From the NCBI GenBank assembly GCA_017440145.1, contig JAFSHU010000149.1:1-42944 (forward strand): 42,944 bases of DNA. Direction: 5' to 3'. Of this stretch, positions 1 to 42,944 are shown in pieces; the stretch's first letter is position 1; every line of letters starts with the position of its first letter. The stretch comes from Bacillota bacterium. Lineage in GTDB: Bacteria; Bacillota; Dehalobacteriia; UBA4068. A model generated the notes under the pieces. That model had not been told where the DNA came from, searched no databases, and saw only the letters and a program-made list of their open reading frames with translations. The translations under genes were made by a program, and so were the position numbers.

Positions 1-138
1 ATGGTCATGCCCGGCGACAACATCGTCATGGATATCGAACTGATCACCCCCATCGCCATCGAAGAAGGTCTGCGCTTCGCTATCCGCGAAGGCGGCCGTA
101 CCGTTGGCTCCGGCGTTGTTACCGCCATCAACGAATAA
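1..138 (+). CDS. tuf: Elongation factor Tu, C-terminal fragment (5' end outside window)
   Basis: The window opens inside the last 45 codons of EF-Tu, the GTPase that delivers aminoacyl-tRNA to the ribosome. The residues form the end of the C-terminal beta barrel (domain 3), with the family's closing segment [16 protein letters not shown] before the stop at 136-138. The start and the GTPase domain lie upstream of the window. Position directly before rpsJ is the classic str/S10 junction in Bacillota. The internal ATG at base 1 is not a start. Confidence 0.97.
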
Positions 139-149
139 TCACTACCAAT

Positions 150-303
150 TATAATGCATTCACCCGTGAGCATGGCTCTTCCCGAGCCATGCTTGCGGTG
201 GGAATAGAAAGAGCTGTGATGCGGGAGGTTGCTCTGCCCACGCGGGGCGGAGGTAATTCACGCGGAGCGAGTTCGAAAAAATTCGAGCGAAAGGAGTAGG
301 AAA
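150..303 (+). promoter_or_regulatory. Structured leader between tuf and rpsJ
   Basis: The 165-base gap holds a TATAAT-like hexamer at 150-155 without a convincing -35, then a long hairpin. Its core pairs 170-178 (GCATGGCTC) with 184-192 (GAGCCATGC) across a 5-base loop, and imperfect pairing continues outward to about 161-202. No U-run follows, so it is not an ordinary terminator. The rpsJ ribosome site (AAAGGAG near 290-297) lies further on. It could be an RNA processing site, a partial terminator or a regulatory leader for the S10 operon; I cannot tell which. Confidence 0.45.
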
Positions 304-612
304 ATGGCTCAACAGAAAATTAGAATCAGACTGAAGGCTTATGATCATCGGCTGCTGGACGCTTCTGCGGACAAAATTGTCGAAACTGCTAAGAGAACGG
401 GGGCGCAGATCGCTGGCCCGATTCCGCTGCCGACGGAGAAAAACATTTATACCATTCTTCGTTCGCCCCATGTCAACAAAGACAGCCGTGAGCAATTTGA
501 GATGAGAACCCACAAACGCCTCATCGACATTATCGAGCCCAGCCCCAAAACCATGGATTCTTTGATGCGCTTAGATTTACCGGCTGGCGTAGACATCGAG
601 ATTAAACTCTAA
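304..612 (+). CDS. rpsJ: 30S ribosomal protein S10 (NusE)
   Basis: S10 is a head protein of the small subunit and, as NusE, also a partner of NusB and NusG in antitermination. The 102 residues match the family's length. The N-terminus [14 protein letters not shown] and the segment TRTHK-like ([10 protein letters not shown]) are typical. The start at 304 follows AAAGGAG with good spacing; an in-frame ATG at 229 would add 25 residues unlike S10 and is rejected. It is the first gene of the S10 cluster and is followed by rplC after 38 bases. Confidence 0.98.
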
Positions 613-650
613 GGCGTTTGTTCTTAATATTAGAAAGTGAGGTGTACGAA

Positions 651-1280
651 ATGCCGAAAGCTATACTCGGCACCAAACTGGGGATGACTCAGGTCTTCAG
701 TGCGGAAGGTAAAATCATTCCGGTTACCGTTATCGAAGCCGGTCCCTGCCGTGTAGCACAGGTCAAAACCGAAGCTACCGACGGTTATAATGCGATCCAA
801 TTGGGTTATGGCGCAATCAAACCCGTTAATGTTATCAAGCCCCTCAAAGGCCACTGCGAAAAAGCGGGCATCGACCCCGTTCGCTATCTGCGGGAAATCC
901 GCACCAAAGACGCTGCCAGCTTCAACCCCGGCGACGTCATCAACGTTGATATCTTCACCGAAGGCGAGTCCGTGGACATCTCCGGCACCAGCAAAGGTAA
1001 AGGCTTCGCCGGCACCATCAAACGCTGGAACCAGCACCGTGGCCCCATGACTCACGGTTCCAAAAACCATCGTCGTCCGGCCAGCGCCGGCGCCAAAGGC
1101 CCCGCCCGTGTGTTCAAAGGTAAACATTCCCCCGGTCGTCTGGGCGGTGAAAGCGTCACCATCCAGAACCTGGAAGTTGTCAGAGTTGACGCAGAACGGA
1201 ATCTGCTCCTGGTCAAAGGTGCTGTTCCCGGCGCCAAACAGAGCATGCTGCTGATCAAAGAATCCCGCAAGCAGGGTTAA
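651..1280 (+). CDS. rplC: 50S ribosomal protein L3
   Basis: L3 is an early assembly protein that binds 23S rRNA near the peptidyl transferase centre. The 209 residues show the usual start AILGTKLGMTQ, the KGKGFAGTIKRW segment in the middle, and RLGGESVTIQNLEVVRVD near the end. ATG 651 follows GTGAGGTG; the upstream TTG at 618 would add an atypical 11-residue extension. It lies between rpsJ and rplD in the canonical order. Confidence 0.98.
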   Translation: MPKAILGTKLGMTQVFSAEGKIIPVTVIEAGPCRVAQVKTEATDGYNAIQLGYGAIKPVNVIKPLKGHCEKAGIDPVRYLREIRTKDAASFNPGDVINVDIFTEGESVDISGTSKGKGFAGTIKRWNQHRGPMTHGSKNHRRPASAGAKGPARVFKGKHSPGRLGGESVTIQNLEVVRVDAERNLLLVKGAVPGAKQSMLLIKESRKQG

Positions 1281-1301
1281 CCGTGAGAAAGGAGGTCAGG
1301 C

Positions 1302-1922
1302 ATGACTAAGATTGATGTGTTGAACCGGGAAGGTAGCCCGGTTGGCGAAATCGAATTGAACGACGAGCTCTTCATGAGCCAGATCAATGTTCCTATCATG
1401 CATCAGGCAGTGCGCGTATACCTCGCTTCTCAGCGTAGAGGTACCCATTGCGTGAAAACCAGAGGCGATGTATCCGGCGGCGGCAAAAAGCCCTGGAGAC
1501 AGAAAGGCACCGGCCGTTCCAGCTTCGGCAGCTCCCGCAACCCGGTATGGCGCGGCGGTGGTGTGGCATTCGGCCCCACTCCCCACAGCCACAATATTGC
1601 AATGCCCAAGAAAATGCGCCGCGCGGCTCTTTACTCCGCACTGTCCAGCAAGCTGGCAGATGGCGATCTGATCATTGTGGACGAACTGAACTTCGCTGCT
1701 CCCAGCACGAAGGAAATGGCTCGGGTTCTGAAAAACTTTAAAGCCCAGAGCGCTCTGGTCGTTCTGCCCCAGGATGCGGAAAAGACCATGCTCTCTGCCC
1801 GCAATATCCCTGGTGTTCGTGCGGTTGATTACACCGGCGTTAATACCTACGAGATCCTGTATCATCAGAAATTGGTTATGACCAAAGAAGCTTTGGCTTT
1901 GTTCGAGGAGGTGTACGCATAA
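1302..1922 (+). CDS. rplD: 50S ribosomal protein L4
   Basis: L4 (206 residues) is an assembly protein with an extended loop reaching the exit tunnel. The loop is visible as KPWRQKGTGR at about residues 64-73, with many glycines and basic residues. AAAGGAGGTC precedes the ATG. The stop shares its last base with the rplW start (base 1922), so the two genes are translationally coupled. In enteric bacteria L4 represses its own operon, but I see no matching leader here. Confidence 0.98.
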   Translation: MTKIDVLNREGSPVGEIELNDELFMSQINVPIMHQAVRVYLASQRRGTHCVKTRGDVSGGGKKPWRQKGTGRSSFGSSRNPVWRGGGVAFGPTPHSHNIAMPKKMRRAALYSALSSKLADGDLIIVDELNFAAPSTKEMARVLKNFKAQSALVVLPQDAEKTMLSARNIPGVRAVDYTGVNTYEILYHQKLVMTKEALALFEEVYA

Positions 1923-2212
1923 TGCGTGATCCGCATACTGTCTTGGTGAAACCGATGGTTTCCGAAAAAGCCCTCATTTTGATGGAAGACAACAAGTACT
2001 GCTTCTTCGTTGACAAGAACGCCAACAAGATCGAAATCAAACATGCTGTTGAATCCCTGTTCAATGTCCATGTGCTTTCCGTTACCACCAGAAACATGAA
2101 CGGCAAAATGCGCACCATGGGCCGTTTCCGCGGCAAACGCCCCGACACCAAACGTGCTATCGTTAAGCTGGCAGCGGGCGAGCAGATCGAGCTCTTCAGC
2201 AGCTTGCAGTAA
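1922..2212 (+). CDS. rplW: 50S ribosomal protein L23
   Basis: L23 (96 residues) sits at the tunnel exit and is the docking point for trigger factor and SRP. The opening PHTVLVKPMVSEKA and the stretch FFVDKNANKIEIKHAVE are standard. It overlaps rplD by one base; the ribosome site GAGGAGG lies inside the end of rplD. Confidence 0.98.
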   Translation: MRDPHTVLVKPMVSEKALILMEDNKYCFFVDKNANKIEIKHAVESLFNVHVLSVTTRNMNGKMRTMGRFRGKRPDTKRAIVKLAAGEQIELFSSLQ

Positions 2213-2236
2213 TCCCGGGAAAAGGAGGATCATCTA

Positions 2237-3067
2237 ATGGGTATTAAAAAATATAAGCCTACTTCTCCGGGTCGTCGTGGCATGACCGTGTCCACCTTCG
2301 AGGAAATCACTACCTCCACTCCGGAAAAGTCCCTGCTTCAGCCGCTCAAATCCAAAGGCGGCCGCAATAACCAGGGTCGCATGACTACTCGCCATCAGGG
2401 CGGCGGTCACAAACAGATGTACCGCGTCATCGACTTCAAACGCACCAAAGACAACATCCCGGCCAAGGTCTCTACTATTGAATATGACCCCAACCGTACC
2501 GCGAATATCGCACTGCTCACCTACGCAGACGGTGAAAAACGCTACATCCTGGCTCCTTACGGCCTGAAAGTCGGCGACACCATCTACTCCGGCGAGTCTG
2601 TAGACATCATCACCGGCAACTGCCTGCCCTTGAGCTCCATCCCGGTAGGTACCGTTGTCCACAATGTTGAGCTTCGTCCCGGTCTGGGCGGCCAGATGGC
2701 TCGTTCCGCCGGTTCCTCCGTCCAGCTCATGGCCAAAGAAGGCAAATACGCCACTCTGCGTCTGCCCTCCGGCGAAATGAGACTGGTCCTGGCAAAATGC
2801 CGCGCAACCATCGGTTTGGTTGGCAACATCGACCAGGAAAACATTAACATCGGTAAAGCCGGCCGCAGCCGCTGGCTCGGCATCCGTCCCGCAAACCGCG
2901 GCGTTGTTATGAATCCCGTTGACCATCCGCATGGTGGTGGTGAGGGCCGTTCCCCGGTGGGCCGCAACCCGGTCACTCCTTGGGGCAAACCTGCTCTGGG
3001 TGCGAAAACCAGAGACCGCAAGAAGGCTTCTAACCGCATGATCATCAAACGCCGTAACAGCAAATAA
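2237..3067 (+). CDS. rplB: 50S ribosomal protein L2
   Basis: L2 (276 residues) binds 23S rRNA and is needed for subunit joining and peptidyl transfer. The N-terminal [13 protein letters not shown] and the C-terminal [14 protein letters not shown], with its conserved histidine loop, are both present. AAAGGAGGA precedes the ATG. Confidence 0.98.
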
Positions 3068-3089
3068 GCGAAGGGAGGATAAGCCTTAA

Positions 3090-3374
3090 ATGGGTAGATC
3101 AGTAAAAAAAGGCCCGTACATTGAAGAGAGACTGCTCAAACGCATCGAGGCCATGAACGAATCCGGTGACAAAGCGGTCATTAAGACCTGGTCCCGTTCT
3201 TCCACGATATTCCCGCAGATGGTGGGTCATACCATCGCTGTCCATGACGGCAAAAAACATGTTCCTGTATATGTTACCGAAGATATGGTTGGTCATAAGC
3301 TCGGGGAGTTTGCTCCCACGCGCTACTTCCGCGGCCATGCCGGTAAAGCCGAGCGCTCCACGTCGCTGAAGTAG
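3090..3374 (+). CDS. rpsS: 30S ribosomal protein S19
   Basis: S19 (94 residues) works in the head of the small subunit beside S13. The N-terminal [10 protein letters not shown] and the segment [14 protein letters not shown] are family hallmarks. GGGAGGAT precedes the ATG. It is followed by rplV after a 15-base gap. Confidence 0.98.
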
Positions 3375-3389
3375 AAAGGAGGAAGAAAG

Positions 3390-3731
3390 TTGGAAGTCAA
3401 AGCTACCGCTAAATATCTCCGCATTTCTCCCCGCAAGGCCCGCCTGGTCATCGATCTGATCAGAGGCAAGAGCGCCCGGGAAGCGGAAGCGATTTTGAAA
3501 TTCACGCCCAACAAGGGTGCTGAGCTGGCGGCTAAAGTTCTTAACTCCGCCATTGCAAACGCTGAGAACAACCTGTCTCTGGCGAAAGAAGATCTGATCG
3601 TTACAAAAGCATTCGTCGATGAAGGCCCCAGCCTCCGTCGTTATAAACCCCGTGCACAGGGCCGTGCAGACAGAATGGTTCACCGCATGAGCCACATCAC
3701 CATTGCGGTCGGCACCAGAGAGGAGGCATAA
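3390..3731 (+). CDS. rplV: 50S ribosomal protein L22, TTG start
   Basis: L22 (113 residues) lines the exit tunnel with a long beta hairpin. The opening [19 protein letters not shown] is typical. The start is TTG at 3390, set by AAAGGAGGAA just upstream; no ATG is available at this point. The stop lies just before the rpsC start at 3733. Confidence 0.97.
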
Positions 3732-3732
3732 T

Positions 3733-4407
3733 ATGGGTCAGAAAGTTAATCCTAAGGGATTCCGCGTCGGCGTCATCAAGGATTGGGATGCTCGCTGGTA
3801 CGCCAATAACAAAGACTTCAAACACCTGCTGTATGAAGACTATCAGCTGCGTAAATACGTCAAAAACAAACTCTATGCCTCCGGCGTCTCCAAAGTAGAC
3901 ATCGAACGTGCCGGCGGCCGCGTACGGATCAACGTCTTCACCGCAAAGCCCGGTATCGTCATCGGCCGCGGTGGCCAGGAAGTTGACGTACTCCGTCAGG
4001 AACTGGAAAAAATGAGCGGCAAAAAGGTCTCCGTGAACATCACTGAGGTCAAACGTCCCGAAGTTGACGCCCAGCTGGTTGCTGAAAGCGTTGCTTCCTC
4101 CCTGGAACGCCGCATTGCTTTCCGTCGCGCTATGAAACAGACCGTTGGCCGCACCATGCGCATGGGCGCCGAAGGTATCAAGATCATGTGCGCTGGCCGT
4201 CTGGCCGGTGCGGAAATCGCCCGTACCGAATGGTACGCAGAGGGCAAAGTTCCGCTGCACACCCTGCGCGCTGACATCGATTACGGTTTTGCAGAAGCCA
4301 ACACCGCATACGGCAAGATCGGCATCAAAGTCTGGATCTACAAAGGTGAAGTCCTGCCCCGTCGGGCTCAGAAAGTGAAAGAAATTGCAGTGGAGGAGGG
4401 CGAATAA
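3733..4407 (+). CDS. rpsC: 30S ribosomal protein S3
   Basis: S3 (224 residues) forms part of the mRNA entry site. It begins [17 protein letters not shown] and carries a type II KH domain with [12 protein letters not shown] at about residues 75-86. The start at 3733 follows GAGAGGAGG and gives the normal N-terminus; the in-frame GTG/ATG at 3703 lies inside rplV. The next gene, rplP, begins 3 bases after the stop. Confidence 0.98.
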
Positions 4408-4410
4408 ACC

Positions 4411-4845
4411 ATGTTGCTGCCTAAGAGAGTTAAATATCGCCGCCAACACCGCGGCACCATGAAGGGCGCTGCCCATAAGGGTAATTTCATCAGCTATGGC
4501 GAATATGGTCTCCAGGCCCTGGAATGCGGCTGGATTACCAGCCGCCAGATCGAAGCAGCCCGTATCGCCATGACCCGTTACATCAAGCGTGGCGGTAATG
4601 TCTGGATCAAGATCTTTCCCCATAAACCCGTAACCGAGAAACCGGCAGAAACCCGTATGGGTTCCGGTAAAGGTTCTCCTGAATACTGGGTAGCCGTTGT
4701 GAAACCCGGTAAAGTTATGTTCGAGATCGGCGGCGTTAGCGAAGAGCTGGCGAAAGAAGCTATGCGTCTGGCCATGCACAAGCTGCCCATCAAGACTAAG
4801 TTCATCAAACGCGAAGAAACGGTAGGTGACACTAATGAAGGCTAA
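4411..4845 (+). CDS. rplP: 50S ribosomal protein L16
   Basis: L16 (144 residues) binds at the A-site side of the central protuberance. The opening [14 protein letters not shown] and the segment [19 protein letters not shown], which includes the conserved loop touching tRNA, are clear. GGAGGGCG precedes the ATG. The 3' end overlaps rpmC by 11 bases. Confidence 0.98.
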
Positions 4846-5035
4846 AGAACTCCGTGACCTCACTTACGAGGAACTGGTAAAGAAAGAAAACGACCTGCAG
4901 GCGGAACTCTTTAATCTGCGTTTTCGTTTAGCCACCGGCCAGCTGGATAATCCCATGAGCATCAATGCGGTTAAAAAGGATATGGCCAGAGTTAAAACGG
5001 TCATTCGCCAGAAGGATATGGAGAAAGCGCAGTAA
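4835..5035 (+). CDS. rpmC: 50S ribosomal protein L29
   Basis: L29 (66 residues from ATG 4835) is a two-helix protein near the tunnel exit, next to L23. The sequence [13 protein letters not shown] and the conserved [12 protein letters not shown] match the family. A GTG at 4826 would add three residues; the ATG gives the usual N-terminus and follows GGTAGGTG. The gene starts inside the end of rplP. Confidence 0.96.
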
Positions 5036-5062
5036 GGGACGCGCACTAAGGAGGTTACCAAA

Positions 5063-5326
5063 TTGATGGAAAGAAAATCCAGAAAAACCCGCATCGGCAT
5101 CGTTGCCAGCGATAAAATGGATAAAACCGTAGTGGTGAAGGTCGAAAGCCGCACTCGCCATCCCCTTTATGGCAAGATCACCACGAGCAACAAGAAATAC
5201 AAGGCCCATGACGAAAACAATGAGGCCCGCATCGGCGATAAAGTCCTGATTATGGAAGTCCGCCCCATGTCCAAAGAAAAAAGATGGCGCGTGGTGGAGA
5301 TCCTGGAAAAGGCTCCCATCGTCTAA
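5063..5326 (+). CDS. rpsQ: 30S ribosomal protein S17
   Basis: S17 is a small OB-fold protein that binds 16S rRNA early in assembly. The segment [18 protein letters not shown] and the later [21 protein letters not shown] fit. Two starts are possible: TTG 5063 lies 8 bases after AAGGAGG (5048-5054), while ATG 5066 lies 11 bases after it. The proteins would differ by one residue (87 or 86). Confidence 0.96.
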
Positions 5327-5373
5327 TTTACCCATACAATACGAAATTAAAATTCAGGAAGGGGGCGGCTTAA

Positions 5374-5742
5374 ATGATTCAAGCCGAAACCAGACTTAAG
5401 GTTGGGGACAACACCGGCGCCAAAGAGCTGCTGTGCATCAAGGTCCTGGGTGGCTCCCGCCGCAAATATGCAACAGTCGGCGATATTATCGTCTGTGCCG
5501 TTAAAGAAGCAAGCCCCGGCGGTATGGTCAAAAAAGGCGACGTGGTTCGTGCCGTTGTCGTCCGCACCGCTAAAGAGATCCGTCGTGCTGATGGTTCCTA
5601 CATTCGCTTCGACGAAAACTCTGCCGTTATCATCAATGATGCCAATCAGCCCAAAGGTACCCGTATCTTTGGCCCTGTGGCCCGCGAACTGAGAGACAGA
5701 GACTTCATGAAGATCGTCTCGCTGGCTCCGGAAGTTCTGTAG
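5374..5742 (+). CDS. rplN: 50S ribosomal protein L14
   Basis: L14 (122 residues) contributes to the inter-subunit bridge and binds the silencing factor RsfS. The opening [18 protein letters not shown] and the end [19 protein letters not shown]-like segment ([16 protein letters not shown]) are canonical. AGGAAGGGGG precedes the ATG. Confidence 0.98.
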
Positions 5743-5753
5743 GAGGGTAAAAC

Positions 5754-6089
5754 ATGGCAATCGAAAAGAAAAAACTCCACGTCAAGAAGGGCGACAACGT
5801 GGTCGTGATCACCGGTAAGGATGCCGGCAAAAAAGGTAAGATCATCAACGTCGATACCAAAGCCGGCCGCGTCTATGTTGATAAAGTCAACGTAGTCAGC
5901 CGCCATACCAAACCCACCCCCGGCGCTCCTCAGGGCGGTATCGTTAAGAAGGAAGCTGCCATTGACAGCTCCAACGTAATGCTTTTCTGCAGCAAATGCG
6001 GCAAAGGCGTTCGTGTGAAAAAAGAGATCGCTGCAGACGGCACCAAAACCCGCGTATGCGCAATCTGCGGCAGCAAATTCGATAAATAA
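5754..6089 (+). CDS. rplX: 50S ribosomal protein L24, zinc-ribbon form
   Basis: L24 (111 residues) is an assembly initiator with a KOW motif: KGDNVVVITGKDAGKKGKI at about residues 11-29. The C-terminal part carries CSKC and CAIC pairs, a zinc-ribbon that many but not all bacterial L24 proteins have. GTAGGAGGG precedes the ATG, 11 bases after rplN. Confidence 0.98.
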   Translation: MAIEKKKLHVKKGDNVVVITGKDAGKKGKIINVDTKAGRVYVDKVNVVSRHTKPTPGAPQGGIVKKEAAIDSSNVMLFCSKCGKGVRVKKEIAADGTKTRVCAICGSKFDK

Positions 6090-6113
6090 CCGAGGGAAAG
6101 GAGGAAAATTTAA

Positions 6114-6656
6114 GTGGCAAGACTTCGTGAACGTTATGAGTCTGAGATCCGTGGCAAAATGCAGGAAAAGTTCTCTTACGAGAACCCCATGCAGATTCCC
6201 CGTCTCCATAAAATCGTAATCAACATCGGTATGGGCGAAGCCATCCAGAACCCCAAAGCTCTGGACGCAGCTCTTTCCGATCTGGCCACCATCTCCGGTC
6301 AGAAACCCATCGTTACCAAAGCCAAGAAATCCATCGCTGCATTCAAAGTTCGTCAGGGTATGAACATCGGCTGCAAAGTCACCCTGCGTGGCGACCGTAT
6401 GTATGAATTCGTCGATAAGCTGATCAGCGCAGCGATCCCTCGGGTGAGAGACTTCAAAGGTGTGTCCCCCCATGCTTTCGACGGACGCGGCAACTACACC
6501 CTGGGCCTGAAAGAACAGCTCATCTTCCCTGAGATCGAGTATGATAAGGTCGATCGCGTTCGCGGTATGGAAGTGGCTTTTGTTACCTCCGCTACCAATG
6601 ACGCAGAATGCAAAGAATTGTTGCGGCTGATGGGCATGCCCTTCGCCGATAAGTAA
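6114..6656 (+). CDS. rplE: 50S ribosomal protein L5, GTG start
   Basis: L5 (180 residues) joins 5S rRNA to the large subunit. The opening [11 protein letters not shown], the segment [11 protein letters not shown], and the end [17 protein letters not shown] are typical. The start is GTG at 6114, placed by AAAGGAGGAAA; no ATG gives a better N-terminus. Confidence 0.98.
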
Positions 6657-6672
6657 AAGAGGAGGAAATCTT

Positions 6673-6858
6673 GTGGCTAAGACTTCTATGCTGGTAAAAC
6701 AAAAGAGGACGCCCAAGTTCGCAGTCAGAGGCTACAATCGTTGCAGCATCTGCGGCCGTCCCCATGGCTATATGCGTAAATTCGGTATCTGCCGTATTTG
6801 TTTCCGCAATCTGGCCTATAAAGGAGAAATCCCCGGCGTTACCAAGTCCAGCTGGTAG
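6673..6858 (+). CDS. rpsZ: 30S ribosomal protein S14, zinc type, GTG start
   Basis: This is the short, zinc-binding S14 (61 residues). Four cysteines in CSIC...CRIC (about residues 24-43) form the zinc site, which sets it apart from the roughly 90-residue cysteine-less form. The start is GTG 6673 after AGAGGAGGAA. It is in the normal place between rplE and rpsH. Many Bacillota also carry a zinc-free paralogue elsewhere; none is visible here. Confidence 0.97.
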
Positions 6859-6887
6859 ACCGGAACGGAATAAGGAGGTTTATTATC

Positions 6888-7283
6888 ATGGTTGTTACCG
6901 ATCCTATCGCCGATTTCCTGACCAGAATCCGTAATGCCAATACCGTCTACATGGAAAAGGTAGAGATTCCCGCTTCCAAAACCAAGCTGGGTCTGGCGAA
7001 CATTCTGAAGGATGAAGGCTTCATCAAGGATGTGGAATATATCGAAGACGGCAAACAGGGCGTTCTGCGCCTGTACCTGAAATATGCCGGTAAAGAACGG
7101 GTCATCAGCGGTCTGAAACGCATTTCCCGCCCCGGCCTGCGCGTTTATGCCAGAAAAGATGAGCTGCCGAAGGTTCTCGGCGGCCTGGGCATCGCCATCG
7201 TCTCCACATCTTCCGGTCTGATGACCGATAAAAACGCACGCAAACAAGGACTGGGCGGAGAAGTTCTCTGCTATGTCTGGTAA
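6888..7283 (+). CDS. rpsH: 30S ribosomal protein S8
   Basis: S8 (131 residues) binds the central domain of 16S rRNA. The opening [15 protein letters not shown] and the C-terminal [26 protein letters not shown] (positions about 106-131) are diagnostic. AAGGAGGTTT precedes the ATG. In enteric bacteria S8 represses the spc operon; no matching leader was identified here. Confidence 0.98.
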
Positions 7284-7310
7284 TCGCTGGATGTCATAGG
7301 AGGTGTAAGA

Positions 7311-7853
7311 ATGTCCCGAATCGGCAAAATGCCCATCACTTTGCCCTCCGGCGTTACCGCTGACATCAACGGCTCCACCGTTGAAGTCAAAGGCCCGAAG
7401 GGTACTTTGAAAAGAGAATTTTCCCCGCTGATCAACGTCACGCTGGAAGAGGGCGTACTCCACGTCACCCGCAACAGCGATGAACCCAAGGAACGTGCTC
7501 TGCACGGCCTGACCCGCGCCCTGCTGAACAACATGGTTGTCGGCGTTTCCACCGGCTTTGAGAAGAAGCTGAACCTGGTGGGCGTTGGTTATCGTGCTGC
7601 CATGAACGGCAACAAGCTCGCTCTGACCGTTGGTAAATCCCATCCCGTAGAGATGGATCCCGGTCCGGATCTGAAGGTGGAAGTGCCTCAGCCCAATACC
7701 ATCATCATCTCCGGTATCGATAAAGAAAAGATCGGCGCTTTCGCAGCTGATGTACGCGAAGTTCGTCCGCCGGAACCCTATAAGGGCAAAGGTATTAAAT
7801 ACGCTGACGAAGTTATCCGTCGTAAAGCCGGTAAGGCTGGCGCGAAGAAATAA
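7311..7853 (+). CDS. rplF: 50S ribosomal protein L6
   Basis: L6 (180 residues) has two similar domains and sits near the factor-binding site. The opening [14 protein letters not shown] and the C-terminal [18 protein letters not shown] with lysine-rich end are standard. ATAGGAGGTG precedes the ATG. Confidence 0.98.
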
Positions 7854-7868
7854 GTTCCGAATCGCACA

Positions 7869-7907
7869 TGCCCAGGAAAGCCAGGGATATAATCCTGGCT
7901 CAGGGCA
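7869..7907 (+). other. Intercistronic hairpin between rplF and rplR
   Basis: The 69-base gap contains a two-part stem: TGCCC (7869-7873) pairs with GGGCA (7903-7907), and inside it AGCCAGG (7879-7885) pairs with CCTGGCT (7894-7900) around an 8-base loop. No U-run follows, and the rplR ribosome site comes just after. It may be a processing or stability element or an r-protein target. Confidence 0.6.
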
Positions 7908-7922
7908 GAAAGGAAGGATAAG

Positions 7923-8285
7923 ATGTATAAGAGGATTGACCGCAAAGCGATCCGCGCCCGGAAGCATTATCGTATCCGCAAAAACATCAACGGAACGCCT
8001 GAGTGCCCCCGTCTGGCGGTATATCGCAGCAATAAGCATATTTATGCGCAGCTCATCGATGACGTTAACCGTGTAACCCTGGCCAGCGCCTCCACTCAGG
8101 ATCCGGCTCTGAAGGGCATTTACGGCGGCAACGTAGAAGCGGCGAAGAAAGTCGGTCTGCTTCTGGCTGAAAAGGCCAAGGCTGCGAAGATCAGCACCTG
8201 CGTTTTCGACCGCGGCGGCCTGATGTATCACGGCAGAGTAGCAGCTCTGGCTGAAGGCGCCAGAGAGGGCGGCCTGGACTTTTAG
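7923..8285 (+). CDS. rplR: 50S ribosomal protein L18
   Basis: L18 (120 residues) binds 5S rRNA with L5. The segment [31 protein letters not shown] and the C-terminal [26 protein letters not shown] region are family signatures. AGAAAGGAAGGAT precedes ATG 7923. It follows rplF after a structured gap. Confidence 0.98.
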
Positions 8286-8302
8286 GCGAAGGAGGTTAAA
8301 CA

Positions 8303-8833
8303 ATGGCAAGACCTGAAGGTAGAGACAGACGTGATCGCAATCACGAAAAAGAAGCTCCTGAATTTCAGGAAAGAGTTGTTTTCATTAACCGCGTTGCCAA
8401 AACCGTTAAGGGCGGCCGCCGCATGAGCTTTTCCGCTCTGGTTGTTGTCGGTGACGGTAAGGGCCGTGTAGGCTCCGGCATGGGTAAGGCTGCTGAGGTT
8501 CCGGAAGCAATCCGCAAGGCTGTGGAAGCTGCCAAGAAGAATCTCATCACTGTTCCCCTGCTGCATGGGACTGTTCCCCATGAAATCATCGGTCGCTTTG
8601 GCGCCGGCAGAGTCCTGCTCAAACCCGCTGCAGATGGTACCGGCGTTATCGCCGGCGGCCCCGTCCGTGCGGTCTGCGAGCTGGCAGGCATGCGCAACAT
8701 TCTGACCAAATCCCTGGGCTCCAATACCGCAGTGAACATGGTGAACGCCACTTTGGAAGGTCTGAAATCCCTGAAGACCGTTGAAGAAGTTGCTCGCCTG
8801 CGCGGGAAAACGCCCCAGGAAATCTTGGGTTAA
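8303..8833 (+). CDS. rpsE: 30S ribosomal protein S5
   Basis: S5 (176 residues) is important for decoding accuracy; changes in it give spectinomycin resistance in other bacteria. It has the N-terminal double-stranded-RNA-binding fold ([20 protein letters not shown] at about residues 19-38) and the C-terminal S5 domain ([18 protein letters not shown]). GAAGGAGGTT precedes the ATG. Confidence 0.98.
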
Positions 8834-8847
8834 GGAGGGGCAATTCA

Positions 8848-9045
8848 ATGGCAAAGATTAAAATCACCTTGACCAAAAGCCCCATCGGCTATAATAAGAA
8901 GCAGAGAGCCATTGCCGACTCCCTGGGTCTGAAGAAAATGCAGTCCTCCGTCGTTCAGGAAGACACTCCCGACATCCTGGGTAAGGTTCATGCCATCGCC
9001 CATCTGGTCACGGTGGAGAAGCTTTCTGAAAGCGCGGGCAAATAG
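8848..9045 (+). CDS. rpmD: 50S ribosomal protein L30
   Basis: L30 (65 residues) is a small peripheral large-subunit protein. [19 protein letters not shown] and the [10 protein letters not shown] segment fit the bacterial short form. TAAGGAGGGG precedes the ATG, and rplO begins 16 bases downstream. Confidence 0.97.
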
Positions 9046-9060
9046 TCTTGGAGGTGTAAC

Positions 9061-9498
9061 ATGAAGTTAAACGAACTTTCTCCGGCTCCCGGTTCTACCC
9101 ACAGATCCATTCGCGTGGGTCGTGGCACCGGCTCCGGTAAGGGCAAGACCTCCGGTCGCGGCCATAAAGGTCAGAAATCCCGTAGCGGCGGCGGCGTGCG
9201 TCCTGGCTTCGAAGGCGGCCAGATGCCTCTGTCCCGTCGTCTCCCGAAACGCGGCTTCACCAATATCTGGGCAAAAGAGATCGTTGAAGTCCCCGTTTCC
9301 GCTTTGAACATTTTTGAAGATGGCACCGAAGTCACCGCTGAGCTCCTTTGGGAAGCCGGTGTGATCCGTCACCTGAAAGATGGCGTCAAAGTTTTGAACA
9401 ACGGCGAGCTGACCAAAAAAATTACTCTGTGTGTTCCCGCTACCAAATCTGCGGTAGCGAAAATCGAGTCTTGTGGCGGAAAAGTAGAGGTGAAATAA
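9061..9498 (+). CDS. rplO: 50S ribosomal protein L15
   Basis: L15 (145 residues) is a late assembly protein with a glycine- and arginine-rich extended N-terminus: [20 protein letters not shown] at about residues 20-39. The C-terminal half ends in [12 protein letters not shown]. Its stop codon directly abuts the secY start, implying coupling. Confidence 0.98.
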
Positions 9499-10752
9499 AT
9501 GTTCTCAGCATTGGCCAGTGCATGGAAGATCCCCGAACTCCGAAAAAAGCTCCTGTTCACCCTGGCGATGATCGCTGTTTTCCGCCTCGGCTCCCATATC
9601 CCGGTTCCGGGTCTTAACCGCGAGCTTTTGTCAACGATGTTCCAATCTGACCTGTTTGGCTGGGTGGACATTATTTCCGGCGGCGCGTTCAAGAATCTGA
9701 CCGTATTTGCAATGGGTATTACCCCTTACATCAATGCGTCGATCGTTGTGCAGCTGCTGACTATGGTTATCCCCTATTTTGAAAACCTGGCTCGTGAGGG
9801 TCAGGAAGGCCGCAAAAAAATGAATCAGTGGATTCGTTTTGGTGCTGTTGGCCTTGGTTTTATTCAGGCGCTGATTATGTCCATTTATCTGCGCACTGCA
9901 ATGATTCACCCCAACGTATGGAATATTATTGTTTCCACCGTCATCCTGACTGCCGGTACCGCCTTCCTGATGTGGCTGGGCGAGCAGATCACAGAAAATG
10001 GCATTGGCAACGGTATTTCCATGATCATCTTCGCGGGTATCGTTTCCCGCCTGCCTGCCGGTGTGAATACGATTTATCAGTATCTCACCAGCGGCGAAAC
10101 CAACATTCTTGTTGTTGTAATTTTCCTCATCGTCATGGTGCTGATGGTTGCCGGCGTTATTGCTGTCCAGGAAGGTCAGCGCCGGATTACCGTTCAGTAT
10201 TCCAAGCGGGTTGTTGGTCGTAAGGTTTACGGCGGCCAGAGCACCCACATCCCCATGAAGATCAACCAGGCCGGTGTTATCCCGATCATCTTCGCGATGG
10301 CCCTGCTTTCCTTCCCCACCATTATCGCTTCCTTCTTCCCGGCCAGCGGTTTTGCGATGTGGATCAATAAGGTTCTGGGCTACCAGCATCCGGTTTACAT
10401 CATTCTGAATGCAGTGCTGATCTTCGTATTCACCTATTTCTACACCGCAGCTACCTTCAATACGGCTGACGTTGCCGACAATATGCGGAAAAACGGTGGT
10501 TTCATTCCTGGCCTGCGTCCGGGCAAACCCACTGCCGAATATCTGGACAAGGTTCTGTCTCGTCTGACCTTCTCCGGTGCAACGTTCCTGACCCTCATCG
10601 CTTTGATGCCCACCGTCTTTATGGCAGTCAGCGGCATGAACCTCTATTTTGGTGGTACCTCCCTGCTGATCGCTGTCGGCGTGGCTCTCGATACGATGAA
10701 ACAGATCGAATCTCACCTGCTGCTGCGGCATTATGAAGGCTTTATGAAGTAA
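9499..10752 (+). CDS. secY: Preprotein translocase channel subunit SecY
   Basis: SecY forms the protein-conducting channel of the Sec translocase in the membrane. The 417 residues contain about ten hydrophobic segments, the first after KLLFTLAMIAVFRLGSHIPVPG. The signatures GGAFKNLTVFAMGITPYINASI and the cytoplasmic arginine of loop C5 (LRPGKPTAEYL region) are present. ATG 9499 starts immediately after the rplO stop. Placement in the spc cluster is standard. Confidence 0.98.
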   Translation: MFSALASAWKIPELRKKLLFTLAMIAVFRLGSHIPVPGLNRELLSTMFQSDLFGWVDIISGGAFKNLTVFAMGITPYINASIVVQLLTMVIPYFENLAREGQEGRKKMNQWIRFGAVGLGFIQALIMSIYLRTAMIHPNVWNIIVSTVILTAGTAFLMWLGEQITENGIGNGISMIIFAGIVSRLPAGVNTIYQYLTSGETNILVVVIFLIVMVLMVAGVIAVQEGQRRITVQYSKRVVGRKVYGGQSTHIPMKINQAGVIPIIFAMALLSFPTIIASFFPASGFAMWINKVLGYQHPVYIILNAVLIFVFTYFYTAATFNTADVADNMRKNGGFIPGLRPGKPTAEYLDKVLSRLTFSGATFLTLIALMPTVFMAVSGMNLYFGGTSLLIAVGVALDTMKQIESHLLLRHYEGFMK

Positions 10753-10766
10753 AATTGTGAGCAAAT

Positions 10767-10805
10767 GAGTAGACAGCGGGCCATGCGAATGGCCTCTGTC
10801 TGCTC
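10767..10805 (+). other. Long hairpin between secY and adk
   Basis: The outer arms 10767-10776 (GAGTAGACAG) and 10796-10805 (CTGTCTGCTC) pair with one G-U, and the inner arms GGCCAT (10779-10784) and ATGGCC (10789-10794) pair around a GCGA tetraloop. There is no U-run, so a complete terminator is unlikely. A GNRA-like loop on a long stem suggests an mRNA processing or stability element. Confidence 0.65.
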
Positions 10806-10836
10806 TGCATTGCCCGGTTTTCGAGAGGAAAAGGTT

Positions 10837-11487
10837 ATGAAGATTGTCTTGCTGGGCCCGCCCGGTGCCGGTAAGGGAACGCAGGCTGAGGCCCTGGTAA
10901 AGAAGCTTTTTATTCCGCATATTTCCACCGGTGACATGTTCCGTGCAGCCATCAGCAGCGGTACGCCGCTGGGCATGGAGGCAAAGCGTTATATTGATCA
11001 GGGACATCTTGTGCCGGACGAAATTACGGCGGGCATCATTAAGGACCGTATCGCTCAACCGGATTGTCGCGAAGGTTTCCTTTTGGATGGCTTCCCCCGC
11101 ACGCTTCCCCAGGCAGAAGCTCTGGACGAAATGCTGAAGGAGCAGGGCGGCCTGGATGCGGTGCTGGATATCGATGTGGAGCTGGATCGTCTGATCGTAC
11201 GTTTGACGGGGCGGCGGATGTGCAAGGATTGCGGCGCGATCTATCATTTGCTGTATAACGCACCCCAGAAAGAAAATGTATGCGATATTTGCGGCGGCTC
11301 TTTGTATCAGCGTGTTGATGATACGGAGGAAACCGTGAAAAACCGTCTCAGCGTATATGAAAAGCAGACTGCTCCTTTGATCGAGTATTATCAGAAGAAG
11401 GGGATCCTGCATATTGTGAACGGCGACAACCCGATCAACACTGTTCTGGCTGATCTGGGAAAAGCGCTGGGGCAAAATTGGAATTGA
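10837..11487 (+). CDS. adk: Adenylate kinase, zinc-binding long-lid type
   Basis: Adk interconverts ATP + AMP and 2 ADP in the cytoplasm. The P-loop [10 protein letters not shown] lies at residues 7-16, followed by [12 protein letters not shown] and the [13 protein letters not shown] motif at about residues 84-96. The lid holds CKDC and CDIC, a four-cysteine zinc site typical of Gram-positive enzymes. ATG 10837 follows GAGAGGAAAA; the upstream in-frame start at 10765 would add 24 unrelated residues encoded by the hairpin region. Length 216 fits the family. Confidence 0.98.
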
Positions 11488-11590
11488 AATCAGATTTGAA
11501 CCGGCCCGCAGCTGGCAGCCTGTTCTGCTTTGAATTGGCTGCACAGTGGCGTCCGGATGATACCACCAAAGCCCGGATCATGGTAAGGAT

Positions 11591-11956
11591 ATGAAAAAGA
11601 AGAAGCAGATCTTGAATCATGACAAGCTATACTGGTCTAAAGAGACTACTGTGTTATCCTCTAAGCACAGCAGTCATAGCTGGTATAGAGGGCAACTGGT
11701 TCGTTCGCTGGCTGGACGCGATAAAGGCCAGTACTATATTGTGCTGGATCAGGCGGATGGCTTCTTGCTGGTGGCTGATGGGAGGAAACGGCCCGTGTCT
11801 GCCCCCAAATGCAAGAATCCACTGCATCTGCAGATCACATCTCGGGTAGCGGCTGACCTGAATGCGGCTGAACGGATGCACCCACCAACGAACGAGGAGA
11901 TCAGAGCGGCCATCACTGCGCTGCTCAGCTGCGAAGAAGTTAAGGAGGGCGATTGA
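11591..11956 (+). CDS. KOW-domain RNA-binding protein (L14e/YbzG-like)
   Basis: A small basic protein (121 residues) with a KOW motif: VRSLAGRDKGQYYIVLDQADGF at about residues 36-57, followed by a basic stretch GRKRPVSAPKC. Such proteins are found near infA in many Bacillota and resemble the archaeal/eukaryotic L14e KOW domain; their exact role is not established. Start choice is weak: AAGGA sits only one base before ATG 11591, so initiation at GTG 11651 or another codon is possible. Its stop touches the infA start. The gene map, expected just upstream, is absent. Confidence 0.85.
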   Translation: MKKKKQILNHDKLYWSKETTVLSSKHSSHSWYRGQLVRSLAGRDKGQYYIVLDQADGFLLVADGRKRPVSAPKCKNPLHLQITSRVAADLNAAERMHPPTNEEIRAAITALLSCEEVKEGD

Positions 11957-12175
11957 ATGTCCAAACAAGATGCCATCGAAATCGACGGTGTCGTCGTAGA
12001 ACCCTTGCCGAATGCGATGTTCACAGTTGAATTGGCGAATGGCCACCGCATTCTGGCTCATATTTCCGGTAAGATTCGGACGAATTACATCCGCATTCTT
12101 CCCGGGGATAAGGTAACAGTGGAGCTGAGCCCTTATGACTTGAAACGGGGCCGGATCACTTATAGATATAAATAG
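11957..12175 (+). CDS. infA: Translation initiation factor IF-1
   Basis: IF-1 (72 residues) binds the A site of the small subunit during initiation. The single OB fold reads [21 protein letters not shown] at the start and ends with [21 protein letters not shown], the standard closing motif. TAAGGAGGGC precedes the ATG, which follows the KOW gene's stop without a gap. Confidence 0.98.
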
Positions 12176-12224
12176 CTTGTGCTTCTGTGCAAGCTGGCAT
12201 AGGTAAAATCAAGGAGGATTTAAC

Positions 12225-12338
12225 ATGAAAGTCAGAGCTTCTGTTAAGCCCATTTGTGAAAAGTGCAAAATCATCAAACGTCGGGGCAAAGTTATGGTCA
12301 TTTGCTCCAACACCAAGCATAAGCAGGTTCAAGGATAA
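12225..12338 (+). CDS. rpmJ: 50S ribosomal protein L36, zinc form
   Basis: A 37-residue protein, [20 protein letters not shown] then [17 protein letters not shown]. It has the three cysteines and one histidine of the zinc-binding form of L36. AAGGAGGATT precedes ATG 12225. It lies between infA and rpsM, its normal place. Confidence 0.97.
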
Positions 12339-12359
12339 TTAAACGGAGGTGTAACATTA

Positions 12360-12731
12360 ATGGCACGTATTGCTGGCGTTGACCTTCCTCGTGATAAACG
12401 GGTCGAGATCGGCCTGACTTATATCTACGGCGTTGGTCTGAAAACTTCCCAGAAGATCCTTGCTGAGGCCGGCATCAATCCCGATACCCGCGTCAAAGAT
12501 CTGACTGAAGATGAAACTTCTAAAATCCGCGAGATCATTGCCAACAACTATCAGGTAGAAGGCGATCTGCGCAGAGAAGTTGCTCTCAATATCAAACGTC
12601 TCTCTGAAATCAGCTGCTTCCGTGGCATTCGCCATCGTCGCGGCCTGCCGGTTCGCGGTCAGAACACCAAGAACAATGCCCGCACCAGAAAAGGCCCGAA
12701 ACGTACGGTCAGCGCGAAGAGAAAGAAATAA
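12360..12731 (+). CDS. rpsM: 30S ribosomal protein S13
   Basis: S13 (123 residues) contacts the P-site tRNA and the large subunit. [21 protein letters not shown] and the end [23 protein letters not shown] are canonical. ACGGAGGTG precedes the ATG. Confidence 0.98.
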
Positions 12732-12750
12732 GTGAAGGGAGGTCGTCCGA

Positions 12751-13137
12751 ATGGCACGCAGACAAACTCGTAGAAGGAAAGAAAAGAAAAACGTGGAAGT
12801 GGGCGTGGCTCATATCCAGTCCACTTTTAACAATACTGTGGTTACCATCACCGATAAGAGCGGTAATGCCATTTCTTGGTCTACCGCAGGCGCCCAGGGC
12901 TTCAAGGGCTCCCGTAAAAGCACTCCGTTTGCCGCCCAGATGGCTGCCGAGCAGGCTGCGAAAGACGCTATGGAACACGGCATGCGTCAGGTGGAATGCC
13001 TGGTCAAAGGCCCCGGTTCCGGTCGTGAGGCTGCGATCCGCGCTCTGCAGGCCGCTGGTTTGGAAGTCAGCATGATCAAAGATGTGACTCCCATCCCGCA
13101 CAACGGCTGCCGCCCGCCGAAAAGAAGAAGAGTCTAG
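12751..13137 (+). CDS. rpsK: 30S ribosomal protein S11
   Basis: S11 (128 residues) lies on the platform near the mRNA exit. The segments [20 protein letters not shown] and [18 protein letters not shown] mark the family. GGGAGGTC precedes the ATG. Confidence 0.98.
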
Positions 13138-13149
13138 GAGGAGAGATCA

Positions 13150-13782
13150 ATGGCAAGATACACTGGTGCTGTTTGCCGCCTGTGCCGCCGCGAGGGCATG
13201 AAGCTCTACCTGAAAGGCGACCGTTGCTATTCCGATAAATGCGCTTTCACGACCAAGCAGTATGCTCCCGGCCAGCATGGCCAGGGCAATGCCCGGAGAA
13301 AAGTCTCTGAATACGGCATGCAGCTGCGTGAAAAACAGAAAGTAAAACGTATCTACGGTGTGGAAGAAAACCAGTTCCGCATCTATTATGATAAAGCTTC
13401 CCGCCAGAACGGTGTTACCGGTGAAAACCTGCTCCGTCTGCTGGAACGCCGCCTGGACAATGTGGTTTATCGTCTGGGTATGGCCAGCTCCCGCGTTGAT
13501 GCCCGCCAGCTGGTTCGTCACGGTCATTTCACCGTGAACGGCCGCAAGGTCAACATCCCCTCTTTCCTGGTGAAAGAAGGTCAGGTCATCACCGTGAAGG
13601 AAGCCAGCCGCAAATCCCCCAAATTCGCAGCGATTGCTGAAGCCATCGCACATCGCAACGCTCCGCAGTGGCTGGATCTGGACAAAGCCAATCTGGTCGG
13701 CAAAGTGGTTGCAATGCCCAGCCGCGAAGACATCGATCTGCCCATCAATGAACAGCTGATCGTTGAGTTGTATTCCAGATAA
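13150..13782 (+). CDS. rpsD: 30S ribosomal protein S4, zinc-motif form
   Basis: S4 (210 residues) nucleates assembly of the 5' domain of 16S rRNA. The N-terminus carries a four-cysteine zinc motif (CRLC ... CYSDKC, residues about 9-31), and an S4 RNA-binding domain follows ([20 protein letters not shown]). TAGGAGGAGAG precedes the ATG. Unlike Bacillus subtilis, where rpsD stands alone, here it is inside the alpha cluster. The four-cysteine form is common in Clostridia. Confidence 0.98.
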
Positions 13783-13790
13783 TCGCATTG

Positions 13791-13819
13791 GTCAGCTGGG
13801 CCTTTTCGGCCCGGCTGGC
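13791..13819 (+). other. Hairpin between rpsD and rpoA
   Basis: CAGCTGGGCC (13793-13802) pairs with GGCCCGGCTG (13808-13817) with one G-U pair and a 5-base loop TTTTC. A further GGCTGGCC follows. No U-run comes after, so transcription is expected to continue into rpoA. S4 represses its own transcripts in other bacteria, so a regulatory role is conceivable but not shown. Confidence 0.6.
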
Positions 13820-13863
13820 TGGCCCCGTACCGAACAGTTATCAATAGTCTAAGGAGGGGTTAA

Positions 13864-14811
13864 ATGTTTGGTATTGAAAAGCCGCGGATCCAATGTGTTG
13901 AATCGTCAGAGGATAACTCTTTTGGCCGTTTTGTCATCGAACCCCTGGAAAGAGGCTACGGCATGACTTTGGGCAATGCCCTGCGTCGTGTTCTGCTTTC
14001 CTCTTTGCCCGGCGCTGCAGTCACTGCAGTGAAGATTGATGGTATTCTGCATGAATTTTCCACTGCACCCGGTGTGGTGGAGGATATCACAGACCTGATC
14101 CTGAATCTGAAGGGTTTGGCTGTTAAAATGCACTGCGATGAACCCCGTACGATCTACGTGGACGCACAAGGCGAAAAGACCGTTACCGCTGCGGACATCA
14201 TCCTGGACCCGGATGTAGAGATCTTGAACCCGGATCATTATCTGGCCACTTTGGACACAGATGGGGCTCTGCGTATGGAGATCTCTGTTGCGACCGGTCG
14301 CGGTTATGTGGGCGCTGACAAAAATAAGACGGAAGATCAGCCTATTGGCATTATTCCCATCGATAGTTTGTTTTCGCCCATCATCAAGGTAAATTTCCGC
14401 GTTGAGGACACGCGTGTTGGTCAGCAGACTGACTACGATAAGCTCACCCTTGACGTGTGGACGGATAAAACCATTGCTCCCGATGAAGCAATCTCCGCTT
14501 CTGCCCGCATTCTCTGCGAGTATCTGGAGCTGTTCACCGGTCTGACGGAAAGCCAGGCGCCTGCCGTCACTCTGGTGGATAAGGCCGATGATCAGAAAGG
14601 CAGCCGCCCGGAAATGACCATCGAAGAGCTGGATCTGTCGGTACGCTCCTATAATTGCCTGAAACGTGCCGGCATCCACACTGCCCAGGAACTGGCCAGC
14701 CGCACCGAAGAAGAAATGATGAAGGTGCGGAATCTGGGGCGTAAATCCCTGGAAGAAGTTGTGGCCAAATTGGAAGAACTGGGAATGTCTTTAAGAAAGA
14801 GCGACGAATAG
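13864..14811 (+). CDS. rpoA: DNA-directed RNA polymerase alpha subunit
   Basis: Alpha (315 residues) dimerises to start RNA polymerase assembly. The N-terminal domain shows [29 protein letters not shown]. After a linker near residue 240, the C-terminal domain reads [18 protein letters not shown] and ends [19 protein letters not shown], the helices that contact UP elements and activators. TAAGGAGGGG precedes the ATG. Confidence 0.98.
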
Positions 14812-14823
14812 GAGGAAAAGAAC

Positions 14824-15162
14824 ATGGCATACCGCAGATTAGGGGTCAAAAGTGCCCATCGCCGCGCCATGCTGCGCAATGCGACCACTTCCCTTTTTAA
14901 GAACGGTAAAATAGATACCACTGCTCCCCGTGCCAAGGAATTGGTCTCCGTAGCGGAAAAAATGATCACCCTGGGCAAAAAGGGCGATCTGGCCGCTCGC
15001 CGGGCTGCTCTGGCTTTCATCACGGAAGAAGATATCGTGACCAAGCTGTTCACGGAAATCGCTCCTAAATATGAAGGCCGCGATGGTGGTTATACCCGCA
15101 TCATTCCGCTGCAGCGCCGCCGTGGCGATGCCGCTGAAATGGCCAGAGTTGAGCTGATTTAA
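14824..15162 (+). CDS. rplQ: 50S ribosomal protein L17
   Basis: L17 (112 residues) lies near the tunnel exit. The opening [18 protein letters not shown] is a close match to family sequences. TAGGAGGAAAA precedes the ATG. It is the last gene of the ribosomal run; a terminator follows within 45 bases. Confidence 0.98.
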
Positions 15163-15206
15163 GCAGCTTCCATAGACTGCATTTTTGTGCAGCATAGCAA
15201 AACAAG

Positions 15207-15235
15207 AAAGGGGTGGGCTGGCGCTCGCCCCTTTT
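15207..15235 (+). terminator. Intrinsic terminator after rplQ
   Basis: AAAGGGGTGGGC (15207-15218) pairs with GCTCGCCCCTTT (15223-15234) around TGGC, a 12-bp stem with two G-U pairs. TTTTATT follows. It should end most ribosomal transcripts before the ECF genes. A second weaker hairpin at about 15248-15279 lies just ahead of the ecfA1 ribosome site. Confidence 0.8.
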
Positions 15236-15288
15236 ATTGGCTTATTGGCCGGAATGCCTGCCTGCATTTTTCCGGTCAGGGAGGAATT

Positions 15289-16101
15289 ATGATCGAGATC
15301 CGAGACCTCTGTTTTCAATACGCAGCAGAGCAGCCTGTTTTGCAGGATCTGAATTTGGACATCCGGGAAGGGGAGTGGATCACCCTGATCGGCGCAAACG
15401 GCAGTGGGAAAAGCACGCTGGCCCGGCAGCTGAACGGCTTGCTGCTTCCGGATTCCGGCACTGTTTCTGTGGATGGCTTGCTCACAAGCGATGAGGAGCA
15501 GCTTTGGGAGATTCGTTCCAGGGTGGCTTTCGTGTTCCAGAACCCGGACAATCAGCTGGTGGCCACCTCTGTGGAGGATGACATCGCTTTTGCCCTGGAG
15601 AATCTGGGCTTCCCCCGGGAGGAGATCTCTCAGCGGGTGGAAGGAGCGCTTTCGGAGATGAATCTGACTGCGCTACGGGAGAAGGCCCCCCATTTGCTTT
15701 CCGGCGGGGAAAAGCAGAGGGTCGCCATTGCCGGAGCACTGGCCATGGCCAGCAAATATCTGGTGCTGGATGAGCCCACCTCCATGCTGGATCCTTCCAT
15801 GCGCCGATCTGTGATCGAATGCCTGCAGAAGCTGCATCAGGAGCATGGTCTGGCAATCATCTACATCACGAATATTATGGAGGAGGCTCTGCTGGCTGAC
15901 CGCGTGCTGGTGCTGGGGGAGGGCCGGGTCCTGCGGGACGAAAAACCGGCTGCCCTGTTCATGGATCACCGTTGGCTGCGGGAGCATCAGCTGGATATTC
16001 CGCAGATTTCCTATCTGGCGGAATTGCTGGCTGAACGCGGACATGAGCAGTTTCGCGGGGTGGTGTCCTCAAAAGAACTGGTGGAGATCGTATGCAGATA
16101 G
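15289..16101 (+). CDS. ecfA1: ECF transporter ATPase A1 (CbiO-type)
   Basis: One of two ATPases that energise an ECF (vitamin or metal) importer with EcfT and an exchangeable substrate-binding S component. Visible motifs: Walker A GANGSGKST (about residues 36-44), Q-loop FQNPDNQ, signature LLSGGEKQR, Walker B YLVLDEPTS. The H-loop is odd: where a switch histidine is normal (ITHxM), this protein reads ITNIMEE, with asparagine. ATG 15289 follows GGGAGGAA; the longer frame from 15187 crosses the terminator and is rejected. Length 270. It overlaps ecfA2 by 10 bases. No S component is adjacent. Confidence 0.95.
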   Translation: MIEIRDLCFQYAAEQPVLQDLNLDIREGEWITLIGANGSGKSTLARQLNGLLLPDSGTVSVDGLLTSDEEQLWEIRSRVAFVFQNPDNQLVATSVEDDIAFALENLGFPREEISQRVEGALSEMNLTALREKAPHLLSGGEKQRVAIAGALAMASKYLVLDEPTSMLDPSMRRSVIECLQKLHQEHGLAIIYITNIMEEALLADRVLVLGEGRVLRDEKPAALFMDHRWLREHQLDIPQISYLAELLAERGHEQFRGVVSSKELVEIVCR

Positions 16102-17126
16102 AATTACAGCATGTGGAATATTGCTATCAGGAAGGAAGCCCTTTTGCCCGCAAGGCGCTGCAGGATATTAACCTGACCATCCGCAGTGGGGAGCTGATCG
16201 CCATGATCGGCCACGGCGGCAGCGGGAAAAGCACATTGTCTTTGCTGCTTTCCGGCTTGTATAAGCCCAGCGGCGGGCGGATCGATACCTATGACGTAAA
16301 GACCGGGAAGGAGGATACCTTCCGCAACATCGGCCTGGTCTTCCAATACCCGGAGCAGCAGCTTTTTGCGGAGACAGTTTATGAAGAGGTGGCCTTTGGC
16401 GCCCGGAATTTTGGTGTCCCAAAGGATTACCTGCCCATCCGCGTCCGAAAAGCCCTGGAGCAGGTGGGGCTGGATCCGGAGCTTTTCTGGGACCGCTCCC
16501 CCTTCTCGCTTTCCGGTGGGCAGAAACGCCGGGTTTGCATCGCCGGAGTCCTGGCTGTGGAGCCGAAAATGCTCATTCTGGATGAGCCCACAGCCGGCAT
16601 GGATGAAGGCGGCCGCCGCTGGATGATGGAGCTGGTGCGGAAGCTGAACAGGGAGGGCCGCAGCATCCTCTGGATTACGCACAATATGCGGGAGGCAGCT
16701 GAATTGGCCCAGCGGATTATCGTGCTGAACAAGGGCAGCATCCTGCTGGATGGCACGCCGGAGGAGGTCTTTGCCCAGGAGGAGCTTTTGGCTCAGGCCG
16801 GTCTGGAGATCCCCCAGGCTGCTTCTGTGGTACGGGAGCTGAAGCGGCGCGGACTGCCTCTGCCGGGAGCTGCAATTTCCGTGGAGCAGGCCGCAGAGGA
16901 GATCGCAGATTATTTGGCGCATAAGGATGAGCCGCCCATGGAGCCGGAGCCGGAAATTCCGGAACCTGCGCCGCTGGAGGATGAGGAAGCAGAACCGGAG
17001 ATCAGCCTGGAGAGTGTGTTGGCTGCTGCCACGAAGGATCCTGCTTTCCCCGTGCCGGAGCCCGAAAAAGCAGTAGAAGGAGAGCCGCGCTTCACACCCT
17101 GGCAGGGAGGTGCTTCCGATGTTTAA
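16092..17126 (+). CDS. ecfA2: ECF transporter ATPase A2 with long acidic C-terminal tail
   Basis: The second ECF ATPase. Walker A is GHGGSGKST (about residues 40-48), Q-loop FQYPEQQ, signature LSGGQKRR, Walker B MLILDEPTAGMD, and an intact H-loop WITHNM. At 344 residues it is about 55-60 longer than usual. The excess, after about residue 280, is rich in Glu and Pro (EPEPEIPEPAPLEDEEAEPE) and looks disordered. It has no recognised domain. The start overlaps ecfA1, and the end overlaps ecfT by 8 bases, so the three genes are coupled. Confidence 0.95.
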   Translation: MQIELQHVEYCYQEGSPFARKALQDINLTIRSGELIAMIGHGGSGKSTLSLLLSGLYKPSGGRIDTYDVKTGKEDTFRNIGLVFQYPEQQLFAETVYEEVAFGARNFGVPKDYLPIRVRKALEQVGLDPELFWDRSPFSLSGGQKRRVCIAGVLAVEPKMLILDEPTAGMDEGGRRWMMELVRKLNREGRSILWITHNMREAAELAQRIIVLNKGSILLDGTPEEVFAQEELLAQAGLEIPQAASVVRELKRRGLPLPGAAISVEQAAEEIADYLAHKDEPPMEPEPEIPEPAPLEDEEAEPEISLESVLAAATKDPAFPVPEPEKAVEGEPRFTPWQGGASDV

Positions 17127-17922
17127 AGAAAAGCTGCTGCTGGGCCAGTATTACCCGGTGGAATCTCCCATCCACCGTCTGAATGCCGGCTGTAAGATCC
17201 TGATCACCATCCTTTATGCGATTTCTTTGTTTCTGGCCAACAACTGGCTTTGCTGGGGCGGCCTGAGCATTCTTTGCCTGGCTGTGATCGGCATGAGCCG
17301 CATTCCCCTCCGGGCATTGTGGCGCGGGCTTCGAGTTGTGGCAGTGTTTTGCCTGCTGGCTGTGATTTTAAACATCTTTTTCTACCCGGGGGAGACAGCC
17401 TGGCAGTGGGGATTTATCAGCATCAGCCAGGGTGCGTTTTCGCATGGTCTGGCCATTGGCCTGCGGCTGATCCTGCTGGTGATTTTTGCCTCCCTGCTTA
17501 CCCTGAGCACCACGCCCATCCAGCTGACCGATGGCATCGAAGCGCTGCTGCGTCCTTTGGCGCCGCTGCATGTCCCGGCCCACGAGATTGCCATGATGAT
17601 GTCTATTGCGCTGCGTTTTATCCCCACCCTGCTGGATGAATTTGAGCGGATTCGCCTGGCGCAGCGATCCCGGGGCGCCAGGCTGGATCAGGGGAATCTG
17701 ATTCGTCGCACCCTGGCCCTTTTGCCACTGTTGGTGCCGCTGTTCGTGGCAGCTTTTCGCCGGGCCGAGGATTTGGCTCAGGCCATGGAAGCAAAATGCT
17801 ACCGTGGTGGAGAGGGGCGCACCCGCTGGAAGCAGAGCACATGGAAGATTTGGGATACGCTGGCTTTGGGCCTGTTTCTGCTGCTCTTTCTCGGATTGCT
17901 TTTGCTGCGTATCTTTTTCTAA
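17119..17922 (+). CDS. ecfT: ECF transporter transmembrane subunit EcfT
   Basis: EcfT (267 residues) is the membrane coupling subunit that links the two ATPases to the S component. It has about five to six hydrophobic segments and two basic coupling regions, with QRSRGARL at about residues 180-187 and AMEAKCYRGGEGRTRW further on, which match the family's Ala-Arg-Gly-type motifs. ATG 17119 lies 8 bases after GGGAGG; the GTG at 17110 overlaps that site and is less likely. Confidence 0.95.
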   Translation: MFKEKLLLGQYYPVESPIHRLNAGCKILITILYAISLFLANNWLCWGGLSILCLAVIGMSRIPLRALWRGLRVVAVFCLLAVILNIFFYPGETAWQWGFISISQGAFSHGLAIGLRLILLVIFASLLTLSTTPIQLTDGIEALLRPLAPLHVPAHEIAMMMSIALRFIPTLLDEFERIRLAQRSRGARLDQGNLIRRTLALLPLLVPLFVAAFRRAEDLAQAMEAKCYRGGEGRTRWKQSTWKIWDTLALGLFLLLFLGLLLLRIFF

Positions 17923-17945
17923 GCCCGACCAACAAAGGATGACTT

Positions 17946-18740
17946 ATGGAACGCAATATTTTGCTTACCCTACAATATGATGGCAGCAACTATGCCGGCT
18001 GGCAGCGGCAGCCTGCCTCCCACGGGGCAACCGTGCAGCAAGAGGTGGAGACTGCTCTGAGCCAGGTCTTTCGGGAGCAGATCGTGGTTGCCGGGGCTGG
18101 GCGCACAGACAGCGGCGTTCATGCCTGGGGGCAGCGCTGCAGCTTTCGGGCGCACAGCTCCGTGCCTCTGGAGAAGCTGCCGGATATTCTCAATCGGCGC
18201 TTGCCCGGGGATATCCGGGTCAGCCGGGCGGAGCAGGTGGCGGATTCCTTTCACGCCCGCTTCACCGCGCACAGGAAGCGCTATCGCTATGTTTTGGCTC
18301 AGTCCGGGCAGGCAAATGCTTTTAACCATCGTTACGCCTGGTTCCTGGATGGGGGATTGGATCTTGCCGCTATGCAGGAGGGGGCTGCCCATCTTTTGGG
18401 TACCCACGATTTCTGGCATTATACAGTCAGCGGCGTTTCCGCTTCGGATTTTGTCCGCACCATCAGCAGCCTGGATGTGTATGCACCGGAGCCGCAGGAT
18501 TGCTTTTTCCCCTGGCAGGAGCTGCCTTCCCCGATTCTGGTGGAGGTGGAGGCAGATGGTTTCCTTTATAAAATGGTACGGATCATTGTGGGCCGATTGG
18601 TGGCCGTGGGGCAGGGGCGCATCCCGGCCCGGGCTATGGCAGACTATCTGGACGGCAGCTTTGATCTGAATATCCCGCCGGCCCCGCCGCAGGGTCTGCA
18701 GCTTTTGTGGGTGCGCTATGCGGAGGCTGAGGCCGAATGA
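17946..18740 (+). CDS. truA: tRNA pseudouridine(38-40) synthase
   Basis: TruA (264 residues) makes pseudouridine at positions 38-40 of the tRNA anticodon arm. The catalytic aspartate lies in GAGRTDSGVHAWGQ at about residues 52-65, and the N-terminal LTLQYDGSNYAGWQRQ is typical. The gene follows ecfT by 23 bases with ribosome site AAAGGATG. The ecfA1-ecfA2-ecfT-truA order is conserved in Bacillota. Confidence 0.97.
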   Translation: MERNILLTLQYDGSNYAGWQRQPASHGATVQQEVETALSQVFREQIVVAGAGRTDSGVHAWGQRCSFRAHSSVPLEKLPDILNRRLPGDIRVSRAEQVADSFHARFTAHRKRYRYVLAQSGQANAFNHRYAWFLDGGLDLAAMQEGAAHLLGTHDFWHYTVSGVSASDFVRTISSLDVYAPEPQDCFFPWQELPSPILVEVEADGFLYKMVRIIVGRLVAVGQGRIPARAMADYLDGSFDLNIPPAPPQGLQLLWVRYAEAEAE

Positions 18741-18765
18741 AGGGGGAGGCCCAGTGCCCTTTTTT
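18740..18765 (+). terminator. Probable weak terminator after truA
   Basis: AAGGG (18740-18744) can pair with CCCTT (18757-18761), with partial internal pairing of GGGC-like bases, followed by a run of six T. The stem is short, so strength is uncertain. The independent promoter for rplM 50 bases further on is consistent with a transcript end here. Confidence 0.5.
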
Positions 18766-18807
18766 GCCGGAGAATGGCAAATAATGTCTGCTCAGCTGAA
18801 AAAAACC

Positions 18808-18836
18808 TTGACAAGGAGAAAGCTGGGCATTATACT
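18808..18836 (+). promoter_or_regulatory. Sigma-A promoter of rplM-rpsI
   Basis: A perfect -35 TTGACA (18808-18813) and a near-perfect -10 TATACT (18831-18836) are separated by 17 bases. Transcription would begin near 18843, giving an untranslated leader of about 78 bases before rplM. That leader has a small possible stem (CCGTT with AGCGG near 18864-18880). Many Bacillota carry an L13-responsive leader here, but I cannot confirm one by eye. Confidence 0.9.
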
Positions 18837-18920
18837 AAATAAGTACGCTTGTTGTCTTCTGCCCCGTTGGCGATGAGCGGTATTATTGAAAGGTTTTTAA
18901 ATTTTAAGGAGGGAATTACC

Positions 18921-19349
18921 TTGAATACTTTCATGGCCAAGCCCGCCGAAATCGAGAAGAAATGGTACGTGATCGACGCAGCCGGCAGACCGCTGGGCCG
19001 TACCGCTACCGAAGCTGCTCGCCTTCTGCGTGGTAAGCATAAGCCGATTTTTACTCCCCATGTGGATACCGGCGATTTCGTCATCATCATCAATGCTGAG
19101 CAGGCAATCCTGACTGGTAACAAGCTGCTTGCGAAGAAATATTACCGTCATTCCGGTTATCCGGGCGGTTTGAAAGAAATGAACTACAAAGACCTGATGG
19201 CCAAGAAACCCATCCTGGCTGTGGAAAAAGCAGTGAAAGGCATGCTGCCCCACAATCGTCTGGGTCGCGCACAGGGCAAGAAGCTGAAGGTTTATGTTGG
19301 TGCTGAGCATCCCCATGCTGCACAGAAACCTGAAGTCTGGGAATTCTAA
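18921..19349 (+). CDS. rplM: 50S ribosomal protein L13, TTG start
   Basis: L13 (142 residues) is an early assembly protein. [25 protein letters not shown] and the later [18 protein letters not shown] are diagnostic. The start is TTG 18921, 7 bases after AAGGAGGG (18906-18913); the resulting length equals the family's. An ATG 12 bases further in would cut conserved sequence less well placed from the ribosome site. It is co-transcribed with rpsI. Confidence 0.97.
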
Positions 19350-19366
19350 GAGAGGAGGACGAATAA

Positions 19367-19762
19367 GTGGCTGAAGCAATGAAATTCTATGGCACTGGCA
19401 GACGTAAAAATGCTGTCGCTCGTGTGTGGGTCAAACCCGGCACCGGCAATATCACCATCAACGATAGAGAGCTGGGCAATTATTTCGATAAGGCAACTCT
19501 GGAAATGATCGTCCGTCAACCCCTCGTTCTGACCTCCACTTTGGACAAATACGATGTCGTGGCTACGGTTAAGGGCGGCGGCTCCACCGGTCAGGCCGGT
19601 GCAGTCCGTCATGGCCTGGCCCGCGCTCTGGTTGCGGCTGACGCTGATATGCGCCCCGCACTGAAGGCTGCTGGTTTCATGACCCGTGACCCCAGAATGA
19701 AAGAACGTCGTAAGTATGGTTTGAAGAAGGCCCGCAAAGCAAGCCAGTTCTCCAAACGTTAA
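19367..19762 (+). CDS. rpsI: 30S ribosomal protein S9, GTG start
   Basis: S9 (131 residues) reaches the P site with its basic C-terminal tail, which here ends in the expected [12 protein letters not shown]. The N-terminal [19 protein letters not shown] is typical. GTG 19367 follows AGAGGAGGAC. It is 17 bases after rplM. Confidence 0.98.
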
Positions 19763-19783
19763 AATTTCCTTATGCAATCAAAT

Positions 19784-19814
19784 GCCTGTATCCCACTGGG
19801 ATACAGGCTTTTTT
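19784..19814 (+). terminator. Intrinsic terminator after rpsI
   Basis: GCCTGTATCCC (19784-19794) pairs perfectly with GGGATACAGGC (19798-19808) around a 3-base loop, then six T follow. This ends the rplM-rpsI transcript. Confidence 0.95.
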
Positions 19815-19872
19815 GTATTCACCTAAAAAAACCGCCCGCTATGCATGTGGAGAAAAAGCGTAAGCATAAAAG

Positions 19873-19923
19873 CCTCCTTTGATAGAATAGAGTCGCTGCC
19901 GGCTGAAACGAAAGCAAAGGAGG
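19873..19923 (-). terminator. Inverted repeat downstream of cwlD, possible terminator
   Basis: CCTCCTTTG (19873-19881) and CAAAGGAGG (19915-19923) are exact reverse complements 33 bases apart. Read on the minus strand the repeat follows the cwlD stop by about 40 bases and is trailed by CTTTTATG. The long loop and short U-run make it an uncertain terminator. Confidence 0.4.
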
Positions 19924-19960
19924 TTTTTATTTTGAAGGAGCTATGGAGGAGCGGATTCCT

Positions 19961-20719
19961 TTATTGAGGGCTCTGATCCTCCTCTGTCTGCACCGGGGCT
20001 GCGGTGGGCAGCTCTTCCACTGGCAGCTCTTCCATGGAGAAAAAGTCGTTCAGCGCCTGATAGATCGCCCAGGCAATTTTCCACTGGTAGGCCTCATTTT
20101 GCAGCAGCTCTGCCTCCTCCCGGTTGGAGAGAAAACCCATTTCCGCAATGACGGCCGGTGCCTCTATGTTTTTCAGAAGGTAGGAATCCGGGTGTGCAAG
20201 GGCTGCTCGCTCCGTATTTGCCAGCTCCTGCCTGAAGCGGAGCTGAACACCTTCTGCCAGGAGCTTCCCGGCCTCGTTTCCCCTCTGATAAAAGACCTGG
20301 GCGCCCCGCTGCTCGCTGCTGCCCAGATAGCTGTTGCAGTGCAGGCTGATGAAGATATCCGCGCTTTCTGCCAGGCGCACCCGGCTCTTCATATCTTCGC
20401 TCTTGCTGCTTGCCATTGCCGCATCCTGATTTCGGCTCATCAGCACGGTCATGCCGCCCTGCAGACAGTATTCCTCCAGCTTCTTTGCGATGGCCAGATT
20501 GATGTCCGCCTCCCGGGAGCCATCCACGCCCAGCACGCCGGGGTCATAGCCGCCGTGGCCGGCATCGATCAGGATCACCTGCCCAAAGAGAGCCGGGGAC
20601 ATGGTATCCAGGCTTTCCTGCACGTCCTGCCAGATCAGGCTGAGGAAGAGCAGGCCAAGCAGCAGGAGAAGAAGAATAAAGCTTCGGCTGTGAGAGAGCT
20701 TCAGATGAAAGATGTGCAT
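19961..20719 (-). CDS. cwlD: N-acetylmuramoyl-L-alanine amidase, CwlD-like (spore cortex)
   Basis: A zinc amidase (Amidase_3 family) that removes peptide from muramic acid. In sporulating Bacillota CwlD helps make the muramic-delta-lactam of the spore cortex. A membrane anchor covers residues about 13-32. Zinc ligands are the His of DAGHGGYDPG, the Glu of GSREADINL and the His of ISLHCNS; the catalytic Glu is in AEMGFLSN. From ATG 20719 it has 252 residues: GGAGG lies 5 bases before this codon. ATG 20731 is in frame but has only a distant AAGG. The position next to rpsI is also seen in Bacillus. The name is inferred from family and context. Confidence 0.88.
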   Translation of the reverse strand: MHIFHLKLSHSRSFILLLLLLGLLFLSLIWQDVQESLDTMSPALFGQVILIDAGHGGYDPGVLGVDGSREADINLAIAKKLEEYCLQGGMTVLMSRNQDAAMASSKSEDMKSRVRLAESADIFISLHCNSYLGSSEQRGAQVFYQRGNEAGKLLAEGVQLRFRQELANTERAALAHPDSYLLKNIEAPAVIAEMGFLSNREEAELLQNEAYQWKIAWAIYQALNDFFSMEELPVEELPTAAPVQTEEDQSPQ

Positions 20720-20750
20720 CCCTGCCTCCATAGAAAAGGCGTTTTACCTT

Positions 20751-20778
20751 AAATTATGCCGGAGCCTCCGGATTATGC
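20751..20778 (-). promoter_or_regulatory. Candidate sigma-E-type promoter of cwlD
   Basis: On the minus strand GCATAAT (20772-20778) and CATAATTT (20751-20758) are 13 bases apart. The Bacillus sigma-E consensus is KMATATT, about 14 bases, CATACAnT, so these match 6 of 7 and 5 of 7 fixed positions. The two boxes come from a 10-bp direct repeat (ATTATGCCGG at 20753-20762 and 20772-20781 on the plus strand). cwlD is known to be sporulation-controlled in Bacillus. Confidence 0.45.
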
Positions 20779-20836
20779 CGGGCTAATTTTCCGGCTTGCT
20801 GCATAGGATTTAGCATTCTGCAAAGGAGGAAGGCCT

Positions 20837-21550
20837 ATGCGCACCATTTATCTTAGTCGCCGAAGCTGGAAATTGACACTTACCTACCTTTTCGCTGTAT
20901 CTTTGATGCTTTGCGGAGCTGTTTTGTTTTTGCCGGAGCAGGAGCTTCGCCCTACATTGTCAGAAGCCTTTCGCAGCGGCCCGGCAGAATCATCGGGGGT
21001 CTCGCTGACCATCAATGTGGATTGGGGGGAAGAATTCCTTCCCGATATGCTGGCAACTCTGGAGGAAGAGCAGGTGAAGGCCACCTTCTTCCTGACCGGG
21101 CGCTGGGCTTCAAAGAACCCGGAGCTGGCAGCGCAGATCGCGGATGCCGGTCATGAGATCGGCAACCATGGCTATAGCCACAGCAGCCCCAATGCTTCCA
21201 CCCAGGAGGAAATCCTGGATGAGATCAGCCGAACAGAAGAGGCCATTCTGCAGGCCACCGGGGTCCGAACCAATTTATATGCACCGCCCTCCGGTGAATG
21301 CGAGGAGCATGTTCTGTCGGCAGCAGAGAAGGCCGGGTACAAAACGATCCTCTGGTCTGTGGATACCATAGATTGGCAGAAGCCTTCTGCGGCCACGATC
21401 CTGGATCGGGTGAAATCCAAAATTCATGGTGGTGCCATTATTCTGGCGCACCCCACAGCCGGTACAGAGGAAGCATTGGCGCAGATGATCCAGGATCTGA
21501 AGGCGGAGGGATACAGCTTTGTTACGGTTTCTGAAAATATTGCTTTATAG
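20837..21550 (+). CDS. YlxY-like polysaccharide deacetylase family protein, degenerate active site
   Basis: A membrane-anchored (residues about 13-33) NodB-fold protein of 237 residues. Families of this type remove acetyl groups from peptidoglycan sugars. Motif 1, normally TFDDG, reads TINVDWG, so the catalytic Asp pair is altered; the motif 3 Arg (RPP) is Ala (YAPPSGE). Motif 2 (HGYSH), the motif 4 Asp-Trp (SVDTIDW) and the motif 5 His (ILAHPT) remain. Such changes characterise YlxY, which in Bacillus is also next to the M16 peptidase gene, so this is probably the orthologue. AAAGGAGGAAGG precedes the ATG. The next gene starts inside its 3' end. Confidence 0.85.
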   Translation: MRTIYLSRRSWKLTLTYLFAVSLMLCGAVLFLPEQELRPTLSEAFRSGPAESSGVSLTINVDWGEEFLPDMLATLEEEQVKATFFLTGRWASKNPELAAQIADAGHEIGNHGYSHSSPNASTQEEILDEISRTEEAILQATGVRTNLYAPPSGECEEHVLSAAEKAGYKTILWSVDTIDWQKPSAATILDRVKSKIHGGAIILAHPTAGTEEALAQMIQDLKAEGYSFVTVSENIAL

Positions 21551-22574
21551 CGTTTTGTTTTTGCTCATCCTTCTGCCTCCGGTGCCTGTTCGCGCCGCAG
21601 AGCTGCCGGATGCTGCAGCGCCCGGTCTGAGCAGGCAGAGCCTGCCCCAGGCAGCGGCAGCAGGAAGCGCCTTGCTGGAGGCGCACAGCGGCGAGCTGCT
21701 TTTTTCCTCCAATGGGCAGGAAGCGCTGCCCCCGGCTTCCACAGGAAAAATATTAACTGCCTTGCTGGCTCTGGATCTGGTGGAGGATCTGGAGCAGGAA
21801 TATGAGATCAGTGCAGCTGCAGCGGCTGTGGAGGAAAGCAGCGTCTATCTGCAGGCGGGGGAAAGCCTTTCCCTCCGGGAGCTGCTGGGGGGCGCGCTGG
21901 TGCATTCCGGAAACGATGCCTGCTTTGCCATTGGGGAGGCTGTGGCTGGCAGTGAGCGCTTGTTTGTGCATTGGCTGAACATGAAGGCCGCTGCGATGGG
22001 GGCGTATTCTGTTCATTTTTGCAATACCAACGGCCTTCCTGCCGAGGGGCATGTGGTCAGCCCGGAGGATCTGGCCTGTATTGCTGGGGTCGCCATGGAA
22101 AATGAAATTTTTGCTTCCATCGTGGGGGGAAAATACACCTCCCTGGGGGAAGGAGATCACTATCGCTTCTTTAAAAATACCAATAAGCTGCTCTGGCAGG
22201 ATGCGCATATCGTGGGGGTCAAAACCGGAACCACAGATGCTGCCGGCCCCTGCCTGGTGGCCGCCTATGAGGACGGTGCGGCTCTGTTTATCAGTGTGGT
22301 GCTGAACAGCCCGGATCGCTATGGGGAGAGTCTTTCTCTGCTGCATTTTGGGGCGGAGCAGTATGCGCTGCTTGCCCTGGCGGAGGAGGGGCAGGCACTG
22401 GCCTATGCGGAAGGCCATGTCTGGCGGGCCGCCCGGCCCTTTCAGGTTCTGGTAGAGCAGGAGCAGATGGGGGAGCTGCGGCTGCGCTGGTCCCTGCCGG
22501 ATGCAGAGGGGCGTTTTCTTTTGCAGCTTCTGGATGCTGCCGGGGGGATCCTGGGCGAGGTGGAGCTGGTCTGA
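21519..22574 (+). CDS. D-alanyl-D-alanine carboxypeptidase (DacF/S11 family), TTG start
   Basis: A serine penicillin-binding carboxypeptidase that trims the terminal D-Ala from peptidoglycan stem peptides outside the membrane. A signal peptide covers residues 1-26 (ends PVRAAEL). The three active-site motifs are SxxK as STGK (about residue 73), SxN as SGN, and KTG in VKTGTTDAAG. An S11 C-terminal beta domain follows to residue 351. TTG 21519 lies 8 bases after GGAGGG and overlaps the upstream gene by 32 bases. Because the neighbours are sporulation-linked, a DacF or DacB role is likely, but vegetative function cannot be excluded. Confidence 0.92.
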   Translation: MLRFLKILLYSVLFLLILLPPVPVRAAELPDAAAPGLSRQSLPQAAAAGSALLEAHSGELLFSSNGQEALPPASTGKILTALLALDLVEDLEQEYEISAAAAAVEESSVYLQAGESLSLRELLGGALVHSGNDACFAIGEAVAGSERLFVHWLNMKAAAMGAYSVHFCNTNGLPAEGHVVSPEDLACIAGVAMENEIFASIVGGKYTSLGEGDHYRFFKNTNKLLWQDAHIVGVKTGTTDAAGPCLVAAYEDGAALFISVVLNSPDRYGESLSLLHFGAEQYALLALAEEGQALAYAEGHVWRAARPFQVLVEQEQMGELRLRWSLPDAEGRFLLQLLDAAGGILGEVELV

Positions 22575-22614
22575 GACGGGCAGCAGGGATTTCCGTTCAC
22601 AATGCCGAATATTT

Positions 22615-22650
22615 TATAATCAGGTCGGCTGGTCTTTGGACTGACCGGCC
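22615..22650 (+). promoter_or_regulatory. TATAAT box and hairpin ahead of the M16 peptidase gene
   Basis: The 87-base gap after the carboxypeptidase gene has TATAAT at 22615-22620 with no clear -35. A hairpin follows: GGTCGGCTGGTC (22623-22634) with GACTGACCGGCC (22639-22650), 12 pairs with one mismatch and several G-U pairs. TATTTT follows. It could be a leaky terminator or a leader stem; neither is firm. Confidence 0.4.
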
Positions 22651-22673
22651 TATTTTCGCAAATGAGGTGTTGT

Positions 22674-23921
22674 ATGACAGAAAAGATCGTTTTGCCTTCC
22701 GGGCTTCGCATTGTTTTGGAACCCATGCCCCATCTGCGCTCTGTCAGCACCGGTTTATGGGTATCTGCCGGTTCTGCCTATGAAACGGCGCAGGAATCGG
22801 GAATGTCTCATTTTTTGGAGCATCTGCTGTTTAAGGGCACGGAAAAACGAACTGCCCTGCAGATTTCCGCAACAATGGAGGGTGTGGGCGGTATCCTCAA
22901 TGCCTTCACCAGCCGGGAGCATACCTGCTATTATACCCGCTCCATGGACGAGCACTTCCGTCTTTCCCTGGAGCTGCTGGCTGATATGTATAATCATTCT
23001 CTGCTGGATCCCAAGGATGTGGAACGGGAGAGAAATGTCATCATGGAAGAAATCAATATGTATGAGGATAGCCCGGAGGATGTGGCGGCTGATCTTTTCC
23101 TGAGTCAGCTCTGGCCCGGGCATCCTTATGGGCGGCCCATTTCCGGCACGCTTTCCAGTGTGGAGGGTGTGGGTCGGGATCAGCTGGCAGCCTATTGGCG
23201 TTCCGTTTATGTTCCCCGGCGCACTGTGCTGGCGGTGGCGGGGAATGTTCAGCCGGAGCAGGTGGCGGAGCTGGCGGAGGCGCTTTTCCCCGCCCGGAGC
23301 GGACAGGCCCTGCCTGTTTTGCCCAGCCCCAGTGCGCAGGGAGGCTCTGTGAGCAAGGTGAAGGACATTGAGCAGAGCCATGTCTGTATGGGCTTCCCGG
23401 GGATCTCTTTGGATGACCCGGATTATTATGCTGCCAATGTGCTGGCCAACATTCTGGGCGGCGGTGCATCCTCCCGCCTTTTCCAGGAGGTTCGGGAGAA
23501 AAGAGCCCTGTCTTATACTTCTTACTGTTATTTGGATGCTTTTGATCAGAGTGGTTATCTGATGGCCTACAGCGCCACCCATCCCAAGCATACCCAGGAG
23601 CTGATCCAGGTCATGGCCGATCAGTTTGCGGATCTGGCTGCCCATGGCGTCAGCGATGAGGAGCTGCAGCGGAGCCGGGATCAGCTGCGCGGCACCCTGC
23701 TGCTCTCCATGGAAAGCAGCAGCTCTGTCATGAGCCGCCTGGGCCGCACAGAGCTCTCTCTGGGGACGCTCTTTGATCTGGAGGATCGGGTGAACAAGCT
23801 GGCTGCTGTGACGCATGAGGACATTCATCGGGTCAGCCAGCGGCTGCTGCGCCCCGGGAGCATGGTTCTGAGCCAGGTCAGCCCCAAGCCGGCTGCGGTG
23901 GAAGCAAAGGATTTGTTTTAA
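22674..23921 (+). CDS. M16 family zinc peptidase (MlpA/YmxG-like)
   Basis: A pitrilysin-family processing peptidase of 415 residues. The inverted zinc motif HFLEH lies at about residues 46-50 (SHFLEHLLFKGTEKR), with the more distal Glu in ERNVIMEEI. The second half is the inactive partner domain with the R/Y region (SSRLFQEVREKRALSYT). Bacillus MlpA/YmxG is in the same place between ylxY and ymxH. ATG 22674 follows GAGGTG; an ATG at 22662 would add four residues. The dut gene begins 9 bases on. Confidence 0.93.
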   Translation: MTEKIVLPSGLRIVLEPMPHLRSVSTGLWVSAGSAYETAQESGMSHFLEHLLFKGTEKRTALQISATMEGVGGILNAFTSREHTCYYTRSMDEHFRLSLELLADMYNHSLLDPKDVERERNVIMEEINMYEDSPEDVAADLFLSQLWPGHPYGRPISGTLSSVEGVGRDQLAAYWRSVYVPRRTVLAVAGNVQPEQVAELAEALFPARSGQALPVLPSPSAQGGSVSKVKDIEQSHVCMGFPGISLDDPDYYAANVLANILGGGASSRLFQEVREKRALSYTSYCYLDAFDQSGYLMAYSATHPKHTQELIQVMADQFADLAAHGVSDEELQRSRDQLRGTLLLSMESSSSVMSRLGRTELSLGTLFDLEDRVNKLAAVTHEDIHRVSQRLLRPGSMVLSQVSPKPAAVEAKDLF

Positions 23922-23930
23922 GGAGAAACT

Positions 23931-24377
23931 ATGACCAGAGTACGTTTTCAATATTTGCCCCATGGAGAGGGCCTGCCTCTGCCTGCTTACCAAAGTGAAT
24001 GGGCTGCCGGTCTGGATCTGGCTGCCGCGGTGGAAGAGCCTGTGCTTCTGGAGCCGGGCTGCCGGGCTTTGATTCCCACCGGCCTGGTGATGGAGCTGCC
24101 GCTGGGCTTTGAGGGGCAGGTGCGGCCCCGCAGCGGCTTGGCGATGAAGCAGGGAATCACGGTGCTGAACGCACCCGGCACCATTGATGCGGATTACCGG
24201 GGGGAAGTGAAGGTGCTGCTGATCAACCTGGGTCAGGAGGCCTTTACAGTGGAGCGTGGCATGCGCATCGCCCAGCTGGTGATCGCCCCCGTTGCCCAGA
24301 TGCAGATCGAGCTGGCAGATTCGCTCAGCGATACCCAAAGGGGTGCGGGTGGATTTGGCAGCAGCGGACTGCGTTAG
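23931..24377 (+). CDS. dut: Deoxyuridine 5'-triphosphate nucleotidohydrolase
   Basis: Trimeric dUTPase (148 residues): dUTP to dUMP + PPi, keeping uracil out of DNA and feeding dTMP synthesis. The five motifs are visible: AGLDLAA (1), RSGLAMK (2), [11 protein letters not shown] (3), RIAQLV (4), and the glycine-rich [10 protein letters not shown] (5) at the C-terminus. AGGAGAA precedes the ATG. Its presence in the ymx cluster is common in Clostridia. Confidence 0.96.
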
Positions 24378-24393
24378 GCTGCAAATGGGCGCT

Positions 24394-24422
24394 GCATATT
24401 TTGTCCGGGCCTGCCGTATATT
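24394..24422 (+). promoter_or_regulatory. Candidate sigma-E promoter ahead of the ymxH-like gene
   Basis: GCATATT (24394-24400) fits the sigma-E -35 consensus KMATATT at all positions, and CGTATATT (24415-24422) fits the -10 CATACAnT at 5 of 7 fixed positions. The spacer is 14 bases, the usual distance. The start codon of a YlmC/YmxH-family sporulation gene lies 30 bases beyond. Confidence 0.5.
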
Positions 24423-24451
24423 GGAACAAAGCGGCAATGGAGGGATGAAGT

Positions 24452-24697
24452 ATGCGTTTATCCGAATTTGCAGAGAAGCGGATCATCAATGTGTTCGATG
24501 GAGAGCTGATGGGCGCTATTGGGGACAGTGATTTATTGCTGGATGAAGAGAACGGCCGTATTTTGGAGATCATTGTACCCCCGCCCCGCCGCGGGGCAAA
24601 CCGACATCCCTGCTCCATCCCCTGGCCTGCCGTGAAAAAGGTGGGCGCGGAGGTCGTGGTGGTGGATGTGGACAGCAGCGGGGCTTATTATCGTTAA
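24452..24697 (+). CDS. ymxH: YlmC/YmxH-family sporulation protein (PRC-barrel)
   Basis: A small beta-barrel protein of 81 residues with the pattern LSEFAEKRIINVFDGELMGAIGDSDLLLDEENGRI, which is the PRC-barrel fold of YlmC/YmxH. The family is conserved in spore formers and expressed during sporulation; its molecular role is unknown. GGAGGGATG lies upstream. It is between dut and dapB, as expected for YmxH rather than the ftsZ-linked YlmC. Confidence 0.88.
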   Translation: MRLSEFAEKRIINVFDGELMGAIGDSDLLLDEENGRILEIIVPPPRRGANRHPCSIPWPAVKKVGAEVVVVDVDSSGAYYR

Positions 24698-24709
24698 GGA
24701 GGAAAGAAC

Positions 24710-25501
24710 ATGCTCCGTGTTTTGGTAAATGGTGCAGCCGGGAAGATGGGACGCTCTATGTCCGCAGGTATTCTGGCTGAGGAAGATATGCAGCTGGTGG
24801 CGGCTGTGGATCAGTGCTGCCTGGGCGCTGACCTGGGTGAGCTTTGCGGCAGCGGACGCTGTGGCGTGGCTGTGGAAGCGGATCTGGCTGCTGCCATTGA
24901 AAAAAGTCAGCCGGATGTAATGCTGGATTTCACGGTTCCCGCTGCGGTGATGGACAATCTGCGGGTAGCTCAGACACATAAGCTGGCGGCGGTTGTTGGC
25001 ACCACCGGTTTGACGAAAGAAAATCTGGAGGAGCTGCGGGCAAGCTGCGAAAAAAGCGGTGCGCCTGTTTTTGTGGCCAGCAATTTTGCCCTGGGCGCAG
25101 TGCTGCTGATGCGTTTTGCGGCAGAAGCTGCCCGTTATCTGCCGGAATATGAGGTTCTGGAGATCCACAATGAGCGGAAGCTGGATGCCCCCTCCGGGAC
25201 GGCGCTCACCACCCTGAATATGATGGAGGCGCAGCGTTTGGAGGATTCTGTCGGTGCGGCCAACACCCGGGAGAGCGTTCCCGGCTGCCGCGGTGGGGCT
25301 TATGCAGGCAGCCATGTGCACAGCCTGCGCCTGCCCGGCGCGGTTGCCATTCAGGAAGTGATCTTTGGTGCGCCCGGCCAGATGCTGAGTCTGCGCCATG
25401 AGGCCACTGCCCGGGATTGCTTCTATCCCGGCGTTGCCCTGGCCCTGCGAAAGATCAAAGAGCTGAAGGGACTCACCCTGGGTCTGGAGCATCTCCTTTA
25501 A
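24710..25501 (+). CDS. dapB: 4-hydroxy-tetrahydrodipicolinate reductase
   Basis: DapB (263 residues) makes tetrahydrodipicolinate for lysine and diaminopimelate. The nucleotide-binding loop is NGAAGKMGR (residues about 6-14), VVGTTGL follows, and the catalytic site is EIHNERKLDAPSGTA, with His and Lys in the expected spots. TAAGGAGGAAAG precedes the ATG. In spore formers the pathway also feeds dipicolinic acid, the spore-core compound, which suits this neighbourhood. Confidence 0.97.
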   Translation: MLRVLVNGAAGKMGRSMSAGILAEEDMQLVAAVDQCCLGADLGELCGSGRCGVAVEADLAAAIEKSQPDVMLDFTVPAAVMDNLRVAQTHKLAAVVGTTGLTKENLEELRASCEKSGAPVFVASNFALGAVLLMRFAAEAARYLPEYEVLEIHNERKLDAPSGTALTTLNMMEAQRLEDSVGAANTRESVPGCRGGAYAGSHVHSLRLPGAVAIQEVIFGAPGQMLSLRHEATARDCFYPGVALALRKIKELKGLTLGLEHLL

Positions 25502-25732
25502 TCTGCGGAATCAGATAGAGAGCAAACGCCTGCCGAATTGGCGTGATACTCTTAATGGAGTATTCACGCTAAACCAGGATTGCCCTTGCGGGCAAGTTAT
25601 GAGTTATGAGATACTTCGTATCGTTATGATTGGCTTCGCCAAGTTTTAGGCTACAAAGACCATCATATCATAAACAAGCTCATAAGGGCGAGCAAAGCGA
25701 GCCTCATCACTCTAAACTGAGGAGCAACAGAA

Positions 25733-25776
25733 AAAGAGAGGACATTTCGGCGTTTAAACCGATTTGTTCTCTCTTT
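25733..25776. repeat. Long imperfect hairpin with symmetric internal loops
   Basis: The arms pair as AAAGAGAG, ACA and TCGG on the left with CCGA, TGT and CTCTCTTT on the right. One unpaired base and two unpaired bases face each other at matching places, around an 8-base loop. The symmetry suggests selection at RNA level. Confidence 0.65.
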
Positions 25777-25809
25777 CTGCTTGTAATATGGGTTTGGGCT
25801 TCGCCCGAT

Positions 25810-25833
25810 TTGCATTTGACTAGTCAAATGCAA
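25810..25833. repeat. Perfect 24-bp palindrome
   Basis: The 12-base half TTGCATTTGACT is followed at once by its exact reverse complement, with no spacer. It sits next to a GGGC-TTC-GCCC mini-hairpin. It contains a SpeI-like ACTAGT centre. Possible readings: a binding site for a dimeric protein, a mobile-element end, or part of a folded RNA. Confidence 0.85.
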
Positions 25834-26023
25834 TGCTCGCACTTGGTGTAAATTTCAAATTCTCCGCTAAGAACAATCACCATTTCAGCAGGCGTTTTTG
25901 TAAGCTGGTGCTTTCCTGGTGACTTATGGGAAAAGGTTTTGGCTTTTCCGGGATATTTGGGCTTGCAGACAAGAAAATTTTTGTGCCGCAGCCTGCATCC
26001 CAAAAGCCGGGGGAGTAGAGAAG

Positions 26024-26063
26024 CGAAAAAGAAAGCGGCAGCTCCCATCTTCGGGCTGCCGCT
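26024..26063 (-). terminator. Intrinsic terminator of the murI transcript
   Basis: On the minus strand AGCGGCAGC (from 26063 to 26055) pairs perfectly with GCTGCCGCT (26042 to 26034) across a 12-base loop, and TTTCTTTTT follows (26033-26025). It lies 10 bases after the murI stop. Confidence 0.92.
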
Positions 26064-26072
26064 CTTTGCCTA

Positions 26073-26870
26073 TTAATCCGAAAGCTGCTCCATGGCGCTG
26101 CGGAACAATTTCTCTGCCAGCGGGATCCAGCTTCCCATTTCATCGCTGCTGCGGAATTCCAGGCGTCCTTTGCCGTCCTTTCGCCGCAAGCCGGCCTCCT
26201 CCAGCCGCCGCCCGGTTTCCCGGGCTGTTCCCGGCCCGCCCTGGAAGATTTCCACCGGGCTGCCGATCACCTTTCGGATGCTTCTTTGCACCAATGGGTA
26301 GTGGGTGCAGCCCAGAACCACAGCATCCGGCGGCGGGCTGAGCGCCTCCCGAAGCAGGTTTTTCAGCAGAGCTTCCAGCTCCGGCCCTTCCAGAATGCCT
26401 TTTTCGATCATCTCGACCAATCCGGGGCAGGGGAGGGGCAGCACCTCTGCTTCGCTTTCATAGCTCTTCAGCAGACGCTGGAATTTGTTCTCCCGCAGGG
26501 TAACAGGGGTCGCCAGCACCAGCACCCGGGGGTGCGCCCCGCTCAGGGCAGCGGGCTTCAGGGCCGGTTCGATGCCGATCACCGGCTGATCCGGGTATTT
26601 TTGCCGCAGCTGCTCAATGGCCGCACTGGTGGCTGTGTTGCAGGCCACCACCAGAGCCTTGGCGGAAAGCTCCTCCAGGAGCAGCTCTGCCCTTTCCAGG
26701 GTCAGGGCGCGTACCTGCTCCACGCATTTTTCCCCATAAGGGGCGTTGGCAGCATCCCCGTAATAGATATAGTTTTCCTCCGGCATCAGCCGAATCAGCT
26801 CCAGCAGAACCGTAAGGCCGCCCAAGCCGGAATCCAGCACTGCCACGGGGGCATTTGCATCATGCTTCAT
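26073..26870 (-). CDS. murI: Glutamate racemase
   Basis: MurI (265 residues) makes D-glutamate for peptidoglycan by a two-cysteine mechanism without a cofactor. The N-terminal VAVLDSGLGGLTVL carries the conserved Asp-Ser, the first catalytic cysteine is in VACNTATS (about residue 74), and the second in LGCTHYPL (about residue 185). ATG 26870 gives a normal N-terminus; an upstream ATG at 26945 would add 25 unrelated residues overlapping the neighbour. It lies 41 bases downstream of the dehydrogenase gene and is probably co-transcribed. Confidence 0.95.
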   Translation of the reverse strand: MKHDANAPVAVLDSGLGGLTVLLELIRLMPEENYIYYGDAANAPYGEKCVEQVRALTLERAELLLEELSAKALVVACNTATSAAIEQLRQKYPDQPVIGIEPALKPAALSGAHPRVLVLATPVTLRENKFQRLLKSYESEAEVLPLPCPGLVEMIEKGILEGPELEALLKNLLREALSPPPDAVVLGCTHYPLVQRSIRKVIGSPVEIFQGGPGTARETGRRLEEAGLRRKDGKGRLEFRSSDEMGSWIPLAEKLFRSAMEQLSD

Positions 26871-26911
26871 AAGCCTGGCCCTCTTCCCTTCGGAAAATGG
26901 GGAATGCTTCC

Positions 26912-27862
26912 TTAAATCTGGTTGATCGGGGTGCCGGCCAACCACTGACGGATGTTCTCAAAGACGATGATGGCCCGCTTGACCATGGATTCCCGGGTGG
27001 CAAAGGCCACATGGGGCGTAACCACTGTCCGGGGGCAATCCCGCAGGGGCTGATCCTCCGGCAGCGGCGGCTCTGTATCAAAGACATCCAGCCCGGCACC
27101 GGCGATGCGGCCCTCCTGCAGAGCAGCAGCCAGAGCGGCGCTGTCCACCACGGGGCCGCGGGCGGTATTGATCAGGATGGCGTTGGGTTTCATCAGGGAG
27201 AGCATTTTTTCATCGATCAGGCCCTTGGTTGCAGGGGTGACCGGCACATGCAGGGAGACGATGTCGCTTTCCTGCATCAGCTGCTCCAGAGGCATGTATT
27301 CAATGCCCATGGCCAGAGCTTCTGGGCGCTGGCTGCGGCTGTAGGCCACCAGACGGCAGCCGATGGCTTTGGCGATCTCTGCGGTTTTCAGGCCGATGGC
27401 GCCGGTACCCACGATGCCCAGGGTTTTTCCGGCCAGCTCAAAACCGATCAGGCCGCTCTTGTCCTTTCCAGCCCGGCAGGCAGCATCACAGGCGATCACA
27501 TTGCGGGAGACAGCCACCATCAGGCCGATGGCCAGCTCTGCCACGGCATTGGTGGAGTAACCGGAAGCATTGGAAAGCAGGATGCCCCGGCTTTTGCAAT
27601 AGTCCACATCCACATGATCCACGCCGGTGAAGCCGATGGAGATCATTTTCAGATTCGGGCAGCGGCTCAGCACATCCTCCCGCAGGGGCTGATTGGCCAG
27701 AATGAGGATTTCTGCATCGCCAATGCGTTCTGCCAGTTCATCCGCAGTGGCAGCCCGGTCATTGTAGGCGGTGAAGCTGTGGCCCGCAGCTGTGAGAAAG
27801 CTGCTGACTTCTTCTAATTTTTCCGGGCTGATGCCCAGGGGTTCCATCAAGACGATTTTCAT
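26912..27862 (-). CDS. D-isomer-specific 2-hydroxyacid dehydrogenase
   Basis: An NAD(P)-dependent oxidoreductase of 316 residues that reduces 2-oxoacids to D-2-hydroxyacids, or the reverse. The dinucleotide loop is GIVGTGAIG (about residues 146-154), the catalytic Arg is in INTARGPVVD, the Glu in DVFDTEPPLP, and the His in TPHVAF. Substrate cannot be read from sequence; lactate, glycerate and phosphoglycerate relatives are all possible. ATG 27862 follows AAAGGAG. The same frame stays open to 28468, but that extension is antisense-like noise over the next gene. Confidence 0.92.
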   Translation of the reverse strand: MKIVLMEPLGISPEKLEEVSSFLTAAGHSFTAYNDRAATADELAERIGDAEILILANQPLREDVLSRCPNLKMISIGFTGVDHVDVDYCKSRGILLSNASGYSTNAVAELAIGLMVAVSRNVIACDAACRAGKDKSGLIGFELAGKTLGIVGTGAIGLKTAEIAKAIGCRLVAYSRSQRPEALAMGIEYMPLEQLMQESDIVSLHVPVTPATKGLIDEKMLSLMKPNAILINTARGPVVDSAALAAALQEGRIAGAGLDVFDTEPPLPEDQPLRDCPRTVVTPHVAFATRESMVKRAIIVFENIRQWLAGTPINQI

Positions 27863-27908
27863 AATAGAAAGCTCCTTTTCTGAAAGTATAAGGTCCTTCT
27901 GCATATTT

Positions 27909-27937
27909 ATTATAGCTGTTTTCTGTGAAAAGCGCAA
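27909..27937 (-). promoter_or_regulatory. Sigma-A promoter for the dehydrogenase-murI unit
   Basis: On the minus strand TTGCGC (27937-27932) and TATAAT (27914-27909) are 17 bases apart. The -10 is perfect and the -35 keeps TTG. Confidence 0.7.
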
Positions 27938-27968
27938 CATTGCTGCTTCGCCTTTTCTGTTCCCCACA

Positions 27969-28463
27969 TCACTTTTCCAATAGCTTTTCGATGAGCTGCA
28001 GATCATGCCGATCTTTTTCCCGCAGCTCATAGCCGCTGTGAAAGATTTTCTGCCCCTTGGGAGAGATGCATGGGATTTCCCGCCCGGCAAAGTCAGCTGC
28101 TCCAAAATAATCGGCTTCAAAGAGATACCAGCCTCCTTCCAGGTCGGCCTGTTTCGCTTTTCCTGCTTCCTCCAGCACAAAGGGGTGAATATCCAGATAG
28201 CCCAGCTGCGGGTGATGAAGCTCCGCACGGACGGGCAGCCAGTCTGTTTCCAGCCGGTAGCCTTGCTCCTGCAGGAGTTGCAGCAGCTTTTCCGTATAGA
28301 CTGCGTCAAAGTCGATATCCACATCCCGGTGCTCCCGGCTTTGTTGGCCGAATAGGGCGTCCACGCCCCAGCCGCCATCCAGCCAATAGCGGATTCCAGA
28401 GGCATCCAGCAGATCCAGTACCTGCAGCAGATTTTCTTTCGTGACGAGCTCCTTCTTCTCCAT
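27969..28463 (-). CDS. Lincosamide nucleotidyltransferase-like protein (Lnu(A)/Lnu(C) type)
   Basis: A 164-residue nucleotidyltransferase whose pattern follows the Lnu(A)/Lnu(C) enzymes that adenylylate lincomycin and clindamycin. Points of likeness: RYWLDGGWGVDALFG at about residues 26-40, then REHRDVDIDFDA with the metal-binding Asp residues, GYLDIHPF, and near the end IPCISPKGQKIFHSGYEL. The length equals Lnu(C). ATG 28463 follows AAGGAG by 9 bases. It stands alone and is transcribed away from the SdpI-family gene. It could instead be a housekeeping minor nucleotidyltransferase; resistance is inferred from similarity recalled, not tested. Confidence 0.85.
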   Translation of the reverse strand: MEKKELVTKENLLQVLDLLDASGIRYWLDGGWGVDALFGQQSREHRDVDIDFDAVYTEKLLQLLQEQGYRLETDWLPVRAELHHPQLGYLDIHPFVLEEAGKAKQADLEGGWYLFEADYFGAADFAGREIPCISPKGQKIFHSGYELREKDRHDLQLIEKLLEK

Positions 28464-28514
28464 GGCAAATGCTCCTTTCTGCCTTTGCCAAAAGTGTATC
28501 ACAGCAGCTTCAGA

Positions 28515-28543
28515 TTGAAAAGCCTGGCTTTCTGCGCTATACT
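28515..28543 (+). promoter_or_regulatory. Sigma-A promoter for the SdpI-family gene
   Basis: TTGAAA (28515-28520) and TATACT (28538-28543) are 17 bases apart, and the ATG follows 23 bases later with GGAAGGAGG between. Confidence 0.85.
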
Positions 28544-28565
28544 GTAGCGGGAAGGAGGACTGCAA

Positions 28566-28928
28566 ATGGGATTCTGGGTATTCATGCTGTGTATGGAGCT
28601 GCTGATCCCCCTGAGCATGCTGATTTTGGGGCTGCTCTGGAGGACGCACCCACCGAAAAAGAGGAATCCGCTTTATGGCTATCGCAGCAGGCGTTCTTTC
28701 TCCAGCCCGGAGGCCTGGGACTATGCCCAGCAGCGGGCCGGGCGTTTTTTTGTTCTGGCTGGCGGCCTGCTTCTGCCCCCGACGCTTCTCGTCATGCTGC
28801 TGCTTCTGGGGAAGGAGAGCTCTGTGATCGGCAGCTTTGGCGCTTTGCTTTGCCTTTTGCAGTGCATCCCGCTGCTTTTCTCTTCTCTCCATGTGGAGAA
28901 GGGCTTGAAAGAAGAATTTGGGCTTTAA
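28566..28928 (+). CDS. SdpI-family membrane protein
   Basis: A 120-residue membrane protein with three hydrophobic segments (about residues 3-25, 61-82, 87-106). The stretch NPLYGYRSRRSFSSPEAWDYAQ between the first two matches the SdpI C-terminal family signature (GYRT/S-P-R-S...W). In Bacillus SdpI is the immunity protein against the SdpC toxin, but short family members of this type have no known partner. No toxin gene lies beside it. The DJ-1 gene follows by 33 bases and may share the transcript. Confidence 0.85.
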   Translation: MGFWVFMLCMELLIPLSMLILGLLWRTHPPKKRNPLYGYRSRRSFSSPEAWDYAQQRAGRFFVLAGGLLLPPTLLVMLLLLGKESSVIGSFGALLCLLQCIPLLFSSLHVEKGLKEEFGL

Positions 28929-28961
28929 GTGCGTTTTTGCTGAGAGGTTTGGTGACTGGGA

Positions 28962-29546
28962 ATGAAGGAAATTTTGCTGCTGCTGCCAAAGGGTGCGGAG
29001 CTGTGGGAGGCTGCGGCCTTTACGGATGTGTTCGGCTGGAATCAGCTCTGCGGGGATAAAAGCTGCAGACTGCGGATCGCCGGTCCTGCCAAAGAGGTGG
29101 CGCTTAGCTTCGGCCATCGCATGCAGGCAGAGCTGCTCTGGGATGAGGTGGCGGCGGAGGATTACGCTGCCCTGGCTATCCCCGGCGGCTTCCCCCGCTA
29201 TGGCTATTTTCGCTGCTGCGGCCAGCGGCCCCTGGAGCTGATTCGCAGCTTTCACCGGGCGCAAAAGCCCATTGCCGCAGTATGCACCGGCAGCCTGCTG
29301 CTGGGGAAGGCCGGCATCCTGAATGGAAGGCAGGCTGCCACCTATTGCAGCGAAGACACGGATTTCCGGCAGCAGCTGGAAGCCTGCGGCGCCATCGTCT
29401 CCGGGGAAAGCCTGGTGGAGGATGGGAATCTGATCAGCGGCGCCGGGCCCGGCTCTGCCGCCCGGGTGGCGCTGGCTTTGCTGGCCCGCTGCAGCAGCCC
29501 GGAAAATGCAGCTCAAATAAAAAAACTGATGCTGTTTGAAAAATAG
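28962..29546 (+). CDS. DJ-1/PfpI family protein
   Basis: A class I glutamine-amidotransferase-like fold of 194 residues. The nucleophile-elbow cysteine is in AAVCTGSLLLGKAGILNG at about residues 106-123, and the conserved early Glu is in LLPKGAELWE. Relatives include DJ-1 type deglycases, chaperones and amidases; the specific reaction is not predictable. The closing ISGAGPGSAARVALALL is typical of the family. GAGAGG lies 10-15 bases upstream. Confidence 0.9.
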   Translation: MKEILLLLPKGAELWEAAAFTDVFGWNQLCGDKSCRLRIAGPAKEVALSFGHRMQAELLWDEVAAEDYAALAIPGGFPRYGYFRCCGQRPLELIRSFHRAQKPIAAVCTGSLLLGKAGILNGRQAATYCSEDTDFRQQLEACGAIVSGESLVEDGNLISGAGPGSAARVALALLARCSSPENAAQIKKLMLFEK

Positions 29547-29548
29547 AA

Positions 29549-29577
29549 TTGATTTTTGGGGAAAGATGTAGTATAAT
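29549..29577 (+). promoter_or_regulatory. Sigma-A promoter of the trpB leader
   Basis: TTGATT (29549-29554) and a perfect TATAAT (29572-29577) are separated by 17 bases. Transcription should start near 29584, about 305 bases before trpB. Confidence 0.88.
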
Positions 29578-29622
29578 AATCACCATCTTAAAAGCAAATT
29601 TATTTTGCCCCGGAGGTTTTCT

Positions 29623-29676
29623 ATGTTCCGTGTCGTTTGCCAGCTGAAACAAATTCTTCTTTCCGCAAACTGGTGA
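29623..29676 (+). CDS. Possible 17-residue leader peptide ending in Trp
   Basis: ATG 29623 lies 6 bases after GGAGG and opens a frame reading MFRVVCQLKQILLSANW. The only tryptophan codon (29671-29673) stands directly before the UGA stop. Its location between a strong promoter and an intrinsic terminator ahead of trpB suggests a regulatory peptide. Chance is possible because the frame is short. Confidence 0.5.
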   Translation: MFRVVCQLKQILLSANW

Positions 29677-29715
29677 TGCTTTGCTTACGGTATGGGCTGG
29701 ACAAACATCCGTTGG

Positions 29716-29745
29716 TCTCTGCGCTTTTGGCGTAGAGATTTTTTT
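29716..29745 (+). terminator. Intrinsic terminator inside the trpB leader
   Basis: TCTCTGCGC (29716-29724) pairs with GCGTAGAGA (29730-29738), one G-U, loop TTTTG, followed by seven T (29739-29745). It stands 143 bases before trpB and after the promoter, so full expression of trpB needs read-through or a second promoter. Confidence 0.9.
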
Positions 29746-29765
29746 ATTTCAAAGGGGGTCTAAGC

Positions 29766-29840
29766 ATGGCTTTATCTTCCCACGATAAAGCCCGCAGCTG
29801 GCAGGATGACCGGCAATCGGTGGGCAGGAAAGAAAAATAA
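29766..29840 (+). CDS. Possible 24-residue small ORF between terminator and trpB
   Basis: ATG 29766 follows AAAGGGGG with about 7 bases between and gives a 24-residue peptide with one Trp (ARSWQDD). A perfect 9-bp hairpin (GGCTTTATC at 29768-29776 with GATAAAGCC at 29784-29792) covers its first codons. It may be a second leader peptide or simply part of the folded leader. Confidence 0.3.
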   Translation: MALSSHDKARSWQDDRQSVGRKEK

Positions 29841-29888
29841 AACTGGCTTGATCGGCCAATGAAAATAGAATAATCGGAGGATAAGCCC

Positions 29889-31124
29889 ATGGCAAACAAA
29901 TACAGAGATTTTGATGATTATCTGCAGCATAACCCGGATGAGAACGGTTATTTCGGCAAATTCGGCGGTGCCTATCTGCCGGAGCAGCTGAAAGTGGCCT
30001 TTGAAGAGATCACCGTAGCTTATGAGACCATCGCCCAGAGCGCACAGTTCATCAATGAGCTGCGCCGCATCCGCAAGGAATTCCAGGGCCGCCCCACGCC
30101 GGTCTACCACTGTGAACGCCTCTCCAACAAGCTGGGCAAGACCCAGATCTACCTGAAGCGGGAGGATCTGAACCATACCGGCGCGCACAAACTGAATCAC
30201 TGCATGGGCGAGGGTCTGCTGGCCAAATATATGGGCAAGAAGAAGCTGATCGCGGAAACCGGCGCGGGCCAGCATGGTGTGGCTTTGGCTACGGCTGCCG
30301 CCTTCTTTGGCCTGGAATGCGACATCTATATGGGTGAAGTGGATATTGCCAAGCAGGCGCCCAATGTGACCCGTATGAAGATGCTGGGCGCCCGTGTCAT
30401 CCCGGTCAGCCACGGCCTGAAAACCCTCAAAGAAGCGGTGGATGCTGCTTTTGATGCATATTTGAAGGAATATGATACCGCGATTTACTGCATCGGCTCG
30501 GTGCTTGGCCCCCATCCCTTCCCCATGATGGTGCGGGATTTCCAGTCCATCCTGGGTGTGGAGGCCAGAGAGCAGTTCCTGGATATGACCGGCCATCTGC
30601 CGGATAAGGTCTGCGCCTGCGTGGGCGGCGGCTCCAACTCCCTGGGCATCTTCTCCGCCTTCCTGGCAGACCCGGTGGAGATTTACGGTGTTGAGCCTCT
30701 GGGCCGCGGCCCGCAGGTGGGCGATCATGCTGCCAGCATGAGCTATGGCAGCCCCGGCGTGATGCATGGCTTCTCCAGCATCATGCTCCAGGATGAGCAG
30801 GGCGAACCCCTGCCGGTCTATTCCATCGCCAGCGGTCTGGATTATCCCTCTGTGGGGCCGGAGCACGCTTATCTGCGTGATCTGGGGCGGGTGCATTATG
30901 TGACCGCCGATGACGAAGCCGCTATGGAAGCCTTCTTCCTGCTCTGCCGCTATGAAGGCATCATCCCGGCTCTGGAAAGCTCCCATGCTCTGGCTTACGC
31001 CATCAAAGTGGCTCGCGAAGGGAAGCCCGGCTCCATTCTGGTGAATCTCTCCGGCCGCGGGGATAAGGATATTGATTACGTCATGGAGCATTATGGGGAC
31101 GGTTCCCGTTTCTTTAACGAATAA
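29889..31124 (+). CDS. trpB: Tryptophan synthase beta subunit, without trpA beside it
   Basis: A PLP enzyme of 411 residues: indole + L-serine to L-tryptophan. The PLP lysine is in [13 protein letters not shown] at about residue 94, the catalytic Glu in AETGAGQHG, the phosphate-binding loop is GGGSNSLG, and the C-terminal LSGRGDKD is intact. The site differs slightly from the common HKINN/HKTNQ (here HKLNH). No trpA, trpC, trpD or trpE lies in the window. A lone trpB is consistent with salvage of external indole, or trpA elsewhere. ATCGGAGGATA precedes the ATG. Confidence 0.96.
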
Positions 31125-31157
31125 GCTTTGCTTGAATAAGCTTTGTTTTTGATCTCT

Positions 31158-31187
31158 GAAGGGGCAGCCATAAGCTGCCCCTTCTTT
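31158..31187 (+). terminator. Intrinsic terminator after trpB
   Basis: GAAGGGGCAGC (31158-31168) pairs perfectly with GCTGCCCCTTC (31174-31184), loop CATAA, followed by a short TTT. The stem is strong and the U-run weak. Confidence 0.75.
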
Positions 31188-31249
31188 GCGGAAAGCAGGG
31201 GCTTTCCTTGGGGCGCTCCGAGGGCGGCTCTGCTTTCTCCGGGGGAAAC

Positions 31250-31278
31250 TTGTCTCAGCCGCTGCACTGTGCTATAAT
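31250..31278 (+). promoter_or_regulatory. Sigma-A promoter of the BMP lipoprotein gene
   Basis: TTGTCT (31250-31255) and TATAAT (31273-31278) with a 17-base spacer. Immediately downstream the 13-mer AAAGTAATTTTGC occurs twice, at 31283-31295 and 31298-31310, covering the expected start of transcription; this could be an operator. Confidence 0.85.
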
Positions 31279-31328
31279 GAAAAAAGTAATTTTGCTTAAA
31301 GTAATTTTGCATAGATGAGGTGTTCTTC

Positions 31329-32483
31329 ATGAGAAAATATAGCTTGCTGCTTTTGTTACTGCTGCTTTGCTGCTTCTGTGCAGCCTGTGCCAGCCCGCAG
31401 CTGGTGGATCACGATGATCCGCTGCCCCCGTCGGAAGCAGAGCAGGAGCAGGGCACTGCAGAAGAGGGGAACTCTGCAGCGAATTCCCCGGAGGAAGCCA
31501 GCTTTGAGCTGGCGCTGATCACAGATGGCGGGGATATTGAGAGCGGCGGCATAAATCAGACAGCCTGGGAGGGTGTGGCCACCTATGGGGAGACCTTTGA
31601 TGTGAGCTATCTTTGGTACCAGCCCACAGAGGCTTCCACTGCTGCTTTTTCCGAAGCCATTGCAGACGCGGTGAAGAACGGGGCCCGCCTGGTGATCTGC
31701 TCCGGCCCGCTTTTTGAGGCGGCTGTGTATGAAGCCCAGTATCTTTATCCGGAAATCTGCTTTATCTGCATTGATGGTCAGCCGACAGCTACCACCGGGG
31801 CGGAACAATGCGAAAGCAATGTGTACAGCATGTATTTCAATGAAGAGCAGATCGGCTTTTTGGCAGGCTATTCCGCTGTGATGGAAGGCTATACCCGTTT
31901 GGGCTTTTTGGGTGCGATGGCCATTCCCAGCATCATGGGCTATCAGGCCGGCTTCCTGCAGGGCGTGGATCAGGCTGCAAAGGATCGGGGTGTGGAGGTG
32001 GAAGTGACCATGGGCTATACCGGCGGCTTCCTTGCTACGCCGGAGACCCAGACCATGGCCTCCACCTGGTATCTGAATAATATTCAGTGCATTTTTGCCT
32101 GCGGCGGGGATATTGCTTCCTCCGTCATGGTGGCAGCAGAAGCAGCCGGAACGGTGGTCATTTGCTCGGATTTTGATTTGTACCGGGCTTCGGATTCTGT
32201 GGTGACCTCTGCCATAAAAAATATTAAGACCAGCGTATTCAATGGCATCAATGCCTTTTATACCGGAACCTTCCCCGGTGGGAAGATCCTGGATCTTTCT
32301 GCAGAGCAGAGCGCTGTGGCGCTGGCTATGGATCACGCACGCTTTGTGAATTTTACCAAGACGCAGCACAATGAGCTTCTGACCCTGCTGGCCAGCGGGG
32401 AACTGAAGGTGCAGGCTGTGGATTCTGCCAACCCGAATTGGGGCAGCCTGGTTTCCCCGGCTGTTACGATCCATATTGAGTAA
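31329..32483 (+). CDS. BMP-family (PnrA/Med-like) substrate-binding lipoprotein
   Basis: A 384-residue lipoprotein. The signal peptide (residues 2-18) ends in a lipobox with the anchoring Cys in FCAAC. A Ser/Glu-rich linker follows to about residue 58. The rest is the basic-membrane-protein fold: FELALITDGGDI, AIADAVKNGARLVIC, NEEQIGFLAGYSA, and VVICSDFDLY. Relatives bind nucleosides or purines for ABC importers. No permease or ATPase gene is adjacent, so it is an orphan here. ATG 31329 follows GAGGTG by 6 bases; GTG 31320 overlaps that site. Confidence 0.9.
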   Translation: MRKYSLLLLLLLLCCFCAACASPQLVDHDDPLPPSEAEQEQGTAEEGNSAANSPEEASFELALITDGGDIESGGINQTAWEGVATYGETFDVSYLWYQPTEASTAAFSEAIADAVKNGARLVICSGPLFEAAVYEAQYLYPEICFICIDGQPTATTGAEQCESNVYSMYFNEEQIGFLAGYSAVMEGYTRLGFLGAMAIPSIMGYQAGFLQGVDQAAKDRGVEVEVTMGYTGGFLATPETQTMASTWYLNNIQCIFACGGDIASSVMVAAEAAGTVVICSDFDLYRASDSVVTSAIKNIKTSVFNGINAFYTGTFPGGKILDLSAEQSAVALAMDHARFVNFTKTQHNELLTLLASGELKVQAVDSANPNWGSLVSPAVTIHIE

Positions 32484-32506
32484 AAAACAAAAACGATTTT
32501 CAAAAG

Positions 32507-32546
32507 AAAGCTGCCATTCTGATCTTTGCAGAGTGGCAGCTTTTTT
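32507..32546 (+). terminator. Intrinsic terminator after the BMP gene
   Basis: A 15-bp stem, AAAGCTGCCATTCTG (32507-32521) with CAGAGTGGCAGCTTT (32529-32543), one G-U, and a run of six T from 32541. Confidence 0.92.
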
Positions 32547-32619
32547 GATGCTCTGCACGTTTATCATATTTCTTCTTTTTTCTGCATAAGATGAGAAAAA
32601 ACGCCGGGAGGATGAAACA

Positions 32620-32955
32620 ATGGAGTATCTGACGCTGAAGCAGGCAGCGGAAGCTACCGATACCAGCTACGCCACATTGCGGCGGGATATTGAGAATGGA
32701 GTGTTGCCTGCATATAAGGTGGGGCGGAAATATTTTATCACCAGCGCCGCTGCAGAGATCTATGGGGAAAAGCGCCGGGCTGTTAATTCCATTGACGGCT
32801 ACACCATCCGTCAGGTTATGGAGATTTTGCCCCTGAGCTATGCTTATATCATTGAGCTGATCAAAAATGGCCGCCTGCCTGCAGTAAAGCGGGGACGCAG
32901 CTATATCATCGCCAAGACGGATCTGCAGAGCTTTATTGAGAAAGCGCAGTTATAA
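32620..32955 (+). CDS. Small protein with two tandem excisionase-type HTH domains
   Basis: A 111-residue protein built of two similar halves. Residues about 3-47 (YLTLKQAAEATDTSYATLRRDIENGVLPAYKVGRKYFI) and 61-108 (YTIRQVMEILPLSYAYIIELIKNGRLPAVKRGRSYII) each look like the HTH_17/excisionase winged helix. A single domain is usual for Xis-like proteins. GGGAGGATG lies upstream. It is not next to an integrase. It is probably a DNA-binding regulator; the target is unknown. Confidence 0.8.
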   Translation: MEYLTLKQAAEATDTSYATLRRDIENGVLPAYKVGRKYFITSAAAEIYGEKRRAVNSIDGYTIRQVMEILPLSYAYIIELIKNGRLPAVKRGRSYIIAKTDLQSFIEKAQL

Positions 32956-32967
32956 GCTGTGGGTACA

Positions 32968-32998
32968 TAAAAAAAGGAGGCCTCCGTGAGGCCTCCTT
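32968..32998 (-). terminator. Terminator between the tandem-HTH gene and ackA (mainly for ackA)
   Basis: AAGGAGGCCTC (32974-32984) and GAGGCCTCCTT (32988-32998) form a perfect 11-bp stem with a 3-base loop. Read on the minus strand it is followed by eight or so T, so it ends ackA. The stem may also stop plus-strand transcripts. Confidence 0.9.
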
Positions 32999-33025
32999 CA
33001 GGAGCTTGCTTATAAAAAGAGAAAA

Positions 33026-34219
33026 CTATTTGCTGATGATTTCTTTGGTATCGCGGGCGATCATCAGTTCTTCGTTGGTGGGGATGATGAATACGCGAAC
33101 CTTGGAGCCGGGTTTGCTGATTTCGATTTCCTTGCCGCGGCAGTCGTTGGCTTCTTCATCGAATTCGATGCCCAGGTAAGTCAGGTTTTCGCAGATGGCT
33201 TTGCGGACAGCTTTGCCGTTTTCGCCGATGCCTGCGGTGAAGACGATGGCGTCAACGCCGTCCATCTCAGCAGCATAAGCGCCGATGTAGCGGAGAACGG
33301 TCTTTTTGAAGACTTCCAGTGCGATGGCAGCGCGTTCGTTACCGGCAGCGGCAGCTTCTTCCACATCGCGCATATCGCTGCTGACGCCGGAGATGCCCAG
33401 CAGACCGGATTTCTTATTCATGACAGTGTTCATGCCGGCGATATCCAGGCCTTCTTTTTCCATCAGGAAGGGCAGGATGGCGGGATCCAGATCGCCGCAG
33501 CGGGTGCCCATGAGCAGACCTTCCAGGGGAGTCAGGCCCATAGAGGTATCCTGAACCTTACCGTCCTTGATGGCTGCCAGAGAGGAGCCATTGCCCAGAT
33601 GGCAGGTGATGATCTTGCTGTGCTCGGGGTTGCCCAGGATTTCCCGGCAGCGGATGCTGACGAAACGATGGCTGGTGCCGTGGAAGCCGTAGCGGCGCAG
33701 CTGGTATTTTTCATAGTATTCGTAAGGCAGGCCGTAGAGGTAGGATGCCGGAGGCATGGTCTGATGGAAAGCGGTGTCGAATACGCCGACCATGGGTACG
33801 CCCGGGATCTTTTCCTGGCAGGCTTTGATGCCCAGGATGCAGGGGGGATTGTGCAGCGGAGCCAGGGTGACAAGGCGTTCCATCTCTGCAATCACATCAT
33901 CGTTGATGAGGCAGGATTCAGAGAAGGTGGTACCGCCATGTACGGTGCGGTGACCGACTGCGTCGATCTCTTTCATATCCTTGATGACGCCATGCTTTTC
34001 ATCCAGCAGTGCGGCAATGACCAATTCGATGGCAACATTGTGATTGGGGATGGCAGCTTCGATTTTCACTTTGTCCATACCAGCGGGCTGATGGGTGAGC
34101 AGAGAGCCGTCCAGACCGATCTTCTCAACCAGGCCCTTTGCCAGGACGCTTTCATCGTCCATGTTGAAGAGCTGGTATTTGAGGGAAGAGGAACCACTGT
34201 TCAGAACTAAGACCTTCAT
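33026..34219 (-). CDS. ackA: Acetate kinase
   Basis: AckA (397 residues) makes ATP from acetyl phosphate in fermentation, or activates acetate. The family signatures are complete: VLNSGSSSLKYQLF at the start, GFHGTSHRFV with the catalytic His, HLGNGSSLAAI for phosphate binding, and FTAGIGENG near the end. GGAGG precedes the ATG on the minus strand. Phosphotransacetylase is not adjacent. Its location near ylbJ is a known arrangement in Clostridia. Confidence 0.98.
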   Translation of the reverse strand: MKVLVLNSGSSSLKYQLFNMDDESVLAKGLVEKIGLDGSLLTHQPAGMDKVKIEAAIPNHNVAIELVIAALLDEKHGVIKDMKEIDAVGHRTVHGGTTFSESCLINDDVIAEMERLVTLAPLHNPPCILGIKACQEKIPGVPMVGVFDTAFHQTMPPASYLYGLPYEYYEKYQLRRYGFHGTSHRFVSIRCREILGNPEHSKIITCHLGNGSSLAAIKDGKVQDTSMGLTPLEGLLMGTRCGDLDPAILPFLMEKEGLDIAGMNTVMNKKSGLLGISGVSSDMRDVEEAAAAGNERAAIALEVFKKTVLRYIGAYAAEMDGVDAIVFTAGIGENGKAVRKAICENLTYLGIEFDEEANDCRGKEIEISKPGSKVRVFIIPTNEELMIARDTKEIISK

Positions 34220-34262
34220 TGTATCTAAACCTCCGTATCAAATAGTATCAGGGTCAAAACCC

Positions 34263-34291
34263 ATTATAGCACATCGTCCTGTTTATGGAAA
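34263..34291 (-). promoter_or_regulatory. Sigma-A promoter of ackA
   Basis: On the minus strand TTTCCA (34291-34286) and TATAAT (34268-34263) are 17 bases apart; the -10 is preceded by TGC, an extended form. Confidence 0.75.
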
Positions 34292-34301
34292 GCGAGAATT
34301 T

Positions 34302-35411
34302 ATGATGTTCCCTGCGCTGCGCGAAAAAAAACAGCTTTTTTTGCTGCTGCTTTTGTTTTTCTTTTTACTGGCCCTGGTTCTGCAGCCTTCTCTGGCTTAT
34401 CGGGCAGCGGAAAAGGGGCTCTCGCTCTGGTGGCAGGTGGTGACTCCGGCGCTGCTGCCTTTTTTTATGATCAGCGAGCTTTTGCTGGAGCTGGGCGCCG
34501 CTGCCTATCTGGGGCCGCTGCTCAGCCGGGTCATGGGGCCGCTTTTTCATCTGCCCGGTTCTGCTGCGCTGGCTGTGGCCATGGGCTTTTGCTCCGGCTT
34601 TCCCTCCGGTGCTGCCATCGCAGCGGGCCTGCGCCGGGAAAACAGCATTTCCGCCCGGCAGGGGGAGCGGCTGATCGCCTTTTGCAACAACGCAGGCCCC
34701 CTTTATATCACGGTGAGCCTGGCCAGCGGCCTTTTGGGCTGCCCCGGAGCTGCTCTGGTTCTGGCGTTTTCCCATTACGGGGCGGATTTGCTGCTGGGCA
34801 TGGGTCTGGGGCTGTGGGCCCGCCTGCGGGGGGAGGGGCCGGTGGCGAAGGCCGCCTTTTTTGCGCCCCGGGAGCTGGGCCGCAGCGTGCCGGGGATCGG
34901 CGGCCTGCTGCGGAATGCTTCCCAGCGCGCCTCCGGAAATATTTTGCTGATCGGCTGCTACATGGTGTTTTTTTCTGTTTTCACCGCCATGCTGGCTTCG
35001 GTTCTGCCGCCTTTGCCGCCTTTGCTGCATAGCTGGCTGCTGGGCGCCTTTGAGATGAGCCTGGGCGTGGATCTGCTGGCGGGAAGCGGCATGCCTTTGG
35101 CGCAGCTGCTGCCCTGGGTGGCGGCATTTATCAGCTATGGTGGGCTTTCTGTGCAGGCGCAGGTGCTGGCAATGATCTCCGGGACGGATATTCGTCCCCG
35201 GCTGTATCTGCTTTGTCGGCCGCTCCAGGCGGTTTTGGCCTTTGCCCTGGCCTCCCTTCTTTGCCGGCTTCTGCCCCTGCCGGCGGCTGCTTTTCCTTCT
35301 TTGCCACAGCCACGGCCTCTGTCCCTTTTGGCAGCCTCCACGCTGCTCTGCCTGGCGGTGGTGGCAGCTCTGTTTGCACTGGCCTTTTTCTATGGAAGAA
35401 AGAAGGCTTAG
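34302..35411 (+). CDS. ylbJ: Sporulation integral membrane protein YlbJ
   Basis: A multi-span membrane protein of 369 residues with about eight to nine hydrophobic segments. The signatures LSLWWQVVTPALLPFFMISELLL, GFCSGFPSGAAI and FCNNAGPLYI match the YlbJ/gate-domain family, required for spore cortex formation in Bacillus under sigma-E. The start is ATG 34302 or 34305; the ribosome site is weak. An in-frame opening to 34095 overlaps ackA and its promoter and is rejected. The gene diverges from ackA. In Bacillus ylbJ is beside coaD; coaD is not here. Confidence 0.92.
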   Translation: MMFPALREKKQLFLLLLLFFFLLALVLQPSLAYRAAEKGLSLWWQVVTPALLPFFMISELLLELGAAAYLGPLLSRVMGPLFHLPGSAALAVAMGFCSGFPSGAAIAAGLRRENSISARQGERLIAFCNNAGPLYITVSLASGLLGCPGAALVLAFSHYGADLLLGMGLGLWARLRGEGPVAKAAFFAPRELGRSVPGIGGLLRNASQRASGNILLIGCYMVFFSVFTAMLASVLPPLPPLLHSWLLGAFEMSLGVDLLAGSGMPLAQLLPWVAAFISYGGLSVQAQVLAMISGTDIRPRLYLLCRPLQAVLAFALASLLCRLLPLPAAAFPSLPQPRPLSLLAASTLLCLAVVAALFALAFFYGRKKA

Positions 35412-35482
35412 CCCGGGGAGCTGTTTTTTCGGGCAAAAATCAAAAGAGATGAGCTGCAGCTCGTCTGCTTTGGAGAAAAGCA

Positions 35483-35508
35483 AAGCGCCGACAGAAGTCG
35501 GCGCTTTT
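35483..35508. terminator. Bidirectional terminator between ylbJ and the DUF4097 gene
   Basis: AAGCGCCGAC (35483-35492) pairs with GTCGGCGCTT (35497-35506), 10 bp perfect, loop AGAA. TTTT follows on the plus strand and TTGCTTTTC on the minus strand. It serves two convergent genes. Confidence 0.9.
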
Positions 35509-35518
35509 ATGGGAAGCC

Positions 35519-36655
35519 TTACCAGTCCTGCATTTGCAGATGCACATCTCCGCTGGTGGTTTGCACCATCACGGTATAAAGACTGCCGTTTCCGGAGGGA
35601 AGGCGGATGCTGCCGCTGGTGCTGCGGCTGTTGAAGCTGTAGTCGGCGGAATCCCCCAGCAGTGTGCCGGAAATATCCCCACTGACGCTGTGAAAATCCA
35701 TATTCTGCGCGGAGACGGCTTCCAGCTCCATATCCCCACTGGTGCTTTCCAGCTGCAAGTCTCCATTGATCTGCAGTTCTTCCAGTTCCAGCTCTCCGCT
35801 GCTGCTTTCCATTTGCAGGTCTCCTTCGATCTGCAGATTCTCCAGCTGCTGCTCGCCGCTGGCGCTTTCCAGGAGGAGCAGGCCGCTGAATTGGCTGCCT
35901 TCCAGAAGGATATCCCCACTGGCCGTGCTGAGGCGGCATTCTTCCCGGATACCTTTGCTGCTCTGCAGGCAAAGATCTCCGCTGGTGCTTGTGGCTGCCA
36001 GACCATTTTGTGCTTCCAGACCCAGCAGCCGCAGCTCACCGCTGGCCGTGCTGAGATTCACCTTTTGCTGCACCTTGCAATTCTGCAGATGCATATCCCC
36101 GCTGGCTGTTCTAATAGAAAGGCTGCCTTGCGTGTTCAGCTCAGAAATGCACACATCACCGCTGGCTGTTCTAATAGAAAGGCTGCCTTGCGTGTTCAGC
36201 TCAGAAATGCACACATCACCGCTGGCAGAGAGGATCTCCAGATTCCCCGCCAGCTCCTGCGGGATACTGATTCGCAGCTCTGTGCTTTCCTCCTGCCAGA
36301 GGTTCAGGCTGAAACGGAACCAGGGCTGCTCCTCTTTTTTGCGGATGGACAGCCGCCCCTGGGGGCTCAGCCCGATCTCGTAGCTTTCTGTATCGCTCTC
36401 CGCATAGCTGACGCGGATCTCATCTCCTGCCGCCGCCGTGATCCGGATGTCATCGGCGGTTTCTTCCACCAGCAGGCTGGAGAGCTGATCCGCAGGGAGT
36501 ACATATTCTTTTCGCTGGTAATCCTCCCCGGATACAAAGGTAGAAAGCCGATCCCAGTTTCTCCCGACGGCCAGGGCTACGCTGATAGAGAGAATGCTGC
36601 CCAGCAGAATCAAAACCGCAGCAAGGCTCAGGGCGATTTTAACGGATTTTTTCAT
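35519..36655 (-). CDS. DUF4097-family repeat protein (membrane-anchored adhesin-like)
   Basis: A 378-residue protein with an N-terminal membrane segment (residues about 7-30), then a linker and a long stretch of short beta repeats marked by (T/S)-(A/S)-SG-(D/E), more than ten times. These repeats make the beta-helix-like DUF4097 fold; the family's function is not known, though stress response at the envelope is suggested by its operons. Two 20-residue units are identical at DNA level (36099-36218). The upstream genes are DUF1700 and padR, one base and one operon away. Confidence 0.9.
   Translation of the reverse strand: MKKSVKIALSLAAVLILLGSILSISVALAVGRNWDRLSTFVSGEDYQRKEYVLPADQLSSLLVEETADDIRITAAAGDEIRVSYAESDTESYEIGLSPQGRLSIRKKEEQPWFRFSLNLWQEESTELRISIPQELAGNLEILSASGDVCISELNTQGSLSIRTASGDVCISELNTQGSLSIRTASGDMHLQNCKVQQKVNLSTASGELRLLGLEAQNGLAATSTSGDLCLQSSKGIREECRLSTASGDILLEGSQFSGLLLLESASGEQQLENLQIEGDLQMESSSGELELEELQINGDLQLESTSGDMELEAVSAQNMDFHSVSGDISGTLLGDSADYSFNSRSTSGSIRLPSGNGSLYTVMVQTTSGDVHLQMQDW
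36099..36226 (-). repeat. Exact 60-bp tandem duplication within the DUF4097 gene
   Basis: Bases 36099-36158 and 36159-36218 are identical, and 8 further bases continue the pattern. The unit is 20 codons, so the frame is kept. It encodes a block with CISELNTQGSLSIRTASGDV. Confidence 0.97.
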
Positions 36656-36656
36656 G

Positions 36657-37298
36657 CTATTTTCGCTCCTTTCGGATAAACAGGGCTTTGATGCTGCGAA
36701 CCAGGCCTTTTCCCATTTTTGCCGTCAGCAGAACCAGACCCTTTGCAGAAAGGAAGCAGGGGAACCAGGTCAGGATCGCCAAACCGGCAAGGATCAGAGC
36801 CCCGCCGAAGCAGAGCAGTGCGCTCAGGCCGTTATAGGGCAGCAGGATGAAGGATGCCGCCAGACAGGCTAGAGCAGAGAGTCCCAGTGCCAGCAGCAGG
36901 GCGAAGAGAACCGCCACCACCGACCAGAGTACCAGGTAAAGGCTGAAAAGAATCGCCCCAAAGGCCAGCAGCAGGGGAAACCAGAGGGGAAAGCCCAAAA
37001 GCAGCAGGAGCAGGATCAGCAGCCTGCCATCGTTTTGCTGCGGGGAGGATTTTCTCTGTTTTTTTTCTTCCTTGACCCGTGCCTTCACCAGAGCGGGCAG
37101 GGAGGTGTTATCCAGAATGATGCGCTCCGCGATCACGTTGATGTCCTCCAGGCTGGCCACGGCTTCCTCTTCGGACATGCCATCCTCCATGCGGTCATTG
37201 ATGCTTTCCTCATAAAAATTCAGCGTGCGGCTGATCTCGCTCTGGGGCAGGGAAGCCAGCTTTTCTCCCAGCTGGCGCAGGAATGTGGCTTTGTTCAC
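36657..37298 (-). CDS. DUF1700 (HAAS-domain) membrane protein
   Basis: A 213-residue protein. The first 75 residues are the soluble HAAS signalling domain (FLRQLGEKLASLPQSEISRTLNFYEESINDRMEDGMSEEEAVASL), followed after a charged linker by four to five hydrophobic segments. Genes of this type are typically paired with padR upstream, and its product is thought to receive or pass a signal to its partner; details are unknown. Its start overlaps the padR stop by 4 bases (ATGA). Confidence 0.92.
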   Translation of the reverse strand: MNKATFLRQLGEKLASLPQSEISRTLNFYEESINDRMEDGMSEEEAVASLEDINVIAERIILDNTSLPALVKARVKEEKKQRKSSPQQNDGRLLILLLLLLGFPLWFPLLLAFGAILFSLYLVLWSVVAVLFALLLALGLSALACLAASFILLPYNGLSALLCFGGALILAGLAILTWFPCFLSAKGLVLLTAKMGKGLVRSIKALFIRKERK

Positions 37299-37609
37299 CG
37301 GGCAGCCCCCTCTCTGATGAATTCGTATACAGTCATAATTTCTTTCCAGTTTTCCAAAAAGGCTTCGATGCGTTCCTGTCCATGGGCGCTGATGCGGTAG
37401 AATTTTCGCAGGCGGCCCTTGTGCTCCACGGAATAGGAGCTGAGGCAGCCGCTGCTTTCCAGCCGCTTCAGGATCGGATACAGGGTAGATTCAGAGATCT
37501 CCACACAGGAGGAAAGATCTTTGATGATCTGATACCCATAAGAATCCCCCCGGCTCAGGACAGAGAGAACGCAGGTCTCCAGCAGACCCCGTTTGAATTG
37601 TGCATCCAT
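37295..37609 (-). CDS. PadR-family transcriptional regulator
   Basis: A 104-residue winged-helix regulator. QFKRGLLETCVLSVLSRGDSYGYQIIKDL and STLYPILKRLESSGCL are the PadR recognition helices, and the C-terminal helix ERIEAFLENWKEIM would dimerise. It likely represses its own operon with DUF1700 and DUF4097. ATG 37609 follows GGGGGT by 6 bases; a TTG/GTG-type start at 37627 is less likely. The promoter carries a large inverted repeat at the expected operator position. Confidence 0.94.
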   Translation of the reverse strand: MDAQFKRGLLETCVLSVLSRGDSYGYQIIKDLSSCVEISESTLYPILKRLESSGCLSSYSVEHKGRLRKFYRISAHGQERIEAFLENWKEIMTVYEFIREGAAR

Positions 37610-37621
37610 AAAAATACCCCC

Positions 37622-37661
37622 TGACACGCAATACTATATAATACATAGTATTGCGTGTCAA
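37622..37661 (-). promoter_or_regulatory. padR promoter covered by a 16-bp-arm inverted repeat (operator)
   Basis: TGACACGCAATACTAT (37622-37637) and ATAGTATTGCGTGTCA (37645-37660) are perfect reverse complements with a 7-base spacer. On the minus strand TTGACA (37661-37656) and TATAGT (37638-37633) form a 17-spaced promoter inside the repeat, so a dimer bound here would block polymerase. The gene start is 25 bases downstream. Confidence 0.9.
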
Positions 37662-37686
37662 GAGGTAACTGTGTTGCTCCAATACA

Positions 37687-37714
37687 AAATCCGCCTCCTA
37701 TTGGAGACGGATTT
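37687..37714 (-). terminator. Terminator after the coiled-coil gene
   Basis: AAATCCGCCTCC (37687-37698) and GGAGACGGATTT (37703-37714) form a 12-bp stem with one G-U pair. On the minus strand TTGTATT follows. It lies 16 bases after the stop at 37730. Confidence 0.7.
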
Positions 37715-37729
37715 GTGCGCTGCTTTGTT

Positions 37730-38221
37730 TTATTCGGCTTCATCCAGTTCAAAATATTTGAAGCCCCGCAGGTCCTCCCGATTTTTCCGGATGCTGAGCA
37801 GCATTTTTTCGATGTTATCCTCCAGCTGCTGAAGCACATCGTCACAGTAGACGATGGATTCGTGCCGCAGCTGAATGCTGGCGCTTTCTGCCTTGTTCAG
37901 CAGCTCCTGCGCCTGCTCGGTGGCAACGCGATAGATCTCCGTTTCCTGGGTCAGCTGCTCGGCCTGCTCCCGGGCCTCCAGGATGATGCGTTTGCTCTGC
38001 CCTTCCACGGATTCCAGCAGCTTATCGCTATGCTCCAGAACCTTCTGTGCCTGTTTCAGCTCATCCGGCAGGGCAGCGTAGATCCGATCCACACAATTCA
38101 GGATGGTATCCCCATCCACCAATACCTTTGTGGAAAGGGGCATACGGGATGCGTTTGCCACAGCTTCTTCCAGATCTTTTAAGATACTTGCCAAGCCGAA
38201 CTGTTCTTGATTCTTATCCAT
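37730..38221 (-). CDS. Coiled-coil cytoplasmic protein of the rsmD/ylbJ neighbourhood
   Basis: A 163-residue, acidic, mostly helical protein with coiled-coil heptads over about residues 60-140 (KRIILEAREQAEQLTQETEIYRVATEQAQELLNKAES). Similar proteins, often labelled 'ATPase' for a faint V-type subunit H likeness, stand near coaD and ylbJ in Clostridia. It has no nucleotide-binding motif that I can see. A DivIVA-like scaffold is possible. It overlaps the 3' end of rsmD by 8 bases, so the two are coupled. Confidence 0.75.
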   Translation of the reverse strand: MDKNQEQFGLASILKDLEEAVANASRMPLSTKVLVDGDTILNCVDRIYAALPDELKQAQKVLEHSDKLLESVEGQSKRIILEAREQAEQLTQETEIYRVATEQAQELLNKAESASIQLRHESIVYCDDVLQQLEDNIEKMLLSIRKNREDLRGFKYFELDEAE

Positions 38222-38783
38222 TCTCTTTCCTCCCGATGATACGGCAATAATGAACGGCGGTGCTGCCGTAAATACTTTTTTTCAGGCTTTCCCAGGGTGC
38301 CGGCGGCTGAAAGGGATCCTCCGCCGCTGTTTCCACTACAGCCAGGCTGTCTTCGTTCACCAGCTCCAGGCTGACCAGACGTTCCAGCAGCGGAAGGCTC
38401 AGACCCGCTGCATAAGGGGGGTCAGAAAAGATCAGGTCAAAGCAAAGCCCCGGCTGTTTTTCCTTGAGCTGGGAAAGAATTCTGAGCACATCCCCCTGCA
38501 GCAGCTTTGCCCCGGGCAGACCGCAGAGCTGGATGTTCTTTTCGCAGATTTGCAGAGCAGCGCGGTTTTTTTCGATAAAAAAGGCCTGCTCCGCCCCACG
38601 GCTCAAAGCTTCCAGCCCCAGAGCGGCGCTGCCCGCGAAAGCATCGAGAACCACAGCGCCGGGGACATAGGCGCTGATGGTGCTGAAAATCGCTTCTTTC
38701 ACCCGGTCTGCTGTAGGCCGGGTATGTTGGCCCGCCAGAGTGGCAAGCCGCCGCCCTCTGGCGGCACCGGATATAATACGCAT
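38214..38783 (-). CDS. rsmD: 16S rRNA (guanine966-N2)-methyltransferase RsmD
   Basis: RsmD (189 residues) methylates G966 of 16S rRNA using SAM. MRIISGAARGRRLATLAG at the start, the SAM loop VLDAFAGSAALGLEALSRGA at about residues 46-65, and the catalytic SDPPYAAG are all present. No Shine-Dalgarno-like sequence precedes ATG 38783; a TATAAT (38823-38818, minus) lies 35 bases upstream, so the transcript may have a short leader. The open frame continues to 39203 but over the divergent gpr side. The usual neighbour coaD is missing. Confidence 0.93.
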   Translation of the reverse strand: MRIISGAARGRRLATLAGQHTRPTADRVKEAIFSTISAYVPGAVVLDAFAGSAALGLEALSRGAEQAFFIEKNRAALQICEKNIQLCGLPGAKLLQGDVLRILSQLKEKQPGLCFDLIFSDPPYAAGLSLPLLERLVSLELVNEDSLAVVETAAEDPFQPPAPWESLKKSIYGSTAVHYCRIIGRKENG

Positions 38784-38866
38784 TTTATCAAATGAAAAAA
38801 TTACAGACAGATACACTATTATATTTCCGCACAGGGCCGCCTTCTTCCTGCATGGCTCGAGCTTTT

Positions 38867-38895
38867 GTATCAGGATAATTTTTTCGGCAATACTA
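38867..38895 (+). promoter_or_regulatory. Candidate sigma-G-type promoter of gpr
   Basis: GTATC (38867-38871) and AATACTA (38889-38895) are 17 bases apart. Compared with the sigma-G consensus GHATR and CATnnTA, 4 of 5 and all but the first fixed -10 positions fit. The distance to the ATG is about 105 bases, longer than usual, so confidence is limited. Confidence 0.35.
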
Positions 38896-39000
38896 TTCCT
38901 GCTGCCTGGGTTTATCCGCAGGCTGGAAATTTTTGTGAAAGCAAAGCCTTTGCCTGTGGCTGAAAAAGATGATGATATGCCGGAAAGGAGCGGAATCGAT

Positions 39001-39987
39001 ATGGAAGAGAGGGAAAGGCGGAGAAGCCTCTTCCCCGGAATGCAGGCCATTGCTGCGCGGCTGGATATGGCGGCGGAGGCTGCGGAGGTGCTGCGTGGAG
39101 AGGCGAATGTGGAGATCGCCGGCGTCCGGGAGACGGTCCGGGAGAAAAAGGGGGTGCGGGTGCATGTGATCCAGGTGCTGAACCAAAAGGCTGCCGCCCG
39201 CATGGGGAAGCCCCAGGGAACCTATGTGACCTGCCAGATCCCTATGATTCAGGATGAGAAGAGCATCGCTGCAGCTGCCGCAGTGATCGGGGAGGAGCTG
39301 GCCGCTCTGCTGCCGCCCCTGGCCGGGAAAACGCTGCTGGTGGCTGGGCTGGGGAATCGGGAGGCCATCCCGGATGCGCTGGGCCCCCGGGTGGCGGAGC
39401 TGAGCTTTGCCACACGGCATTTGTTTGAGGGCGGGGAAGATGTGGCAGGGCTGAACCGGGTCTGTGTGCTTTGCCCCGGTGTGACCGGCATGACCGGGCT
39501 GGATGCGGCGGAGAGCATCTCTGCGCTGGCCCGGCAGATTCAGCCTGCTGCAGTGCTGCTGGTGGATGCGCTGGCAGCTGCCTCGGTGAGCCGTGTGGGC
39601 GTCAGTGTGCAGCTGGCAGATACCGGCCTTTGTCCGGGCGGCGGAGTGGGGAATGAGCGCCCGGTGATCAATCAGGAAAGCTGCGGCTGCCCGGTCATAT
39701 CCATCGGCATCCCCACTGTGGTGGATACGGCAGCCATCATTGATGGGACGCTGCAGGCTCTGGGCGGCTTTTGGAAAGGCAGGGGGCTGTGCCTGCCTGC
39801 CCTTTCGGATGAAGCCTGCCGCTATGCGGAGGAGGAGCTGCTGCGGGTGTTTGGCGGGCGGCTGATGGTGACACCCAAGGACATTGATCAGATGATCGCG
39901 GATGATGCGGAGATTCTGGCGGCCGCCATCGCCATTGCGGTGCACCCGGCTGCTGGGATGGACAATTATCATGATTTCATACGCTGA
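39001..39987 (+). CDS. gpr: Germination protease GPR (SASP-degrading endopeptidase)
   Basis: GPR (328 residues) is made in the developing spore as a zymogen and cuts small acid-soluble proteins when spores germinate. The region RLDMAAEAAEVL matches the RTDLAxEA start of the mature enzyme, which gives a propeptide of about 20 residues. Other signatures are LLVAGLGNREAIPDALGPRV, CPGVTGMTGLDAAE, and the Asp-containing VDALAAASVSRV with TGLCPGGGVGN. ATG 39001 follows AAAGGAG. The substrate gene lies directly downstream. Confidence 0.96.
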   Translation: MEERERRRSLFPGMQAIAARLDMAAEAAEVLRGEANVEIAGVRETVREKKGVRVHVIQVLNQKAAARMGKPQGTYVTCQIPMIQDEKSIAAAAAVIGEELAALLPPLAGKTLLVAGLGNREAIPDALGPRVAELSFATRHLFEGGEDVAGLNRVCVLCPGVTGMTGLDAAESISALARQIQPAAVLLVDALAAASVSRVGVSVQLADTGLCPGGGVGNERPVINQESCGCPVISIGIPTVVDTAAIIDGTLQALGGFWKGRGLCLPALSDEACRYAEEELLRVFGGRLMVTPKDIDQMIADDAEILAAAIAIAVHPAAGMDNYHDFIR

Positions 39988-40024
39988 GGCCCGGCCTCTG
40001 CTGCTTTCGGAAAGGAAGAAGCGG

Positions 40025-40048
40025 AGAAGCCGGGCTGGCTTCTTTTTT
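40025..40048 (+). terminator. Intrinsic terminator after gpr
   Basis: AGAAGCC (40025-40031) pairs with GGCTTCT (40037-40043), loop GGGCT, followed by a run of six T. It separates gpr from the SASP gene. Confidence 0.85.
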
Positions 40049-40095
40049 AAGAAAAACACCTGCTTAAAGCATATACCCGTGGTAAAAATTGCACA

Positions 40096-40124
40096 ACATA
40101 AAAGCCATCCTTCTGCCCATACTA
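40096..40124 (+). promoter_or_regulatory. Sigma-G-type promoter of the SASP gene
   Basis: CATACTA (40118-40124) is an exact match to the classical sigma-G -10 (CATnnTA form), and ACATA (40096-40100) fits GHATR at 4 of 5 positions with a 17-base spacer. A start near 40131 gives a 24-base leader containing AAAGGAGGTGA. Expression in the forespore is the known behaviour of alpha/beta SASP genes. Confidence 0.7.
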
Positions 40125-40154
40125 TGACCAACAACCGCAAAGGAGGTGAAACAA

Positions 40155-40409
40155 ATGAGCAGAAACAACAACACTCCCGCCGTTCCCACCGCATCTTCCG
40201 CGCTGAACAGCTTCAAAATGGAGGTTGCCAACGAACTGGGCATTACCAACTATGACCAGATCGACAAAGGCCAGCTGTCTTCCCGTCAGAACGGTTATGT
40301 TGGCGGCAACATGACCCGCAAGATGGTGGCTTTTGCCGAACAGGCTCTGGCTCAGGGTCAGACCGGTTCCGTAAACAGCGCTTCTCAGACTGTTCGTCAG
40401 CAGGGCTAA
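40155..40409 (+). CDS. Alpha/beta-type small acid-soluble spore protein
   Basis: An 84-residue protein that coats and protects DNA in spores. The two conserved blocks are present: NSFKMEVANELGI at about residues 17-29 and GYVGGNMTRKMVAFAEQAL at about 47-65. The first contains the GPR cut site (Glu before Val-Ala-Asn-Glu-Leu). ATG 40155 follows AAAGGAGGTGA; the frame at 40146 opens two codons earlier. A strong terminator follows. Confidence 0.97.
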   Translation: MSRNNNTPAVPTASSALNSFKMEVANELGITNYDQIDKGQLSSRQNGYVGGNMTRKMVAFAEQALAQGQTGSVNSASQTVRQQG

Positions 40410-40451
40410 GCCGGACGAACTGCCTTATATCGTCCAGAAATGGATGCTTCT

Positions 40452-40489
40452 GAAAACAGCTCCGGTTCTTTTGAACCGGAGCTGTTTTC
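40452..40489 (+). terminator. Intrinsic terminator after the SASP gene
   Basis: A perfect 17-bp stem, GAAAACAGCTCCGGTTC (40452-40468) with GAACCGGAGCTGTTTTC (40473-40489), loop TTTT. The only U-run lies in the right arm (TTTTC). Confidence 0.9.
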
Positions 40490-40554
40490 CTGTGCTGCCG
40501 CGGCGCTGCATTTAAAGCCGCTCATTTTCCAGAACAAACCAAGCCGCTGCAAAT

Positions 40555-40584
40555 GTGGAAAAGTAAGGGGCCTTTTGCTATAAT
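40555..40584 (+). promoter_or_regulatory. Extended -10 promoter of the SDR gene
   Basis: TGC-TATAAT with the hexamer at 40579-40584 is a perfect extended -10. The -35 region (TGGAAA at 40556-40561, spacer 17) is weak. Confidence 0.65.
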
Positions 40585-40617
40585 AAAAGCAAAAAATCAG
40601 GAAAGGACCTTTTGTCT

Positions 40618-41376
40618 ATGAAAACTGCAATCATCACCGGCGCCTCTGCCGGCCTGGGGCAGGAGCTGGCCCGACAGTCTGCCCAGCTTTTCCCGGAGGT
40701 GGAGGAATATTGGCTCATCGCCCGGCGGGAGGATAAGCTGCAGGAGACTGCCGCCCTGCTCCCGGGGAAGCGGATCCGCCTGCTGCCGCTGGATCTCTGC
40801 GAGCCGGACAGCTTTTCCCGGCTGAAGCAATGTCTGGCGGAAGAAAAGCCGGAAGTGGCGCTGCTCATCAACAACGCGGGCTGCGGCTTTCTGAATCTGG
40901 TGGGGGAGGGGCCGCTTGCGGAATCCACCCGGGTCATTGACCTGAATCTGCGGGCCCTGACGGCTGTCAGCCATCTCTGCCTGCCCTATATGCAGCGGGG
41001 AGGACGGATCGTCAATCTTTCTTCCATTGCTTCCTTCTGCCCGACTCCGCGGATGACGGTTTACAGCGCCTCCAAATTCTATGTTTCCGCTTTCAGCCGG
41101 GGCCTGCATGAGGAGCTTCGCCCCCGGGGCATCACGGTTACGGCAGTCTGTTCCGGCCCCATGGATACGGAATTCATTGCACTGGGACGCATCAAGGGCC
41201 AATCCCCCATGTTTGATCTGCTGCCCTTCTGCGAGCCGAAGCAGGTAGCGAAGGGCGCCCTGCTGGCTGCCCGCCGGGGCAGGCCGGTGTATACGCCGAA
41301 ATTTTTCTATAAGCTTTATCGGCTGCTGGCAAAGCTGCTGCCCCAGGCTCTGATGGTGAAATTTGCCCGCACCTGA
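40618..41376 (+). CDS. Short-chain dehydrogenase/reductase
   Basis: A classical NAD(P)-dependent SDR of 252 residues. TGASAGLG at residues 7-14 binds the cofactor, NNAGCG follows at about 84-89, the catalytic Ser lies in SSIAS and the YxxxK pair in YSASK. The substrate cannot be predicted; relatives near YqjQ/DltE act on lipids, sugars and ketones. Start: ATG 40618 is 10 bases after AAAGGA; a TTG at 40612 is closer to it and would add two residues. Confidence 0.92.
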   Translation: MKTAIITGASAGLGQELARQSAQLFPEVEEYWLIARREDKLQETAALLPGKRIRLLPLDLCEPDSFSRLKQCLAEEKPEVALLINNAGCGFLNLVGEGPLAESTRVIDLNLRALTAVSHLCLPYMQRGGRIVNLSSIASFCPTPRMTVYSASKFYVSAFSRGLHEELRPRGITVTAVCSGPMDTEFIALGRIKGQSPMFDLLPFCEPKQVAKGALLAARRGRPVYTPKFFYKLYRLLAKLLPQALMVKFART

Positions 41377-41548
41377 TGCAAAAATTTGCGAAAAAAGGGA
41401 ACAATATGCGCCTTTGGATTGTCTTATTTTAAATGGTTCTATCTTAAATAAATATTAAAGATTGTCCCTCTTTTATCTTAAATTTTTTCTTGCTACAATC
41501 ATGCTGTAAGCTCAGTTTATGAGGGCAATCCATGAGGTGAAACATAGG

Positions 41549-42262
41549 ATGTATACGATTTTGATCTGTGACGACGACCGGGATATCGTGGCCGCCTTGA
41601 AAATTTATCTGGGGGCAGAGCCCAACTACCGTCTGCTGGAAGCCTATACAGGCCGACAAGCGCTGGAGGTGGTGGCCCGGGAGGAGGTACAGCTCATCCT
41701 CATGGATATTATGATGCCGGAGATGGATGGGATCGCCGCCACTGCCCGCCTGCGGGAGAGCAGCAATATCCCCATCATTCTGCTGACAGCCAAAAGTGAA
41801 AACAGCGATAAGGTGCTGGGTCTGAACATCGGGGCGGATGATTACATCACCAAGCCCTTTGACCCGGTAGAGGTGCTGGCGCGGGTTCGTTCCCAGCTGC
41901 GGCGCTATACCCTGCTGGGCGGCCAGCAGAAGCAGGAGGATCGTATCACCATTGGCGGCATTCAGCTGGATGACAGCGCGAAAACCGTCACCGTGGATGG
42001 AGAGCCCGTTTCCCTGACGCCCATGGAGTACAATATTCTGAGGCTGCTGATGCGGAACCCGGGAAAAGTCTTTTCCTCTGCCCAGATCTATCAGCTGATC
42101 TGGAACGAGGCCGCTTCCGGCTCAGAAGGCACCGTGGCCGTACATATCCGTCATTTGCGGGAAAAAATCGAGATCAGCCCATCTGACCCCCGCTATATTA
42201 AGGTGGTTTGGGGGCAGGGCTATAAGATTGAGGGGATAGGAAATGACAAAGCTCAGCCGTAA
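41549..42262 (+). CDS. OmpR/PhoB-family response regulator
   Basis: A 237-residue two-component regulator. The receiver domain has the acidic CDDDRD, the phosphorylated Asp at about residue 53 in LILMDIMMPEMDG, and the conserved Lys in YITKPFD. A winged-helix DNA-binding domain follows (LTPMEYNILRLLMRNPGKVF ... GTVAVHIRHLREKIE). GAGGTGA lies upstream; ATG 41549 removes a 10-residue unlike extension. A TGC-TACAAT box (41494-41499) may be its promoter. It overlaps the kinase gene by 20 bases. Confidence 0.95.
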   Translation: MYTILICDDDRDIVAALKIYLGAEPNYRLLEAYTGRQALEVVAREEVQLILMDIMMPEMDGIAATARLRESSNIPIILLTAKSENSDKVLGLNIGADDYITKPFDPVEVLARVRSQLRRYTLLGGQQKQEDRITIGGIQLDDSAKTVTVDGEPVSLTPMEYNILRLLMRNPGKVFSSAQIYQLIWNEAASGSEGTVAVHIRHLREKIEISPSDPRYIKVVWGQGYKIEGIGNDKAQP

Positions 42263-42944
42263 CCTGGCTGTCAAGATCGGGGCCATATGCTTATTTGCAT
42301 GTATGGTGCTGGTGGCTGCCGGCTGCCTTTTCGGATCTCTGTATGTGATCGCCCAGGATTGGGATAGAGACGGGCTCAGCTATCATGATACCCAGCAGTG
42401 CCGGGCCACCGCCAAAGGGGTTTGCATGGATATAGCCCTGGCGGCTGCCAGCGGCTCTCTGAGTCAGGAATGGATCGAAGCCTATCTCTATCCGGGGAAT
42501 ATGCAGATCGAAAGCTTCTGGGCTGTGGATGCCTTGGGGAATGAGATCGTCCTGGAGCTGCCCCTCTCTGCGGAGGGGACTTCGGAGCTTCTGCCGGATC
42601 CCGCCGGGGAAAGCATGGCTCTGTATGTAAAGATTACAGATACAAATATGGAAAGCGAAACCCCGCAGGTGGATTACGGGGAGACGGTCGAGGGCTTTTA
42701 TAACGAGGAGCTGCCTCATGTGGTGGTGGATTACGCCGCCGTGGTGGGCGATGGCTCCCTGCAGCGCATTCCTGCTTTTTCGGATGCTGGCCCCGCCTTT
42801 TCTTTCTCCGCAGCGAACTGCCGCCTGCAATTCACGCTGCTGGATCCCCTACTTTATGGAGATGCCCATGAGCAGGAATATCGGCTTTTCCAACTTTTTT
42901 ATCCTTTGCAGGATTTGTTTTTGCCTCTGTTTCTTGTCTGCTGC
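42243..42944 (+). CDS. Sensor histidine kinase, N-terminal part (runs off the window)
   Basis: The frame is open from ATG 42243 to the last base (234 codons). It starts with a membrane segment (about residues 9-36), then a roughly 180-residue extracellular sensor region, and the beginning of a second membrane segment near the end (LQDLFLPLFLVCC). No dimerisation or catalytic motif is inside the window. Identification as the partner kinase rests on the overlap with the response regulator and on this layout. The sensor domain is not recognised. Confidence 0.8.
   Translation, partial: MTKLSRNLAVKIGAICLFACMVLVAAGCLFGSLYVIAQDWDRDGLSYHDTQQCRATAKGVCMDIALAAASGSLSQEWIEAYLYPGNMQIESFWAVDALGNEIVLELPLSAEGTSELLPDPAGESMALYVKITDTNMESETPQVDYGETVEGFYNEELPHVVVDYAAVVGDGSLQRIPAFSDAGPAFSFSAANCRLQFTLLDPLLYGDAHEQEYRLFQLFYPLQDLFLPLFLVCC

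Follow-up and report, generated by a model that had tools for sequence, protein, structure and literature searches.

Between dapB (+ strand) and a convergent murI-like gene (- strand), the stretch of DNA analyzed here (the window, all 42,944 nt of contig JAFSHU010000149.1 from a Bacillota bacterium) carries a single copy of a DNA element that is small, looks mobile and belongs to Clostridia of the gut and rumen type. This copy is seated in the loop of the dapB terminator, whose stem encloses it. Related copies occupy the loops of various intrinsic terminators. These are often bidirectional and lie mostly between genes that converge, and the host terminator stem is split by the element and closes around it. 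The inner structure, comprising an array of a short unit R, an array of its complement R′, mini-hairpins, a long hairpin and a palindrome, is conserved through compensatory change. We consider it probable that these copies constitute a family of short non-autonomous mobile repeats, MITE-like or BOX-like, that targets terminator loops in Clostridia and related bacteria.

An element enclosed by the dapB terminator stem

A first-pass annotation of this sequence had described a hairpin-packed intergenic element at 25502-25870, but overlooked its main point, the enclosure of the element by the dapB terminator. The hairpin stretch itself stands, and the core at 25541-25881 is a strongly folding hairpin array. 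For 25502-25900, the predicted RNA fold reaches -145.1 kcal/mol versus -100.8 (sd 4.8) kcal/mol for shuffled sequences (z -9.2, matched by 0/100 shuffles), and the DNA fold of the same interval has a z of -7.6 (0/100 shuffles). The outermost inverted repeat found between 25300 and 26100, the interval covered by our inverted-repeat listing, pairs 25524-25541 with 25880-25897 (18 nt, 89%) next to a T-run at 25895-25899, and is in part outside the interval originally proposed. The parts of the window copy are as follows.

24710-25501, + strand: dapB (dihydrodipicolinate reductase; Pfam DapB_N 1.1e-32, DapB_C 1.6e-26), the gene whose terminator is occupied
25524-25537, + strand: host terminator, left stem arm (AAACGCCTGC plus GAA), from the inverted-repeat listing and the joined-flank fold
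25541-25881, + strand: element core, 341 nt, by profile boundaries; the true ends possibly lie up to about 3 nt farther out on either side
25541-25560, + strand: left terminal inverted repeat (GCGTGATACTCTTAATGGAG), by profile match and by pairs 3-20/428-446 of alignment A1; it also forms a hairpin of its own with 25560-25569
25579-25594, + strand: first of the small hairpins, whose loop reads TTGC on + and GCAA on -
25596-25629, + strand: three R units GTTATGA (25596-25602, 25603-25609, 25623-25629)
25610-25622, + strand: hairpin GATAC-TTC-GTATC, flanked by R units
25630-25642, + strand: hairpin TTGGC-TTC-GCCAA (GAA loop on -)
25668-25710, + strand: decayed R complements TCATAAA, TCATAAG and TCATCAC around GGCGAGCAAAGCGAGCC
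25726-25881, + strand: conserved right module (profile score 142.7)
25733-25776, + strand: long hairpin within the right module, covarying (AAAGAGAGGACATTTCGG...CCGATTTGTTCTCTCTTT; helix 4)
25796-25806, + strand: hairpin GGGC-TTC-GCCC (helix 5)
25810-25833, no strand: perfect 24-bp palindrome TTGCATTTGACTAGTCAAATGCAA (helix 6)
25862-25881, - strand: right terminal inverted repeat (reverse complement GGTGATTGTTCTTAGCGGAG)
25884-25899, + strand: host terminator, right stem arm (TTC plus GCAGGCGTTT); its end is the T-run at 25895-25899
26073-26945, - strand: murI-like convergent gene of the Asp/Glu racemase family, given as its longest frame (Pfam Asp_Glu_race on 26076-26900, 1.4e-20)

Several earlier observations on these substructures are borne out. 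The palindrome at 25810-25833 is indeed free of a spacer, with two 12-nt arms that are 100% complementary and 0 nt between them, and the long stem pairs 25733-25750 with 25759-25776 (83% complementary) with symmetric mismatches, as had been noted. A shared TTC loop, also proposed, is present in 3 of the 6 core hairpins recovered by a scan for perfect stems of at least 4 bp with loops of 3-5 nt. The window copy retains three R units and 0 exact R′ units, its right array having decayed.

The 18-nt outer repeat was considered as a transposon end and rejected, as it corresponds to the stem of the host (dapB) terminator. Its exact sequence occurs in 22 viral contigs, approximately the number estimated for chance, and no other copy exists among 101 genomes comprising the window's own and its relatives. 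The 73-aa open reading frame at 25630-25851 runs through the hairpins and is not regarded as a gene; it matches no Pfam family and has no tblastn match in phages or plasmids.

Dispersed homologous copies in Clostridia

A scan of 84,980 genomes, for which the accidental 73-aa frame served as the DNA probe, yielded two real DNA relatives. One, on SVHY01000039.1 (L078), is 75% identical to the window element over 355 nt; the other, on JAFVQW010000024.1 from a sheep colon Clostridia metagenome-assembled genome (MAG; G102), is 87% identical over 164 nt, and this genome contains many copies. When one G102 copy was used to search 294 genomes (G102 and its relatives), with two candidates per genome scored and no more, 110 genomes, G102 counted, matched at E<=1e-3. 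A pattern for the element ends was found at 11, 23, 21, 26 and 20 places in five genomes, versus 1, 1, 0, 0 and 0 for the reversed control. Matches frequently break off at contig ends (for example, L155, L160, L176, L193 and L199), and thus the copy numbers of the element in MAGs are probably underestimated.

The situation in the window's own genome, a MAG that is 84% complete, is different. Only one copy is detected there, even at E<=10, the additional matches being chance 14-18-mers plus one 16-mer that occurs three times elsewhere. The earlier expectation of many copies therefore fails for this genome and holds for those of the relatives, in which the copies are numerous and dispersed, as in MITEs. 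Searching 43 genomes of the window's class by BLASTN, its own included, revealed no element copy in the other 42, and the matches recovered outside the window's genome in this set and in the 101 genomes, 18-28 nt in length and mostly in coding DNA, were attributed to chance. Also dismissed as chance was a match in G007 that overlaps the left boundary, which lies within a gene downstream of dapB in that genome; tblastn with the encoded protein, which we take to be dipicolinate-synthase-like, detected neither a remnant of it in the window nor a copy elsewhere in the window's genome. In three relatives (L046, L042 and L047), a gene that matches the one in G007 comes after dapB in the region retrieved. 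Plasmids, phages and viral contigs contained no family member at the sensitivity used; matches in E. coli phages (28-30 nt, E 0.1-0.4) are not family members.

For comparative analysis, 60 further regions were fetched, and complete copies were cut from them by two profiles blind to the flanks. The 81 resulting left/right pairings were reduced to 47 distinct full copies of 298-431 nt once duplicates of the same place, incomplete right modules and cores shorter than 250 or longer than 600 nt had been dropped. These copies are short and, as judged from the window frame without Pfam or tblastn matches, have no coding capacity, which is characteristic of MITEs. Of the three observations that the first-pass annotation had set against its own reading (a single copy, no homologues and no covariation), two fail, since homologues and covariation (see below) both exist.

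Host terminator stems close around the element

When the core is removed from the window copy and its flanks are joined, a textbook terminator results (-20.3 kcal/mol). The same holds in general. Across 46 copies (L174 was excluded because its right flank spans 23 nt), joined flanks fold with a mean of -18.53 kcal/mol, compared with -8.03 kcal/mol for mispaired flanks, and the lowest of 5000 permuted means was -10.15 kcal/mol. A first flank score was swamped by the A/T runs common to these sites and placed 20/46 copies above the 99th percentile of mispaired flanks. Weighting by GC raised this number to 30/46, with a mean complementarity of 13.43 for own flanks versus 6.65 for mispaired ones (largest of 2000 permuted means, 7.85). 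The own partner was strictly the best for 33/46 flanks and not strictly the best for 13/46; flanks that pair poorly include those of L169, L115, L185, L163, L159 and L078. A T-run lies to the right of the stem in 46/46 copies and an A-run to the left in 43/46. The runs are heavier on the right in 14 copies, equal in 14 and heavier on the left in 18, and we claim no orientation bias.

Flank pairing involves letters that are specific to each site, whereas the interior of the element is conserved across copies. Given stem letters that vary among copies around this conserved interior, insertion into pre-existing terminators is the simplest reading of these data, and the placement suggests that a terminator can serve such elements as a landing site and stay intact. 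We recognized no published report of a repeat residing in terminator loops, although our search covered mainly the open literature and is weak evidence of absence.

Gene directions assigned by codon usage indicate that convergent genes flank 33/43 copies (3 of the 46 being too short for this test), and 17/19 when both calls are confident. This rule counts the window copy as non-convergent, a mis-call given that its neighbors are convergent by gene identity (Pfam); an earlier rule based on the longest open reading frame, which gave 28/46 convergent, mis-called the window as well. The abundance of convergent neighbors raises the chief rival to targeting, in which the element inserts anywhere and survives only in the gaps between convergent genes, which are short and full of terminators. 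Insertions do the least harm in such gaps, and survivorship could yield part of the placement pattern. However, in most copies the flanks pair across the element and the junction falls in the loop, for which mere proximity to a terminator is insufficient: chance placement within a gap would mostly strike one side of a hairpin or spare the hairpin altogether. As survivorship leaves the loop-located junction unexplained, we judge it decidedly unlikely as the full account.

Compensatory change and mirrored DNA-type hairpins

The element is bounded by terminal inverted repeats of approximately 20 nt of the GCGTGATRYYCTTAACGGAG type, whose mean Smith-Waterman (SW) score is 10.6 versus 4.8 for shuffled sequences, as expected of a MITE. 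A consensus structure of 48 pairs was derived from alignment A1, which comprises 23 of the 47 copies, picked for the variety of their R units. Overall, 95.8% of its cells are paired, with 95.7-98.5% for the terminal-repeat helices 1 and 2. Cells changed on both sides number 73, compared with 21.6 in shuffled alignments and no more than 12 after sliding the partners, although these counts are not independent because the copies are related. Covariation is concentrated in the stem 40-47/163-170 (7/8 pairs) and in helix 4, the long right-module hairpin, in which 7/14 pairs have changed on both sides. Among five measures, the number of further pair types was the one that did not exceed the shuffles (37 versus 37.4).

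In the left half of the element the unit R, 7-9 nt long, is repeated, and the right half contains its complement R′. Seven R classes are distinguished among the 47 copies: GTGAAGTT (23 copies), GTGATAT (6), GTTATGA (5), TGAAATC, TGATGTT and CGATAT (4 each) and TGAATTG (1). At least two R units on the left together with at least two R′ units on the right occur in 40/47 copies, 0/940 shuffles and 11/1570 cross-class pairs, and R/R′ is exchanged as a block between subfamilies.

The loops of the small hairpins situated between R units are mirrored between the strands. On the left, three-base loops of the form G.A number 49/78 on the - strand and 1/78 on the other strand, and on the right, 23/50 on the + strand and 3/50 on the other; for four-base loops, G..A accounts for 37/53 on the left and 28/42 on the right, with 0 and 0 on the other strand, all of these being counts from related and hence non-independent copies. 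GNRA loops make up 21/37 of the left and 9/28 of the right G..A loops, the remaining 16/37 and 19/28 being non-GNRA. GNA loops are described as unusually stable DNA mini-hairpins (PMC6479982, in a passage citing Yoshizawa 1997). The mirrored loop strands suggest selection for folded DNA.

The strong RNA fold, the covariation and the location at transcript ends could be those of a structured regulatory RNA or a long, specialized terminator that has a variable closing stem and does not move. Yet Rfam returns no match to 24700-26400 at E<=1, the copies follow unrelated genes (tpiA, pgsA and dapB), and closing stems differ among copies that are more than 80% alike inside. In addition, the G..A loops are often non-GNRA, left loops show the G..A form solely on the opposite strand, and occupancy differs among species. 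The loop types, mirror symmetry and unrelated neighboring genes thus favor selection on DNA folding or on mobility over an RNA gene, and we regard an immobile RNA as very improbable. The first-pass annotation had left the choice between a non-autonomous mobile element and a structured RNA; the former is the best reading, given the dispersed homologous copies, the terminal inverted repeats and the lack of a gene inside, and the latter is argued against.

Occupied and plain sites at the same genes

For gene families assigned by Pfam, the same gene ends were compared between species. The 3′ end of pgsA is occupied in G102 (L108) and, by a different subfamily, in G115 (L225), and has plain terminators in L207, L211, L223 and L203. 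Similarly, the end of tpiA carries an element in G102, the right end of an element in G130 (L204) and plain terminators in several others. No exact empty site was found among these relatives, whose terminators at the same genes have diverged stems; these data therefore document variable occupancy of the same place rather than an exact empty site.

According to boundary tests, the junction is no more than about 3 nt away from the profile end on either side. No consistent target duplication was observed, left ends reading TTA, TAT or ATA and right ends CATT, CTTA or CTAT. Neither a transposase nor a gene-bearing copy was seen in five genomes or at the unpaired ends inspected. In the five genomes, we recognized no gene framed by element ends in inverted orientation at a spacing of about 1-3 kb. 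In L178 the left end, less its outermost letters, reads GCGTGATACTCTTAACGGAG, and the right end, trimmed likewise, reads TAGCGTGATGTCCTTAACGGAG.

Possible modes of movement and known systems

If terminator loops are targeted, a transposase or a hairpin-processing enzyme that is specific to the element and acts in trans would recognize the folded terminator as a single strand or cruciform and insert the element into its loop, with R/R′ and the DNA-type mini-hairpins serving as the enzyme's substrate. Given the compact fold and paired ends of the element, the host stem could still form in the transcript and termination would survive; insertion at such a site would consequently be nearly neutral. 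A broader proposal, which we offer tentatively, is a class of mobile DNA that reads DNA shape: an extruded terminator hairpin would be recognized and a self-folding cargo placed in its loop with termination surviving, and the mirrored R/mini-hairpin arrays would form the substrate, R and its complement changing together with enzyme specificity. Short hairpin units in the element's own loops would then reflect the same habit at a smaller scale.

REPINs, which depend on RAYT enzymes, consist of hairpin units paired in inverted orientation and dispersed in trans, and the arrays of the element resemble them. The element might instead be REPIN-like, with a Y1/HUH (RAYT) enzyme mobilizing it on single-stranded DNA, as its two inverted arrays of a short motif plus hairpin and its loops of the DNA mini-hairpin type, mirrored between strands, would suggest. 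Against this, terminal repeats of about 20 nt are more like those of MITEs mobilized by DDE transposases, and REPINs differ from the element in length and modules; we consider such an origin unlikely. Compared with REPINs (PMC8049555), the element is longer and modular, its terminal repeats are long, and one of its conserved modules is of a non-REP kind.

Among known repeats, the family comes closest to bacterial MITEs and to the pneumococcal repeats BOX, RUP and SPRITE. The latter three are described as small, interspersed, folded sequences with paired terminal repeats and many intergenic copies, BOX being modular as well (PMC3049150). According to the same source, one repeat of this set is enriched near the 3′ ends of convergent genes, the three insert into one another, and SPRITE is itself terminator-like. 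Placement in host terminator loops is not described in the portions of that account relied on here, nor are R/R′ arrays, and the sequences and hosts are different (PMC3049150). Bacterial MITEs, as portrayed in the relevant parts of PMC10969869, likewise have terminal inverted repeats, contain no gene, are intergenic and dispersed, and give rise to stem-loop transcripts; the element differs in its G+C-rich hairpins and terminator-loop placement, and neither a parent insertion sequence nor a target duplication was found for it. Group IIC introns are also mobile and use a terminator-type DNA stem-loop as their target (PMC7923331, PMC10190682). However, those sources, in the passages considered, place their insertion downstream of the stem or into attC stem-loops, rather than in the loop as here, and describe a ribozyme and usually a reverse transcriptase, whereas the window element, tested as a group II intron, has no Rfam match at E<=1 (PMC7923331, PMC10190682).

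If terminators are safe landing sites, this would explain how compact bacterial genomes accept many insertions without loss. The family would also provide a natural test of how far the arms of a terminator can be parted and still function, and points to a candidate enzyme that recognizes hairpins in DNA. Such elements may also account in part for assembly breaks, short peptides that are over-predicted and terminators that are mis-called in gut MAGs.

Additional sequences were observed within or beside certain copies. A second hairpin of approximately 40 nt (GGGGTTCCCC...TTTGGGGG) lies within L086, L094, L103, L126, L133, L194 and L250, often in a hairpin loop, and a short hairpin of the AAGTTGC/GCAACTT type is found in loops of L113 and L187. 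L127 (genome G167, contig C38) contains two elements with different R classes that are seemingly nested, the second beginning within the long right-module hairpin of the first. Finally, the 16-mer noted above in the window's genome, AGTTATGAGTTATGAG, is present at three other sites there (L052, L053 and L054, on contigs C159, C52 and C30), followed by CTTA(A/G)AGTTATGAG and having the R unit GTTATGA in common with the window element; it may represent another repeat family.

Follow-up and report, generated by a model that had tools for sequence, protein, structure and literature searches.

We describe a lone trpB gene preceded, in this order, by a promoter, a short ORF ending in a tryptophan codon (ORF1), an intrinsic terminator and a second short ORF (ORF2) in a Bacillota genome (the window is the whole 42,944-nt stretch analysed, contig JAFSHU010000149.1). 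With moderate confidence, we read this leader as a two-tier leader-peptide sensor of tryptophan shortage, i.e. of shortage of charged tRNA-Trp, which would control a trpB that probably serves indole salvage. Tryptophan genes of Clostridia-like bacteria are usually regarded as being under T-box or TRAP control, and the whole arrangement occupies the place held by a tRNA-binding T-box in orthologous genes. The window leader (L001) was compared with that of a sister species (L002, TrpB 97% identical) and with two leaders of the same family (L003 and L004, TrpB 82–83% identical). As L001 and L002 are close kin, these amount to only three independent leaders. The features are collected in Table 1.

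Table 1. Features of the trpB leader and gene (window positions).
Feature	Position	Strand	Remarks
Sigma70-type promoter, TTGATT-17-TATAAT	29549..29577	+	Scan, 10/12 match
Shine–Dalgarno sequence of ORF1, GGAGG	29612..29616	+	
ORF1, leader peptide MFRVVCQLKQILLSANW	29623..29676	+	17 codons, ATG at 29623
Hairpin B, GCU.RCGG(Y) with (R)CCGU.GGU	29683..29716	+	Loop of 11–12 nt; may be an antiterminator or a hairpin docked on the terminator
Intrinsic terminator	29714..29745	+	Scan; stem 29714–29740, U-run (U7) 29739–29745
Ribosome site of ORF2, GGGGG	29754..29758	+	Kept in L002 and L003
ORF2 start region, 5' side of predicted long-range helix	29765..29780	+	Folding
ORF2, second leader peptide MALSSHDKARSWQDDRQSVGRKEK (...KARSW...)	29766..29840	+	Single Trp, codon 12 (29799–29801)
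trpB ribosome site (Shine–Dalgarno, start codon), opposite (3') strand of that predicted helix	29876..29891	+	Folding
Lone trpB, tryptophan synthase beta	29889..31124	+	TIGR00263, 536 bits versus cut-off 392

An initial annotation of this DNA had listed a consensus promoter, a 17-codon frame with a good ribosome site whose only tryptophan codon stands before the stop, and a full intrinsic terminator ahead of trpB, and it had noted the absence of a T-box. All of these were recovered. The list was nonetheless incomplete: the ORF1 set is present as described, but ORF2, hairpin B and the base-pairing between the ORF2 start and the ribosome site of trpB had been overlooked. The sole Trp codon of ORF1 (29671–29673) adjoins its UGA stop (29674–29676), and the terminator between ORF1 and the gene folds with a predicted energy of −16.1 kcal/mol. 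An Rfam search of the leader, with E-values listed up to 5, placed no T-box or other RNA family near its gathering score, and the RF00230 covariance model gave no match there within that range. The DJ-1/PfpI-family protein gene at 28962–29546 ends right before the trpB promoter, as its counterpart does in the sister species. Elsewhere in the window, an S10-Clostridia ribosomal protein leader (RF03136, 40.4 bits) lies near the left end at 208–292, and a small excisionase-family DNA-binding protein is encoded at 32620–32955 (two stretches matched by TIGR01764), shortly downstream of the trpB region.

The window and the sister species are identical at all 94 positions of 29656–29749, a segment that begins upstream of the ORF1 Trp codon and extends beyond the terminator, while fourfold-degenerate sites have changed at a rate of 0.24 in trpB and 35% in the upstream gene; by our own arithmetic, 94 unchanged sites would occur by chance with a probability below 1e-11 at the lower of these rates. 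The 5' leader (29581–29623) also carries zero substitutions. Codons 1–15 of ORF1, as read from the alignment, have evolved at an ordinary rate, with five changes, three of which alter the residue. A TATAAT box with 17-nt spacing precedes the L002, L003 and L004 leaders as well. The ORF1 peptides of the relatives are MFRIVCKLKQMLLSANW, MQNVHCVIANMLVSGRINW and MSHFQLFPLHMTCSGRINW; those of L003 and L004 come from 19-codon ORFs of unlike sequence that both end in S-G-R-I-N-W-UGA, and each has its own promoter, ribosome site and terminator. A translatable leader ORF with a Shine–Dalgarno sequence and a tryptophan codon is thus kept in three divergent leaders. Every homologous leader contains one Trp codon and none a run of at least two, which bears out the earlier remark that the single codon departs from the textbook trp model.

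Despite the differences in the rest of the ORF, all leaders share the NW-UGA ending and, downstream of the stop, the block GCUURCGGYAUGRGC...RCCGU. The distance from the stop codon to the start of the terminator stem is 37, 37, 36 and 37 nt in L001, L002, L003 and L004, respectively. A covariance model of the block retrieved one site per genome, always in front of this trpB, in 4 of the 43 genomes of the class. Applied to the other 83 loci it retrieved no site, the next best score being 14.9 bits versus 76–81 bits for the true sites. A pattern search for the L003/L004 form of the block, allowing up to three mismatches, gave zero matches in 398 genomes of the phylum, and no match was found in a plasmid collection. 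We also considered read-through of the ORF1 stop codon into ORF2. The frame stays open for at least 28 codons in L001–L003, whereas L004 has a UGA after five codons, so this is not a conserved property.

How a ribosome on ORF1 might influence the terminator is less evident from the sequences. The initial annotation had proposed two competing stems (29635–29640 with 29665–29670, and 29635–29644 with 29696–29706). Both exist in the window, yet the relatives preserve neither. In the sister species, changes at 29640 and 29641 convert one stem pair to G-U and disrupt a second, and in L003 and L004 the sequence corresponding to 29696–29706 is A-rich and unrelated. Aligning relatives, as had been suggested, hence upheld the Trp-stop codons and not the stems. 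Folding with and without a ribosome did not reveal a switch either, since the terminator was formed in all ribosome states of all four leaders (footprints with 13–17 nt of downstream protection). A systematic search for an upstream strand able to pair with the 5' arm of the terminator yielded only weak or GU-rich partners that differ between lineages and no common antiterminator, in agreement with the earlier statement that none is clear. The general proposal of translation-dependent tryptophan attenuation in front of a lone trpB is well supported, both by orthologues that lie behind Trp T-boxes and by three divergent leaders in which Trp-UGA, terminator and spacing are conserved, although its particular stem switch is not conserved.

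Hairpin B, formed by the post-stop block, is a candidate for such a connection. Its last three nucleotides (GGU) are the first three of the 5' arm of the terminator, and this is the whole of the overlap between them. Folded alone, it has energies of −7.8, −9.7 and −9.4 kcal/mol in the three lineages. In L003, its probability rises from 0.49 to 0.93–0.98 when a ribosome is placed at the Trp codon, whereas in L001 and L002 it mostly loses to other pairings of the leader in the folding model. None of its pairs shows a two-sided compensatory change among the three lineages. Considering this lack of covariation, the competition in L001 and L002 and the persistence of the terminator in every modelled state, we infer rather than observe the antitermination step. 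We suggest that, when tryptophan is present, ribosomes would complete ORF1 and depart, and RNA polymerase would halt at the terminator 37 nt further on. When tryptophan is short, a ribosome may wait at the only UGG of ORF1, its 3' edge lying against hairpin B, whose base overlaps that of the terminator, and read-through would rise. As the UGG directly precedes the UGA, a starved and a terminating ribosome would be only 3 nt apart, and nothing but the waiting time or a very sharp edge effect at hairpin B could tell them apart.

A second Trp-codon ORF lies between the terminator and the gene and, judging from modelled structures, appears to be placed to act on the ribosome site of trpB. The counterparts of ORF2 are MALSPNDKARSWQNVQQAVGRE in L002 and, starting from GTG, VALLDGKARIWGEVIVEIG in L003; L004 lacks it. 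The motif ALxxxKARxW and the ribosome site of ORF2 are kept in the three genomes. The mean predicted probability that the trpB ribosome site is paired with the start of ORF2 is 0.74, 0.71 and 0.57 in L001, L002 and L003, respectively, compared with 0.12, 0.11 and 0.07 in dinucleotide shuffles, of which 0/300, 0/300 and 4/300 reached equally high values. L001 and L002 are too closely related to count as more than one case, and L003 is independent: its helix uses other partner bases, the strand being the ribosome site of ORF2 rather than its first codons. The ORF2–trpB region as a whole has an ordinary folding energy (z about −1.2), and the argument for sequestration accordingly rests on the specific pairing.

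When the ORF2 start was blocked by a ribosome in the model, the probability that the trpB site is unpaired increased from 0.11, 0.20 and 0.25 to 0.46, 0.46 and 0.43 in L001, L002 and L003. A ribosome at the Trp codon of ORF2 alone left the site closed in the folding calculations, and adding one on the start opened it. This Trp codon is number 12 in L001 and L002 and number 11 in L003, so that a ribosome waiting there is separated from the start by 30 or 27 nt, about one ribosome length. From this distance and the requirement for a covered start, we infer that queueing is the step that opens trpB. In read-through mRNA, the start of ORF2 would pair with the Shine–Dalgarno sequence and start codon of trpB and keep the gene closed. 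If one ribosome waits at the Trp codon of ORF2, the following one would be held on the ORF2 start, and this queued ribosome, by covering the blocking strand, would free the trpB site. In the literature searched, we did not find ribosome queueing at a Trp codon that opens the ribosome site of the next gene described for amino-acid attenuators. The fuller claim, in which a single gene is controlled at two levels by two successive single-Trp leader peptides, one working through a conserved post-stop block without a classical antiterminator and the other through queueing, is offered tentatively, as a possibility that we would not yet bet on.

The window TrpB is full-length, and its clade stands well apart from operon-type TrpB in the tree. 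Members of this lone TrpB clade (L001–L007 and L031–L111) are about 75–97% identical to the window protein and, according to their organism titles, come from Clostridia, Akkermansia, Mobiluncus and others; the clade is probably a widely transferred indole-salvage enzyme. Searches for trpA and trpC found neither gene in three of the four genomes (G000, G001 and G003), a provisional result as each of these is about 84% complete, while the controls were found in 14 of 14 cases. Genome G015 contains trpA and trpC, together with a canonical trpB. Given the result for the first three genomes, their lone TrpB probably makes tryptophan from indole and serine, and the window enzyme probably salvages indole scavenged by a gut-type bacterium. 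Incomplete tryptophan pathways that retain TrpAB have been reported in gut bacteria (PMC9026213).

Sensors in front of orthologous genes were surveyed in 86 lone-trpB loci with enough upstream sequence. A T-box was recognized by sequence in 19 of them; among the loci submitted to Rfam, five reached the gathering score and seven more had E-values below 1e-10. In the aligned T-box examples, the specifier position of the model alignments is UGG (Trp). These T-boxes on the same TrpB clade set the expected sense of regulation, with the gene on when tRNA-Trp is uncharged. Thirteen of the 86 loci also have, near trpB, a mini-ORF that has a ribosome site and contains CGA-UGG-YG in frame (giving RWR, RW-stop or RWC), against 0.02 expected in Markov-resampled sequence. 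They are borne by 11 of the 19 T-box loci and two others, the Arg codon is always CGA, and most lie between the Trp T-box terminator and the lone trpB. These mini-ORFs stand 54–195 nt upstream of trpB (L036, L040, L042, L043, L047, L048, L053, L056, L062, L063, L067, L099 and L106; also L039). The possibility that they generally sequester the trpB ribosome site was discarded, as this was clear only in L067 and borderline in L047. In the literature searched, which was covered in part, we found no description of RWR mini-ORFs or of the element in the window.

Two further leaders were observed in front of lone trpB genes. L005, from the same family as the window, has an unrelated leader peptide ending in PDWRWRL, MFTVNTDMHNANIRLLLNAPDWRWRL (with CGATGGCG), followed by a terminator, about 400 to 160 nt upstream of the gene. 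In a contig from a viral collection (L111:1863–1940), the leader MTFLRKYIFNQAGGNIWA has a single Trp codon; the 5' arm of an intrinsic terminator is made up of its codons for Ile-Trp-Ala-stop, and a waiting ribosome would block that terminator directly. Together with the T-box and mini-ORF loci, L005 and L111 support a shared sense, in which low tryptophan turns trpB on.

The closest competitor of the two-tier reading is a purely transcriptional attenuator consisting of ORF1 and the terminator, in which the Trp-stop hairpin, hairpin B and the terminator follow one another and hairpin B partly invades the base of the terminator when a ribosome is at the Trp codon, as in Corynebacterium glutamicum ilvBNC. 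It is compatible with L004, which has ORF1 and the terminator without ORF2, with the GGU overlap and with the response of hairpin B in L003, and a single-codon attenuator with overlapping hairpins is known (PMC11857589). Nevertheless, it leaves aside the pairing between ORF2 and the trpB ribosome site, which far exceeds that of shuffled sequences in three genomes, and the base of the terminator is kept in all modelled states; we consider it rather unlikely. The post-stop block (GCUURCGGYAUGRGC, an A-rich linker and RCCGU) could also be an H-type pseudoknot or a small ligand-binding RNA, with ORF1 being secondary. Standard pairs are found in 26 of the 27 cells of such a pseudoknot, each stem has a single consistent, one-sided change, compensatory changes are absent, and the block is better conserved than the 5' codons of ORF1. 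However, the nested hairpin B accounts for many of the same bases, the pair controls reveal no covariation, and the in-frame SD-ATG...NW-UGA of three lineages would have to be a coincidence, which makes this alternative improbable.

Stalling at the stop codon as in tnaC-type peptides, which the initial annotation had entertained, would have the nascent ORF1 peptide arrest at the UGA at high free tryptophan or indole and trpB induced as a result. The Trp codon does adjoin the UGA and NW-UGA is invariant, but the lineages share only N-W and an upstream Ser, without a conserved stretch that could contact the exit tunnel as in TnaC; moreover, the terminator is intrinsic, relatives use Trp T-boxes, and induction of a Trp-making enzyme by tryptophan makes little metabolic sense. 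We rate this mechanism slightly below the pseudoknot. Least probable of all is a terminator that is partial and constitutive, where the short ORFs are fortuitous and tryptophan has no effect. Intrinsic terminators are frequent and no antiterminator could be demonstrated, yet the Trp-UGA, the spacing and the block are strongly conserved and Trp T-boxes occupy the same place in relatives.

Under the two-tier interpretation, one TrpB clade would be served by interchangeable tryptophan sensors, namely a T-box with a mini-ORF, a peptide attenuator with a second peptide, and a Trp codon within a terminator stem. This is a natural series for studying how RNA sensors are swapped while the gene and the logic of its control persist. 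It also makes two notions testable, one Trp codon beside a stop as an attenuator and ribosome queueing as a translational switch.

TnaC is characterized by Trp12, a Pro24 before the stop, Rho-dependent termination and a tryptophanase gene downstream. The window leader resembles it in having a short tryptophan-containing leader peptide and putative regulation at the stop codon, but ORF1 lacks the TnaC-specific features: it ends in N-W-stop without a conserved inner stretch, and it precedes an intrinsic terminator and a biosynthetic trpB. A leader ORF with a Trp codon, an intrinsic terminator and a Trp-making gene are features that the window leader shares with the ribosome-mediated trp/his attenuators of enterobacteria and with those of trp in Actinobacteria (PMC1262725). 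Those attenuators have two or three Trp codons in a row, whereas here one stands before the stop and no mutually exclusive antiterminator was found, so the window element has only part of what defines a trp-type attenuator. The three-hairpin model of C. glutamicum ilvBNC indicates that overlap between neighbouring hairpins can suffice (PMC11857589), and the likeness extends to three serial hairpins, a middle one overlapping the terminator and few control codons; however, the amino acid and the organism are different, and the thermodynamics of the window leader do not support competition. The Trp T-box leaders (RF00230, UGG) of orthologous lone trpB genes agree in gene clade, place and expected sense, with a leader peptide here replacing the tRNA-binding RNA.

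Among known systems, the nearest in logic is the anti-TRAP (rtpA) leader of Bacillus subtilis, whose leader peptide, rtpLP, contains three Trp codons. In that leader, as far as it is summarized in PMC11255114 (citing Chen and Yanofsky 2003/2004), a T-box is followed by the rtpLP Trp leader peptide, and uncharged tRNA-Trp is sensed in tandem at the levels of transcription and translation. On that account, both leaders would sense Trp twice in succession, first ahead of a terminator and then through a mini-ORF that lies between the terminator and the gene and acts on the ribosome site of the latter. They differ in that the first sensor of the window is a leader peptide and not a Trp T-box, each peptide has one Trp codon instead of three, and the gene is trpB. 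Furthermore, about 35 nt separate the ORF2 stop from the Shine–Dalgarno sequence of trpB, and sequestration would operate through pairing with the ORF2 start. The relatives that combine a T-box with RWR mini-ORFs, on the other hand, resemble the anti-TRAP plan, set in front of trpB.
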